From Terriglobales bacterium (GTDB lineage: Bacteria; Acidobacteriota; Terriglobia; Terriglobales; Acidobacteriaceae): a stretch of DNA of 44,405 nt. A program made the translations under genes and the position numbers. Shown here piece after piece: positions 1 through 44,405 of the stretch. The stretch's first letter is position 1; every line of letters starts with the position of its first letter. The notes under the pieces are model-generated. The model did not search any database. It had not been told where the DNA came from and was given only the letters and a program-made list of their open reading frames with translations. The stretch lies in NCBI GenBank assembly GCA_035651995.1, contig DASRER010000008.1, forward strand, positions 68,065 to 112,469, written 5' to 3'.

Positions 1-510
1 CGCCTTGCCAAGATCATTGATGAAATCGTTGGCCGCCGGACGGCACCAACGCCGGTCTTCGCGCATCGCCAGGCGGACGTAGCGCGTGTCCTCCATGGGG
101 ACGAGTTCCTTCTGATCAATCAGGTCCTGGAGCTGGTCGTCGTCCTGAATGCGCGGCAGGTTCTGCGCGTCAATCTCCTCATTCTGACGGAGCAGCGACT
201 CGCGCGAGCCGGCCAGGGCCGGGCTGAAGTATCCGCGCGGGATGCGGCGGCGGTAGCGAGCCGAACGCGCGCGTCCGCGAGCGCCGCGACGCAAGCCTGA
301 ACGGCGGACAGTTTGGCGGCGAAGCGGACGACGGCGGGTGCGCGACAGCCGGGCCTGCGTACGGTTGCCCGTTACGCGCGAGGCGTTCAGCGACGCGCGG
401 TACACGGCCATGCCCGGCGCGGCAACTACGCGCGCCTCGGCGGCCGCCGGAAACAGCAAGCCTGCTGCCGACAACACCAGGCCCAGGAGCCTTGATTTCC
501 ATTGCTTCAA
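1..510 (-). CDS. DUF5715 family protein, N-terminal part (gene runs off the left edge)
   Basis: The minus-strand frame starting at the TTG at 510 has no stop to base 1, giving 170 codons. The TTG is chosen because AGGGA lies 7 nt upstream, an in-frame TAG lies further upstream, and no ATG or GTG lies between. The product begins with a signal peptide: a short basic start (LKQWKSR), a hydrophobic run (LLGLVLSAAGLLFPAAAEA), then an Arg-rich stretch and the segments RIPRGYFSPALAGSRESLL, DDDQLQDLIDQKELVPM and RRWCRPAANDFINDLGKA. These match my memory of acidobacterial DUF5715 secreted proteins; the family has no assigned function. A frame reading through 766-179 is a shadow of this gene. The C-terminal part is outside the window. 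Confidence 0.72.
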   Translation of the reverse strand, partial: MKQWKSRLLGLVLSAAGLLFPAAAEARVVAAPGMAVYRASLNASRVTGNRTQARLSRTRRRPLRRQTVRRSGLRRGARGRARSARYRRRIPRGYFSPALAGSRESLLRQNEEIDAQNLPRIQDDDQLQDLIDQKELVPMEDTRYVRLAMREDRRWCRPAANDFINDLGKA

Positions 511-779
511 GCGAGAGTCCCTTGTGGACGGCCAGATTGTGGTGAAGCAGAGGGGATTCTAGAGGAGAGCTGCCGGTCCGAGCATTAACTTTCGTGGTGC
601 CGCAGGCAGAAAACGGGTACGGAGGGACGTGTACCGCAGGGAGCGGCAGTGAGCATTCAGCTGATCGACCGCCGAATCGCCGGACCGCGGAACCGCCGAA
701 TTGAAGAGTTGCGGCGCGCGCGCCAGGGTTTCCATTCGGCAGTCCGGCAATTCCCCAATTCGGCAATTGGAAGGGGCTG
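511..779. other. intergenic stretch with short dispersed repeats
   Basis: No convincing gene. It holds copies of two short repeat motifs seen elsewhere in the window: GAGCATTCAGCTGA near 652-665, and CAATTCCCCAATTCGGCAATT near 751-772 with related CGGAACCGCCGAATTG near 688-703. The second motif lies directly downstream of the sdhB stop. Confidence 0.5.
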
Positions 780-1526
780 CTACTTGCTGAACAAGTCTTT
801 GACCGCCTGCTTCATCACATCACGCCCCACTTCGGCGATGGCGCGCGTCAGCGGGATGTCTTTGGGGCAGATCTCCACGCAGTTTTGCGCGTAGCCGCAC
901 TCGTGGATTCCGCCATCGCCCATCAGCGCGTGCAGACGCTCGTCTTTCTGGAACTTTCCGGTCGGATGCGTATTGAACAGGCGCACCTGTCCGATGGCCG
1001 CCGCGCCGACAAACCCGGTGTGCTCGTTGAACTGCGGACACACCTCCATGCAGCAGCAGCACGAGATGCAGCGCGAATACGGGTACGCCTCTTCCTGGTC
1101 TTTCGGCGAGATGCGCGGTCCGGGGCCCAGGTCGTACGTACCGTCCACCGGCACCCAGGCCTTGACGCGCTTCAGGTTCTCGAACAGTACGTTACGGTCC
1201 ACGGCGAGGTCCCGCACGACGGGAAACTTGCTGAAGGGCTCGATGCGGATGGGCTGCTCGAACTTGTCCACCAGCGCGGAACACGCCATCTGCGCCTTGC
1301 CGTTGATGAGCATGGCGCATGATCCGCAGACCTCTTCCAGGCAATTTGAGTCGTAGGTAATCGGCGTGGTCGGCTTGCCGTCGCGCGTGACGGGATTCGC
1401 GGCAATGTCCATCATCGCCGAGATCACGTTCATCCCGGGACGATGTTCGAGCTCGAAGTCTTCCCAGCGGGCGGGAGCAGTGGGCGAATCCTGGCGTTTG
1501 ATTTTGAGGAGAACAGTCTTGGCCAT
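780..1526 (-). CDS. sdhB: succinate dehydrogenase / fumarate reductase iron-sulfur subunit
   Basis: Electron-transfer subunit of respiratory complex II on the cytoplasmic face of the membrane, passing electrons from the flavoprotein to the quinone site. The 248-aa product has the plant-type 2Fe-2S ligands C62, C67, C70 and C82 (CLEEVCGSC...C) and a C-terminal bacterial ferredoxin part with C153, C156, C159 and C163 followed by C210, C216 and C220 (CGYAQNCVEICP), fitting the 4Fe-4S and 3Fe-4S clusters. The run of four Cys in CISCCCCMEVC is seen in b558-type complexes. It is the last gene of sdhC-sdhA-sdhB, starting 2 nt after the sdhA stop, so the genes are surely cotranscribed. Succinate versus fumarate direction cannot be read from sequence, but an aerobic setting favours succinate dehydrogenase. 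Confidence 0.96.
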   Translation of the reverse strand: MAKTVLLKIKRQDSPTAPARWEDFELEHRPGMNVISAMMDIAANPVTRDGKPTTPITYDSNCLEEVCGSCAMLINGKAQMACSALVDKFEQPIRIEPFSKFPVVRDLAVDRNVLFENLKRVKAWVPVDGTYDLGPGPRISPKDQEEAYPYSRCISCCCCMEVCPQFNEHTGFVGAAAIGQVRLFNTHPTGKFQKDERLHALMGDGGIHECGYAQNCVEICPKDIPLTRAIAEVGRDVMKQAVKDLFSK

Positions 1527-1528
1527 TG

Positions 1529-3301
1529 TCAGTATTTTCGCGCCCTCGGCTTTATCAACGACGTATCCACCGGTTCAAACTCGAATTTCGGCTCATCCGC
1601 ATCCGGCGCGAAGCACGCCTTCGTCGTCTTCAACCAGTTTGCATCGTCGCGCTCGGGGAAGTCGGGCTTGTAGTGCGCGCCGCGTGATTCATTCCGCAGG
1701 GCCGCTCCCTGCGCGATCACGCGCGCCAGCTGCAGCATGTTGTAGAGCTGCCGGGCGAACACGACGCTGGTGTTCGCCCACTGCGACTTGTCGCTCAGGT
1801 TGATGTTGCGGAAGCGATGCAGCAGCTCAACCGCCTTCGCGTCGGTTTCCTGAAGGGCCTTGTTGTAGCGGATCACGGTGCAGTTGCGCGTCATGATCTC
1901 GCCCAGCTCGCGCCACAGGCGGAACGGATTTTCTTCGCCCGAGGAGCTCATCAGTCCGGCGTTGATCTGCTCCTGGCGCTTCTTCTCGGCGTCGGCCGCG
2001 CCGTTGGGCGCCGCGCCGGATTTCGCCGCGCCTTTCGCATACGCCAGCGCCGCGGGGCCGGCGACGAACCCGCCAAAGATGCACGACACCAGTGAGTTCG
2101 CTCCCAGCCGGTTGGCGCCGTGATATTGATACTCGCACTCGCCCGCCGCATAGATGCCGGGAATGTTGGTCGCCTGCTTTTCATCCACCCACAGGCCGCC
2201 CATCGTGTAGTGCATGCCGGGGAAGATCTTCATCGGCGTGGTGCGGGGGTCGTCGCCAACGAATTTTTCGTAGATCTCGAGAATGCCTTCCAGCTTGCGA
2301 TCGAGCGTGGCGCGATCGATGTGAGTCAGGTCCAGATAGACCATCGGCTGGCCGTCAATGCCGAGCCCGCACTCGAACACGACCTTGTGGATGGCGCGCG
2401 TGGCCACATCGCGCGGAACGAGGTTGCCGTACTTGGGATACCAGTCTTCCAGGAAGTACCAGCGCTCGCCAGGCGGAATCGCCTTGGGATCGCGCTTGTC
2501 GCCGGGCTGCTTCGGCACCCAAACGCGTCCGCCCTCGCCGCGCGCCGACTCCGACATGAGCCGCAGCTTGTCTTCGCCGGGAATCGCCGTGGGATGCACC
2601 TGGATGAATTCGCCGTTGGCGTAGTAGCAGCCCTGCTGATACAGCGCCGACTGTGCCGAGCCGGTGCAGACGACTGAATTCGTGGATTTCCCGAAGATCG
2701 CGCCGATTCCGCCGGTGGCGACAATAAGGGCATCGCCGGGGAAGACCCGCACTTCCATGCTGCGCAGGTCCATTGCGCAGATGCCGCGGAAGACGCGATT
2801 GGCATCGAGCACCGCGCTCAGGAACTCCCAGTGCTCGTACTTTTTTACCTTGCCCTCGGATTCGAACCGCCGCACCTGTTCGTCGAGCGCGTACAGGAGC
2901 TGCTGCCCCGTAGTCGCGCCGGCAAATGCCGTGCGGTGATAAAGCGTGCCGCCGAAGCGGCGGAAGTCAAGAAGGCCTTCCGCCGTTCGATTGAACGTCA
3001 CGCCCATGCGGTCGAGCAGGTCAATGATGCCGGGCGCAGCCTCGCACATGGCCTTCACCGGCGGCTGGTTGGCGAGGAAGTCGCCGCCGTAGATGGTGTC
3101 GTCGAAGTGCTGCCAGGTGGAGTCGCCCTCGCCCTTCAGGTTTTTCGCGGCGTTGATGCCGCCCTGCGCGCATACCGAGTGCGACCGCTTCACCGGCACG
3201 ATGGAGAACAGGTCAACGTCGCCGCCGAGCTCGGCCGTCTTGATGACGGCCGCAAGTCCCGCCAGTCCGCCGCCAATGACGATGATCTTCGGGCTGGCCA
3301 T
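1529..3301 (-). CDS. sdhA: succinate dehydrogenase / fumarate reductase flavoprotein subunit
   Basis: Catalytic subunit of complex II, oxidising succinate to fumarate with covalently bound FAD. The 590-aa product starts with a Rossmann dinucleotide motif (IVIGGGLAGLAA), followed by the flavinylation segment RSHSVCAQGGINAA, where H41 is the expected FAD-linked histidine. The substrate motif QVHPTAIPG and the RGEGGRVWVP segment follow. The C-terminal helical domain is complete (family proteins are about 570-660 aa). It starts 2 nt after the sdhC stop and ends 2 nt before sdhB. Large open frames on the opposite strand over this gene are shadows of high-GC codon use. Confidence 0.97.
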   Translation of the reverse strand: MASPKIIVIGGGLAGLAAVIKTAELGGDVDLFSIVPVKRSHSVCAQGGINAAKNLKGEGDSTWQHFDDTIYGGDFLANQPPVKAMCEAAPGIIDLLDRMGVTFNRTAEGLLDFRRFGGTLYHRTAFAGATTGQQLLYALDEQVRRFESEGKVKKYEHWEFLSAVLDANRVFRGICAMDLRSMEVRVFPGDALIVATGGIGAIFGKSTNSVVCTGSAQSALYQQGCYYANGEFIQVHPTAIPGEDKLRLMSESARGEGGRVWVPKQPGDKRDPKAIPPGERWYFLEDWYPKYGNLVPRDVATRAIHKVVFECGLGIDGQPMVYLDLTHIDRATLDRKLEGILEIYEKFVGDDPRTTPMKIFPGMHYTMGGLWVDEKQATNIPGIYAAGECEYQYHGANRLGANSLVSCIFGGFVAGPAALAYAKGAAKSGAAPNGAADAEKKRQEQINAGLMSSSGEENPFRLWRELGEIMTRNCTVIRYNKALQETDAKAVELLHRFRNINLSDKSQWANTSVVFARQLYNMLQLARVIAQGAALRNESRGAHYKPDFPERDDANWLKTTKACFAPDADEPKFEFEPVDTSLIKPRARKY

Positions 3302-3303
3302 GG

Positions 3304-4092
3304 CTATTTCTTCTCCGCGGGCTGGGTTTGAGGCTGGGTGATCGGTGCATTCGTTGGTGCCGGCCTGGTGCGCAACAGTATGTCGGCGCTCTCATCCATC
3401 GGCTGGCGAGGGGTTTTCCGGAAAGTGGTAATGGACATCAGGCCCACTCCGGAAACCACGAAGAACAACGCCAGGCAGACAACCAGGAAGCGCCGCCGCG
3501 CGCGCTCACCCACCGTGATACCCCACTTCGCGCAAAACAGCCACACACCGTAAGCGAAGTGCCAGCTCGCCGAGAGCAGGCCAACCACGTAAAACACGAA
3601 CTGCCAGGGGATGAACAATTCGTTCTGCACTTTGCCGAAACTCGCGCCGGGATGCGCGTGCAGGTCAATGCCGTCGAACCGTAAATGCCACACGTGCCAG
3701 CCGATATAGGCGAAGGCGATCAACCCGGTCCAGCGCTGGAGCGTATACATCCAGTTGCCCTGCCAGGGGTACTCGGCAACGTTGGAGTCGCCGCGCCACC
3801 AGATGTAAATGCCGTATCCGCCGTGAAACGCCAGCGGCAGCCAGATGCCGAGCGCCTCCAGCGCCACCACCATGGGCAGCGACGCCAGGAACCTCACCTG
3901 GTTGGCGTAGGCCTCGGGCCCGTTGATGGCCGTGGCGTTGGATATGAGGATGTGCTCCAGCAGGAAGGCCCCAACCGGCACAATGCCGCTCAGGGAGTGC
4001 AATCGCCGCCAGCAAAACGAATGCCCCTGGCCTGCGCGCAGGGGCTCAACTCCGGCGCGAACTGCCGGAACCGTCGAACGTGCTGCTGCCAA
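3304..4092 (-). CDS. sdhC: succinate dehydrogenase cytochrome b558-type membrane anchor
   Basis: Membrane anchor of complex II, carrying quinone sites and normally two haems. The 262-aa product resembles the single-subunit b558 type (Bacillus and Bacteroidetes style), with about five membrane segments including GIVPVGAFLLEHILIS, FLASLPMVVALEALGIWLP, WTGLIAFAYIGWHVWHL, FVFYVVGLLSASWHFAYG and FLVVCLALFFVVSG. Membrane histidines able to bind haem are present (LEHIL, AFHGG, GWHVWH, SWHFAYG). The frame stays open far upstream without homology; I place the start at TTG 4092 because GGAG lies 8 nt before it (ATAGGAGCGCGCCTC-TTG) and the product then begins AAARSTVPAVRAGVEPLRAGQG, a normal N-terminus for this family. 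First gene of the sdh operon, 2 nt before sdhA. The Pro/Thr-rich tail (last 25 residues) is unusual. Confidence 0.92.
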   Translation of the reverse strand: MAAARSTVPAVRAGVEPLRAGQGHSFCWRRLHSLSGIVPVGAFLLEHILISNATAINGPEAYANQVRFLASLPMVVALEALGIWLPLAFHGGYGIYIWWRGDSNVAEYPWQGNWMYTLQRWTGLIAFAYIGWHVWHLRFDGIDLHAHPGASFGKVQNELFIPWQFVFYVVGLLSASWHFAYGVWLFCAKWGITVGERARRRFLVVCLALFFVVSGVGLMSITTFRKTPRQPMDESADILLRTRPAPTNAPITQPQTQPAEKK

Positions 4093-4137
4093 GAGGCGCG
4101 CTCCTATGACTTTCGCCGAGTGACTGCCGAACCTTTC

Positions 4138-4166
4138 ATTATGGTTTTCACGCGCGGGCAAGTCAA
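4138..4166 (-). promoter_or_regulatory. sigma70-type promoter for sdhCAB
   Basis: On the minus strand, TTGACT (4166-4161) and CATAAT (4143-4138) are separated by exactly 17 nt. The predicted start near 4131 leaves a leader of about 39 nt ending in the GGAG of the sdhC TTG start. This is the best matching -35/-10 pair I see in the window. Confidence 0.7.
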
Positions 4167-4353
4167 GGAAGGCTGTGCTTCGCTGAACATCAGGCGTATC
4201 GTTTCCTGCGGAGCAGGTTCGCTGAACGACGACGTGAAGCGCTGCTCTTTTTGCGGCAAGACGCAGAACGCGGCGCAAGCATTGATCTCGGCGCCTCCGA
4301 AACGCACCGGAACATGCATCTGCAACGAATGCGTTTCTGCGTCTCCGCGGTGA
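4141..4353 (+). CDS. possible minigene with a ClpX-type C4 zinc finger
   Basis: The last 44 codons encode LNDDVKRCSFCGKTQNAA, then ISAPPKRTGTCICNECVSAS: CxxC, about 24 residues, CxxC. This closely resembles the zinc-binding domain at the N-terminus of ClpX, which dimerises and binds adaptors, but there is no AAA+ domain after it and a stop follows at once. The ATG at 4141 gives 70 aa but lies inside the sdh promoter and has no Shine-Dalgarno sequence. A shorter start at CTG 4222 has GGAG 8 nt upstream. It is either a free-standing zinc-finger protein or a remnant of a longer one. The finger itself is convincing; whether it is expressed is not. Confidence 0.42.
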   Translation: MVFTRGQVKEGCASLNIRRIVSCGAGSLNDDVKRCSFCGKTQNAAQALISAPPKRTGTCICNECVSASPR

Positions 4354-4464
4354 AGCACTTCGTCCCACGCTGCGTCCGCTTCCGAACACCGCGTTAACGT
4401 TTCTGGCAGCCGCACGTCCGACTGTCAGCCCTAGAACCCCAAATCCCGTTCCCCGAGGTACGCC

Positions 4465-5517
4465 ATGAAGACGCGACTTCTCAGCATCATCTCCGTTGCA
4501 GCCCTGCTGGTCACCGGCGCGGCGGCGCAGAGCATTCTCGATCTTCCCCGTCAAAGCCAGCACGCCGAGGTCATGCAGCGCGTGGGCCTGACCAACATCA
4601 GCGTCTCGTACAGCCGCCCGCTGGTGAATGGACGCAAGGTCTGGGGCGGACTCGTCCCGTACGACGCGGTCTGGCGCGCCGGCGCCAACGAAAACACCGT
4701 GATTACGTTCTCCGATCCGGTCAGCATCGAAGGCCAGCCGCTGGCGAAGGGCAGCTACGGCCTGCACATGCTTCCCACGCAAAATGACTGGACGGTGATC
4801 TTCTCCAGGCAGGCCGGCGCCTGGGGCAGCTTCAGCTACAACAAAGACGAAGACGCGTTGCGCGTCACCGTAAAGCCGCAGCCCTCCGAGATGCAGGAGG
4901 CGCTCGCCTACACCGTTGATGCAGTGCCTAACTCCGCTGTGGTTACTCTGCGCTGGGAAAAACTCGCCGTGCCCTTCAAGGTTGCGGTGGACGTGGATCA
5001 GCTCGTCCCCGCCAGCCTGAAAGAGCAGCTTCGCGGCGGAGCGCAGTACGTGTGGGAGAGCTGGGCCGAGGCTTCGCAGTATCTGTACGACCACAAGCTT
5101 GACCTGAACACCGCGCTGAAATACGCCGACACTTCCATCGGCGTGGAAGAGCGCTTCGATAACATGCTGCTGAAGTCGCAGGTGCTCGACGCCCTCAACC
5201 GCCAGGCCGAAGCCAAGCCGGCGCTCGCGCGCGCCATGGAAATGGGGAACGCGGCGCAACTGCACACCTATGGCCGGCTTCTGCAGATCCGCGGCAAGCA
5301 GGACGAAGCCTTCGAGGTCTTTCGCGTGGTCATGAAGCGCTTTCCCAACAGCTGGGCGGCGCACAACGAAGCCGCGCGCTTCGCGGTCACCAAAGGCGAT
5401 TACGACACCGCGGTGAAAGAAATGAAAGCCTCGGTGCCGCTGGCGCCCCAAGGCTTCCGTGTGCAACTGGAAGCGCTGGTGAAACGGCTGGAGCAGAAGC
5501 AGGACATCAACAAGTAG
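4465..5517 (+). CDS. secreted DUF2911 protein with C-terminal TPR-like repeats
   Basis: 350 aa with a signal peptide (MKTRLLSIISVAALLVTGAAAQ). Residues about 27-165 match DUF2911: SVSYSRPLVNGRKVWGGLVPYDAVWRAGANE, then LAKGSYGLHMLP and WTVIFSR. The region from about 190 to 345 is helical and TPR-like (YDHKLDLNTALKYADTSI, FRVVMKRFPNSWAAHNEAARFAVTKGDY). DUF2911 has no biochemical role assigned; it is common in exported proteins of Bacteroidetes and Acidobacteria. It stands alone, divergent from sdhC, and no clear promoter is visible in front of it. An antisense frame that extends sdhC over this gene is a shadow. Confidence 0.9.
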   Translation: MKTRLLSIISVAALLVTGAAAQSILDLPRQSQHAEVMQRVGLTNISVSYSRPLVNGRKVWGGLVPYDAVWRAGANENTVITFSDPVSIEGQPLAKGSYGLHMLPTQNDWTVIFSRQAGAWGSFSYNKDEDALRVTVKPQPSEMQEALAYTVDAVPNSAVVTLRWEKLAVPFKVAVDVDQLVPASLKEQLRGGAQYVWESWAEASQYLYDHKLDLNTALKYADTSIGVEERFDNMLLKSQVLDALNRQAEAKPALARAMEMGNAAQLHTYGRLLQIRGKQDEAFEVFRVVMKRFPNSWAAHNEAARFAVTKGDYDTAVKEMKASVPLAPQGFRVQLEALVKRLEQKQDINK

Positions 5518-5533
5518 TGGTTTTCTTATTCAG

Positions 5534-5608
5534 TCCCGAACGAAGTGAGGGATCCATATACCTGGCACCGCACGCCGGGGGATAGGGATCCCTCGCTTCG
5601 CTTCGGGA
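5534..5608. repeat. imperfect inverted repeat between the DUF2911 and GAF genes
   Basis: Left arm 5534-5555 (TCCCGAACGAAGTGAGGGAT and two more bases) pairs with 5586-5608 (GGATCCCTCGCTTCGCTTCG and three more bases). There are two or three mismatches and a 30-nt loop. No T-run follows on either strand, so it looks like a dispersed REP-like element rather than a simple terminator. Confidence 0.6.
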
Positions 5609-5625
5609 TTAAGAACTTTAGACCG

Positions 5626-5631
5626 TATAAT
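5626..5631 (+). promoter_or_regulatory. TATAAT -10 box upstream of the GAF gene
   Basis: A perfect TATAAT 34 nt before the ATG at 5666; no good -35 hexamer at 17 nt. A strong ribosome-binding site (AAGGAGGC) lies between the box and the gene. Confidence 0.5.
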
Positions 5632-5665
5632 TCCGACTCGCACATCTCCCAAGGAGGCCCGATCC

Positions 5666-6202
5666 ATGGCGACGCCAGCAGTGCCTTTTCCGCAGCTGGT
5701 TAAGGACTGCGAAGCCGACGGGCTCACCGTCAAGAACGCCGAAAAAATCGGCGCCGAAATCGCGCGCGCTTTCGGCGTGCAGACACACGAAGTCGGCATC
5801 CTGCGGGTCGAGCGGCAGAACCTGGTGTTTGTTTATCCGGTCAAGCTGCACAACGTGGGCAGCATTCCGCTGAACACCACCAGCAGCGTGGCGGTGCGAA
5901 CGGTCAACAGCAAGCGTGGCGAGATCATCAACAACTTCGCCCAGACCAAGCACACCACCATCTTCGAGTCCGTCGAGCTGGAGGGCAAAGGCACCAACGC
6001 TTTCGGCGACAAGCACGATCACAGCGTGCACATGATCCAGAAACTGATGTCCGCGCCGGTGCTGGGCGCCGCCGGCGTTGTGGGCGTCATCCAGGTCTCC
6101 CGCAAAGGCGCCAACGCACCCGCATCCGGGCCCGACTTCACCCCGGCCGACCTGACCAAGCTCTCCAGCATGGCCGCGGCGATCGCCAAGTGCTTCAAGT
6201 AG
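5666..6202 (+). CDS. GAF domain-like protein
   Basis: 178 aa, cytoplasmic, no signal peptide or membrane segment. The start is fixed by AAGGAGG 9 nt upstream. Almost the whole protein fits a single GAF fold: a helical N-terminus (PQLVKDCEADGLTVKNAEKIGAEIARAFG), strands (HEVGILRVERQNLVFVYP), a central segment where GAF proteins place the ligand pocket, and the typical ending VLGAAGVVGVIQVSRKG...FTPADLTKLSSMAAAIAKCF. No output domain is attached, so it may act as a small sensor or partner protein. The ligand cannot be read from sequence. Its neighbours give no pathway clue. Confidence 0.8.
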   Translation: MATPAVPFPQLVKDCEADGLTVKNAEKIGAEIARAFGVQTHEVGILRVERQNLVFVYPVKLHNVGSIPLNTTSSVAVRTVNSKRGEIINNFAQTKHTTIFESVELEGKGTNAFGDKHDHSVHMIQKLMSAPVLGAAGVVGVIQVSRKGANAPASGPDFTPADLTKLSSMAAAIAKCFK

Positions 6203-6302
6203 CCGTCAGCATTCAGCATTCAGCCCCTGAACGACCGGGCCGGGCAGCAGCTCGTTGCCGGGCGCGCGGAAGCTCAGGGGCTGAATGCCGACTGCTGACG
6301 GC
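6203..6302. repeat. long imperfect hairpin after the GAF gene
   Basis: Arms 6203-6230 and 6275-6302 pair over about 26 of 28 positions (CCGTCAGCATTCAGC... against ...GCTGACGG), enclosing a 44-nt loop. The GCATTCAGC core recurs near 654. No T-run follows on the plus strand; it may stop plus-strand transcription or be a mobile repeat. Confidence 0.6.
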
Positions 6303-6305
6303 CAA

Positions 6306-6338
6306 GAAAAAATGCCGCCGCCGGGCCTCGGCGGCGGC
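6306..6338 (-). terminator. Rho-independent terminator of the DUF1059 gene
   Basis: Read on the minus strand: GCCGCCGCCG, loop AGGCC, CGGCGGCGGC, then ATTTTTTC. A perfect 10-bp stem with a U-run, 31 nt after the DUF1059 stop. Confidence 0.85.
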
Positions 6339-6368
6339 GTTCGGCTTACAGGGGGAGGGCACACTCAA

Positions 6369-6608
6369 CTACGCGGCGCGGCGAATGGCGCCTCGCACGC
6401 GGTCGCGGGTTTCGCTGTCGAACTGGGCGATGTTGTGCTTTTCGCGGCCGTGCTGCTCGATCTTCGGCATGATCTCGGCTTCAGTGCGTCCGCGAACCTC
6501 CCACGGACAATCCTGGCCGGCGTCGGAGCAGCGGAAGCGAACGTCGCCGCCGCCCGTGTCCGCCGGATTGTTGCCTCCCTGAGTGGTGCTGCGATTGTCG
6601 GTCGCCAT
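6369..6608 (-). CDS. DUF1059-type small protein
   Basis: 79 aa. The start ATG at 6608 is set by GGAGGAG 5-6 nt upstream. After a Thr/Asn/Gly-rich N-terminus (MATDNRSTTQGGNNPADTGG) comes the DUF1059 pattern: FRCSDAGQDCPWEVRGRTEAEIMPKIEQHGREKH, with C and C-W followed by two His, which suggests a small metal site (inferred). Function unknown; members are common in soil bacteria. It has its own terminator and is a single-gene unit convergent with the GAF gene. A longer in-frame extension upstream lacks homology and is not used. Confidence 0.82.
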   Translation of the reverse strand: MATDNRSTTQGGNNPADTGGGDVRFRCSDAGQDCPWEVRGRTEAEIMPKIEQHGREKHNIAQFDSETRDRVRGAIRRAA

Positions 6609-6799
6609 GATTTCTCCTCCGGAATTTTTGCTACCAACGCGATTATGTCGCACATCCAGAGCCGGTTGGGCGGGATTCGCAAGCTGCTGCGCGAAACCTG
6701 ATTCTGGGCTGCGCCGATGTGCCGAGAATTGTGCCGCGCGTGCACGGTCTTGCCGCTCCACGCGCCACGGAAGGAAGCACAAGTCGAGAGCTTCCGTCG

Positions 6800-6805
6800 T
6801 ATAAT
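6800..6805 (+). promoter_or_regulatory. TATAAT -10 box directly before the glycosyltransferase start
   Basis: Perfect TATAAT ending 6 nt before the GTG at 6812. Transcription would begin at or next to the start codon, implying a leaderless mRNA; no Shine-Dalgarno sequence precedes the GTG. Confidence 0.6.
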
Positions 6806-6811
6806 CGCAGA

Positions 6812-7792
6812 GTGCTGAAGTACTCCATCGTCGTCCCGTTTCACAACGAGGAAGAGAACGTCACCGAGCTCTACGACCGCCTGAAGGTGGTCATGGAGTC
6901 GGTCGGCGAGACGTTCGAACTGGTCTTCGTCGACGATGGCTCCAAGGACCGCACCTTCTACCTGCTGAAGGAAATCGCGGCCGTGGATAGCCGCGTGGTG
7001 GTGGTGAAGCTGGGCCGCAACTTCGGGCAGACGTCGGCGCTGGCCGCCGGCTTCGATCACGCGCGGGGCGACTACGTGATCGCCATGGATGGCGACCTGC
7101 AGCACGATCCCAACGACATACCGCGCTTCGTCGAGAAGATCAACGAAGGCTACGACATCGTGAGCGGATGGCGCCGCCGCCGCATCGATAACTTCTGGAT
7201 GCGCCGCGTGCCCTCCGCCGTCGCCAACTGGCTCATGGCGCGCCTGAGCGGCGTTGCCATCCACGACTTCGGCACAACGTTCAAGGCGTATCGCCGCGAA
7301 CTGCTCCACCAGGTCCCGCTCTACGGCGAGCTGCACCGCTTCATCCCGGCGCTGGCCTCGTGGCACGGCGCGGCCATCTGCGAGATTCCCATCCAGAACG
7401 TGAACCGCGAGCGGGGAACGTCGCATTACGGCATCGGGCGGACGCTGCGCGTCTTCTTCGACCTCATCACCATTCGCTTTCTGCTGCGCTACCTCTCGCG
7501 CCCGCTGCACTTCTTCGGCACAGCGGGGCTGGTGGGCGTCATGGGTGGGCTTGGACTGGCGATGTGGCTGGTGTTGTGGAAGCTGCTCTACCACGTCCAC
7601 GTCATGGAGCAGCACGGGCCGCTGGTGATCTTCGCTTCGGTGCTGATTCTGGGCGGCGTCAACCTGTGCGCGCTGGGACTGCTCGGCGAGATGCAGGTGC
7701 GCCATTACCACGAGCCCTCGCGCCGCGCGCCCTACAGCGTGAGCCGCGTCCTGCGTTCGCAGGAGAACGAGCAGGCAATCTCGGAAAACTAG
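6812..7792 (+). CDS. family 2 glycosyltransferase, polyprenyl-phosphate type with C-terminal membrane anchor
   Basis: 326 aa from the GTG at 6812; an ATG at 6719 is in frame but adds 31 residues without homology and crosses the -10 box. The protein starts VLKYSIVVPFHNEEENV, the classic GT2 opening. It carries FVDDGSKDRT and the DxD-region MDGDLQHDP for nucleotide-sugar and metal binding, then SGWRRRR and the FGTTFKAYRRELL segment. Two C-terminal membrane segments (FFGTAGLVGVMGGLGLAMWLVLW and LVIFASVLILGGVNLCALGLLGE) are typical of DPM1/GtrB/ArnC-like enzymes that load a sugar onto undecaprenyl phosphate. The sugar cannot be told from sequence. It is convergent with a polytopic membrane protein that could use such a lipid-linked sugar (inference). 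Confidence 0.9.
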   Translation: MLKYSIVVPFHNEEENVTELYDRLKVVMESVGETFELVFVDDGSKDRTFYLLKEIAAVDSRVVVVKLGRNFGQTSALAAGFDHARGDYVIAMDGDLQHDPNDIPRFVEKINEGYDIVSGWRRRRIDNFWMRRVPSAVANWLMARLSGVAIHDFGTTFKAYRRELLHQVPLYGELHRFIPALASWHGAAICEIPIQNVNRERGTSHYGIGRTLRVFFDLITIRFLLRYLSRPLHFFGTAGLVGVMGGLGLAMWLVLWKLLYHVHVMEQHGPLVIFASVLILGGVNLCALGLLGEMQVRHYHEPSRRAPYSVSRVLRSQENEQAISEN

Positions 7793-7935
7793 ACCGCTCC
7801 CGGCCACTAGCGATTGGCCCTTGGCCAAGGCAATCCGTCAACGGGTCGTTGCGCCTTCCCGAAGGCCTTGGCGCGTCCTTCGTGCCCTTTGTGTGAGCCG
7901 GTTTCTCTGACAACGGACAACTGGCAACTGGCAAC

Positions 7936-9423
7936 TCAGTTCGGCTCCAACGCCACTTGCGCGTCTTCGCACCCGAACCTGCGCACCGGGTGATACTCCT
8001 GCCGCAGTGCCTCGACAACCGCCGCACTCCAGCGTTCGCCAATGCTGGCCGGCGCCGGCGCGCGATCAATCGGCGCCGAGAGCATGACCAGTTCGAACTT
8101 GTGCTGTCGCACGGCATCCACGATCGGCCCATCGCTCCAGCCCGCGTTCGCCACCAGGAACTGATAGACGAACGGATTCGAGATGAACACCGGCTTGCCC
8201 GCCAGCACCACCGCGCCGACGTTCTCTGAGAGCACGTTCTGGCCGCGATGCCCGTGTACATATTCGTAGGCCTCGCCGCATCCGCCGGTCCTGCCTGCCG
8301 GATCCACGATTGGCCCCGCGCTCAGCACGAACAGGCACAGCAGCAGCGCGGCCACGCCGCTGGCCAGCAGCGCCGGCGCGGGACGCGTGATGCGGCGCCG
8401 CAACTCGGCGTATCCCAGTCCGGCGCACAGCGCGAGCGCCGCCAGAAATTCCAGGAAGTGATTGCCGTTCGATCCGGCCTTGCCCGCCGTGAGCGATGTG
8501 ACCGCCGCCATGAGCAGCCATAGCTGCGCCGCGGTGACTTCGCGCCGCGCCCACTGCGACGCGATGCCGAACGCCGCCAGCGCCAGCAGCAGCCAGTGCG
8601 CCACGAGCAGGTCGGCCATCTTTCGCTGGTACATCGCAAACGAGAACGGATCGGCGTGTGTGCCGAACATGTGGAAGGCGAAGCGTCCGTGCGTCGCCAA
8701 TTGCATGAGTCCGAAGCCGACGGCGCCGATCGCCATACCGATCCCGACGAAGCGCGCCGCGAGCCGCCACCGGCGTCGAACGATGAGCAACAGCAGGCAC
8801 GCGGCCGGCGCGGCCACGAATGTGTACTTGGTGAAGATGGCCAGTGTGAACCAGGGCGCGGCCAGCAGTGGCCGGTCTTTTTCGCCGCCGCCGACGTGTT
8901 CGGCGAACACCGCCAGGCCGATCACGCTGAACGCCAGCCCGAGCAAGTCCACGCGGAGGACCGGCGACCAGTCCTCGACCAGCGGCACGCACATGAAGAC
9001 GGCGCCGAAAGCGAACGCCGTCAGCCGCGAGCGCGATTGGCGATACACGAATCGCGCGATCACTCCCGCCACCGCGACCAGCGAAGCGAACACCATCATC
9101 CGCGGCAGCAGAAAGCGCAGTCCGCCCAATTTCACGGCGGCGGCTACCAGCACATACGGAACCGGTCCGTAAGGATTCAGCGCGTTGGGAAAGGCGTGCG
9201 GATCGGGATACGGCGTGACGCCGTGCGTGAGCCGCAGGGCCGCGTTCAGGATGTTTCCTTCCTCGTAATCGAGCTGATACGGCAGTCCGATGCGCTGAAA
9301 CAGGTACGTCAGCTCGAACCACAGGGCGAGAGCCGCCGAGAGCGCCAGCAAGCCGTCGAAGATTCGCGCCAGCGGATTCTCGCGCGCATCCGCTGATTTT
9401 TTCTCCGTTGCGGCCGGCGGCAT
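7936..9423 (-). CDS. polytopic membrane protein, probable GT-C type glycosyltransferase
   Basis: 495 aa from ATG 9423 (MPPAATEKK...); a longer frame to 9507 would overlap the divergent aminotransferase and is rejected. About ten to twelve hydrophobic segments follow, starting with IFDGLLALSAALALWFELTYLF. The first loop contains LPYQLDYEEGNILNAALRLTHGVTPYPDP; acidic residues there (DYEEG) are where GT-C/family 39-like enzymes keep the catalytic Asp. WFTLAIFTKYTFVAAPAACLLLL is also family-like. The C-terminal soluble part resembles periplasmic ends of ArnT-like proteins (VLSENVGAVVLAGKPVFISNPFVYQ). Neither acceptor nor donor can be assigned. It is divergent from the aminotransferase with 43 nt between the two starts. 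Confidence 0.78.
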   Translation of the reverse strand: MPPAATEKKSADARENPLARIFDGLLALSAALALWFELTYLFQRIGLPYQLDYEEGNILNAALRLTHGVTPYPDPHAFPNALNPYGPVPYVLVAAAVKLGGLRFLLPRMMVFASLVAVAGVIARFVYRQSRSRLTAFAFGAVFMCVPLVEDWSPVLRVDLLGLAFSVIGLAVFAEHVGGGEKDRPLLAAPWFTLAIFTKYTFVAAPAACLLLLIVRRRWRLAARFVGIGMAIGAVGFGLMQLATHGRFAFHMFGTHADPFSFAMYQRKMADLLVAHWLLLALAAFGIASQWARREVTAAQLWLLMAAVTSLTAGKAGSNGNHFLEFLAALALCAGLGYAELRRRITRPAPALLASGVAALLLCLFVLSAGPIVDPAGRTGGCGEAYEYVHGHRGQNVLSENVGAVVLAGKPVFISNPFVYQFLVANAGWSDGPIVDAVRQHKFELVMLSAPIDRAPAPASIGERWSAAVVEALRQEYHPVRRFGCEDAQVALEPN

Positions 9424-9451
9424 CACCGAGCAGTGTAACCGCTGGCCGGAG

Positions 9452-9458
9452 TTATAAT
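9452..9458. promoter_or_regulatory. shared TTATAAT box of a divergent gene pair
   Basis: TATAAT on the plus strand (9453-9458) ends 8 nt before ATG 9467, placing the start of transcription at the start codon. The overlapping minus-strand TATAAC (9457-9452) can serve the gene starting at 9423 with a leader of about 20 nt. The two starts are only 43 nt apart, so one AT-rich core may serve both directions. Confidence 0.5.
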
Positions 9459-9466
9459 GTTGCTCG

Positions 9467-10687
9467 ATGAGTCGGACTACCGAGTTGTCTACAGAAACCC
9501 GCGCCACTCATCCGTTGCCGGTGGCGCGGCGTATGGCCAACCTGGGCACGGAAACAGCATTTGAAGTCCTGGCGCGCGCCCGCTCGCTTGAGGCCAAGGG
9601 GCGCGACATCGTCCACCTGGAAATCGGCGAGCCCGACTTCGATACCCCCGAGAACGTGGTTCGCGCCGGCGTCAATGCGCTGGAAGGCGGCTGGACGCAC
9701 TACACGCCCTCGGCCGGCCTGCCCGAACTGCGCCAGGCGGTGGCCGACTACATCGGCCAAACGCGCGGCGTGCCGGTGAAGATGGAGGAAGTCGTCATCG
9801 TGCCGGGGGGCAAGCCGATGATTTTCTTTCCCTTCCTGGCGCTTGTTGAAGAAGGGGATGAAGTCATCTATCCCAATCCCGGTTTCCCGATCTACGAATC
9901 CATGGTGCAGTTCCTGGGCGCGCGGCCGGTGCCGGTCCACCTGCGCGAGGACCGCGATTTCCGGCTGGACATCAACGAGGTCGCCGACCAGATCACCGAC
10001 CGCACCAAGCTCATCGTGCTCAACACGCCGCACAATCCCACCGGCGGCGTCCTCACGCGGCAGGACGTGGAAGACCTGGTGGCGGCCATCGGCGACCGCA
10101 ACATCGCCGTGCTCAGCGACGAGATTTACAGCCGCCTGATCTACGAGGGCGAGCACTTCTCGCCCATCTCCGTGCCCGGCTTCAAAGAGCGCACCGTGCT
10201 GCTCGACGGTTTCTCCAAGACCTGGGCGATGACCGGCTGGCGGCTGGGCTGGGGCGTGATGCGTCCCGACTTCGCCTCGCTCGTCGCGCGCCTGATGACC
10301 AACTGCAACTCCTGCACCGCGGCCTTCACCCAGGTCGCGGGCATCGAGGCGCTGCGCGGTCCGCAGGACTCGGTGGAGAACATGCGCGCCGAGTTCCAGC
10401 GCCGCCGCGACCTGTTCGTGGAGCGCGTGAACCGCATCCCCGGCTTCTCGTGCCGCGTGCCCAAGGGCGCGTTCTACTGTTTCCCCAACATCAAGGCGAC
10501 CGGCTGGACTTCAAAGAAAATTGCCGACGCGCTCCTGGAAGACGCGGGCGTCGCCGCGCTGGCCGGCACGGCGTTCGGCGCCTTCGGCGAAGGCTACCTG
10601 CGCTTCAGCGTGGCCAATTCGCTGGAGAACATCAACACAGCCCTCGACCGCGTGGAGCAGTGGGCGAAGAAGAACGTGCGCAGCTGA
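9467..10687 (+). CDS. class I/II PLP-dependent aminotransferase
   Basis: 406 aa, fold type I aminotransferase of the aspartate aminotransferase group, cytoplasmic. The N-terminal arm motif DIVHLEIGEPDFDTPENV and the segment THYTPSAGLPELRQAVADY are present. NTPHNPTGG binds the cofactor and substrate, ISDEIYSRLIY-like LSDEIYSRLIY holds the PLP Asp and Tyr, and GFSKTWAMTGWRLGW contains the Schiff-base Lys K251. The C-terminal Arg that binds the alpha-carboxylate is in GYLRFSVANS. Substrate (Asp, Ala, aromatic) cannot be settled by eye. The mRNA is probably leaderless (TATAAT 8 nt upstream, no Shine-Dalgarno sequence). Divergent from a membrane protein; no biosynthetic neighbours. Confidence 0.93.
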   Translation: MSRTTELSTETRATHPLPVARRMANLGTETAFEVLARARSLEAKGRDIVHLEIGEPDFDTPENVVRAGVNALEGGWTHYTPSAGLPELRQAVADYIGQTRGVPVKMEEVVIVPGGKPMIFFPFLALVEEGDEVIYPNPGFPIYESMVQFLGARPVPVHLREDRDFRLDINEVADQITDRTKLIVLNTPHNPTGGVLTRQDVEDLVAAIGDRNIAVLSDEIYSRLIYEGEHFSPISVPGFKERTVLLDGFSKTWAMTGWRLGWGVMRPDFASLVARLMTNCNSCTAAFTQVAGIEALRGPQDSVENMRAEFQRRRDLFVERVNRIPGFSCRVPKGAFYCFPNIKATGWTSKKIADALLEDAGVAALAGTAFGAFGEGYLRFSVANSLENINTALDRVEQWAKKNVRS

Positions 10688-11049
10688 CCACCATCCAATT
10701 GGGTCACCATGGTTGGTAGCTTTGCACGTTGTAGCGACGGGCGCCCCCGCCCGTCGGCACGCCAGCACGGCTTCCAGGGCGAGCAAGAACCCGTGCCGCG
10801 GACGCCCTCGTCTGCGCTCTGCCGCTCCGATGCTCCGAAATGACCAGAAAGGATGCCGTCATGCTGAGCGGAGCCTGAGCGTACGCGAAGGCGCAGTCGA
10901 AGCATCCCTACCCGCACTACCGCTCTCCAGGACGAGCGGACGGGTGGCGCATTCAAGCCCTCCTTCGGTTTGAGTGGGGGCAGTTCCTGTGCGACACGCA
11001 ACCCGCCGCGGCATGGAAATGTTCCGCCAACTCGGCTACATTTCTCCGC
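10688..11049. repeat. gene-free stretch made of modular dispersed repeats
   Basis: No gene seen. It contains TGTAGCGACGGGCGCCCCCG near 10730, GACGCCCTCGTCTGCG near 10800, and GTCATGCTGAGCGGAGC...GCAGTCGAAGCATCCCTACC from about 10858 to 10915. The same three modules occur at 18955-19115 in the opposite orientation and a different order. The promoter of the next gene should lie in the last 100 nt; I see no clear one. Confidence 0.65.
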
Positions 11050-11916
11050 ATGTTCCTGCTCACCATCGCGCTCCTCGCAGGCTTCTCCTTTGCGCCGCAA
11101 TCTTCGGCAACCCTGGCCCCCGGCTCAAAGGCCGCGGCCGACGAGGCCCAGCAGGCGTTTACCAAGGGCAACGACGCACTCAAGGCCAACCAGCCCGATA
11201 AAGCTCTCGAATCGTTCGATCGCGCTTTGTCGCTGGCGCCCGTCAATCCCGAATACCACCTCGGCAAGTGTCATGCGCTGGCAGCACTCGGGAAACACAA
11301 CCAGGCCATTCCGGAGTGCAGCGAGGCGCTGCGCCTGCGTCCCGCCTACGCCGACGCTCTCCGCGATCGCGGACACTACTACCTCAACCTGGGCAACGTC
11401 GCCGCCGGCCTCGCCGATCTGCGCAAAGCCGAAAAGATCGCGCCCAACGACCGCGGCGTTTACTACCATCTCGGCGTGGGCAACTACATCAAGGGCGACT
11501 TCGCCGCCGCCGCGAACGCCTTCCAGAAGTGCCTCGACCTGGGCAAGCAGTCCGATGAAACCACCGAGTGCATCGCCTGGCTCTATCCCAGCCTGTTCCG
11601 CGCCGGGCGCAAGCAGGACGCCGCGGCCCTCCTCGCCAGATTCCAACCCGATCCCAAGCTCATCGGCCATCCGGTCTGGTACCAGGACCGCATTCTGCTG
11701 ATGAAGGGCGACAAGAAAGAAGAAGAGCTGCTGCCCGAGATGAATTCCGAGGGCAATCTCTCCGTCACCAGCGTCGCCTACAGCATCGGCCTCTGGCACC
11801 TGCTGAACGGCCGCAATGACAAGGCGAAGGAATATTTCGAAAAGGCTGTCGCGACCAAATACACCCCGCCGTGGGGATATCGCTGCTCAGAGTCCGAGTT
11901 GAAGCGGATGAAGTAG
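11050..11916 (+). CDS. exported TPR-repeat protein
   Basis: 288 aa. The N-terminus is hydrophobic (MFLLTIALLAGFSFAPQSSATLAP), probably a signal peptide although it lacks basic residues, so the true start might differ slightly. From about residue 35 TPR units follow: AQQAFTKGNDALKANQPDKALESFDRALSLAPVNPEYHLGKCHALAALGKHNQAIPECSEALRL in successive repeats, then DLRKAEKIAPNDRGVYYHLGVGNYIKGDFAAAANAFQKCLDLG. The C-terminal part is less regular, ending in a helical LKRMK tail. TPR proteins act as protein-interaction scaffolds; no partner is visible. It stands alone between a repeat region and a decayed gene. Confidence 0.83.
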   Translation: MFLLTIALLAGFSFAPQSSATLAPGSKAAADEAQQAFTKGNDALKANQPDKALESFDRALSLAPVNPEYHLGKCHALAALGKHNQAIPECSEALRLRPAYADALRDRGHYYLNLGNVAAGLADLRKAEKIAPNDRGVYYHLGVGNYIKGDFAAAANAFQKCLDLGKQSDETTECIAWLYPSLFRAGRKQDAAALLARFQPDPKLIGHPVWYQDRILLMKGDKKEEELLPEMNSEGNLSVTSVAYSIGLWHLLNGRNDKAKEYFEKAVATKYTPPWGYRCSESELKRMK

Positions 11917-11950
11917 ACCTAGGTTCCCGCCGACTCGGAGGCGATTGGTC

Positions 11951-12234
11951 ATGAACGCAACTGAGAACAAACGTCGCTCGTTCTGTTCGGTTTGGGCGGC
12001 GTGGCCGTCAGCCAACTTTTGCTACAAGGCATTGCCCACGCCCAGGCCGCGGCGGGTCACGGCAATGTGCTCGCGGCCGGCGAAGGTGAACACCTCATCC
12101 ATTTTCGCGACGGTGGGAACATCTTCATCAAGGCCGGGCCCGCGTCGGGCTCGGAGAACCTGGCCTTTGGAACTCAGCTTCACGCGGATGGATGCAGATC
12201 CGAAGGGACCGGAAAGGTCACAAGGAAGCACTGA
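11951..12234 (+). pseudogene. frameshifted, truncated Tat-exported cupin-like gene
   Basis: From ATG 11951 the product reads MNATENKRRSF, then loses sense. Shifting one base resumes LFGLGGVAVSQLLLQGIAHAQ, so the two parts together make a normal twin-arginine signal (KRRSFLFG, hydrophobic core, AHAQ cleavage). The second frame continues GHGNVLAAGEGEHLIHFRDG and GNIFIKAGPASGSENLAFGTQ, which resembles the start of cupin-domain proteins as I know them. Homology ends near 12177 and a stop follows at 12232-12234, before the metal-binding part of a cupin. A single missing base near 11983 explains the frameshift. The gene is broken unless there is a sequencing error, and the truncation would remain in any case. 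Confidence 0.65.
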
Positions 12235-12258
12235 CCAAGCCGGATGTGGAGGCGGGCA

Positions 12259-12987
12259 CTATCCCCGTGCTTTGCGCTGCGCACGGCGCATCAATACCGC
12301 CAGGCCCATCGCAAGCATTCCCACACTGCCGGGTTCAGGGACCTTGGTGGGCGCGATCTTCACCACCATGTCGTTGTAGTCCTTGTCGCCCTGGCCACCC
12401 GGCAGGTCCTCGATGCCGAGGTAGAAGACCCCAGGGGTGCCTCCGCCGAAAACGGCAAAGTGCTGGAAGTTCTGATCGCCACTGGGGTTGAGGCTCGAGT
12501 TGGTGAAGTAGGTCTGGCCATTGCCGGAGATGATGAAGAAGACGTAGCTGCCGATGGCGGTGAACGTCGTGGTCGCGCCGCTGCCCTGGCTGCCGGTAAA
12601 CAAAACGTGCATGCCGGTGGAATCCATGTACCCGAACTGATTCAGGTTCGCATAGCCGGCGATCTCAATCTGCATGGTGGCGACGTTGGACCCGCCAGTG
12701 CCATTGAAGGTGATATTCGGGTCGGCGGCGCCGTTGGAGAACCCCCAATACGACAGGTTGCCAGGAGGGTTTGACATGCCGCAGCTGCCGGCGCCAGTGA
12801 GGCAGTAGCCGATGTTTTTCTTCGCGCCATCGGAGCTGGTGCCGTCCCAGTACGGAATACCGTTCTGATTGAGGCTAGTGTTGGTCCAGGATTGCCAGCC
12901 CGCGCCCGCCGAGCCGGAAATCGTATCCGCCATCGTCGCGGTAGATGAAAGAGCCAGAAGCACCAAAATGAGACAGCGCTTGGACAC
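12259..12987 (-). CDS. PEP-CTERM sorting domain protein, secreted
   Basis: 242 aa. N-terminal signal peptide (MSKRCLILVLLALSSTATMAD), a Gly/Ser/Asn-rich extracellular body, and a C-terminal sorting signal: VPEPGSVGMLAMGLAVLMRRAQRKARG, that is PEP motif, hydrophobic helix and basic tail. This tail is recognised by exosortase and the protein is held or processed at the cell surface, often with exopolysaccharide. The body contains GDQNFQHFAVFGGG and the segment DLPGGQGDKDYNDMVVKI, where DxDYND looks like a calcium-type site (inferred). No exosortase or polysaccharide genes lie nearby. The start ATG has AGGCTC-type weak Shine-Dalgarno sequence, so the start is inferred from the signal peptide. 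Confidence 0.9.
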   Translation of the reverse strand: MSKRCLILVLLALSSTATMADTISGSAGAGWQSWTNTSLNQNGIPYWDGTSSDGAKKNIGYCLTGAGSCGMSNPPGNLSYWGFSNGAADPNITFNGTGGSNVATMQIEIAGYANLNQFGYMDSTGMHVLFTGSQGSGATTTFTAIGSYVFFIISGNGQTYFTNSSLNPSGDQNFQHFAVFGGGTPGVFYLGIEDLPGGQGDKDYNDMVVKIAPTKVPEPGSVGMLAMGLAVLMRRAQRKARG

Positions 12988-13086
12988 GTAGAGCCTCCAC
13001 GCTAATCCAAGGCATCTGGACTTCCAATCGCAGCAAACCTAAGTAGCTGAAAGTGAAAGGCCTGGGCGAGGGGGAGTAACTTCACC

Positions 13087-13106
13087 CTGTGCAATTGACT
13101 GCACAG
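13087..13106. promoter_or_regulatory. short perfect dyad, possible operator
   Basis: CTGTGCA-ATTGAC-TGCACAG: 7-bp arms, 6-nt spacer. It lies between the divergent PEP-CTERM gene (start 12987) and the dehydrogenase gene (start 13249). No T-run follows, so a protein-binding site is more likely than a terminator. Confidence 0.4.
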
Positions 13107-13248
13107 TGTCGGAAAGAATGTCGCGAAACGCCGAAATGGGAAAAAGCCGTCGAGTGTGGCCTTGGGAGAAGTCGACGACGGCGAAGTATCCGCAGGCCCA
13201 TCGGCGGCGTAATCTATTCGGTTCGTCTTCACCGGTCGGAGGGACTCA

Positions 13249-14361
13249 ATGCCCGAGAAGCCGCGCTTCCGCGTCTTTGCCACCTGCCATATCGGCGACG
13301 CCGCCGAAAACCTGCTGCGCCAGAACGGCTACGACCTCGAGGTCTATCCCGGCCCGGACGCGCCGCCCAAATCGCTCATCGTGGAAAAGGCGCGCAGCGG
13401 CGTGGACGGGTTGATCACCACGCTGCGCGATGCGATCGACGCCGAGGTGTTCGAAGCGGGCAAGGGCACGCTCAAGGCGGTGGCGCAGATCGCCGTCGGC
13501 TTCGACAACATCAACCGCGCCGACGCCAACCGCTACAAGATTCCGTTCACGCACACGGCCGACGTGCTCACCGAAGCCACCGCCGAATTCGCTTTCTTCA
13601 TGCTCGGCGTCCTAGCGCGCAAGATGTGGTCCAGCGAGCACCTGGTGCGCGAGAACCAATGGGGCTCGTGGCACCCGTTCCTGCCGTTTCTCGGCGATGA
13701 GGTTACGGGTAAGACGATCGCAGTGATCGGCACGGGGCGCATCGGCCTGGCGCTGATCAAAAAGTGCAGCGGGTTCGACATGAACATCCTGTGCTACGAC
13801 CCCGCGTATCAGAACCACGACTATGTGAAGAAAACCCAGGAGGTCATGGACCTGCGCCACGCGCGCGGCATTCAGAGGGAGAAGACCTGGATCAGGTACG
13901 GCGGTTTCGAGGAGGCGCTGCGCGACGCCGACTTCGTGAGCGTGCACGTGCCGCTGCTGCGCGAAGGCGAGAGCCCCACGCCCACGTATCACCTGTTCAA
14001 CGAAAAGACGCTGCGCATGATGAAGCCCACGGCGTATTTGGTGAACACGTCGCGCGGTCCGGTGGTGGACGAGAACGCGTTGGCAAAGGCGCTGAGAGAA
14101 CGCTGGATCGCCGGCGCGGCGCTCGACGTCTTCGAGAGAGAGCCGCTACCCGCCAACTCACAGCTGCGCGATCCGGGCCTCGGGGACCGGCTGCGACTGT
14201 TCCACCACTTCGCCAGCGGCGCGACGATCACCCGCCTCTCCACTGATCCGGACAAGGGCATGGCGGGACGCACCGTACAGGGCCTGCGCGACATCCTGGA
14301 AGGGAACTACGGCGGAGACGTGAAGAAGATGCCGTACGTGGTGAACAAGGAAGCGTTCTGA
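13249..14361 (+). CDS. D-isomer-specific 2-hydroxyacid dehydrogenase
   Basis: 370 aa, NAD(P)-dependent oxidoreductase of the D-2-hydroxyacid dehydrogenase family. The start has GGAGGGA 6 nt upstream. The Rossmann motif GTGRIG begins at residue 161, followed by the acidic residue in CYDP that prefers NAD. Catalytic residues can be seen in order: Arg in VNTSRGPVVDENAL, Glu in DVFEREPLP, and His in LFHHFASGAT, where the more usual context is PHxxS/GSAT. A longer insert (KKTQEVMDLRHARGIQREKT) lies after the Rossmann domain. The substrate is not clear; glyoxylate/hydroxypyruvate, lactate or phosphoglycerate-type reactions are all possible. Monocistronic, followed by repeats. Confidence 0.9.
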   Translation: MPEKPRFRVFATCHIGDAAENLLRQNGYDLEVYPGPDAPPKSLIVEKARSGVDGLITTLRDAIDAEVFEAGKGTLKAVAQIAVGFDNINRADANRYKIPFTHTADVLTEATAEFAFFMLGVLARKMWSSEHLVRENQWGSWHPFLPFLGDEVTGKTIAVIGTGRIGLALIKKCSGFDMNILCYDPAYQNHDYVKKTQEVMDLRHARGIQREKTWIRYGGFEEALRDADFVSVHVPLLREGESPTPTYHLFNEKTLRMMKPTAYLVNTSRGPVVDENALAKALRERWIAGAALDVFEREPLPANSQLRDPGLGDRLRLFHHFASGATITRLSTDPDKGMAGRTVQGLRDILEGNYGGDVKKMPYVVNKEAF

Positions 14362-14558
14362 TCGCTGAAGCGCCGAACTCGTTTCCTTCGTCTCCTCGTG
14401 CACCCTTCGCTTCTTTGTGTGAAGGGCCTTCGACCTCTGGCCACTCAACCGGAACTGCGCCGTGGCCAAGTGCCAAGCGCCAACTGCCCAATCCAAACAG
14501 AATTGCCGAACCGGGGGTGCGCCCAATTCGGCAATTCGGCAGTTCCGCAGTTTGGCCG
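14362..14558. repeat. intergenic dispersed repeats between convergent genes
   Basis: Contains TGGCCAAGTGCCAAGCGCCA near 14463 and CCAATTCGGCAATTCGGCAG near 14523, members of two repeat families also seen at 751-772, 7800-7935, 35500-35625 and 43556-43630. No gene and no terminator with a U-run. Confidence 0.55.
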
Positions 14559-15116
14559 TTATTTGTGGCTCATGGTCGCCGGCTGGTTCTTCACCTCCAG
14601 CTTGTTCACCACCTGTCCAACGTTGGGCACGGTGGCGGCCAGCTTCTGCGCCTCTTCGCGCTGCTGCGGCGTGGCCACCTTGCCGTCCAGGGTCAGGACG
14701 CCGTTCCTGGCGCCGAAGTGGATGCCTGCATTCTCGAGATTGTTCGCCACCAGCGCGGCCTTGTAATTCTTTTCGATGGCGTCGTCTATGTTGGACGAGA
14801 TGCTCTTGGCGTCGCCCTCAGCGCCTGCCGGGCGCACGCCGATCTCATTGGCCACGACCCAGCCGGGGGCCGCCGCCGTCGCGGCCTGCTCCGCCTGCGA
14901 CTTCTGCGCCTCGTCAGGCACGTTGCCCTTCAGCGTGATCACCTTCTTGTCCCGATCCTCGGCGACGCTGATGTCCTGAACGCCGGCCTGCTGGATCGAA
15001 TTCTCGACCGTTGCCTTCACCGACGGACCATTCCGTTTGCCGCAACCCAGGCCGATTCCCACGGCAAACATCAGGGCCAGGGCCAAGAGACCATCAGTCA
15101 GTTTTCCTTTCCGCAT
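14559..15116 (-). CDS. exported protein with two BON domains, possible lipoprotein
   Basis: 185 aa from ATG 15116, chosen because GGAGGAGG lies just upstream; a longer frame to 15224 lacks a ribosome-binding site. The N-terminus MRKGKLTDGLLALALMFAVGIGLGCGK is a signal peptide; the Cys at the end could be lipidated, though GLGC is a poor lipobox. Two BON domains follow: first VKATVENSIQQAGVQDISVAED..KKVITLKGNVPDEAQKSQAE with WVVANEIGV, then ISSNIDDAIEKNYKAALV with GVLTLDGKVATPQQREEAQKLAATVPNVGQVVNKLEV. BON domains (OsmY, Kbp) bind membranes or ligands and often belong to osmotic or envelope stress responses. The gene lies near another BON gene (16144-17298), which supports an envelope-stress theme. 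Confidence 0.88.
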   Translation of the reverse strand: MRKGKLTDGLLALALMFAVGIGLGCGKRNGPSVKATVENSIQQAGVQDISVAEDRDKKVITLKGNVPDEAQKSQAEQAATAAAPGWVVANEIGVRPAGAEGDAKSISSNIDDAIEKNYKAALVANNLENAGIHFGARNGVLTLDGKVATPQQREEAQKLAATVPNVGQVVNKLEVKNQPATMSHK

Positions 15117-15236
15117 ACTCCTCCTCCCGGTGGGGAACGCACCAGTTCTGTTACGATGCCGCGCCCGCGCCGTGGGAGGGCCAACCCCGGCCCTGCGAGG
15201 GCACTCTGAGGCAAAAGGACGCATCCTAAGGCAGGC

Positions 15237-15650
15237 ATGAGGGTGGTTCGCCGTCTTCTACCAGGACTCGCGCTGCTGTTGCTTTTCTGCTGGCCGCTGC
15301 TGGCCGGCGCGGGAACAGCCGCCGTTTTTCGGGGCGAAGTTGTACGTTTCGCCGATGCGGGCCCGCACACTATCTTTGTCCTGGGGCGGAGGGGTTCGCT
15401 GCGCAAGGTACGCGTTGCCGGCGCCAGCGTCAGCTATGCGGCGAGCGTGCCCGCGGCCATCCGTGAGCGCGACGCCGTTTGCGGGCTGAAGCACGGTGCT
15501 GAAGTTCGCGTGGAAGCCGACGAGAATGGCCAGGGCCTGTGGCGGGCCCGCACCATCGAGATCCTGCGCGCCGCCGGCCAGAGTGCTCCGCCTCCGCCCA
15601 GCGGCGCCGACAATTCGCGCACGCCGGTGCTTGGCCGCCGCGACCGCTGA
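15237..15650 (+). CDS. small exported protein of unknown function
   Basis: 137 aa starting at ATG 15237. A clear signal peptide (MRVVRRLLPGLALLLLFCWPLLAGAG) is followed by about 85 residues predicted as beta strands (AAVFRGEVVRFADAG, HTIFVLGRRGSLRKVRVAG, DAVCGLKHGAEVRVEADE) and a Pro/Gly-rich tail. The layout resembles small OB- or SH3-like exported proteins, but I recognise no family. Its start lies 120 nt from the divergent BON gene; the next gene runs convergently and ends 6 nt beyond it. GC-rich third positions and the signal peptide support coding. Confidence 0.68.
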   Translation: MRVVRRLLPGLALLLLFCWPLLAGAGTAAVFRGEVVRFADAGPHTIFVLGRRGSLRKVRVAGASVSYAASVPAAIRERDAVCGLKHGAEVRVEADENGQGLWRARTIEILRAAGQSAPPPPSGADNSRTPVLGRRDR

Positions 15651-15656
15651 GCAGCT

Positions 15657-16106
15657 TCAGGCAGCCTTGTTCGCGTTTTCCGGACTGGGTTTGGAAATCT
15701 CCTTCACGGTGGCGGAAACCTTCTCCGGGTGCTCCTTCTGGGCGACATCTGCCAGCGACAGAATGCCGATCACTGATGCGCTGGCATCCACGATGGGAAT
15801 ACGGCGGACCTGGTGCTCGCGCATCAGGCGCTGGCAATTGTCCAGGTTCTCGCCCTCGCGGCAGCTCACCACTTCGCGCGTCATGGCGCGCTCGATAGTG
15901 GTCGATTTCGGATCGAGCCCGGCGGCCACGATGGTGCACGCCAGATCGCGATCGGTGACCATGCCGATGAGCTTTTTGGAACCGTGATCGGCGACCACCG
16001 GCGCCGAGCCGATGTTGTGCTCGCACAGTTGGCGCGCGACCTTCTGCGCCGAGTCGGTGGCAAGCACGCAAACCGGGTCTCCCGTCATTGCTTCGCGGAC
16101 CTTCAT
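15657..16106 (-). CDS. CBS-pair protein
   Basis: 149 aa, cytoplasmic, with two CBS motifs and nothing else. First: VREAMTGDPVCVLATDSAQKVARQLCEHNIGSAPVVADHGSKKLIGMVTDRDLA. Second: AMTREVVSCREGENLDNCQRLMREHQVRRIPIVDASASVIGILSLADVA. GMVTDRD and the GILS ending are standard. CBS pairs bind adenosyl ligands (AMP, ATP, SAM) and report energy state to partners. The start is fixed by AGGAGGAATAG before ATG. The gene lies 37 nt downstream of the BON-SRPBCC gene on the same strand, so the two are probably cotranscribed. The tail is charged and helical (KEISKPSPENANKAA). Confidence 0.92.
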   Translation of the reverse strand: MKVREAMTGDPVCVLATDSAQKVARQLCEHNIGSAPVVADHGSKKLIGMVTDRDLACTIVAAGLDPKSTTIERAMTREVVSCREGENLDNCQRLMREHQVRRIPIVDASASVIGILSLADVAQKEHPEKVSATVKEISKPSPENANKAA

Positions 16107-16143
16107 CTATTCCTCCTCATGGTTGCTTACGTGAAATATCGCT

Positions 16144-17298
16144 TCACGCGACGCCGATCTGCCGCGGCGTCACGCGTCTTCCGTGCGCTCGTGTCTTGCC
16201 CAGCTCCAGCAGCGACTTCATGCGGGCCAGGTCTTCATCCATTTCGCTCTTTGGATCGCGCCCGAACAGCGCGGCGAGCGCGTGTCCGGCGACCCCCGCG
16301 GGGGGCACGTACTCCATGCGGATATGCGCGCGCGTAATGCCGTTCTGGTGTTCAAACAACACCTTGCCGCTGGTCTCGATCTCCGAACCCGGAAGGCTGC
16401 GCCAGGCGAGCAGGCGATTGGGCGCCGCTTCGGTGATCTCCGCCTCCCACTCCACGGGAATGCCGGCCGGCCCTTCGGCGACCCAGCGATAGCGGTTGTC
16501 GTGATGGCGCTTGACCTCGACGAGGTGCGCCATGAACTTCGGAAAATTTTCCGGGTTGGCCCAGAGCTGGAAGACCTGCTCCAGCGGAGCATGGATGGAG
16601 ATGCACTTCTGCACGACCACGCCGGGCAGCTCGCCCCTGGCGAGGCGGCGCAGCGGAAAGTTTGTGATTGCGCGCGCCAGCAGGGCGGCGCCGGCGAGGC
16701 GCGCGGGAACAGCGGGGCGTCTGAGCGGGACGGCAAGCGCCAGCGCGCCGCCGGCGCCCACCAGCAGTCGCGTGCCGGGGGCCCACTTCTCCTGGAAGAT
16801 GTCGAGCCGCTGTCCGCTGCGAGGACGGCCGCCGCCCTGTAGCGAAGCCACGTCGCCGGGCTGCTCGTGGACCTCCAGCGCGTTCTCGACTGACCTCACG
16901 CCGCGCACCGACCAGGCGCCGTTCAGCACGCAGTCCACTTCTTCGGCCAGGACCGGACCGCTCAGGGTGACGACGGCATGGCGCACTTCGGCCTTGATGG
17001 CGTGCGGGTGCGACGAGCAGCGCCCCAGGGTGGAGCGCACGCGCTGAAGCAGCTTCTCGTCGGGAACCGACCCGCGGCGCAGGGCGCGCACCGTTGCGGC
17101 GACCACACCCAGGGCGCGATTGCGCAGATCGCGAACGGCCTTGTCAACGGCGCAGGCGCTTACATGTTCGGCGCGAACAGCTTTGTCGCGCAGCAGCGCG
17201 CGGCGGCGGTTGCCGCGATCGGGATCAAGCAAGTACATGAGTCCGGCGCCGACCGCGGCGCCGCCGAGTAAAGTCAACACTCCATTGTTTCGTTCCAT
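16144..17298 (-). CDS. membrane-associated BON and SRPBCC fusion protein
   Basis: 384 aa. Residues 1-30 form a Gly-rich hydrophobic segment ending in LLDPDRGNRRRALLRDK, typical of YtxH-like envelope proteins. About 80-145 fit a BON domain (LLQRVRSTLGRCSSHPHAIKAEVRHAVVTLSGPVLAEEVDCVL, then VRSVENALEVHE). A second hydrophobic stretch (LVGAGGALALAVPL, LAGAALLARAI) precedes a C-terminal SRPBCC/polyketide-cyclase domain from about 225: VVVQKCISIHAPLEQVFQLWANPENFPKFMAHLVEVKRH, WEAEITEAAPNRLLAWRSLPGSEIETSGKVLFEH. SRPBCC folds bind lipids or hydrophobic ligands; this architecture is common in Acidobacteria and Proteobacteria but its role is unknown. Upstream of the CBS gene, same strand. Confidence 0.86.
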   Translation of the reverse strand: MERNNGVLTLLGGAAVGAGLMYLLDPDRGNRRRALLRDKAVRAEHVSACAVDKAVRDLRNRALGVVAATVRALRRGSVPDEKLLQRVRSTLGRCSSHPHAIKAEVRHAVVTLSGPVLAEEVDCVLNGAWSVRGVRSVENALEVHEQPGDVASLQGGGRPRSGQRLDIFQEKWAPGTRLLVGAGGALALAVPLRRPAVPARLAGAALLARAITNFPLRRLARGELPGVVVQKCISIHAPLEQVFQLWANPENFPKFMAHLVEVKRHHDNRYRWVAEGPAGIPVEWEAEITEAAPNRLLAWRSLPGSEIETSGKVLFEHQNGITRAHIRMEYVPPAGVAGHALAALFGRDPKSEMDEDLARMKSLLELGKTRAHGRRVTPRQIGVA

Positions 17299-17522
17299 CG
17301 GCGCTGACCTCTGCCCAAGGGCGTGTATATGAGGAATCGTTCAGGGCGCGGTTCGTTGCCCGGATCGCCGAGGGAAAGCAGAGCGGCGGCGAACCGCCGC
17401 GAGGGAAGAGAGAGTCACAAAAACACACCGCGGCTGCCACCCACGAGAAATCGCTGCCTGCTGCGTCAACCGCGGGTTGGAAACTGCGCCAGCAACAAGC
17501 CAGCAGCCAGCAGCGCCGTCGT

Positions 17523-18854
17523 TCAGGCGGTGGGAGCAGTCTTCCGGTACTCGTCGAAGGCGGCGAGGAAGCGCTCCAGGTCTGGGCGCAACAGGTAGTA
17601 GGGCGTGGAAAGCCGCAGCTTCGACGGCTCGCCTCCGCGGATCCGGATCTTGTGCTTCTGCCACATCCAGCGCTCCAGCTCCATGCGCTTAATCGGCGGA
17701 ACGTTCACGGTGGCGATGCCGCACCGCAAGGCCGGATCGGGCGAGGTCCACGACTCGGCGCCGCGCTTCACCATCTCGGCGTGCAGCCAGTCGGCCTGCT
17801 GGCGGTGGCGCGCTTCGATCTTGTCGAGTCCGATCTGGTTGCACAGATCGATGGCCGCGCGCAGCCCCCACAGCGACGGCACGTTCGACGATCCGATGCG
17901 CTGGAAGCGCTCGGCCTTGAGTTGCGGTTCGTTCCAGCCTTCGGTGGCGATGGTGTTCCACACGCGGTCCATCACTTCGGGACGCATGTAGAGGAAGCCG
18001 GAACCTTTGGGCGCCATGAGCCACTTGTGGGGGCTGGCGGTGTACATGTCGCAGCCGAGCTCGTGCAGGTTCAGCCGCATCATGCCGGGCGCGTGCGCGC
18101 CGTCGAAGGCCGAGAGGATGCCCTTGGAGCGCGCCAGTGCGGCAATTTCTTTCGCCGGAAGCACGACGCCCGTGGTCGTCGAGATGTGGCTCAGGAAGAT
18201 GATCCGCGTGCGCGGCGTGATGCCGTCATTGACCAGGTTCAGCACGTCGGCCGCGCTCTTGACCGGCTTGGGCAGCGCGATTTTCTTGACCACGATGCCG
18301 TAGCGCCTGGCGCGCAGGTTCCACGGGTGCTCGCCGCCGGGATGTTCCTGGTCGCTGGTCAATACTTCATCGCCGGCTTTCATGTCGAGGCCGTTGGCAA
18401 TGTAGCTGTTGGCCTCGGTGGCGTTGCGCAGCAGCGCGATCTCGTCGCGATCGGCGCCCACAAACTTTGCCAGCGGATCGCGGAACTCGTTCCACGCCGC
18501 GTAACCCCAGATCGGGTAGTCCTCGGGATTTTCGTCAGCCATCTGCTCGGTGGTGTTGTAGCCGTCGAAAATGGCCTTCAGCACCGGACGCGGCGAGGAG
18601 CCCACGGTGCCGTTGTTCAGATAAACCTCGTCCGGCGGGATCAGGAACTGCTGGCGAAGCTCGCGCCAGTAAGCCTCGGCGTCCCGCTGGTAGAGCGCCG
18701 CCGAGGGGAGCGGGAGCTGAGTCAGCGATGCCGCCAGGGGCTCGAATGACGACGGATGTTCCCAGGCATGCTGCGTCCATCCGTTCGTCGCGCAACCCAG
18801 CGCGGCGGCGGCGGCGCCGGCGCTCATCAGAAAGCTTCTGCGATCCAGTCCCAT
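17523..18854 (-). CDS. Tat-exported class V PLP aminotransferase (isopenicillin N epimerase-like)
   Basis: 443 aa from ATG 18854, chosen because AAGGAGC lies 6-8 nt upstream; the frame continues to 18893 without merit. The N-terminus MGLDRRSFLMSAGAAAAALGC is a twin-arginine signal with possible lipidation at Cys, so this enzyme is exported folded with its cofactor. The fold-type I aminotransferase class V body has DEVYLNNGTVGSSPRPV, NATEANSYIANGL, SHISTTTGVVLP, the PLP-ring Asp in AFDGAHAPG (D251) and the Schiff-base Lys in ASPHKWLMAPKG (K277). The C-terminal SKLRLSTPYYLL holds the carboxylate Arg. Closest named relatives are CefD-like epimerases and cysteine-desulfurase-like enzymes; substrate unknown. 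Confidence 0.9.
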   Translation of the reverse strand: MGLDRRSFLMSAGAAAAALGCATNGWTQHAWEHPSSFEPLAASLTQLPLPSAALYQRDAEAYWRELRQQFLIPPDEVYLNNGTVGSSPRPVLKAIFDGYNTTEQMADENPEDYPIWGYAAWNEFRDPLAKFVGADRDEIALLRNATEANSYIANGLDMKAGDEVLTSDQEHPGGEHPWNLRARRYGIVVKKIALPKPVKSAADVLNLVNDGITPRTRIIFLSHISTTTGVVLPAKEIAALARSKGILSAFDGAHAPGMMRLNLHELGCDMYTASPHKWLMAPKGSGFLYMRPEVMDRVWNTIATEGWNEPQLKAERFQRIGSSNVPSLWGLRAAIDLCNQIGLDKIEARHRQQADWLHAEMVKRGAESWTSPDPALRCGIATVNVPPIKRMELERWMWQKHKIRIRGGEPSKLRLSTPYYLLRPDLERFLAAFDEYRKTAPTA

Positions 18855-19318
18855 TGTGTTGCTCCTTGGCGATAGCCAACCAGACCGGCACATGCTACCC
18901 GCGGCGGGCGGGAGCAGGAAACTTTTTCTCGCTGGAAAGGTCTAAGCGAGGGACGCGGACGAGGGCGTCGGCGCCACGCAGGCTGTGTTCGCCCCGATGG
19001 GCCGGGGTGCGGGTAGGGACCCTTCGACTACGCGCCTCGCGCTCCGCTCAGGATGACAATTCCTGAAGGGCCGTGGCCGGGTGCTCGCGGGCGGGGGCGC
19101 CCGCCGCTACACCGTGGAGATTCGCGGTGCTTGCCGCAAGTTTGCGCGATGGCGGCGTTCTAAATCTCAGAAGGGAAGACGCTTGCGAGCGGAAAACGCC
19201 ACCGCTGGTGTTCGCGTCCAACCAAATGAGGGCCGCTCGGCACGGCGCGGGACGGGCGTATAATCAGTTCCATCGCCGCACAGTTCGGGGTGCGCTCTCA
19301 ACCCAGGAGCACTTTTTT
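18855..19318. repeat. gene-free stretch with modular dispersed repeats
   Basis: No gene seen. 18955-19115 carries, on the minus strand, the same modules as 10727-10920: TGTAGCGGCGGGCGCCCCCG (19115 leftward), GTCATCCTGAGCGGAGCGCG and GTCGAAGGGTCCCTACCCGC (about 19055-19008), and GACGCCCTCGTCCGCG near 18970. The last 60 nt hold the promoter and leader of the M48 gene. Confidence 0.65.
19259..19264 (+). promoter_or_regulatory. TATAAT -10 box of the M48 peptidase gene
   Basis: Perfect TATAAT 54 nt before ATG 19319; the leader contains CCAGGAGC as the ribosome-binding site. No good -35 is visible at 17 nt. Confidence 0.5.
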
Positions 19319-20533
19319 ATGAAGTTCCGCGCCGCCGTAATGACTTTCGTACTGGCGCTCTGGCTGCTGCCTGCCTCTGGCCTCGCGCAGGACAACCAGC
19401 AGTCCTCGCAGCAGGCGGGCAGCACACCCGCTGCCACGCAAAGCTCCTTGCAGGATTCGACGCAGCCGCCGAAGGACGACAAGGGTTCCGCCAAGGATGC
19501 AAAGAGCGCTTCGAATTCCAAGGACGCGAAGGATTCCAAAGATTCCAAAGATTTGCAGAACGCGTCTGGCGACGATGACCGCTACGCCAAGGACACTAAG
19601 GACTCCATCGAGGCGGGCAAGCGCGGCAGCGGCGGCAAGGACGACGTTGATGCCATCGGCAATCGCAAGATGGGCGGCCGCGGGTTCGGCAACTGGTATT
19701 CGCTGGAGAGCGAGATCCGCATGGGCAAGGAGTACGCCCAGCAAGTGGAAGCCAGCGTGAAACTGATCAGCGATCCGGTGGTGAACGAGTACGTGAACCG
19801 CGTGGGCCAGAACTTGGTGCGCAACTCCGACGCGCAGGTGCCGTTCACGATCAAGGTGGTGGATGACAATTCCATCAACGCCTTCGCGCTGCCCGGCGGG
19901 TTCTTCTACGTCAACTCCGGGCTGATCCTGGCGGCCGACGAGGAAGCGGAACTGGCCGGCGTGATGGCGCACGAGATCGCGCACGTTTGCGCGCGCCACG
20001 CCACCCGCCAGATGACGCGCGGGCAATTCGCCAATATCGCCACGATTCCGCTCATCTTCATGGGCGGCGGCATCGGGTACGCGGTGCGTTCGGCGGCCGG
20101 CATTGCGCTGCCCGCCACGTTCATGAAGTTCTCGCGCGGCTTCGAGGCGGAGGCCGACTACCTTGGCCTGGAGTACATGTACAAAGCGGGCTACGACCCG
20201 CAGGCCTTCATCTCGTTCTTCGAGAAGGTGGAGGCCCAGGAAAAGAAGAAGCCGGGCACGCTGGCCAAGGCGTTCGCCTCGCATCCGCAGACGCCCGACC
20301 GCATCGAGTCTTCGCAGAGGGAAATCGCCACCGTGCTTCCGCCGCGCGACCAGTACATCGTCAGCACTTCGGAATTCGACGACGTGAAGGCGCGTCTGGC
20401 CGCCATCGAGAACCGGCGCAAGATCGACGACGGCAAGGAGAACAAGCCGACGCTGCGCCGCAGCTCGCAGACCGAGGACAAGAAGTCGGGCGATAAGGAC
20501 GATGACCGTCCAACCCTGAAGCGCCGCGACTAA
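19319..20533 (+). CDS. M48 family metallopeptidase, periplasmic
   Basis: 404 aa from ATG 19319 (AGGAG 8-9 nt upstream); longer in-frame starts lie before the promoter and are rejected. Signal peptide MKFRAAVMTFVLALWLLPASGLAQ, then about 75 residues of low-complexity Gln/Ser and Lys/Asp/Ser (repeated KDSKDSKD type), then the catalytic domain. Zinc motif HEIAH at residues 218-222 (MAHEIAHVCARHATRQM), third ligand in FEAEADYLGLEYM (E276). This layout resembles the peptidase part of BepA/LoiP-type periplasmic quality-control proteases for outer membrane proteins. It ends in a charged tail (KKSGDKDDDRPTLKRRD). Single-gene unit with its own terminator. Confidence 0.92.
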   Translation: MKFRAAVMTFVLALWLLPASGLAQDNQQSSQQAGSTPAATQSSLQDSTQPPKDDKGSAKDAKSASNSKDAKDSKDSKDLQNASGDDDRYAKDTKDSIEAGKRGSGGKDDVDAIGNRKMGGRGFGNWYSLESEIRMGKEYAQQVEASVKLISDPVVNEYVNRVGQNLVRNSDAQVPFTIKVVDDNSINAFALPGGFFYVNSGLILAADEEAELAGVMAHEIAHVCARHATRQMTRGQFANIATIPLIFMGGGIGYAVRSAAGIALPATFMKFSRGFEAEADYLGLEYMYKAGYDPQAFISFFEKVEAQEKKKPGTLAKAFASHPQTPDRIESSQREIATVLPPRDQYIVSTSEFDDVKARLAAIENRRKIDDGKENKPTLRRSSQTEDKKSGDKDDDRPTLKRRD

Positions 20534-20563
20534 CCGCAAACGACGTGTTGTGGGGAAATGAGG

Positions 20564-20592
20564 ACCGGCGGCCTCACGGCCGCCGGTTTTTT
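20564..20592 (+). terminator. Rho-independent terminator of the M48 gene
   Basis: ACCGGCGGCC, loop TCAC, GGCCGCCGGT, then TTTTT: perfect 10-bp stem and U-run, 30 nt after the stop. Confidence 0.92.
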
Positions 20593-20721
20593 CCTGGTTT
20601 CAATGCCGCGAGCCGTCAGCATGAGGGCGCTGCTCAGCGCCACCGCGCCAGAATTCGTGGCCGAGGGACCTTGGGCGGCGCCGGTTGTGCCGGCATTCGC
20701 AGGAGGCCTGCGACTCGCCTC

Positions 20722-20740
20722 GTTCCGGCTTCGCCGGAAC
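20722..20740. repeat. small perfect hairpin in an intergenic stretch
   Basis: GTTCCGGC-TTC-GCCGGAAC, 8-bp arms. No U-run follows. It lies in the 200-nt gap after the M48 terminator, where I see no gene. Confidence 0.5.
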
Positions 20741-20790
20741 CATGGCTTCGCCCCCACGACTCGGTCAGGCGCGTCGCCACTCAAAATCTT

Positions 20791-20994
20791 TTATGGGCTG
20801 TGCGCGCGCGCGTCGCGCAAGCGCATGGCGTTCAGTTCGAGGCTGTCGTGGAATAGCTGCCGGATGAGCTGCTGCTGCACCAGGATGGTGCGGTTCTGTT
20901 CCACCACGAGCAAAGCCAGCAGCACGTACGCTACCGAGAAAATCAATACCATGGCGTGGCGGCGCAACCATGTCGTCTGCGGGAAGCAGGTCAT
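20791..20994 (-). CDS. small single-pass membrane protein
   Basis: 67 aa from ATG 20994 (an internal ATG at 20952 and a GTG at 21015 are also possible; none has a clear ribosome-binding site). The product has a basic N-terminal part (MTCFPQTTWLRRHA), one strong membrane helix (MVLIFSVAYVLLALLVVEQN) and an amphipathic, coiled-coil-like tail (RTILVQQQLIRQLFHDSLELNAMRLRDARAHS). The inside-positive layout and helix pattern suggest a real gene rather than a shadow. I recognise no family. It lies downstream of the small zinc-ribbon gene on the same strand, 117 nt away. Confidence 0.45.
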   Translation of the reverse strand: MTCFPQTTWLRRHAMVLIFSVAYVLLALLVVEQNRTILVQQQLIRQLFHDSLELNAMRLRDARAHSP

Positions 20995-21111
20995 CGCCAA
21001 CAAAAGTGCGTTCACTCTGTAAGAGACGCGACGGGTGACTGGAGTTGGCCCGCGAGCCGGGAATTGCGGAGATCGCGCGCTGACCACGGCAGGCGCCGCG
21101 CACCGGCCCGA

Positions 21112-21351
21112 TTACTCACCCACGTACGACCCCACGGCGCCGGCCAGGCGCCCAGCGCGCTCGCCGCCGCCGGAGACGATCTTCATCGCCTTCCAATCGT
21201 AGGGAAATTCGCGGCCGCAATCGAGGCACACGATGTACGTCCCGGTGGCGGACGCGGCGCCGTTGCGACGCTGTCCTGGCTTTACCGTGATCGGGAAGCC
21301 ATAGTTTTTGTGCCAGCAACCAAAAAACATGTCGAGCAGATTCGCCATCAT
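21112..21351 (-). CDS. small zinc-ribbon-like protein
   Basis: 79 aa from ATG 21351 (AGGGG 7 nt upstream; the next codon is also ATG). The sequence MMANLLDMFFGCWHKNYGFPITV has a Cys and His close together, and later TYIVCLDCGREFPYDWKAMKIV has CxxC, so C-x-H and CxxC may form one metal site (inferred). Short proteins with this pattern are familiar to me from acidobacterial genomes, without an assigned function. It lies about 190 nt downstream of the ECF sigma/anti-sigma pair on the same strand. Confidence 0.65.
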   Translation of the reverse strand: MMANLLDMFFGCWHKNYGFPITVKPGQRRNGAASATGTYIVCLDCGREFPYDWKAMKIVSGGGERAGRLAGAVGSYVGE

Positions 21352-21540
21352 GGTATAGCCCCTGGGAGTGGGGTCCCGCCTCTTCCATCTACTTAGATTC
21401 AGAGAAGCCGAAAAAGGTTCGACCGGGAAGAAAGGCGCCATCGGGTGAGCGCCTTCGTGGCGCAGATTGGCGTGCCGGCGCAGGCGCAGGTCCGGCGCGG
21501 TGAATTCGCCGCCAAGAAAGAATGAAAAAGGGAGGGAACT

Positions 21541-21801
21541 TCAGGACTTATCGGGGATGGTCTTCTTCTTGCTCGACTGGCACCTGGCCACGATGGCGTT
21601 GTGCAAGCGGCCTCGCAGATCGTCGGGGAGGTCGTACATTCGATTATCACGGTAAATCTGGATGGTCATCTTGGTGGTGTTGCAGATCACGTAGCAGTCG
21701 TGGCACCAGGTCAGATGGTCTTCCAGCTCCGAGCGCAGGCCCTCGTCCATCGCGCCGTCAAGATAGTCGGACAGTTCCTTGAGGAATTCTTTGCAGTTCA
21801 C
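21541..21801 (-). CDS. zinc-finger anti-sigma factor
   Basis: 86 aa. It starts at a GTG whose last bases overlap the sigma-factor stop (GTGA), so translation is coupled. The N-terminal zf-HC2 pattern of ZAS anti-sigma factors is complete: MNCKEFLKELSDYLDG, then LEDHLTWCHDC (Cys3, then HxxxCxxC). There is no membrane segment, so this is a soluble, RsrA-like type that could release its sigma factor on oxidation or zinc loss; that last step is inference. Partner is the adjacent ECF sigma factor. Confidence 0.92.
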   Translation of the reverse strand: MNCKEFLKELSDYLDGAMDEGLRSELEDHLTWCHDCYVICNTTKMTIQIYRDNRMYDLPDDLRGRLHNAIVARCQSSKKKTIPDKS

Positions 21802-22427
21802 CGCTTGCCGTCTCCGCCTTGCCGTGATTTGAAGTACTTGTTCAACCGCTCACGCAATTGCAGCCGGGCGCGCAGCAACCGTGATTTTACAGCCGGAACG
21901 CTCAATCCGAGCGCGTCGGCTGTTTCTTCCGTCGAAAGACCTTCCACGTCGCGCAGGACGAACACGGTGCGGAAGCTTGCCGGCAGTCCCTGGATCGTCT
22001 TGCCCAGGATCTCCTTCAGCTCCCCCTGGTCGTACAGCTGTTCGGGATTCGGACTCCAGTCCGCGATCTCGCGCGGAACCGAATCCTCTTCCGTCTGAAT
22101 GTCTTCGTCGATCGAGACCATCTGACCGGTGCGGCGGCGGCGCAGGCGCATGAGCGCCTCGTTCACCGCGATCCTCACCAGCCAGGTATAAAACTTCGAG
22201 TTCCCCTGGAACTGCTCCAGGTTCTGAAAAGCCTTCAGGAACGCGTCCTGCACCACGTCTTCCGCGTCTTCGCGGTTCTGCGTAATGTGCTGCGCAATCC
22301 GGAAGACGTTGCGATCGTAGCGCCTGACCAGCTCCTCGAAGGCCTCCACGCTGCCGGCCTTCGCCGACTGCACCAGCGCCATTTCGTCGCTGGCGGTCTC
22401 GCTTACCTTGGATTGGATTGTGGCCAT
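21798..22427 (-). CDS. ECF-type RNA polymerase sigma factor
   Basis: 209 aa from ATG 22427; a TTG at 22442 would add MNRAQ and is also possible. Region 2 is clear: FEELVRRYDRNVFRIAQHITQ, DAEDVVQDAFLKAF, FYTWLVRIAVNEALMRLRRRR. After an acidic linker (VSIDEDIQTEEDSVP), region 4 follows: LPASFRTVFVLRDVEGLSTEETADALGLSVPAVKSRLLRARLQLRERL with its helix-turn-helix. This is a typical RpoE-like ECF factor controlled by the overlapping zinc-finger anti-sigma gene. No autoregulatory promoter motif could be fixed by eye. Confidence 0.95.
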   Translation of the reverse strand: MATIQSKVSETASDEMALVQSAKAGSVEAFEELVRRYDRNVFRIAQHITQNREDAEDVVQDAFLKAFQNLEQFQGNSKFYTWLVRIAVNEALMRLRRRRTGQMVSIDEDIQTEEDSVPREIADWSPNPEQLYDQGELKEILGKTIQGLPASFRTVFVLRDVEGLSTEETADALGLSVPAVKSRLLRARLQLRERLNKYFKSRQGGDGKR

Positions 22428-22739
22428 TTGCGCTCGATTCAAAAACTCGTCCGCTGGGAACTAGCTATTTTACTTGTCCCGGCAGGCAGCCGGGGGCCAA
22501 TCCTTCGTTTATTTTTGACGCTGTTCTGCTCAGCATGGGTGCGGCTTCACACGCTGGCCCCGGCCCCGTGATCTGTCGGGCACGGGTTGACACAGCATGA
22601 ATACGTAAGTTCGGTAACTGGAGTTCAAACCGGCGCGGACGGTGCTTGTTCCCGGAGGCAACGAACGGGGCAGCCGCGCGGCCCAAAATCGTTGTAGAGT
22701 AGGAGAACGGCACCTATAATCGCGCTCCGCGCCACAGTC
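22428..22739. promoter_or_regulatory. divergent intergenic region between ECF sigma and GAF-type genes
   Basis: No gene. On the plus strand TTGTAG (22692-22697) and TATAAT (22715-22720) are 17 nt apart, a good promoter for the gene starting at 22740; the leader would be only about 13 nt and has no Shine-Dalgarno sequence. Nothing firm for the minus-strand sigma factor. Confidence 0.55.
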
Positions 22740-23867
22740 ATGTCTGAGTCGAAGCAGCTCCAGGAGATCATCGAATCCGCCGTTCAGCAGGCGCTGGAAG
22801 CGCGTTTGCCGGAGTTGCGCGCCGAGATTGCACGCCAGGTGGCTGCGGCACTGCCCGAACCGGAGGCTGCGCCCGCCCCCGCCGGTGGCGGAAACACCAG
22901 CGCGCAGCTCAATTCAGCCTCCAATTCCATACAATCGGCCACGTCGCAGGCCGACATTCTCTCCGCATTGCTGGAGGGCGCTGCCGTATTCGCGGGACGC
23001 GCGGCGCTGTTCGTGATGCGCGGCGGAGCGGCCAACGGCTGGCAGTCGCGCGGCTTTTCTGACAACAACGTAGTCAAGGCGCTGGCCGTGGACGGCAACA
23101 GCGGCCTGGCGGCACGCGCCATTCGCGACCGCATGCCGGCGTCGGCGGCTGCCGTTGAGTTCTCGTCTGACCTGGTCAGCCGCGCCGGCAATCCCGCCGG
23201 AGGCAATTGCGTGGTCCTGCCGCTGCTGGTGCGCGACAAAGTACCGGCCCTGCTCTATGCCGACGCCGGAACCGGCGGTGCGCTCGATTCCTCCGCACTG
23301 GAGATCCTGGTGCGCACGACCGGCCTGTGGCTGGAAGCGATCGCTTCGCGGCGTGCCGGGCCGGGTGCTCCGGCGCCGGAAAAAATCGCCGAACCCGCAA
23401 TTGCTCCGGTCGAAAAGGCTGTCGAGCAGCCGGTTCCCACGCCGCCGCCGGTTCCCCAGCCGCCCGTCAAACCGGCTGAGCGCGTGGAGGAATCTTCAGC
23501 AAAGTTGACCGCCGCCGCCCCGCAGCTCGCGCCTGAGCCAGCGCCAGCACCTGCGCCGGCGGCGAAGCCCGCGGCCGCCGCCGCCATCGCGCCCGGCGAC
23601 GAAGAGGTGCACAAGAAAGCGAAGCGCTTCGCCAAGCTTCTGGTGGACGAGATTCGCCTCTACAACCAGGCCAAGGTCGCCGAGGGCCGCCAGCGTCGCG
23701 ATCTATACGACCGGCTGAAGGACGACATCGACAAAAGCCGCGCCACCTACGATAAGCGCTACGGCAGTACTCCCGCGGCTGCCGGCGACTACTTTAACCA
23801 GGAGCTCATTCGCATTCTGGCGGATAATGATGCTGCTCTGCTGGGCAGCAATTTTCCGCGGTCCTGA
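22740..23867 (+). CDS. GAF-like protein with Pro/Ala-rich linker
   Basis: 375 aa, no signal peptide. Residues 1-40 are helical (LQEIIESAVQQALEARLPELRAEIARQVAAAL). About 65-205 look like a GAF domain: ILSALLEGAAVFAGRAALFVMRGGAANGWQSRGF, then GNCVVLPLLVRDKVPALLYADAG and LEILVRTTGLWLEAIASRR. A long Pro/Ala/Glu linker (about 210-285) leads to a charged helical C-terminus, KKAKRFAKLLVDEIRLYNQAKVAEGRQRRDLYDRLKDDIDKSRATYDKRYG. The ligand and partner are unknown. It ends 3 nt before the lytic transglycosylase gene, so the two are cotranscribed. Confidence 0.82.
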   Translation: MSESKQLQEIIESAVQQALEARLPELRAEIARQVAAALPEPEAAPAPAGGGNTSAQLNSASNSIQSATSQADILSALLEGAAVFAGRAALFVMRGGAANGWQSRGFSDNNVVKALAVDGNSGLAARAIRDRMPASAAAVEFSSDLVSRAGNPAGGNCVVLPLLVRDKVPALLYADAGTGGALDSSALEILVRTTGLWLEAIASRRAGPGAPAPEKIAEPAIAPVEKAVEQPVPTPPPVPQPPVKPAERVEESSAKLTAAAPQLAPEPAPAPAPAAKPAAAAAIAPGDEEVHKKAKRFAKLLVDEIRLYNQAKVAEGRQRRDLYDRLKDDIDKSRATYDKRYGSTPAAAGDYFNQELIRILADNDAALLGSNFPRS

Positions 23868-23870
23868 GCC

Positions 23871-26180
23871 GTGACCCTGCGTACCTGGTTTCTCCTGCTC
23901 CTGCTGACTGTGCCTGCCGGCGCGCCGCTCTATCCGCAGAGCACCGGGAAGGCCCCGTCAAAGCCGCAAGCCGCCGCCAAGAAGCCGGCCGCCAAGAAGC
24001 CTGCGTCAAAGAAGGTCTGGAAGAAGCGCAAGCCGTCGCGTGCGCAGATGAGCGCCGCGGCGCGTGTCGCGCTGGCGCGGCGGGCGCGCCGCATGAAGCG
24101 CGCCTTCGTCGCCTCCGCCGAACTGAAGCCAATGGCGCAGCAGCTGCTCGAGAACCGCACCGCCTCGGCCTACAGCGGCGTGGAATCGTGGGCGCGGAAG
24201 CACGCCGCCACCGAGGAAGGCGCGCTCGCCTGGCTGGTGGTCGGATACGCACACTTCCTCGACCACGACTTTGAATCGTCCATTGCCGCCCTCAAGCGCG
24301 CGCAGACGCACGCCGGTGAGCTGGGCGACTACGCGGCGTGGTTCCTTGGCAATTCGTACGCCGCCGGAGGGAAGCCGGAGCAGGCGATCGCCACGCTCGC
24401 CGAATTCGGCAAGAACTATCCCGATTCCATCTTCGCGCGCGACGCCGCCATCCTGACCGCCAACAGCCTGGTCGCGACCGGCAAGCCACGGGAGGCGCTG
24501 GCCGTGCTGGCGCCGTATCGCGTTCCGTTCCGCGCCGAGGTTGAGCTGGCGGTGGGGCGCGCTTATATCAAGTCGGGCGAGACAGCGAAAGGCGCCGAAG
24601 CGCTGCGCCGGCTTTACTACACGGCGCCGGCCTCGCCGCTGGCCGACGCCGCCGGCGCCGACCTGCAATCGCTGCCCGCGGACCTGCCGCCGCCGGCCTT
24701 CGCCGATCGGCAGAAGCGCGCCGACTTGCTGCTCGAAGCTCGCCGCTACGCCGACGCCGCCCGCGAATATCGCCAACTGCTTGCCGGGACCGAGCCGGGG
24801 AACCTGACGCGCCTTCAGCTCAATCTGGCGATCGCGCTGTACAAGGCCGGCAACCGTTCCGATGCACGGCAGCTGTTCGAGTCACTGCCCGATCAGCCCG
24901 CCGATGCGAGCGCGCGCCGCTACTTCTACCTGGGCGAGATCGCCCGCAGCGAGGGCGACGAAGACCGCATGCAGCGCATGATCGCGAAGCTGCGCGAGAT
25001 GGCGCCCAACGATCCTGTCCTTGCCGACGCGCTGCTCTCGGCCGGAAACATGTACCTGCTCAAGAAGGACTACGAGTCGGCGGCGCGCGCCTATCGCGAA
25101 ATCTACGAGCGCTTTCCCAACGGGCGCAGCTCGGCCTACGCGCACTGGAAAACAGCCTGGCTGACGTTTCGCAATGGCCGGACCGATGAGGCGCGCGCGC
25201 TGCTTGACGAGCACCTGCGCAACTATCCCGCGTCGGCCGAGGCGGCGCCCGCGCTCTACTGGCGCGGCCGCGTCGCCGAAGAGCAGGGCGACCTGCCGTT
25301 CGCGCGCGCCTGCTACAGCACGCTCTCCGATCGCTTCCGCATGTACTACTACGCCGATCTGGCGCGTGACCGGCTGAAGGAGATCAAGCTCGATCCGGTG
25401 GCGCAGCCGGTTGCATTCCAGGGGATCAGCGAGCGGCCCGCGCCGCGCGGTGACGTGGAGCCGCCCGCCGACAATGTTCGCGTGGCGCGCAGCCTGGTGC
25501 TGCGCAACGCCGCGCTGTTCGATTACGCCGTGAAGGAACTGCAGGCCGCCGCGGGCGAAGACGACAACACCGCCTGGGTGGCGCGCGAGATTGCGCGCGT
25601 CTATGAAGACGCCGGGCGCTACGACCGCGCGCTGCAGACGCTCAAGCGCGCCGTGCCCTCCTACTTCGCGGTGGAGATCGCCGCCCTCCCGCGCCCGTAC
25701 TGGGAGGCGCTCTTTCCGCGCCCGTGGTGGACCGATTTCAAGCGCTACTCGACCGATAATCAGCTCGATCCGTTCCTGGTGGCGTCACTCGTGCGCCAGG
25801 AATCGGAATTCAACCCCGCCGCTATCTCGCACGCCAACGCTTTCGGGCTGATGCAGATTCTTCCGTCGGTAGGGAAGAAGCTGGCCAAAGAGGTAAAGCT
25901 GCGCAACTTCTCCACCGACCTTTTGCTGATGCCGCAGATCAATCTACAGCTCGGCACGCGCTACTTCCGCGGCCTGCTCGACAAGTACGACGGCAAGGTG
26001 GAATACGCGCTCGCTGCCTATAACGCCGGCACCGATCGCGTGGAGGACTGGAGCGCCAGCGGCAAATATCGCGACACCGCCGAGTTCGTGGAGAACATCC
26101 CGTTCACCGAGACGCGCGAATACGTGCAGGCCATCATGCGGAACGTGCACGTCTACCGCCGGTTATACGGCACGCCTTAA
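23871..26180 (+). CDS. Slt-type soluble lytic murein transglycosylase
   Basis: 769 aa starting at GTG, 3 nt after the preceding stop. Signal peptide (VTLRTWFLLLLLTVPAGAPLYPQ), then a Lys/Ala-rich stretch (AKKPAAKKPASKK), a long superhelix of TPR-like repeats (about 90-590, for example YESAARAYREIYERFPNGRSSAYAHWKTAWL), and the C-terminal SLT domain. Catalytic Glu in VRQESEFNPAAISHANAFGLMQILPS, followed by YALAAYNAGTDRVEDW. The enzyme cuts the MurNAc-GlcNAc bond of peptidoglycan to form 1,6-anhydro ends, in the periplasm. The long helical N-terminal ring is as in E. coli Slt70. Second gene after the GAF-like gene. Confidence 0.94.
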   Translation: MTLRTWFLLLLLTVPAGAPLYPQSTGKAPSKPQAAAKKPAAKKPASKKVWKKRKPSRAQMSAAARVALARRARRMKRAFVASAELKPMAQQLLENRTASAYSGVESWARKHAATEEGALAWLVVGYAHFLDHDFESSIAALKRAQTHAGELGDYAAWFLGNSYAAGGKPEQAIATLAEFGKNYPDSIFARDAAILTANSLVATGKPREALAVLAPYRVPFRAEVELAVGRAYIKSGETAKGAEALRRLYYTAPASPLADAAGADLQSLPADLPPPAFADRQKRADLLLEARRYADAAREYRQLLAGTEPGNLTRLQLNLAIALYKAGNRSDARQLFESLPDQPADASARRYFYLGEIARSEGDEDRMQRMIAKLREMAPNDPVLADALLSAGNMYLLKKDYESAARAYREIYERFPNGRSSAYAHWKTAWLTFRNGRTDEARALLDEHLRNYPASAEAAPALYWRGRVAEEQGDLPFARACYSTLSDRFRMYYYADLARDRLKEIKLDPVAQPVAFQGISERPAPRGDVEPPADNVRVARSLVLRNAALFDYAVKELQAAAGEDDNTAWVAREIARVYEDAGRYDRALQTLKRAVPSYFAVEIAALPRPYWEALFPRPWWTDFKRYSTDNQLDPFLVASLVRQESEFNPAAISHANAFGLMQILPSVGKKLAKEVKLRNFSTDLLLMPQINLQLGTRYFRGLLDKYDGKVEYALAAYNAGTDRVEDWSASGKYRDTAEFVENIPFTETREYVQAIMRNVHVYRRLYGTP

Positions 26181-26221
26181 GTCAGCCAGCCGCGCGTCAA
26201 CCGTTTTCTGCCGATGAAAGG

Positions 26222-26237
26222 GAGGCCTTCCGGCCTC
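26222..26237. terminator. weak bidirectional hairpin between convergent genes
   Basis: GAGGCC-TTCC-GGCCTC, 6-bp stem. On the minus strand it is followed by CCTTTC, a weak U-rich tail that could end the glycine-zipper transcript. Confidence 0.35.
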
Positions 26238-26264
26238 GTTGGTGTGCGCCCCGTTGGCGTGCTC

Positions 26265-26717
26265 TCACGGGGAAGGAAAGCTTGAGGACCGGCCGCCCCG
26301 TTTCAGGGCCCGATAGGCAGCGGTGCCACCGCCGCCGATGAGTGCTCCGGCGACCAGACCATCGTTGCAGTCGCACAGCGCCCAGCCCAGGCCGCCAACC
26401 AGCGCTGTATTTCCAAGGATGAATCCAATGTCCTTTTGGGCGGTTGATGCGCGATGCTTCGACAGGTACCAGGCGTTGGCGCCGCCGCCGCCAATGAGCA
26501 TGCCTTTGCCCGCCGCCGACCAGCCGCCAACGGCCGCGCCGATGCCGGCGCCGAGCGCCGTGCCGCCGAGCACCGCGACCAAGTAGCGGCTTCGCTTACG
26601 ACTGATCCCTTTGAGGTCCTGGCTGCTGACGTCGCGTTGCGCGAAGGCCGGCGCGGCAAACAGCAGCGCCACCAGCAGGCACAACGACAGAATCAGAATC
26701 TTGCTCCACCGGCTCAT
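26265..26717 (-). CDS. exported glycine-zipper protein
   Basis: 150 aa from ATG 26717 (GGGGGA 4-5 nt upstream); a longer frame to 26798 lacks a ribosome-binding site. Signal peptide MSRWSKILILSLCLLVALLFAAPAFAQ, then a basic loop (LKGISRKRSRY) and two Gly-rich hydrophobic segments: LGGTALGAGIGAAVGGWSAAGKGMLIGGGG and ILGNTALVGGLGWALCDCNDGLVAGALIGGGG. Such GxxxG repeats are typical of glycine-zipper proteins that insert or pack in the outer membrane. Function unknown. Convergent with the Slt gene. Confidence 0.78.
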   Translation of the reverse strand: MSRWSKILILSLCLLVALLFAAPAFAQRDVSSQDLKGISRKRSRYLVAVLGGTALGAGIGAAVGGWSAAGKGMLIGGGGANAWYLSKHRASTAQKDIGFILGNTALVGGLGWALCDCNDGLVAGALIGGGGTAAYRALKRGGRSSSFPSP

Positions 26718-26885
26718 GCGGTCCCCCTGACCGTGCTTGCATGCACCCCGCGGTCTATGCCACTGAGATGCCGCGGCATTTGGAAAATGATGCGCCAATT
26801 CGCGCAGCAGCCCGCAAAAGCCGCTCTGGATACGGCGTCCAGAGCGCCCGGGATCAATTCGCGATGAGGACTTTTTCGTGAAGAG

Positions 26886-26910
26886 AAAAAGGGGCCCCTG
26901 GCGGGGCCCC
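26886..26910 (-). terminator. Rho-independent terminator of the glutamate dehydrogenase gene
   Basis: On the minus strand: GGGGCCCC, loop GCCA, GGGGCCCC, then TTTTT. Perfect 8-bp stem, about 32 nt after the stop. Confidence 0.9.
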
Positions 26911-26942
26911 GTAAATCGCAGGTCCGGTTCGAGGCTAGCGGT

Positions 26943-28220
26943 TCATGGCCAGATTCCCCGCGCGCTGGTCGCCGTGGCCACGCGATCGATCGCCAGGATG
27001 TAGGCGCCGGTTCGCATGTCGACTTTGTAGTTGGTGGCCGTGCGATGCACGTTGTCGAAGGCGCGAGCCATCACTTTCTCCAGCCGGCGGTTCACATCGT
27101 CTTCTTCCCAGAACAACTCCTGCAGGTCCTGCACCCACTCGAAGTACGAGACGGTCACGCCGCCGGCATTGGCAAGAATGTCGGGCAGCACCATCGTCCC
27201 CTGCTTGTGCAGGACGGCATCGGCGCCGGGCGTGGTGGGGCCGTTGGCCGCCTCCGCCACGATGCGCGCGCGGATGCGGGAAGCGTTCTCCAGCGTGATC
27301 TGGTTCTCCAGGGCCGCCGGAATGAGCACGTCGCAGTCCTGTTCCAGCACCTGCCCGCTGCTGATCTGGCGCGCGCCCGGGAAGCCGAGCACCGTACCGG
27401 ACTTGCGCTTGTGTTTGAGCAGCGCCTGCACGTCGAGCCCTTCGCGGTTCACGATACCGCCATGCGAATCGCTGACCGCGACGATCTTCACGCCATCAGC
27501 GGCCAGCAGTTCGGCAGCGATACTGCCGGCATTGCCGAAGCCCTGCACCGCGGCGGTCGCCTTGCCGACCTCGATGCCGAGCACCTTGCACGCCGCACGG
27601 ATTACGAACAGGCAGCCGCGCGCTGTGGCCTCATTGCGGCCGAGCGAGCCGCCCAGGAACGTCGGCTTGCCGGTCACCACGCCGGGCGCGTTGTTGCCGT
27701 GGGTCATGCTGTAGGTGTCCATGATCCAGGCCATGACCTGCGAGTCGGTGTAGACATCAGGCGCGGGAATGTCGCGATCCGGGCCGATGATGGGCGAGAT
27801 CTCGTAGGCGTAGCGCCGCGTGAGCCGCTCCAGTTCGCCCTTGGAGAGCTTGTGCGGATCGCAGATGATGCCGCCCTTGGCGCCGCCAAAGGGAATGTTC
27901 ACGGTGGCGCACTTCCAGGTCATCCACGAGGCCAGCGCCTTCACTTCGTCGAAGCTGACGCTGGGGTGGTAGCGGATGCCGCCCTTGCACGGCCCGCGGG
28001 CATTGCTATGCTGCACGCGAAAGCCTTCAAAGACGCGAATGCTGCCGTTGTCCATCTTCACCGGCAGCGAAAGGGTGAGCGCGCGATGCGGGCGGCGCAG
28101 CACTTCGCGCAGACCGGCGTCGAGCTTGAGGTGGTCGGCGGCAGTATCGAACTGCCGCATCGCAATTCGGAAAGGGTTGAGGTCCTCTTCGACTTGCAGC
28201 GGACGCTGGATCGCAGCCAT
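26943..28220 (-). CDS. gdhA: glutamate dehydrogenase (Glu/Leu/Phe/Val dehydrogenase family)
   Basis: 425 aa. AGGAGG lies 1 nt before an ATG at 28226 but 7 nt before the ATG at 28220, so 28220 is the true start. Interconverts glutamate and 2-oxoglutarate plus ammonia in the cytoplasm. Seen: KGGIRYHPSVSFDEVKALA (substrate Lys), NIPFGGAKGGI with the catalytic Lys, DIPAPDVYTDSQVMAWIMDTY, and the dinucleotide motif VQGFGNAGSIAAELL. Length matches the hexameric NAD-type enzymes of Bacillus (GudB/RocG). It follows the HypA-like gene by 33 nt on the same strand, so the two are probably cotranscribed; a strong terminator ends the unit. Cofactor preference is not certain. Confidence 0.95.
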   Translation of the reverse strand: MAAIQRPLQVEEDLNPFRIAMRQFDTAADHLKLDAGLREVLRRPHRALTLSLPVKMDNGSIRVFEGFRVQHSNARGPCKGGIRYHPSVSFDEVKALASWMTWKCATVNIPFGGAKGGIICDPHKLSKGELERLTRRYAYEISPIIGPDRDIPAPDVYTDSQVMAWIMDTYSMTHGNNAPGVVTGKPTFLGGSLGRNEATARGCLFVIRAACKVLGIEVGKATAAVQGFGNAGSIAAELLAADGVKIVAVSDSHGGIVNREGLDVQALLKHKRKSGTVLGFPGARQISSGQVLEQDCDVLIPAALENQITLENASRIRARIVAEAANGPTTPGADAVLHKQGTMVLPDILANAGGVTVSYFEWVQDLQELFWEEDDVNRRLEKVMARAFDNVHRTATNYKVDMRTGAYILAIDRVATATSARGIWP

Positions 28221-28253
28221 GCACATGCCTCCTGAGCTGAAACAGCGGAGCCC

Positions 28254-28613
28254 TCAGGCCTGCGGTTCCCGAGGTTCAACCTCGATGTTGACCACGCGCA
28301 ACTCTTCGCCCGAAACGGCGCCGGTGTGCGGGTAGCGGCATTGCGGACAGGGGACGTCGCGCAGGTCGCCGAGGAAGTCAGCGCCGCAGCTGGCGCAGTG
28401 GCGCCGCACTGGCAGGAACTCGATCACCAGGCGGGCCCCGCTGGCCACCGTATTGCGCGCCGCTTGCTGAAAGTGGCGCATGATCCCCAGGGGATCCAGG
28501 TGGCGGCGTCCTCCAATTTCTACCCTGACGCTCAGCACGCGGTGGGCCGAGTTGCGATAGGCCGCCTGGTCCACGACCTCCAGGACGTGGGCAGCCATTT
28601 CACGTTCATCCAT
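28254..28613 (-). CDS. HypA-like nickel metallochaperone lacking the His2 ligand
   Basis: 119 aa; ATG 28613 is fixed by AGGAGGTG 4-5 nt upstream. The body fits HypA/HybF: LEVVDQAAYRNSAHRVLSVRVEIGGRRHLDPLGIMRHF, then a zinc ribbon with CASCG and, 14 residues later, CPQC, and the end GEELRVVNIEVE. HypA binds nickel through the N-terminal Met-His-Glu; here the start reads MDEREM, so the key His is Asp. No hydrogenase, urease or other hyp gene is in the window. It sits 33 nt upstream of glutamate dehydrogenase. It may be a repurposed zinc-ribbon protein rather than a working nickel chaperone. Confidence 0.82.
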   Translation of the reverse strand: MDEREMAAHVLEVVDQAAYRNSAHRVLSVRVEIGGRRHLDPLGIMRHFQQAARNTVASGARLVIEFLPVRRHCASCGADFLGDLRDVPCPQCRYPHTGAVSGEELRVVNIEVEPREPQA

Positions 28614-28797
28614 GCGGCACCTCCTGCAGCTGGTCCGGAGGTTGCACTGCCCCCGTTGGGAACGGGCGCGGCGGGGAACCGTTCCTGAAAGCATACACCC
28701 GCTGAAGGAAGGGCAAGGTGAATTTTGCGCCGGTGTGTCGTCCGGATTCTGCGGCGAGGCGGTACGTTCTCCCGCGCCGGCCGTCTATCATCCCGCC

Positions 28798-29046
28798 CTG
28801 ATTCGCATCGGCCGGCTGGCAGCAAAAACCGGCGTGAGTGACGCCACGCCGCGCTTCAATGAACGCGATCGTCTGCTCAGCGGCGTCCGCCGCAGCGCTT
28901 CCGGACAACACCCCTACGGGCCCGAAGCGGAAACGCGCGTCCGCCTGGTGCGCGCGACGCTGCCGCTCGGCTTCTGATTGGCCGAGTTGCGCCACGATTT
29001 GGCCATGCGCGATTCCGGCGGAGCGCCGCGCGTGCCTTCATGCGCG
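28798..29046 (+). pseudogene. remnant of a MerR-family regulator
   Basis: The plus-strand frame from about 28798 encodes LIRIGRLAAKTGVSDATPRF, NERDRLLSGVRRSASGQHPY and GPEAETRVRLVRATLPLGF, a stop TGA at 28976-28978, then LAELRHDLAMRDSGGAP. This is the MerR DNA-binding pattern (IGRLA..TGVS..TLRFYER..LL...R...GYR.Y, LGFSLAEL). The stop replaces the Ser of LGFSLAEL, and normally conserved residues are altered (TLRFYE to TPRFNE, YRRY-like to HPY). The effector-binding half is missing and the remnant meets the lspA stop codon. No valid start codon or ribosome-binding site remains. Confidence 0.7.
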
Positions 29047-29553
29047 CTAGCCGATGGCCTTTTCCGCGTCGGGCGTCTTGTCGAAAAGAATCTCGCTCAC
29101 CAGCAGCAGCGCCCCGATCACGATGGCGCTGTCGGCGATATTGAAGGCCGGCCAGTGATAGCCGGAGATGTAGAAGTCGAGGAAATCAACCACGCGGCCG
29201 TCCATCACGCGGTCCCACAAGTTTCCCAGTGCGCCGCCCAGGATGAGCGCCAGTCCCACGCCCGTGGTGGTCATAGCGTGGCTGTTGCGCCACAAGAGCG
29301 TTGAGACAACAACCAGGGCGCCGAGCGAAAACATGATCAGGATGGCGACCTTCCACTCCGAGGGTGACTCGGAGAACAGCCCGAAGGCCGCGCCGCGGTT
29401 CTGTACGTGCGTCAGACGGAAGCCGGGGAGCACGGCAATGCTCTCATGCAGGGCAATGTTCCTGGCGACCACCAGCTTGGTCACGCGGTCCAGCAGAAGC
29501 ACCAGCCCGGCGATCAGAAAGTGATACTTCCGCATTGCATGGGGTCCGTTCAT
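29047..29553 (-). CDS. lspA: lipoprotein signal peptidase (signal peptidase II)
   Basis: 168 aa (a second ATG at 29535, giving MRKYHFLIAG, is an alternative start). Inner-membrane aspartic protease that removes signal peptides from lipidated prolipoproteins. Four membrane segments: FLIAGLVLLLDRVTKLVV, WKVAILIMFSLGALVVVSTLLW, TTTGVGLALILGGALGNLWDRV and FNIADSAIVIGALLLVSEI. Catalytic blocks are intact: TKLVV...NRGAAFGLF, GNLWDRVMDGRVVDFLDFY and WPAFNIADSAI with the two Asp. It lies 42 nt after ileS on the same strand, the classic ileS-lspA operon. Confidence 0.96.
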   Translation of the reverse strand: MNGPHAMRKYHFLIAGLVLLLDRVTKLVVARNIALHESIAVLPGFRLTHVQNRGAAFGLFSESPSEWKVAILIMFSLGALVVVSTLLWRNSHAMTTTGVGLALILGGALGNLWDRVMDGRVVDFLDFYISGYHWPAFNIADSAIVIGALLLVSEILFDKTPDAEKAIG

Positions 29554-29595
29554 TCCCGCCTCAGGCCCTCGCTTTGGTCCGCCCGCCGCACCCGA

Positions 29596-32472
29596 TTAGA
29601 TGCCGCCGTTTTCCAGCTCGTGCAGCACCGGCGCGCAGCGCTCGCACACCGTAGGATACTGCGGGTCTTCGCCGACGCGCTGTGAATAGTTCCAGCAGCG
29701 CTCGCACTTTCTGCCCGGCGCCTTGCTCACCTTGACGCGCAGCGGTGTGCTTCCATTCCCGCCCTCTCGCTCCACACTCACCCCGGAAAGCTTCAGCAGC
29801 TCACGCAGGTGGGGCCGGTAACGGTCCAATATCGTATAGACGGGCTCGGGGGCGGAAAGATGCACGAAGGCCTCGGTGCTGTCGCCGATCAGCTTCTCCT
29901 GTCGCGCCACTTCCAAGGGCTTCAACACCTGCTGGCGGACGGCCATCAGCGCGTCCCAGTCGGCCATGAGGGCCTTCGTATCCGCGCCGGCGGTGTCGCC
30001 CGCAGCGTCTTTCACGTCGGGGAAAAGCGCGAGGTGAGCGCTGGGCTCGCGGCCCGCCACCGGCGGAAGGAACTGCCAGATCTCGTCGGCGGTGAAGCTC
30101 ATAATGGGCGCCATCAGGCGCACCAGCGCTTCGCCGATTCTCCAGATCGCCGTCTGCGCCGACCGCCGCTTCACTCCTCGCGGCGAGGCCGTGTAGAGGC
30201 GATCCTTGAGCACGTCGAAATAGAACGCGCTCAGGTCCACCACGCAGAAGTCGTTCACCCGGTGGTAGATTTTGTGGAACGCGAACTCCTCGTACCACTG
30301 CCGCACGCGCTCGGTCAGCTCGGCGGTGCGCAGCAGCATGTACTGGTCGAGCGGTTGCATCTCGGCGAACGGGACGGCGTCGCGCGCCGGATCGAAGCCG
30401 TTCAGGTTTCCCAGGATGTAACGGAACGTGTTGCGGATCTTGCGATAGTTTTCCGCCACGCGCTGCATCAGGTTTTCCGAGCCGATCACGTCTTCGCGGA
30501 AGTCAACCGACGCGACCCACAGCCGCACGATCTCGCCGCCCAGCCGGTTGGCGACGTCTACCGGATCAACGTCGTTGCCGCGCGACTTCGACATGGCGCG
30601 GCCTTGCTCATCGAGCGTCCAGCCGGGGGTGACCACTTGGCGATAGGGCGCCCGTCCGCGCGCGCCTACGGCGCAGAACAACGAGCTCATGAACCAGCCG
30701 CGGTATTGGTCGCCGCCTTCCAGGTACATGTCGCAAGGGAAGGGAAGCCCCGAAGGGCCGGCGGGCACGTGCTTGCCCTCGGGCGCGGTGAGCACCGCCG
30801 CCTGGCTCGAGCCCGACTCGAACCACACGTCAATGATGTCCATTTCCTTGCGGAACTTGCCGCCGCCGCACTTGGCGCACTTTGTTTCCCGTGGAACGAT
30901 GCCGGCCGGATCGGTGGAATACCACGCGTCGGCGCCCCTGGTGCGGAACAGCTCGATGACGGCCTGGTTGGTGGCGTGGTCGTTGAGCACGCCGCCGCAG
31001 CCTTCGCAAAAAAAGACCGCGATGGGCACGCCCCAAACGCGCTGCCGCGAAATGCACCAGTCCGGCCGCGTGGCGATCATGTTGCCAATGCGCTCTTCGC
31101 CCCACGCCGGGTCGAACTTCACGCGCCGCGCTTCATCGAGCGCTTTTTGCCGCAGCGTTTCGCCGCCGGCGAGCCTGTTCTCCATGCCGATGAACCACTG
31201 CTCGGTGGCGCGGAAGATGACCGGGTTGTGGCACCGCCAGCAATGCGGATACGAGTGCGTGATCTTCTCTTCCGCAAGCAGCGCGCCGCGCGTTTTCAGC
31301 AGCTCGATGATGTTCGGGTTGGCATCGAACACGGTTTCGCCGTCGTATTCAGGCAGGCCGTGGCGCAGGCGTCCGGCTTCGTCGACGTTGCAGGTCTGGT
31401 CCAAACCGTAGCGCCCGCCGGTGTAGAAGTCATCGGCGCCGTGCGAAGGCGCGGTATGCACCGCGCCCGTGCCCTGGTCCATGGTGACGTACTCGGCCAG
31501 CACGCCCAGGATGCTGCGCTCCAGGAACGGATGCGCGAACGTCACCCGCTCCATGCGCTCGCCGGGGAAGCGCGCGATCTGCTTTGCGCCGGCGAGGCCT
31601 GTTTTCTCTGCCGTGACGCGCGCCAGCTTCGCCGCGACCATGTAGACCTCGCCGCCGGCTTCCAGCGCGACGTATTCTTCGTTGGGATGGAACGCCACCG
31701 CCAGCGACGCGGGCAGCGTCCACGGCGTGGTCGTCCAGATGATCGTCGAAGCTTTCTTGCCGGCGAGCGCTGAGTTGATCTGCGCCGGATCGCTCGTCAG
31801 CCGGTACTTCACCCACACGCTTGGGCTGGTGTGGTCTTCGTACTCCACTTCAGCCTCAGCCAGCGCCGTCTTGTCGACAATGCACCAGTACACCGGCCGC
31901 AGCCCGCGATAGATCAGGCCATTTTCGAAAAAGGAGAACAGCGTCTCCATGATGGCCGCTTCGTAGCGCGGCGACATGGTCAGGTATGGATCGTCCCACT
32001 GCCCGAAGACGCCCAGGCGGACGAACTGATCACGCTGCAGCTTGACGAACTTCTCCGCGTACTCGCGGCACGCCTTGCGGACCTGGAGCGGCTGCATCTC
32101 CAGTTTCTTGCGCCCGAGCGCCTCGTCCACTTTGATTTCGATGGGCAGGCCGTGACAGTCCCATCCGGGGATGTAGGGCGAGTCGAAGCCGAACATGGTC
32201 TTCGACTTCACGACAAAGTCCTTCAGGCACTTGTTGAGCGCGTGACCCAGGTGCAGCGGGCCATTGGCATAGGGGGGGCCGTCATGCAGGACGTACAGCG
32301 GCCGCCCACCCCGCGCCTCGCGGATGCGCTCGTAGAGGCCGAGCGCGGCCCACTTCGCCAGCAGCTTGGGCTCGTTCTGCGGCAGGTTCGCCTTCATGCC
32401 GAAGGCGGTCCTGGGCAGGCTGATGGTTGATTTCAGGTCAAGCGGCAATCGGCGCGGTCCCTCGAGTTTCAC
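29596..32472 (-). CDS. ileS: isoleucyl-tRNA synthetase
   Basis: 958 aa starting at GTG 32472; the TISLPRTAFGMKANLPQNEP block near the N-terminus is the normal start region of bacterial IleRS, so the start upstream of ATG 32397 is right. HIGH signature in PPYANGPLHLGHALNK, KMSKS signature as AMSKSRGND, an editing (CP1) domain between (TTTPWTLPASLAVAFHP, and the GTGAVHTAPSHGADDF block), and the C-terminal zinc ribbon CERCWNYSQRVGEDPQYPTVCERC split by spacing of CxxC pairs. A large antisense open frame over the gene is a shadow. Preceded by a TATAAT box and followed by lspA. Confidence 0.97.
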   Translation of the reverse strand: MKLEGPRRLPLDLKSTISLPRTAFGMKANLPQNEPKLLAKWAALGLYERIREARGGRPLYVLHDGPPYANGPLHLGHALNKCLKDFVVKSKTMFGFDSPYIPGWDCHGLPIEIKVDEALGRKKLEMQPLQVRKACREYAEKFVKLQRDQFVRLGVFGQWDDPYLTMSPRYEAAIMETLFSFFENGLIYRGLRPVYWCIVDKTALAEAEVEYEDHTSPSVWVKYRLTSDPAQINSALAGKKASTIIWTTTPWTLPASLAVAFHPNEEYVALEAGGEVYMVAAKLARVTAEKTGLAGAKQIARFPGERMERVTFAHPFLERSILGVLAEYVTMDQGTGAVHTAPSHGADDFYTGGRYGLDQTCNVDEAGRLRHGLPEYDGETVFDANPNIIELLKTRGALLAEEKITHSYPHCWRCHNPVIFRATEQWFIGMENRLAGGETLRQKALDEARRVKFDPAWGEERIGNMIATRPDWCISRQRVWGVPIAVFFCEGCGGVLNDHATNQAVIELFRTRGADAWYSTDPAGIVPRETKCAKCGGGKFRKEMDIIDVWFESGSSQAAVLTAPEGKHVPAGPSGLPFPCDMYLEGGDQYRGWFMSSLFCAVGARGRAPYRQVVTPGWTLDEQGRAMSKSRGNDVDPVDVANRLGGEIVRLWVASVDFREDVIGSENLMQRVAENYRKIRNTFRYILGNLNGFDPARDAVPFAEMQPLDQYMLLRTAELTERVRQWYEEFAFHKIYHRVNDFCVVDLSAFYFDVLKDRLYTASPRGVKRRSAQTAIWRIGEALVRLMAPIMSFTADEIWQFLPPVAGREPSAHLALFPDVKDAAGDTAGADTKALMADWDALMAVRQQVLKPLEVARQEKLIGDSTEAFVHLSAPEPVYTILDRYRPHLRELLKLSGVSVEREGGNGSTPLRVKVSKAPGRKCERCWNYSQRVGEDPQYPTVCERCAPVLHELENGGI

Positions 32473-32524
32473 GCGAGCGGCAACTCGCCTCGCGGAACAG
32501 TGAAATGGAGCGAAATTTCATTAC

Positions 32525-32530
32525 ATTATA
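32525..32530 (-). promoter_or_regulatory. TATAAT -10 box of the ileS-lspA operon
   Basis: Perfect TATAAT on the minus strand, 52 nt before the ileS GTG; TTGGAC at 18 nt spacing is a weak -35. The stop codon TAA of the upstream small frame lies inside this box. Confidence 0.45.
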
Positions 32531-32819
32531 GGGAGCGCAGAAAATTGCGTCCAACCGCGGCGGCAGCGTGGCCATGCGCGCGCGGGGCCGGCGTGCCGGC
32601 TGCCCGCCACCGCCTTGAGCGGTCGTGGACCTTGACGGTCATCCACAAGAACGCGCCCGCTGCGATGCCGTACGCGGCAAAGCCCGTCCAGAACGCGGCC
32701 CCGATTCCGCCCGTGAGCGACACGATGACGGCCAGGACAGTGGCGCACACCGAAGTTGCTCCGTTAATACCCCATAGCCACGGCGTGAGCCTGGCCGAGC
32801 CCCGTTCCGCAGCCTTCAT
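32526..32819 (-). CDS. short membrane protein, probably the C-terminal remnant of a larger transporter-like or spermidine-synthase-like protein
   Basis: 97 aa from ATG 32819, with no ribosome-binding site. The sequence GSARLTPWLWGINGATSVCATVLAVIVSLTGGIGAAFWTGFAAYGIAAGAFLW contains two membrane helices. I know the WGINGA.SV...LAV pattern from the last helices of large membrane proteins with a spermidine-synthase-like domain in Acidobacteria, so this looks like their C-terminal end cut off from the rest. Upstream bases (32820-33168) show no matching sequence in any frame. The Ala/Arg-rich tail after the helices has no family pattern. Confidence 0.4.
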   Translation of the reverse strand: MKAAERGSARLTPWLWGINGATSVCATVLAVIVSLTGGIGAAFWTGFAAYGIAAGAFLWMTVKVHDRSRRWRAAGTPAPRAHGHAAAAVGRNFLRSL

Positions 32820-33168
32820 CCCTCACACCCGAATCGCACTTGCGTTCCCGTCTGTATGGCTGGGTCGCGGCAGCAACAGCGCAGATTTCGCCCCGGGCGT
32901 CACGCTGGTACATGCACTGCCGAGCAAACTCCGCGTAATCGCTCTGTTTCGTCTTGCGTCCCTAATGGGAACCGAAGCATCCAACCTGGGCATGGAGGGA
33001 CTCACCCGGCGCAGCGCTGAAAAAACCGGACTCTAGAAAGCGCAATTTTTACGTGCCGGCGCGTTCCTTACTGAGAAGCAACTTGGCCACTGACGTGCTC
33101 ATCTTCCGAGGGGTAGTGAGCAGTCCCGACGGTTCACCGTCAATTGGCCGAACCCTGGAAAAGCGAAT
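32820..33168. other. gene-free stretch before the TonB-like gene
   Basis: I find no supported gene, RNA or repeat family here. The only structure is a short hairpin GACGG-TTCA-CCGTC near 33128-33141, about 30 nt before the TonB-like ATG. The open frame running through on the plus strand has no family resemblance. Confidence 0.4.
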
Positions 33169-34167
33169 ATGGCGCATCAGGTCCTGATCCCCCGCTCGGA
33201 GCTTCAACCTACGCTGAACCTGCGTCCCATCTCGGACCAGCTGGATCGGCCCTGGTGGAGCACGGTAGGCGAAAACGTTCGCGACGCGCTTTTTCCGCGC
33301 AAGCTGCCACCGTTGCGCCTTACCTCGCGCCCGGTGAAGGTGCGCGACATCTGGGGCGATTACAACTACAAAAAGAAAGCCGGCGTCGGGACGAGCGTTC
33401 TCCACGCCGGCATGATCGGCTTCCTGGTGTGGCTGTCAGTGGCCGCGCCGCGCATCATGGACAAACCAAAACCGACAGAGACGATTACCTGGGTGCCGAG
33501 CGATAACGCCGTGTTTGTCCCCACCAAGCCCGATCCGCGGCCCATGGGCGGCGGCGGTGGTGGCGGCGATCGCGACAAGCTCCAGGCCCCCAAAGGCAAG
33601 CTGCCCAAGGCTGCCATGGAGCAGATCACGCCGCCGGCGATAGTCATCCGCAACGAACACCCCAAGCTCGCGGTTGAGCCAACCGTGGTCCTGCCGCCGA
33701 ACGTGAAGATCGCATCGGCGATGCCGAACCTGGGCGATCCGCTTTCGAAGATGCCCTCGGGCCCGCCGTCGAACGGCGTCGGATCCGGCGGCGGCATCGG
33801 ATCGGGCTCCGGTGGCGGCGTAGGCTCGGGTGAAGGTCCGGGCGTCGGTCCGGGACGCGGCGGCGGGTTTGGCGGCGGCGTGTTCCGCGTAGGCGGGAAC
33901 GTGAGCGCGCCACGCGGACTCTACACGCCCGATCCGGAATATTCGGAAGAGGCGCGCAAGGCCAAGTATCAGGGCACCTGCATGCTGTGGCTCATCGTCG
34001 GTCCTGACGGCCGCCCGCGCGACATCAAGGTTGCCCGCAGCCTGGGCATGGGCCTCGACGAGAAGGCCGTGGAAGCGGTGAGGACCTGGAAGTTTGCGCC
34101 CGCTATGAAAGACGGCACCCCGGTGGCGGTCCAGATCAACGTGGAAGTGAACTTCAGGCTGTACTGA
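33169..34167 (+). CDS. TonB-like energy transducer
   Basis: 332 aa. An N-terminal cytoplasmic part of about 80 residues (longer than in E. coli TonB) precedes a single membrane helix (VLHAGMIGFLVWLSVAAPRIM). A Pro- and then Gly-rich periplasmic region follows (PMGGGGGGGDRDK, later GVGSGGGIGSGSGGGVGSG), and then the TonB C-terminal domain from about 250: YTPDPEYSEEARKAKYQGTCMLWLIVGPDGRPRDIKVARSLGMGLDEKAVEAVRTWKFAPAMKDGTPV. The YSEEARKAKYQG and W.F.PA..DG.PV patterns are those of the TonB_C family. It probably couples proton-motive force to outer membrane receptors; no ExbBD genes are here. Ends with a strong terminator; the iron operon lies convergently just after it. Confidence 0.9.
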   Translation: MAHQVLIPRSELQPTLNLRPISDQLDRPWWSTVGENVRDALFPRKLPPLRLTSRPVKVRDIWGDYNYKKKAGVGTSVLHAGMIGFLVWLSVAAPRIMDKPKPTETITWVPSDNAVFVPTKPDPRPMGGGGGGGDRDKLQAPKGKLPKAAMEQITPPAIVIRNEHPKLAVEPTVVLPPNVKIASAMPNLGDPLSKMPSGPPSNGVGSGGGIGSGSGGGVGSGEGPGVGPGRGGGFGGGVFRVGGNVSAPRGLYTPDPEYSEEARKAKYQGTCMLWLIVGPDGRPRDIKVARSLGMGLDEKAVEAVRTWKFAPAMKDGTPVAVQINVEVNFRLY

Positions 34168-34196
34168 CGAAAGTTAAAGTAACGGTTTAAGTAGGA

Positions 34197-34222
34197 ACGG
34201 CGGGCAATGGCCCGCCGTTTTT
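34197..34222 (+). terminator. Rho-independent terminator of the TonB-like gene
   Basis: ACGGCGGGC, loop AATG, GCCCGCCGT, then TTTT. Perfect 9-bp stem with U-run, 29 nt after the stop. Confidence 0.92.
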
Positions 34223-34302
34223 CAGTCAGTTCTCAGCTCTCCGTTTTCGGGCGCCGCGCGGGTCGGTTTGAGGACCGGGAACCGAGAGCTGAGAACTTGT
34301 CT

Positions 34303-35496
34303 TCAGTCCGCCGCCGCGCCGGACTTGCCGCAGCACTCGCCCGGAGGAATCGGGCTGCCGTGCGGGCAGGTCTTGGGATGTCCCAGGAACGAGCAGATGC
34401 GCGTCGTCGCCTCGGCCGACAGGATGTGCTCGAACTTGCACGCCTGCTGCTCGATCTCGGCCTCGCTCTCGATGTGCAGCGTCTCGGTAAACAGGCGCTC
34501 GGCGAGCCGGTGACGGCGGATCACGTCGGCTGCCCGCTGACGCCCGCGCGCGGTGAACTGCATGAACTCGCGGTCGTGGAGCTGCGTGGTGTCCTCGCCG
34601 TGCGTGGGCAGGGTGTCGTGGCAGCGATTGAGCACCAGCTTGTGAGTGTGCTCGTCGAGCTTGTCGTGCGGCAGCAAGTCGACCAGGCCCAGGACCTTCA
34701 TCTTTTCGATGGCGATCTCCAGCGGCAGCGCGCCTTCCACGTGCATGCGTCCCGGCTCGGCCGGTTCGCCGTTCTCCGACAGGATCCACATCTCTTCCAG
34801 GACTTCGTCGAAGAGCTGCTCTTCTTCGATGCTGAAGATTTCCTGCGACGCAATCTTGCCGTGGTGCAGGTCAATGCGCCGGTCGGCCAGCCGGGCGACC
34901 ACCGGGTCGTGCGTGACCATCACGATGGTGCGCCCCTGCTGATGCAGTTCGCGCAGCAGGCGGAGCACGATGTCTTCGTTGGCGCCGTCGAGGTTGCCGG
35001 TGGGTTCGTCGGCGAGGATGATCTTGGGATCGTTGATCAGCGCGCGCGCAATGCACACGCGCTGCTGCTCGCCGCCGGAGAGCTGGCTCGGCACATGCCG
35101 CGCCCGATCGCGCAGCCCGACGCGCTCCAGCGCGCCCATCGCCTCTTGCTCGTCGGCCATGCTGTGGAAGTACTGCGCGAGCATCACGTTTTCCAGCGCG
35201 GTGAGGTAGGGAATCAGGTGAAAGTGCTGGAAGATGAACCCGACCTTTTCTGCGCGCACGCGGTCCAGTTCGGTGGCGCTCAGCGCACCCACGTCCACAC
35301 CGTCAAGCAGGACTTCGCCGCTGGTCGGCCGGTCGAGGCAGCCGATCAGGTTCACCAGCGTGCTCTTGCCCGAGCCGGAAGGGCCCATCACGGCAAGCCA
35401 CTCGCCTGGCTCGACATGCAACGACACGCCGTCGAGCGCGCGCAGCTCGCCCGCCTCGGTCGGATACGCCTTCGTGACTTTGCGAAGCTCGATCAC
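34303..35496 (-). CDS. ABC transporter ATPase fused to a DtxR/MntR-type metal-sensor domain
   Basis: 397 aa, starting at GTG 35496. Residues 1-220 are a complete MacB/LolD-type ATPase: Walker A GPSGSGKS (38-45), Q-loop Q90, signature LSGGEQ (139-144), Walker B IILADE (159-164), H-loop H196. From about 225 the sequence changes to the DtxR family: a winged-helix-like part ([33 protein letters not shown]), an insert rich in His and Cys (about 275-308, six His and one Cys), [13 protein letters not shown], then the metal-binding and dimerisation domain with H329, E333, C353, E356 and H357 at positions matching DtxR H79, E83, C102, E105 and H106; DtxR H98 is E349 here. It ends [13 protein letters not shown]. 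Last gene of the iron operon. Whether the helix-turn-helix still binds DNA is uncertain. Confidence 0.93.
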
Positions 35497-35636
35497 AGCA
35501 GTTGGCAGTTGTCAGTTGCCGGTTGCCAGCCGGGGCACCTAGCGGTTGGCACTTGGCCCCTGACATGAGGAGCCAGACGGCCAAAATGCCAAGTGCTAAG
35601 CGCTAGGCGCCGTCCTGCCGGCAAACCCGCGCCGGA
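35497..35636. repeat. dispersed hairpin repeat inside the iron operon
   Basis: The 140-nt gap between the second permease and the ATPase holds arms 35536-35557 (CACCTAGCGGTTGGCACTTG and two more) and 35588-35609 (GCCAAGTGCTAAGCGCTAGG and two more), pairing at about 18 of 22 positions. It is preceded by repeats of GTTGCC/TTGCCA. Related sequence occurs at 7800-7935 and 14440-14490. Confidence 0.65.
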
Positions 35637-36755
35637 CTACTCTCCCCTTAAGATAACAGCCGGCTGTATGCGCCGCAGCGCCGCCAACGGCGCCAGCGCC
35701 GCGATCAGCGCGACCAATACGCCGCCCGCCAGCACCGGCGGGAACACGCTCAATCGCGGCGAAACAGCCGCCTCAAAGTTCACGCGCCCGATCCACAGGG
35801 CTGCGCCTAGGCCGACTGCGTAACCCACCACGGCGCCCAGCGCGCCGATCAGGCCGGCTTCGGCGGCAAAGAAACCGCGCAACAAGCGCTCGCTGGCGCC
35901 CAGCGCCTTCATCACCGCGAAGTCGCGCCGGCGGTCGAGGACCCAGCTCATCAGCGTGGCCAGGACGCACAGCGTCGCCGTCACGATGACGAGGATTGTC
36001 GCTGCCAGCAGCGCCGCGCGCGTCTTGCCCAGCACGCGGGCCTCGCCTTCCTGAATCTGACGGATGGGGCGGACGTCGGCCTCGGGCAGCGCCTTCTGGA
36101 TGCGCTGCATAGCGGACTCGATTTCCGTGCGGGTCCCGGACACGGCGACTTCGATCGTGCTCGCGCGCACCCCCGTCCATTCTTCCAGGACGTTCAAATT
36201 CACAAAAATCCGGTTGTCCTCCGGCCCACCGGTCTCCACGACCTGCGCCGGGGCGATCTGCCGCGTTTGTCCGCTCGCCTCGAGCGCGAAAGGCGCCCCG
36301 AGTCTCAGATTCAGCGCCTTCATTACACGCTCACCCACCAACGCGCTTACTCCAGGGCCGCCGACACCAGGCGTGAGGGACCACCAGCGATTCATTTCGC
36401 GTGCCTGCGGAAGATTTGTGCCGGCGACGACCACGGATGTGGTTCCTGCCTTGGCTACAACGTACGCAAACGGCACCGCCAGCGCTCCCGGCGCGGCCTT
36501 TTCGACTCGCGCGAGCGCATCATCCGGAAGGGAATTGCCCTCGCGCGCTACGACCACAACGTTGGCACCAAACTTCCGGAACTCCCGCCGCAGCTTCGCC
36601 TCCGAATCGGCGTACAGGTTCAGCAGCGTCGTAGCGACCGCAGCCGCCACCGCCACGGCCACCAACGCCGTCAGTGCGCGTCCGCGGCGCACCAGCGCGG
36701 CGCGCCAGATCAGCCGCAGAAACATGCGCCCGCGCCCGCCGCGCCGCGCGCTCAT
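35637..36755 (-). CDS. FtsX/MacB-type ABC permease (second of two)
   Basis: 372 aa. ATG 36755 overlaps the preceding stop (ATGA). One N-terminal membrane helix (LIWRAALVRRGRALTALVAVAVAAAVATTLLNL), a periplasmic domain of about 190 residues (FGANVVVVAREGNSLP...NRIFVNLNVLEEWTG), then three C-terminal helices: AALLAATILVIVTATLCVLATLMSWVLDRR, FAAEAGLIGALGAVVGYAVGLGAALWI and VFPPVLAGGVLVALIAALAPLAALR. FAVMKALGASERLLRGFFAAEA is the cytoplasmic coupling segment of the FtsX family. It pairs with the adjacent permease as a heterodimer and with the ATPase downstream. In known FTR1-linked ABC systems (Campylobacter Cj1661-1663), such permeases support iron uptake. Confidence 0.92.
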   Translation of the reverse strand: MSARRGGRGRMFLRLIWRAALVRRGRALTALVAVAVAAAVATTLLNLYADSEAKLRREFRKFGANVVVVAREGNSLPDDALARVEKAAPGALAVPFAYVVAKAGTTSVVVAGTNLPQAREMNRWWSLTPGVGGPGVSALVGERVMKALNLRLGAPFALEASGQTRQIAPAQVVETGGPEDNRIFVNLNVLEEWTGVRASTIEVAVSGTRTEIESAMQRIQKALPEADVRPIRQIQEGEARVLGKTRAALLAATILVIVTATLCVLATLMSWVLDRRRDFAVMKALGASERLLRGFFAAEAGLIGALGAVVGYAVGLGAALWIGRVNFEAAVSPRLSVFPPVLAGGVLVALIAALAPLAALRRIQPAVILRGE

Positions 36756-38023
36756 GCGTCACCTCGCAGCACCGGCGCCGCCTCCAGCCGCACCGCGCGC
36801 CGGATCGACGCCGCGCTGCCCGCAAACGTCACGATCGCGGCAACCGCCAGGATGATTGGCGCCAGCACCGGCTGCACCGCGATCGCCGAGGCGAACACCG
36901 TCCTGCCGATCTGCTGCGCCAGCAGCGCGCCCAGCGAGAATCCCAGCGCGCCGCCGATCAAGGCGAGAATGGCAGCCTCGGCGAGGAACAGCGCCGCGAC
37001 CGACGCGCGCCCCGCGCCGAGCGCCTTCATCAATCCGATTTCCTCGCGGCGCTCGAAAATCGTGTTGGCCATGGCCGCCGAAACCGCCAGCGCCGACGCG
37101 ATCAGCGCCGCCACCGCCAGCAGGAGCATGAGGCCCGAGATCCTGCTCAGCACCGTGCCTTCGTTCTGCGCCACCTGCCGGATCTGCTCCGACTTGGCGC
37201 CGGGAATGGCCTCTTCGAGCTGTAAGGCAATCGAATTCGCATACGGCGAGCAGTACCAGCGATCGCGGTCGGCCGGGCTCATGCTGCGCGGATCGCGCCG
37301 CGCGAACGCGTCTTCCGGCTTGGTCATGGCGCTCACCATCACGCGCCGCACCGCGCCGGGACGCGCCGCAATCTTCTGCGCCAGCCCGAGCGGCCCGACG
37401 ATCTGCTGATTCGTCGCCTCGTCGGCCAGCAGCAGGCCCACGACCTTGACTTCCTCGCCATTCACGCGCAGCGTCGCGCCCGGCTCGAAGTTCAGCCGCT
37501 GCGCCAGCGTGTGTCCGATCAGGACTTCGTTCGAATCGTCGCGCGGCCAGTTTCCCGCCACGTGCCACCACGGATTGACCGCCTCCACGCCGGTAGTGAA
37601 CTCCTGCTTGCCGAAGCGGAGCTGTTTTTTGAAATACGTTCCCAGAAGCTGCGCCCCGCCCAGCGGCTTGCCCTCGGCCGACTCGATCTTCACGACCACC
37701 GGCAGCATGGGCGCGTAGCCCACGATGTTGTTCCGCCAGAAGATGCCCTTGATCTTGGTGAGCTCAGCTTCGCTCAGATACGCGCCTGCGTTGGCGGGCT
37801 TCAGGTTGACGCCGCCGACTTCCACCTCGAGCGTGTCGTCGGCGGGATAGACGACCAGGTTCGCGCCGTAGGTCCGCAGCTCACGGTTGATCTTGTCGCC
37901 GATATCGGTCGCGACCGCAATCATGGCCGTGGCCACGGCAACGCCGAGCGCCACCGCCGCGGCGGCCAGCAGCTTGCGCCGCCGCTGGCGCAGAAACGAC
38001 TGATAGAGGAGGCGCGCGAACAT
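36752..38023 (-). CDS. FtsX/MacB-type ABC permease (first of two)
   Basis: 423 aa from ATG 38023, one base after the FTR1 stop; a frame extending to 38092 would run into FTR1 and is rejected. Four-helix FtsX layout: N-terminal helix KLLAAAAVALGVAVATAMIAVATDI, a large periplasmic domain of about 230 residues (INRELRTYGANLVVYPADDT, VLIGHTLAQRLNFEPG), then LMLLLAVAALIASALAVSAAMANTIFERR, AALFLAEAAILALIGGALGFSLGALLA and a final helix. EEIGLMKALGAGRASVAALFLAEAA is the coupling segment. The periplasmic WWHVAGNWPRDDS stretch is Trp/His-rich. Partner of the next permease (4-base overlap). Confidence 0.93.
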   Translation of the reverse strand: MFARLLYQSFLRQRRRKLLAAAAVALGVAVATAMIAVATDIGDKINRELRTYGANLVVYPADDTLEVEVGGVNLKPANAGAYLSEAELTKIKGIFWRNNIVGYAPMLPVVVKIESAEGKPLGGAQLLGTYFKKQLRFGKQEFTTGVEAVNPWWHVAGNWPRDDSNEVLIGHTLAQRLNFEPGATLRVNGEEVKVVGLLLADEATNQQIVGPLGLAQKIAARPGAVRRVMVSAMTKPEDAFARRDPRSMSPADRDRWYCSPYANSIALQLEEAIPGAKSEQIRQVAQNEGTVLSRISGLMLLLAVAALIASALAVSAAMANTIFERREEIGLMKALGAGRASVAALFLAEAAILALIGGALGFSLGALLAQQIGRTVFASAIAVQPVLAPIILAVAAIVTFAGSAASIRRAVRLEAAPVLRGDA

Positions 38024-38024
38024 G

Positions 38025-39275
38025 TCAGTGTGGTTGGAAAGTAGCGACGGCCGCGGCCACGTCGGCCTGCGCGACCACCACCGTGTCGCCATTCACGGTC
38101 GCCTTCAACGGAATGGGATTGCATCCGCCCGGCTGCCCGACCGACTGCGGATTGATGGGCGCGGCGCAGTTCTTGCACACCAGGCCGGTCGTGGTCCGCA
38201 TGAAGCCGACCGGGCCGCAGATTTCGCACGCGTCGAAGATGCTGGCGACCTTGCCGTCGGGCCTGCGATAGAGCAGGAAGCGCACCTCGGCGCCGTTCAC
38301 GTTCGCCTGGTAACGATGCAGGTCGCCGTCAACCAGGTCGCCGACCGGGATCGTCGCCTGGCCGTCCACGAAAGCGATCTCGGTGGCCGCCGGCAGGGAA
38401 CTGGTGCTCTTGGCGTAGATGAACTCGGCCGTCACCAGCACAATGAACAGGAATGAGCTGGCATAGACGCCGGCCATCCACAGCCGCTCGCGCCGCGCGC
38501 TCCACAGCTGCTTGCGCCTCTCCGCTGGCGATACCGGCTCGGCCGTCGGCGCGCGCCGCCGCGTCTCGAACAGGACCATCATTGCCGCCAGCGCCAGGAT
38601 GGTGACAAAGAAGAACAGGTCGTTGCGCACGATCGGGCCGATGAGCGCCATCTCCTGCCGGCTCGACGGCAGCACGCCGTTTTCCGAAAGCTCGTGCAGC
38701 CCCGAGATCAGCAGCTGCCCGGCAACGAAGAAGAGGATCACCGTGGTCACGCGGAAAAATTTCTGCAGGTTGATCCGCACGCTGCCCTTCACGAACATCA
38801 CGCCGAACAGCACAGCCAGCGCCACGCCGGCCATCGTGCCCAGGAAGCTGAGCAGTTCGGCGGTGTTGAACGACACGGCCGAGAGGATCAGCACCGTCTC
38901 GATGCCCTCGCGCACCATCATCAGGAAGACGAAGGCGAACAGGCCCAGCGCGGAGCCCCGGCCGGCCAGCGCGCCAATCTTCTTCTCAATGTCGCCCTTC
39001 AAGTGGCGCGCCGTCTTCATCATGAAGATGATCATGGTGACGACGAAGAGCGCCGCGGCCAGCATGATCCAGCCTTCCACGATGTCCTGGTTCAGGTCCA
39101 GGCGCGAAACGGCGACGGCTGCCGCCACGCTGGCGACGAAGGCCGCGCCGAGCGCCCAATACACCGGTTTGCGGAGTTCGGGCCGGCCGATCTTGGCCAG
39201 GTAGGCGAGCGTGATGCCCACAATCAGGGCCGCTTCCACGCCCTCACGCAAGGTAATGATGAATGCCTGTAGCAT
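38025..39275 (-). CDS. FTR1-family iron permease fused to a DUF2318 Cys-rich domain
   Basis: 416 aa. Residues 1-240 are an FTR1/EfeU-type permease with about seven helices and both REGxE iron motifs, REGVE (10-14) and REGIE (122-126). After a basic linker (RRRAPTAEP...ERRKQLWSARRERLW) comes another helix (MAGVYASSFLFIVLVTAEFIY) and a periplasmic DUF2318-type domain (about 290-416): VRFLLYRRPDGKVASIFDACEICG, GLVCKNCAAPINPQSVG, GGCNPIPL, with C350, C353, C367, C370 and C385. In Campylobacter-type systems FTR1 (Cj1658) and the DUF2318 protein (Cj1660) are separate genes beside p19; here they are one protein and no p19 is adjacent. First gene of the operon, behind a Fur-box-like palindrome. Confidence 0.93.
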   Translation of the reverse strand: MLQAFIITLREGVEAALIVGITLAYLAKIGRPELRKPVYWALGAAFVASVAAAVAVSRLDLNQDIVEGWIMLAAALFVVTMIIFMMKTARHLKGDIEKKIGALAGRGSALGLFAFVFLMMVREGIETVLILSAVSFNTAELLSFLGTMAGVALAVLFGVMFVKGSVRINLQKFFRVTTVILFFVAGQLLISGLHELSENGVLPSSRQEMALIGPIVRNDLFFFVTILALAAMMVLFETRRRAPTAEPVSPAERRKQLWSARRERLWMAGVYASSFLFIVLVTAEFIYAKSTSSLPAATEIAFVDGQATIPVGDLVDGDLHRYQANVNGAEVRFLLYRRPDGKVASIFDACEICGPVGFMRTTTGLVCKNCAAPINPQSVGQPGGCNPIPLKATVNGDTVVVAQADVAAAVATFQPH

Positions 39276-39280
39276 CTCTT

Positions 39281-39323
39281 GGCCTGTGCGGACGCGGGCG
39301 AACCGGCTCCAGGCCGCCCGCGT
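39281..39323 (-). promoter_or_regulatory. hairpin in the 5' leader of the iron operon
   Basis: ACGCGGGCG (39323-39315 on the minus strand) pairs perfectly with CGCCCGCGT (39300-39292) around a 14-nt loop. The loop edge GGCCTG can instead pair with CAGGCC at 39286-39281, right next to the ribosome-binding region of FTR1. Two exclusive folds are possible; a regulatory role is inferred. Confidence 0.35.
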
Positions 39324-39345
39324 TCGCGATTACGGACGGCAGATG

Positions 39346-39374
39346 ATGAAATTGAAAATGAATTTCATTTTCAA
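39346..39374 (-). promoter_or_regulatory. Fur-box-like palindrome overlapping the iron operon promoter
   Basis: 39352-39374 is a perfect 23-bp palindrome: TTGAAAATGAA, T, TTCATTTTCAA. Its inner 19 bp agree with the E. coli Fur box consensus at 14 positions by my count. On the minus strand TTGAAA (39374-39369) and TTTCAT (39351-39346), 17 nt apart, form a usable promoter for FTR1 that the operator would block completely. AT-rich sequence here stands out sharply from the GC-rich surroundings. Confidence 0.72.
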
Positions 39375-39500
39375 CTAGACATGATACGCGCCGCTTGGCC
39401 GCAGCGTCAACGCGCGGCGTCACGCCGCGCCGTGACCCGCCACTTGGTGACCGCGCCCGTTCCGCCACGTCTATCCGGCGTCCAACTGCGAGGTCTCACC

Positions 39501-40808
39501 GTGCGACGTGCCCGCGTATTGCTCCTGCTTCTCGCTGGCTGTGCTGCCAGCGCCGACGCTCAAACCAACGCCATCGATCCAGACCTTGCCGCGGGCTACA
39601 TCCGCGACCTGCAGGCCACGTCTGACGCCGACGCCGGCAGACTCTGGGGCGTGCCGCTGTGCGGGCCGTTCTTCTTTGTTGACCCGGAGACGCATGCCGT
39701 CGTCGCCAACCAGGCTGACGCGGAAGGGAAGCTGAAGCCGCAGGGCAGCGTCTTCACCGGCACGCTGCCGCCGGAAGTCAGCCCGGCCAACACCGCCATC
39801 AACTGGGCGGGCGTCCATTGGACGATGGTGATGTGGCCAGTGAGCCAGTTCCGGCAGCCGCGCCGCCGGTTGCTGGCGCACGAATGCTTCCATCGAATAC
39901 AGGATTCGATCGGCCTCCCCGGCCGGGACGCCATCAACAGCCATCTCGACTCGATGGCGGGACGGACCTGGCTGCAACTCGAGTGGCGTGCGCTGGAGCG
40001 CGCGCTGCGCCAGCGCGGCAAGGACCGCCGCGTGGCAGCCGCCGACGCGCTGCTGTTTCGCGCCTATCGCCGCTCGCTGTTTCCCGACGCAGCCGAGCGC
40101 GAGAACGCGCTGGAGATGAACGAAGGGCTGGCCGAATACACCGGCGTGAAGATCAGCGCCTCGACGCCCGAGGAATTTGCGGTGCTTGCCGACTTCGCGG
40201 TCCGGCAGGGCACAGCGAACGCCACTTTCGTTCGCTCCTTCGCGTACGCGTCCGGACCGGCATACGGTGCGCTGCTCGACCTGAGCGGCAAGCCGTGGCG
40301 CCCCCGCGCCAAAGAGGTGAAGGACCTCGGCCAGCTTCTCGCCGCGGCGTATTCCATTCGCGTGCCATCGCCCGTCACGAAGATGCAAGCGGAAGCCCGC
40401 GCCGCCGAGTACAACGCCGACGAAGTGTTTGCCGCTGAGCAGCGCCGCGACCGTGTGCGCCAGCAGCGTGTGGCCGACGCGCGCAAGAAGCTGATCGATG
40501 GGCCCGTGCTCGTGCTGCCGGTTGGCAACAGCTTCAACTACTCCTACGATCCCAACACCGTGGTCGCCATCGATAGCAACAATACGGTGTATCCACGCTG
40601 CCGCCTCACCGATGAGTGGGGCATCCTCGACGTTTCCGGCAGCGCGCTCCTCATCCGCGACGCCGCCGGCAAGGTGCAGCGCGCCCACGTTCCCGCACCC
40701 GCCTCCGCCGCCGACAGCAAGGGCGACGGTTGGACGCTCACGTTGAATCCTGGCTGGCGCCTGGTCGCGGGCGAGCGCGCGGGAGACTTGACGATTTCGA
40801 AGCAGTAG
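39501..40808 (+). CDS. putative zincin metallopeptidase lipoprotein
   Basis: 435 aa from GTG 39501 (GAGGT 6 nt upstream); the open frame runs further upstream across the Fur-box region but without meaning. The N-terminus VRRARVLLLLLAGCAASADAQ has a good lipobox (LAGC). A zinc motif HECFH lies in RRRLLAHECFHRIQDSIGLP, and downstream ALEMNEGLAEYTGV provides a Glu as possible third ligand, as in gluzincins. Later LTLNPGWRLVAGERAGDL closes a beta-rich C-terminal part. I recognise no characterised family, so substrate is unknown. It is divergent from the iron operon and shares its 225-nt control region, so it may share iron control (inferred). Confidence 0.78.
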   Translation: MRRARVLLLLLAGCAASADAQTNAIDPDLAAGYIRDLQATSDADAGRLWGVPLCGPFFFVDPETHAVVANQADAEGKLKPQGSVFTGTLPPEVSPANTAINWAGVHWTMVMWPVSQFRQPRRRLLAHECFHRIQDSIGLPGRDAINSHLDSMAGRTWLQLEWRALERALRQRGKDRRVAAADALLFRAYRRSLFPDAAERENALEMNEGLAEYTGVKISASTPEEFAVLADFAVRQGTANATFVRSFAYASGPAYGALLDLSGKPWRPRAKEVKDLGQLLAAAYSIRVPSPVTKMQAEARAAEYNADEVFAAEQRRDRVRQQRVADARKKLIDGPVLVLPVGNSFNYSYDPNTVVAIDSNNTVYPRCRLTDEWGILDVSGSALLIRDAAGKVQRAHVPAPASAADSKGDGWTLTLNPGWRLVAGERAGDLTISKQ

Positions 40809-40878
40809 GTAAGCGCCTTCCAGTACTGCACAACTGTTCCGATTGACTTCGCGGCCTCGGTGAACGAGAGTACCGCGG

Positions 40879-41556
40879 ATGGCGCGCGATGGGTTGCACA
40901 ACTTCCGGCTCCCGAAGACTCGTGTGGAGTTTCTCGCTGATGGCGTCTTCGCCATTGTCATGACGCTGCTCGTGCTCGAACTGAAAGTTCCCGAGCTGTC
41001 GCGCTCCGTCACCGCGTCGGAATTGCTGCACGAGCTGAAGCACCTCGGCCCGGTTTTCCTGGCTTTCTGCATCACGTTTATCCTCGCCGGAACGTACTGG
41101 TTCTTTCACAACCTGAGCATGGAGTTTGTGACCCACGCCAACCAGAAGCTGGCATTCATCAACGTCGGATTCTTGTTCTTCATCTCGCTGTTCCCGTTCA
41201 GCGCGGCGCTGCTCGGCCACTTCATCAGGAACCCGGTCGCGCAGGTTGCGTACTTCGGCAATCAGGCTGGGGCTGCCTTATTTCTGGTGCTGAATTGGCG
41301 TTATGCGAGGCGGGCGTCGCTGCTGGGGAAGGTGGATCCGGTCATCGCTGCCAAACTCAACTGGCGCTTGGGCGCATTGGCCATCGCGACGCTCGCCGCC
41401 GCCGTGGTGGCATTCTTCGACCAACGGTTCAGCTTCTGGCTCGTGCCTTTGTCGGTCATGGGCAGTCGCGTGGTGGCGCGGTTTCGCGAAAAAAATGCTA
41501 AACCTGGCTCGCATCATGAGACGGAGACCACCGCCGCGGCGCACAGCGGCGAATAG
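40879..41556 (+). CDS. TMEM175/DUF1211-type membrane protein, probable potassium channel
   Basis: 225 aa. The first helix has the TMEM175 signature RVEFLADGVFAIVMTLLVLELKVPE (R..EF.DGVFAI..TLLVLEL), where family proteins place their potassium filter. About six helices: GPVFLAFCITFILAGTYWFFHN, LAFINVGFLFFISLFPFSAALLGHF, YFGNQAGAALFLVLNW, LGALAIATLAAAVVAFF and FSFWLVPLSVMGSRVV. Bacterial members act as K+ channels (established for a few); here that is by family. It lies 70 nt after the zincin-like gene on the same strand, with no clear ribosome-binding site. The tail is His/Glu-rich (SHHETETTAAAH). Confidence 0.88.
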   Translation: MARDGLHNFRLPKTRVEFLADGVFAIVMTLLVLELKVPELSRSVTASELLHELKHLGPVFLAFCITFILAGTYWFFHNLSMEFVTHANQKLAFINVGFLFFISLFPFSAALLGHFIRNPVAQVAYFGNQAGAALFLVLNWRYARRASLLGKVDPVIAAKLNWRLGALAIATLAAAVVAFFDQRFSFWLVPLSVMGSRVVARFREKNAKPGSHHETETTAAAHSGE

Positions 41557-41632
41557 CGGATTCCGCTGTTGCCGCGCGTGATGCCGCTCCGTCTGTGACC
41601 GAAATCACTGCCGCCGCCTCGCGCCCCTGCCG

Positions 41633-41638
41633 TATAAT
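41633..41638 (+). promoter_or_regulatory. TATAAT -10 box of korAB
   Basis: Perfect TATAAT 69 nt before the korA ATG; leader of about 60 nt with GAAAGGGAAG as ribosome-binding region. No clear -35. Confidence 0.5.
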
Positions 41639-41707
41639 CGACTGTTATCCGTAACAACCAGCAAGCCAACCGTCTTATTTCCTCAGCACTGAAAGGGAAG
41701 CAGTCGC

Positions 41708-43546
41708 ATGGCAACTGTTGATATCGCCCCGCAGGCTGGCCAGAAACGCCCCGGGGGCAAACCGGTCATCAACGACTTCAGCATCCAGGTCGCCACGGTG
41801 AACGGATCGGGCTCGCAAACCGCCAACATGGTCCTGCTGCGCACCATCTTCCAGATGGGCGTTCCGGTCTCAGGCAAGAACCTGTTTCCGTCGAACATCG
41901 CCGGCCTTCCGACGTGGTTCACCATCCGCGCCAGCAAGGACGGCTACATTGCGCGCAAGAAGGAAATCGACTTCCTCGTCTGCATGAATCCGGAAACGGC
42001 CGAGGAAGACGTGATGACGCTCGCCGCCGGCGGCGCCGTGCTCTACGACGAGCCGCTGGGCCTCAACAAGCTCCGCAGGGACCTGACCTTCTACGCCGTT
42101 CCCTACGACAAGCTGGTGGCCGCTGTCTGTCCGGACGCGAAGCTGCGCAAGCTCGTCAGGAACATGATTTACGTCGGGGTTGTCGGCTACCTGCTTTCGC
42201 TCGACATGGCCGAGGTGGAAAAGGCTCTGCGCAAGCAGTTCAAGAAAAAAGTGAAGGCCGCCGACCTGAACTGGGGCGCCGCCAAGGCCGGTTACGACTA
42301 CGCCGCCGCGTCGCTCACCAAGGCCGACCCGTTCAAGGTCGAGCGTATGAACGAGAACCAGGGCAAGATCATTATCGACGGCAACGCGGCGGCTGCGCTG
42401 GGCTGCATGTTCGCCGGCTGCACCGTCGTCACCTGGTATCCCATCACGCCGTCGTCCTCACTGTGCGAGCAGCTCATCGATTACATGAAGCGCTTCCGCA
42501 TTGGCCCCGACGGCAAGGCCACCTTCGCCATCGTGCAGGCGGAAGACGAGCTGGCCGCCATCGGCATGGTGCTCGGCGCCGGATGGGCGGGCGCGCGCTC
42601 GATGACCTCCACCGCCGGGCCAGGCATCTCGCTCATGTCGGAATTCGCGGGTCTGGGCTACTACGCCGAAATCCCCGGGGTGATCTGGAACATCGAGCGC
42701 GTAGGCCCTTCCACCGGCCTGCCCACGCGCACGTCGCAGGGCGACGTCATCTCGACCGCGTTCCTCTCGCACGGCGATACCAAGCACATCATGCTGTTCC
42801 CCGGCTCGGTGGCCGAATGCTTCACCATGGCCGGCGAGGCGTTCGACCTGGCGGAGAAATTCCAGACGCCCATCTTCGTGATGAGCGACCTGGACCTGGG
42901 CATGAACAACTGGATGTCGGACCCGTTCCCGTATCCGACCAAGCCGATCGCCCGCGGCAAGGTGCTCACCAAGGAAGACCTCGACCGCCTCGGATCGTTC
43001 GCGCGCTACAAAGATGTGGACGGCGACGGCATCGGCTACCGCACCCTGCCCGGCACCGACCATCCCGCCGCGTCATACTTCACCCGCGGCAGCGGACACA
43101 ACGAGAACGCCAGGTACAGCGAGCGGCCCGACGACTACCAGAACAACCTCGACCGGCTGAACCACAAGTTCGAGACGGCTCGCAGCTTCGTTCCGAAACC
43201 CGAAAAAGTCGCCGAGGGGACGAGCAACATCGGCATCATCTGTTACGGCACCAGTCACTGGGCGGTGTTCGAGAGCCGCGACCAGCTGAAGAAGGAATAC
43301 GGCGTGCAGACTGATTACCTGCGCCTGCGTGCGTATCCCTTCAACCGCGACGTGCACGAGTTCGTCGAGAAGCACGAGCGCGTGTACGTCGTGGAGCAGA
43401 ACCGCGACGCGCAGATGCTCTCGCTGCTGAAGCTGGACCTGCCGGCCGACAAGGTCACCCGCCTGCGCAGCGTGAGGCACTATAACGGCCTGCCGATCGA
43501 CGCCCGCAGCGTGACCGACGAGATCATTTCGCAGGAAGGGAAGTAG
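41708..43546 (+). CDS. korA: 2-oxoacid:ferredoxin oxidoreductase, fused gamma-alpha subunit
   Basis: 612 aa. Residues 1-195 form the gamma domain: FSIQVATVNGSGSQTANMVLLRTIFQMGVPVSGKNLFPSNIAGLPTW. From about 215 the alpha domain follows: GQGKI-like NQGKIIIDGNAAAALGCMFAGCTVVTWYPITPSSSLCEQLIDYM (the YPITPS signature), QAEDELAAIGMVLGAGWAGARSMTSTAGPGISLM, RTSQGD, and a C-terminal transketolase-like part (NIGIICYGTSHWAVFESRDQLK). With the beta subunit and ferredoxin it converts 2-oxoglutarate (or a related 2-oxoacid) and CoA to acyl-CoA and CO2. Fused gamma-alpha of about 610 aa matches KorA of aerobic soil bacteria. A second open frame inside it is a shadow. korB follows after 99 nt. Confidence 0.94.
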   Translation: MATVDIAPQAGQKRPGGKPVINDFSIQVATVNGSGSQTANMVLLRTIFQMGVPVSGKNLFPSNIAGLPTWFTIRASKDGYIARKKEIDFLVCMNPETAEEDVMTLAAGGAVLYDEPLGLNKLRRDLTFYAVPYDKLVAAVCPDAKLRKLVRNMIYVGVVGYLLSLDMAEVEKALRKQFKKKVKAADLNWGAAKAGYDYAAASLTKADPFKVERMNENQGKIIIDGNAAAALGCMFAGCTVVTWYPITPSSSLCEQLIDYMKRFRIGPDGKATFAIVQAEDELAAIGMVLGAGWAGARSMTSTAGPGISLMSEFAGLGYYAEIPGVIWNIERVGPSTGLPTRTSQGDVISTAFLSHGDTKHIMLFPGSVAECFTMAGEAFDLAEKFQTPIFVMSDLDLGMNNWMSDPFPYPTKPIARGKVLTKEDLDRLGSFARYKDVDGDGIGYRTLPGTDHPAASYFTRGSGHNENARYSERPDDYQNNLDRLNHKFETARSFVPKPEKVAEGTSNIGIICYGTSHWAVFESRDQLKKEYGVQTDYLRLRAYPFNRDVHEFVEKHERVYVVEQNRDAQMLSLLKLDLPADKVTRLRSVRHYNGLPIDARSVTDEIISQEGK

Positions 43547-43555
43547 GGACATTGT

Positions 43556-43630
43556 CGAAGTGCGCAATTGCGGAATTGCCGAACTTCGGCCCCTGCGACT
43601 TTGATTTTCAATTCCGCACTTCGGCAATTA
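43556..43630. repeat. palindromic dispersed repeat between korA and korB
   Basis: CGAAGTGCGCAATTG (43556-43570) and CAATTCCGCACTTCG (43609-43623) pair with one mismatch. The interior and edge carry GGAATTGCCGAA and CGGCAATT, the same AATTCGGCAATT family seen at 751-772 and 14523-14545. It interrupts the kor operon. Confidence 0.65.
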
Positions 43631-43645
43631 AGGGACACGATAATC

Positions 43646-44405
43646 ATGGCTACGACTCCAACTTCCAGCACTCCATCGGCTCCGCCGCCGAAAACAAACC
43701 GCATCGGCCTTTCCGTCGTTGACTACAAGGGCGGCAAGACCACGCTCTGCGCCGGCTGCGGGCACAACGCCATCTCCGAGCGCATCCTGGAGGCGATGTA
43801 CGAAATGGGCGTGAAGCCGGAGCGCGTCGCCAAGCTCTCGGGCATCGGCTGCTCGTCGAAGAGCCCGGCGTACTTCATGAGCCGCTCGCACTCCTTCAAC
43901 GCGGTCCACGGGCGCATGCCCTCGGTCGCCACCGGCGCCGTGCTCGCCAACCGCTCGCTGCTGGCGCTCGGCGTTTCCGGCGACGGCGACACCGCCTCCA
44001 TCGGCATGGGCCAGTTCGTCCATCTGCTGCGCCGCAATCTCCCCATGATCTACATCATCGAGGACAACGGCGTCTACGGGCTGACGAAGGGCCAGTTCTC
44101 GGCAACGGCCGACCTCGGCTCGAAGCTGAAGACCGGCTCGCCGAACGATCTGCCGCCGTTCGATTGCTGCGCCCTCGCGTTGAAGTGGGGCGCCACGTTC
44201 GTCGCGCGTTCCTTCAGCGGCGATAAGAAGCAGCTCCAGGCGCTGATCAAGGCTGCCATCTCGCACAACGGCCTCTCGGTCATCGACGTGGTCTCCCCGT
44301 GCGTTACTTTCAACGACCACGAAGGCTCCACCAAGAGCTACGGCTACGTGAAAGAGCACGAAGAGGCCCTGCACGAGCTCGATTACGTCCCGTACTTCGA
44401 GGAGA
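43646..44405 (+). CDS. korB: 2-oxoacid:ferredoxin oxidoreductase beta subunit (gene runs off the right edge)
   Basis: 253 codons from ATG 43646, no stop to the end. After a Thr/Ser/Pro-rich lead (MATTPTSSTPSAPPPKTNR) comes the beta-subunit pattern: TTLCAGCGHNAISERIL (CxxC plus GH, for the cluster and thiamine diphosphate), LSGIGCSSKSPAYFMSRSHSFNAVHGRMPSVATG, and the TPP motif GVSGDGDTASIGMGQFVHLLRRN followed by IIEDNGVYGLTKGQFSATA. FARSFSGDKKQL-like VARSFSGDKKQLQAL and DVVSPCVTFNDHEGS are also family features. Pairs with korA. The last part, usually another 40-90 residues, is outside the window. Confidence 0.94.
   Translation, partial: MATTPTSSTPSAPPPKTNRIGLSVVDYKGGKTTLCAGCGHNAISERILEAMYEMGVKPERVAKLSGIGCSSKSPAYFMSRSHSFNAVHGRMPSVATGAVLANRSLLALGVSGDGDTASIGMGQFVHLLRRNLPMIYIIEDNGVYGLTKGQFSATADLGSKLKTGSPNDLPPFDCCALALKWGATFVARSFSGDKKQLQALIKAAISHNGLSVIDVVSPCVTFNDHEGSTKSYGYVKEHEEALHELDYVPYFEE

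Follow-up and report, generated by a model that had tools for sequence, protein, structure and literature searches.

The DNA analyzed here, a stretch of 44,405 nucleotides from a Terriglobales bacterium (referred to as the window), carries on its minus strand an operator-like site, a putative promoter and a set of four genes with the architecture FTR1-FtrD fusion, two FtsX permeases and ATPase-DtxR fusion. The first gene (38025..39275, 416 aa) matches FTR1 (PF03239, E = 2e-38) and the FtrD-like domain DUF2318 (PF10080, E = 6e-28). The motifs REGVE and REGIE can be read from its sequence, as can CxxC-x13-CxxC-x14-C in the DUF2318 part, which is the cysteine motif described for DUF2318 in PMC6083913 (CxxC-x13-CxxC-x14/15-C). 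It is followed by an FtsX/MacB-type permease (permease 1, 36752..38023, 423 aa, Pfam MacB_PCD and FtsX), an FtsX-type permease (permease 2, 35637..36755, 372 aa, Pfam FtsX) and a gene (34303-35496) whose product matches ABC_tran (E = 3e-36) and Fe_dep_repr_C (E = 5e-26, 91 bits against a cut-off of 27). Both fusions had been proposed in a first-pass annotation of the sequence and were borne out by this Pfam search of the four proteins. The same annotation described the four genes as tightly packed, which holds for the first three (genes 1 and 2 are 1 bp apart, genes 2 and 3 overlap by 4 bp) but not for the ATPase gene, which is preceded by a gap of 140 bp.

Ahead of the genes lies a palindrome (39352..39374, minus strand, TTGAAAATGAAATTCATTTTCAA) that contains two Fur-like boxes of the 7-1-7 type, which overlap with an offset of 6 bp. 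Mismatches number 0 on one strand and 1 on the other, against an expectation of 0.00 for shuffled sequences. The palindrome matches the E. coli Fur box at 17 out of 21 positions, and a candidate sigma-70-like promoter (TTGACG-N18-TATCAT, 39381..39410, minus strand), read from the sequence, is located 6 bp upstream. The overlapping dFUR-boxes of PMC545781 have the same layout as the two boxes of the operator. Four Fur-family genes are present in the genome. The operator-like site and its matches to the Fur box support the Fur-type layer of promoter control that had been suggested. A second exact box in the genome is located between convergent genes.

In the fusion, residues 1-220 (34837..35496) form a MacB/LolD-like ATPase domain in which Walker A, Walker B, the signature and the H-loop are all intact, and the putative sensor starts about 2 residues past the final strand of the nucleotide-binding domain. 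The DtxR identity given to this part at first pass stands as far as Fe_dep_repr_C is concerned, but the DtxR part is larger than this domain, and the structure model has the two domains of DtxR. The C-terminal part was modeled alone for the fold search (ATPase matches dominated the search with the whole protein) and its predicted structure matches a complete DtxR fold of two domains (Z = 17.5, with 133 residues at 1.9 A). The pTM is 0.68 for the whole protein versus 0.86 for the C-terminal part alone, and the relative orientation of ATPase and sensor in the model is uncertain. The first DtxR domain is a degenerate winged helix (residues 222-314, 34555..34833) with E231 and E234 in helix 1 and a His/Cys-rich wing loop (H-x-H-K...N-x-C-H, 34570..34680, low model confidence). 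The second is the metal-binding and dimerization domain Fe_dep_repr_C (residues 315-384, 34345..34554) with H329, E333, E349, C353, E356 and H357, and there are extra cysteines (C368-x8-C377-x10-C388-C389, 34330..34395).

A total of 39 fused proteins, representing 98 distinct ones, were compared with 20 ordinary DtxRs of the phylum. The N-terminal DNA-binding domain PF01325 was found, at E = 0.01, in 0 of the 39 versus 20 out of 20 controls; nor does it match the fused protein of the window, whose first DtxR domain is too diverged for it. The third domain (SH3/FeoA, PF04023), which is not universal among DtxR-family repressors, was found in 0 out of 39 fused proteins and 19 out of 20 controls. 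Pfam and the alignment show that the metal-binding and dimerization domain is kept together with the metal ligands, the two acidic residues of helix 1 among them (IdeR numbering): E10 is present in 36 proteins (Asp in two more), H79 in 35 (Gln in the other 4), and E13, E83, C102, E105 and H106 in all 39. The recognition-helix signature is gone, with a deletion of 2 residues in the alignment, and the mean net charge of the HTH region is -7.2 in the fused proteins versus +1.1 in the controls, although charge alone is little proof since the HTH region of IdeR is itself slightly acidic (-2). The metal ligands are among the best-conserved residues of the DtxR part, and the recognition helix drifts between families. 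Text patterns were counted in 84 fused proteins of the window's clade and 14 others. The His/Cys wing loop occurs in 81 of the 84 and 0 of the 14 and was not seen among the 20 ordinary DtxRs aligned; the extra cysteines are conserved in 83 of the 84 and all 14. The fused part resembles DtxR, IdeR and MntR in its two-domain fold and metal ligands and differs from them in sitting on an ATPase, in lacking the DNA-reading signature and SH3/FeoA, and in its additional cysteines.

A scan of named genomes identified 103 relatives, which rules out a one-off gene fusion or an assembly error. Among the best 80 of these, every locus belongs to the Acidobacteriota by title and encodes the ATPase-DtxR fusion. 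The survey of the neighborhood of the fusion recovered the whole gene order, FTR1 included, at 61 out of 80 loci, the remaining 19 being interrupted by contig ends. A DtxR part of this kind lies 3.2-4.2 kb from FtrD at 51 out of 76 strong FtrD places, as judged by distance rather than by the fusion at each place. In a plasmid search with the last 125 residues, 62 records matched, and among the 30 matches listed the annotation was mostly that of free regulators. The DtxR domain is absent from a number of related operons with unfused ATPases (L184-L189, L191-L193, L243-L245, L247, L257 and L259), so that transport would be independent of it; this suits an accessory regulator and also a dispensable one.

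Among the loci first scored, the Fur-like box (at least 15 out of 21 positions) occurs in 52 out of 62 fused operons from the clade of the window and in none of 11 operons without visible fusion. It is scarce in fused operons of other families (1 out of 14, and 0 out of 5 in a later scoring). It is retained (16/21) by L243 and L259, unfused operons in two genomes that belong to one genus and gave no DtxR match at E <= 0.001, and the fused DtxR is therefore not needed for it.

The same DtxR lineage also occurs as free DtxR-FeoA proteins (among them L115, L123, L140 and L152). FeoA works with FeoB, and FeoB-like genes adjoin 19 of the 21 examined. All 21 carry FeoA and the E-x2-E of helix 1 that the fusion has, 17 share its cysteine motif, and PF01325 matches two of them weakly.

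The first-pass annotation related the gene set to the Campylobacter iron uptake cluster, which it numbered Cj1658-1663. In strain 81-176 the genes of this cluster are 1649-1656, and a Fur box is found upstream of it too (PMC6083913). The kinship holds: P19/fet-type clusters in C. jejuni and on an E. coli plasmid have the same order of FTR1, DUF2318, two permeases and ATPase (PMC6083913; L241 and L242), and BLASTP against L241 gave matches for the FTR1 protein (E = 5e-17) and the DUF2318 protein (E = 2e-22). However, FTR1 and DUF2318 are separate in these clusters, with the P19 iron-transporter gene between them, whereas they are fused in the Acidobacteriota operon. The lack of p19 noted at first pass extends to all 150 relatives' genomes searched for PF10634, that of the window included; among 14 control genomes only Haloferax matched. 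Thioredoxin or FMN-binding genes, usual in P19/fet-type clusters, are not found at the end of the cluster in the window, where the next gene is a convergent TonB gene. The idea that the FTR1-DUF2318 fusion is simply how DUF2318 proteins are usually built was rejected: those encoded at L241 and L242 have a membrane part that gave no match to FTR1, and FTR1 has a gene of its own there. A very diverged FTR1-like fold is possible in this membrane part. Their ATPases are unfused (231 aa), in contrast to the ATPase with DtxR in the Acidobacteriota, and Fe_dep_repr_C is absent at both loci among the matches listed (25 families each). The Acidobacteriota ABC proteins share the ATPase fold and the FtsX permeases with the MacB/LolCDE/FtsEX family but are encoded with an iron permease and have a regulatory-type domain added. 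Precedents for ABC ATPases with a regulatory domain at the C-terminus come from the trans-inhibited importers MetNI and ModABC (PMC10710835). As in MetNI and ModABC, the fusion has a C-terminal domain added to the ATPase that would be expected to sense a cytosolic substrate and may have a regulatory role; its fold is that of DtxR rather than the regulatory fold of MetN and ModC, and its permeases are of the FtsX/MacB type. Within the literature open to search no description of a transporter of this build was found, in agreement with the first-pass annotation.

Taken together, the sequence, the models and the analogies modestly favor a P19-less FTR1/FtrD iron importer of the Acidobacteriota whose MacB-like ATPase bears a regulatory domain that senses metal and acts at the protein level. 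Expression would be set by Fur-type repression. FTR1 with its fused periplasmic FtrD domain would move iron across the inner membrane, and the MacB/LolCDE-like ABC pair (two FtsX permeases, one ATPase) would drive or reset FTR1; the cargo of the ABC part is left open even for the Campylobacter cluster (PMC6083913). Cytosolic Fe2+ or Mn2+ would bind helix 1 and the dimerization domain of the DtxR-derived sensor, Mn2+ being possible because the ligands resemble those of both MntR and DtxR. The metal-bound sensor may then rearrange or dimerize and lower the ATPase rate, in the manner of the MetN and ModC C-terminal domains, so that gating would be inhibitory rather than activating. Metal sensing and action on the protein are favored, though indirectly, by the ligands kept, the DNA-reading signature lost, the acidic HTH region, the FeoB-linked relatives and the box that occurs without DtxR.

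Three other explanations were considered. The DtxR part and its cysteines might act as an iron acceptor that takes Fe2+ from the permease and passes it on, or might activate the ATPase, without inhibition. The conserved extra cysteines, the His/Cys loop and the FeoA on all FeoB-linked relatives fit this, but the ligands are those of a DtxR sensor and the domain is on the ATPase rather than on the FTR1 protein, which makes it unlikely. A structural relic or assembly domain, in which dimerization or complex stability alone matters and metal sensing is lost, agrees with the degenerate first domain and with the several related operons that lack the DtxR part, but conserved ligands beside a drifting recognition helix are the opposite of metal-site decay, and this appears distinctly improbable. 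An ATPase-DtxR protein that still binds DNA and serves, as a transcription factor, to repress the operon encoding it at the site 39352-39374 is very improbable and was rejected as the main reading: the winged-helix fold overall, the conservation of the HTH region inside the window's clade and the association of box and fusion among the loci first scored speak for it, but the recognition-helix signature is lost, the HTH region is acidic, a His/Cys loop replaces the wing, the box is kept without DtxR and missing from most fused operons of other families, and it fits Fur, of which the genome has four family members.

To our knowledge, few iron importers directly controlled by cytosolic iron are known. 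With the metal-sensing importer as the preferred reading, a former iron-sensing repressor has been fused to the ATP motor in this soil-bacterium operon, probably to let cytosolic iron throttle uptake directly, besides gene control, and the presence of a putative metal sensor on that ATPase in scores of genomes would imply that its ATP use is worth metal control. A wider proposal, whose chances we put somewhat short of even, is that the DtxR proteins of this lineage ceased to control genes and turned into iron sensors that target transporters directly, through a single fusion to the ABC ATPase of an FTR1/FtrD importer and, next to FeoB, through union with FeoA. Iron would thereby limit its own import at the protein level in a matter of seconds, possibly via a cysteine-rich site absent from ordinary DtxR, with Fur as the slower layer. 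As a soluble protein, ATPase-DtxR would give a direct assay of metal control over the ABC part. It suggests a route from repressor to allosteric domain, and a test for the DtxR-FeoA genes that are now annotated as transcriptional regulators.

The operon occupies the minus strand, where a sigma-70-like promoter (TTGACG-N18-TATCAT, 39410-39381) and a 23-bp operator-like inverted repeat (39374-39352) precede four genes. These encode an FTR1-FtrD (DUF2318) fusion of 416 aa, an FtsX/MacB-type permease of 423 aa, an FtsX permease of 372 aa and an ABC ATPase of 397 aa, in which the domain search found Fe_dep_repr_C at the C-terminus, so that both fusions proposed in the first-pass annotation are real. 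On reading the sequence, REGVE and REGIE motifs were identified in the FTR1 part and CxxC-x13-CxxC-x14-C in the FtrD part, the latter being the DUF2318 motif in the portion of PMC6083913 consulted. The tight packing ascribed to all four genes holds for genes 1-3 (a 1 bp gap, then a 4 bp overlap) but not for the ATPase gene, which is separated from permease 2 by 140 bp containing short repeats (35497-35636); the two reading frames abut or overlap in some relatives (for example L038, L045 and L059). A TonB_C protein (33169-34167) is convergent with the operon, a divergent open reading frame (39396-40808; no Pfam match at E 0.01) adjoins its promoter, and a TMEM175-family protein is encoded at 40879-41556.

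With the full-length ATPase-DtxR protein as query, a search of named genomes returned 103 relatives. The 80 best were retained, and their record titles place all of them in Acidobacteriota (best segment 63-72% identical). Among these best 80, the fusion is present in 80/80 and the order FTR1-FtrD, permease 1, permease 2, ATPase-DtxR in 61 (three with a split reading frame), while the remaining 19 loci start at a contig end. The same order was found in 14/14 fused loci from other families of the phylum (L113, L114, L116-L121, L124-L128, and L132) and in four of five further fused loci, the second permease of L256 being scored as permease-1-like. FtrD is present in 77/150 relatives at 83 places, 76 of which were kept after seven weak ones were dropped. 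A DtxR part of this kind lies 3.2-4.2 kb from FtrD on the same contig at 51 of the 76, a count that scores proximity rather than fusion and excludes DtxR matches weaker than E 1e-18 save three contig-end fragments. The ATPase-DtxR fusion is not universal among related operons: the ATPase is unfused in nine operons from a single genus (L184-L189, L191-L193) and in L243, L244, L245, L247, L257, and L259, and none was seen in the operon of L190. Three loci (L249, L250, and L251) cover two genomes, G378, with the fused gene and the FTR1-FtrD/permease operon on different contigs, and G380, with an operon that lacks an adjoining ATPase. The same parts also form a smaller cluster (L194-L196, L248, L258, and L262), in which FtrD precedes a single permease and an unfused ATPase, and FTR1 is absent from the stretches fetched.

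The C-terminal 180 residues were modelled with AlphaFold2 from a 40-row alignment (pLDDT 90.3, pTM 0.86). Among PDB structures, IdeR and DtxR come closest to this model (Foldseek E 9e-8), and VIA-align to 1g3t gave Z 17.5 and rmsd 1.9 A over 133 residues, with others within 1 tied; both DtxR domains are present and the SH3 domain is absent. In the model of the whole protein (pLDDT 89.6, pTM 0.68) the ATPase portion is MacB/MJ0796-like (Z 30), and its last strand is predicted to end at residue 220, with DtxR helix 1 starting at 223. The ATPase motifs are intact in the fused proteins (Walker A, Walker B, and H-loop each 98/98, signature motif 95/98).

Thirty-nine representatives of the 98 distinct fused proteins were compared with 21 FeoB-linked proteins and 20 ordinary DtxR controls from the phylum (positions in IdeR numbering). 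Judged by sequence, the fused DtxR part has lost its DNA-reading signature and kept its metal ligands. The DNA-binding domain PF01325 matches 20/20 controls, 0/39 fused and, weakly, 2/21 FeoB-linked proteins, and the general winged-helix model HTH_27 gives weak matches to 1/39 and 1/21. The recognition helix, with T42 and M44 conserved in 20/20 controls, is lost in the fused proteins. Mean net charge of the HTH region is -7.2 (-12 to 0) in the 39 fused, -6.8 (-11 to -1) in the 21 FeoB-linked and +1.1 (-2 to 6) in the 20 control proteins; with these ranges, and -2 in IdeR, net charge by itself is not enough to exclude DNA binding. At position 10, 36/39 fused proteins have E and 2/39 have D, position 13 is E in 39/39, and both are E in 21/21 FeoB-linked proteins, controls having N/D and K, respectively. 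According to the part of PMC4805248 consulted, these positions correspond to the ligand positions Met10 of DtxR and Asp8 of MntR and, with the offset unchanged, to MntR Glu11. E83, C102, E105, and H106 are each found in 39/39 fused proteins and H79 in 35 (Q in 4); position 98 is H in 20/20 controls and E in 36/39 fused proteins. A His/Cys loop in the wing occurs in 81/84 proteins of the window's clade and 0/14 other fused proteins, and additional cysteines (C368, C377, C388, and C389) in 83/84 and 14/14, the single miss being L110, which a contig end truncates.

Free-standing proteins that share this DtxR part, drawn mainly from the best-scoring matches rather than a survey, carry a C-terminal FeoA in 21/21 cases. 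The adjoining gene is FeoB-like in 19/21 loci (exceptions L136 and L140), as defined by a GNPNVGKS motif and length, feoB being annotated only in Pelobacter (L152). The DtxR-FeoA proteins beside FeoB-like genes (L112, L115, L122, L123, L129-L131, L133-L135, L137-L139, L141-L143, and L150-L152) have a degenerate HTH, mostly with CPHGxxIPxGxCC, and that of L152 is annotated as a transcriptional regulator; perhaps such proteins are FeoB partners. In a tree of the DtxR part, fused and FeoB-linked proteins split from ordinary DtxR (100/98) and one branch (98/70, not starred) has all fused proteins on the same side, which suits a single fusion event. The operon-protein tree, which has long branches and leaves out further unfused operons (L243, L244, L245, L247, L257, and L259), requires the fused state to change twice, such as through a gain and a loss.

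The supposed kinship to the Campylobacter/E. coli cluster is supported by core components common to both, and the reported lack of P19 extends to all relatives searched (PF10634 in 0/150). With the core shared but P19 missing, the system is a P19-less derivative of the P19-type cluster and not a member. The E. coli and Pasteurella clusters (L241 and L242), unlike the window, have separate genes for FTR1 (628 and 634 aa), DUF2318 (459 and 465 aa), and an ATPase (231 aa) with no DtxR domain shown, and a gene annotated as iron transporter occupies the P19 place. The portion of PMC6083913 consulted describes the first six genes in the same order and with similar lengths in 33 species, with no acidobacterium among the species named there. 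Excerpts of the review PMC10710835 include MetNI and ModABC among the ABC importers that carry a regulatory domain at the C-terminus and name no DtxR case, and a term search of the main text of a Feo-evolution survey (PMC8749426) returned DtxR 0 times. No description of an ABC-DtxR fusion was found in the open-licence literature, judged mostly by title and abstract, in line with the earlier view that no described transporter of such build is known.

In the operator repeat, two 7-1-7 boxes overlap with a 6-bp shift, arranged like the Desulfovibrio dFUR-box WTGAAAATNATTTTCAW in the part of PMC545781 consulted. Boxes were scored as matches out of 21 to the E. coli Fur consensus, at least 15 counting as presence. 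A box lies upstream of 52/62 fused operons of the window's clade, 1/14 fused operons of other families and 0/11 operons without visible fusion (eight unfused, three with no ATPase seen). Among 15 further loci it is missing from all five fused ones, kept in unfused L243 and L259 (16/21) and L247 (15/21), scored 15/21 in L246, which is cut by a contig end, and was not found in L244, L245, L249, L251, L252, and L257. Because the search at E 0.001 gave no DtxR match in the genomes of L243 and L259 (G305 and G368, both of one genus), the operator's reader is likely Fur rather than the fused DtxR, and the Fur-type promoter layer of the first-pass annotation is supported. The window's genome contains four Fur-family genes and one other DtxR-like gene, and a looser operator pattern (at most two mismatches) occurs at only two sites genome-wide, that of the operon and an intergenic one. 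The latter, a second exact 23-bp copy of the operator type (L233 5147-5169, G000:C20:186146-186168), sits between two genes that converge, where no target is apparent. Six of the ten clade operons that are fused and lack the Fur-like box (L039, L068, L084, L103, L106, and L107) carry TTGCAACTnnGTTGCAA or a near-copy as an operator-like repeat shortly before the start codon of FTR1-FtrD, which another Fur paralogue may read.

Going beyond the directly observed architecture, conservation, ligands, and loss of the DNA-reading signature, we on balance favour a model in which Fe2+ or Mn2+ from the cytosol would occupy the DtxR site of a system that, as a whole, presumably imports iron. The signal would pass by helix 1, immediately after the nucleotide-binding domain. 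The helix-to-coil change that DtxR undergoes when it binds metal would be well suited to such coupling. Both the identity of the metal and the direction of the effect are predicted, and ATP hydrolysis would slow as cytosolic metal binds.
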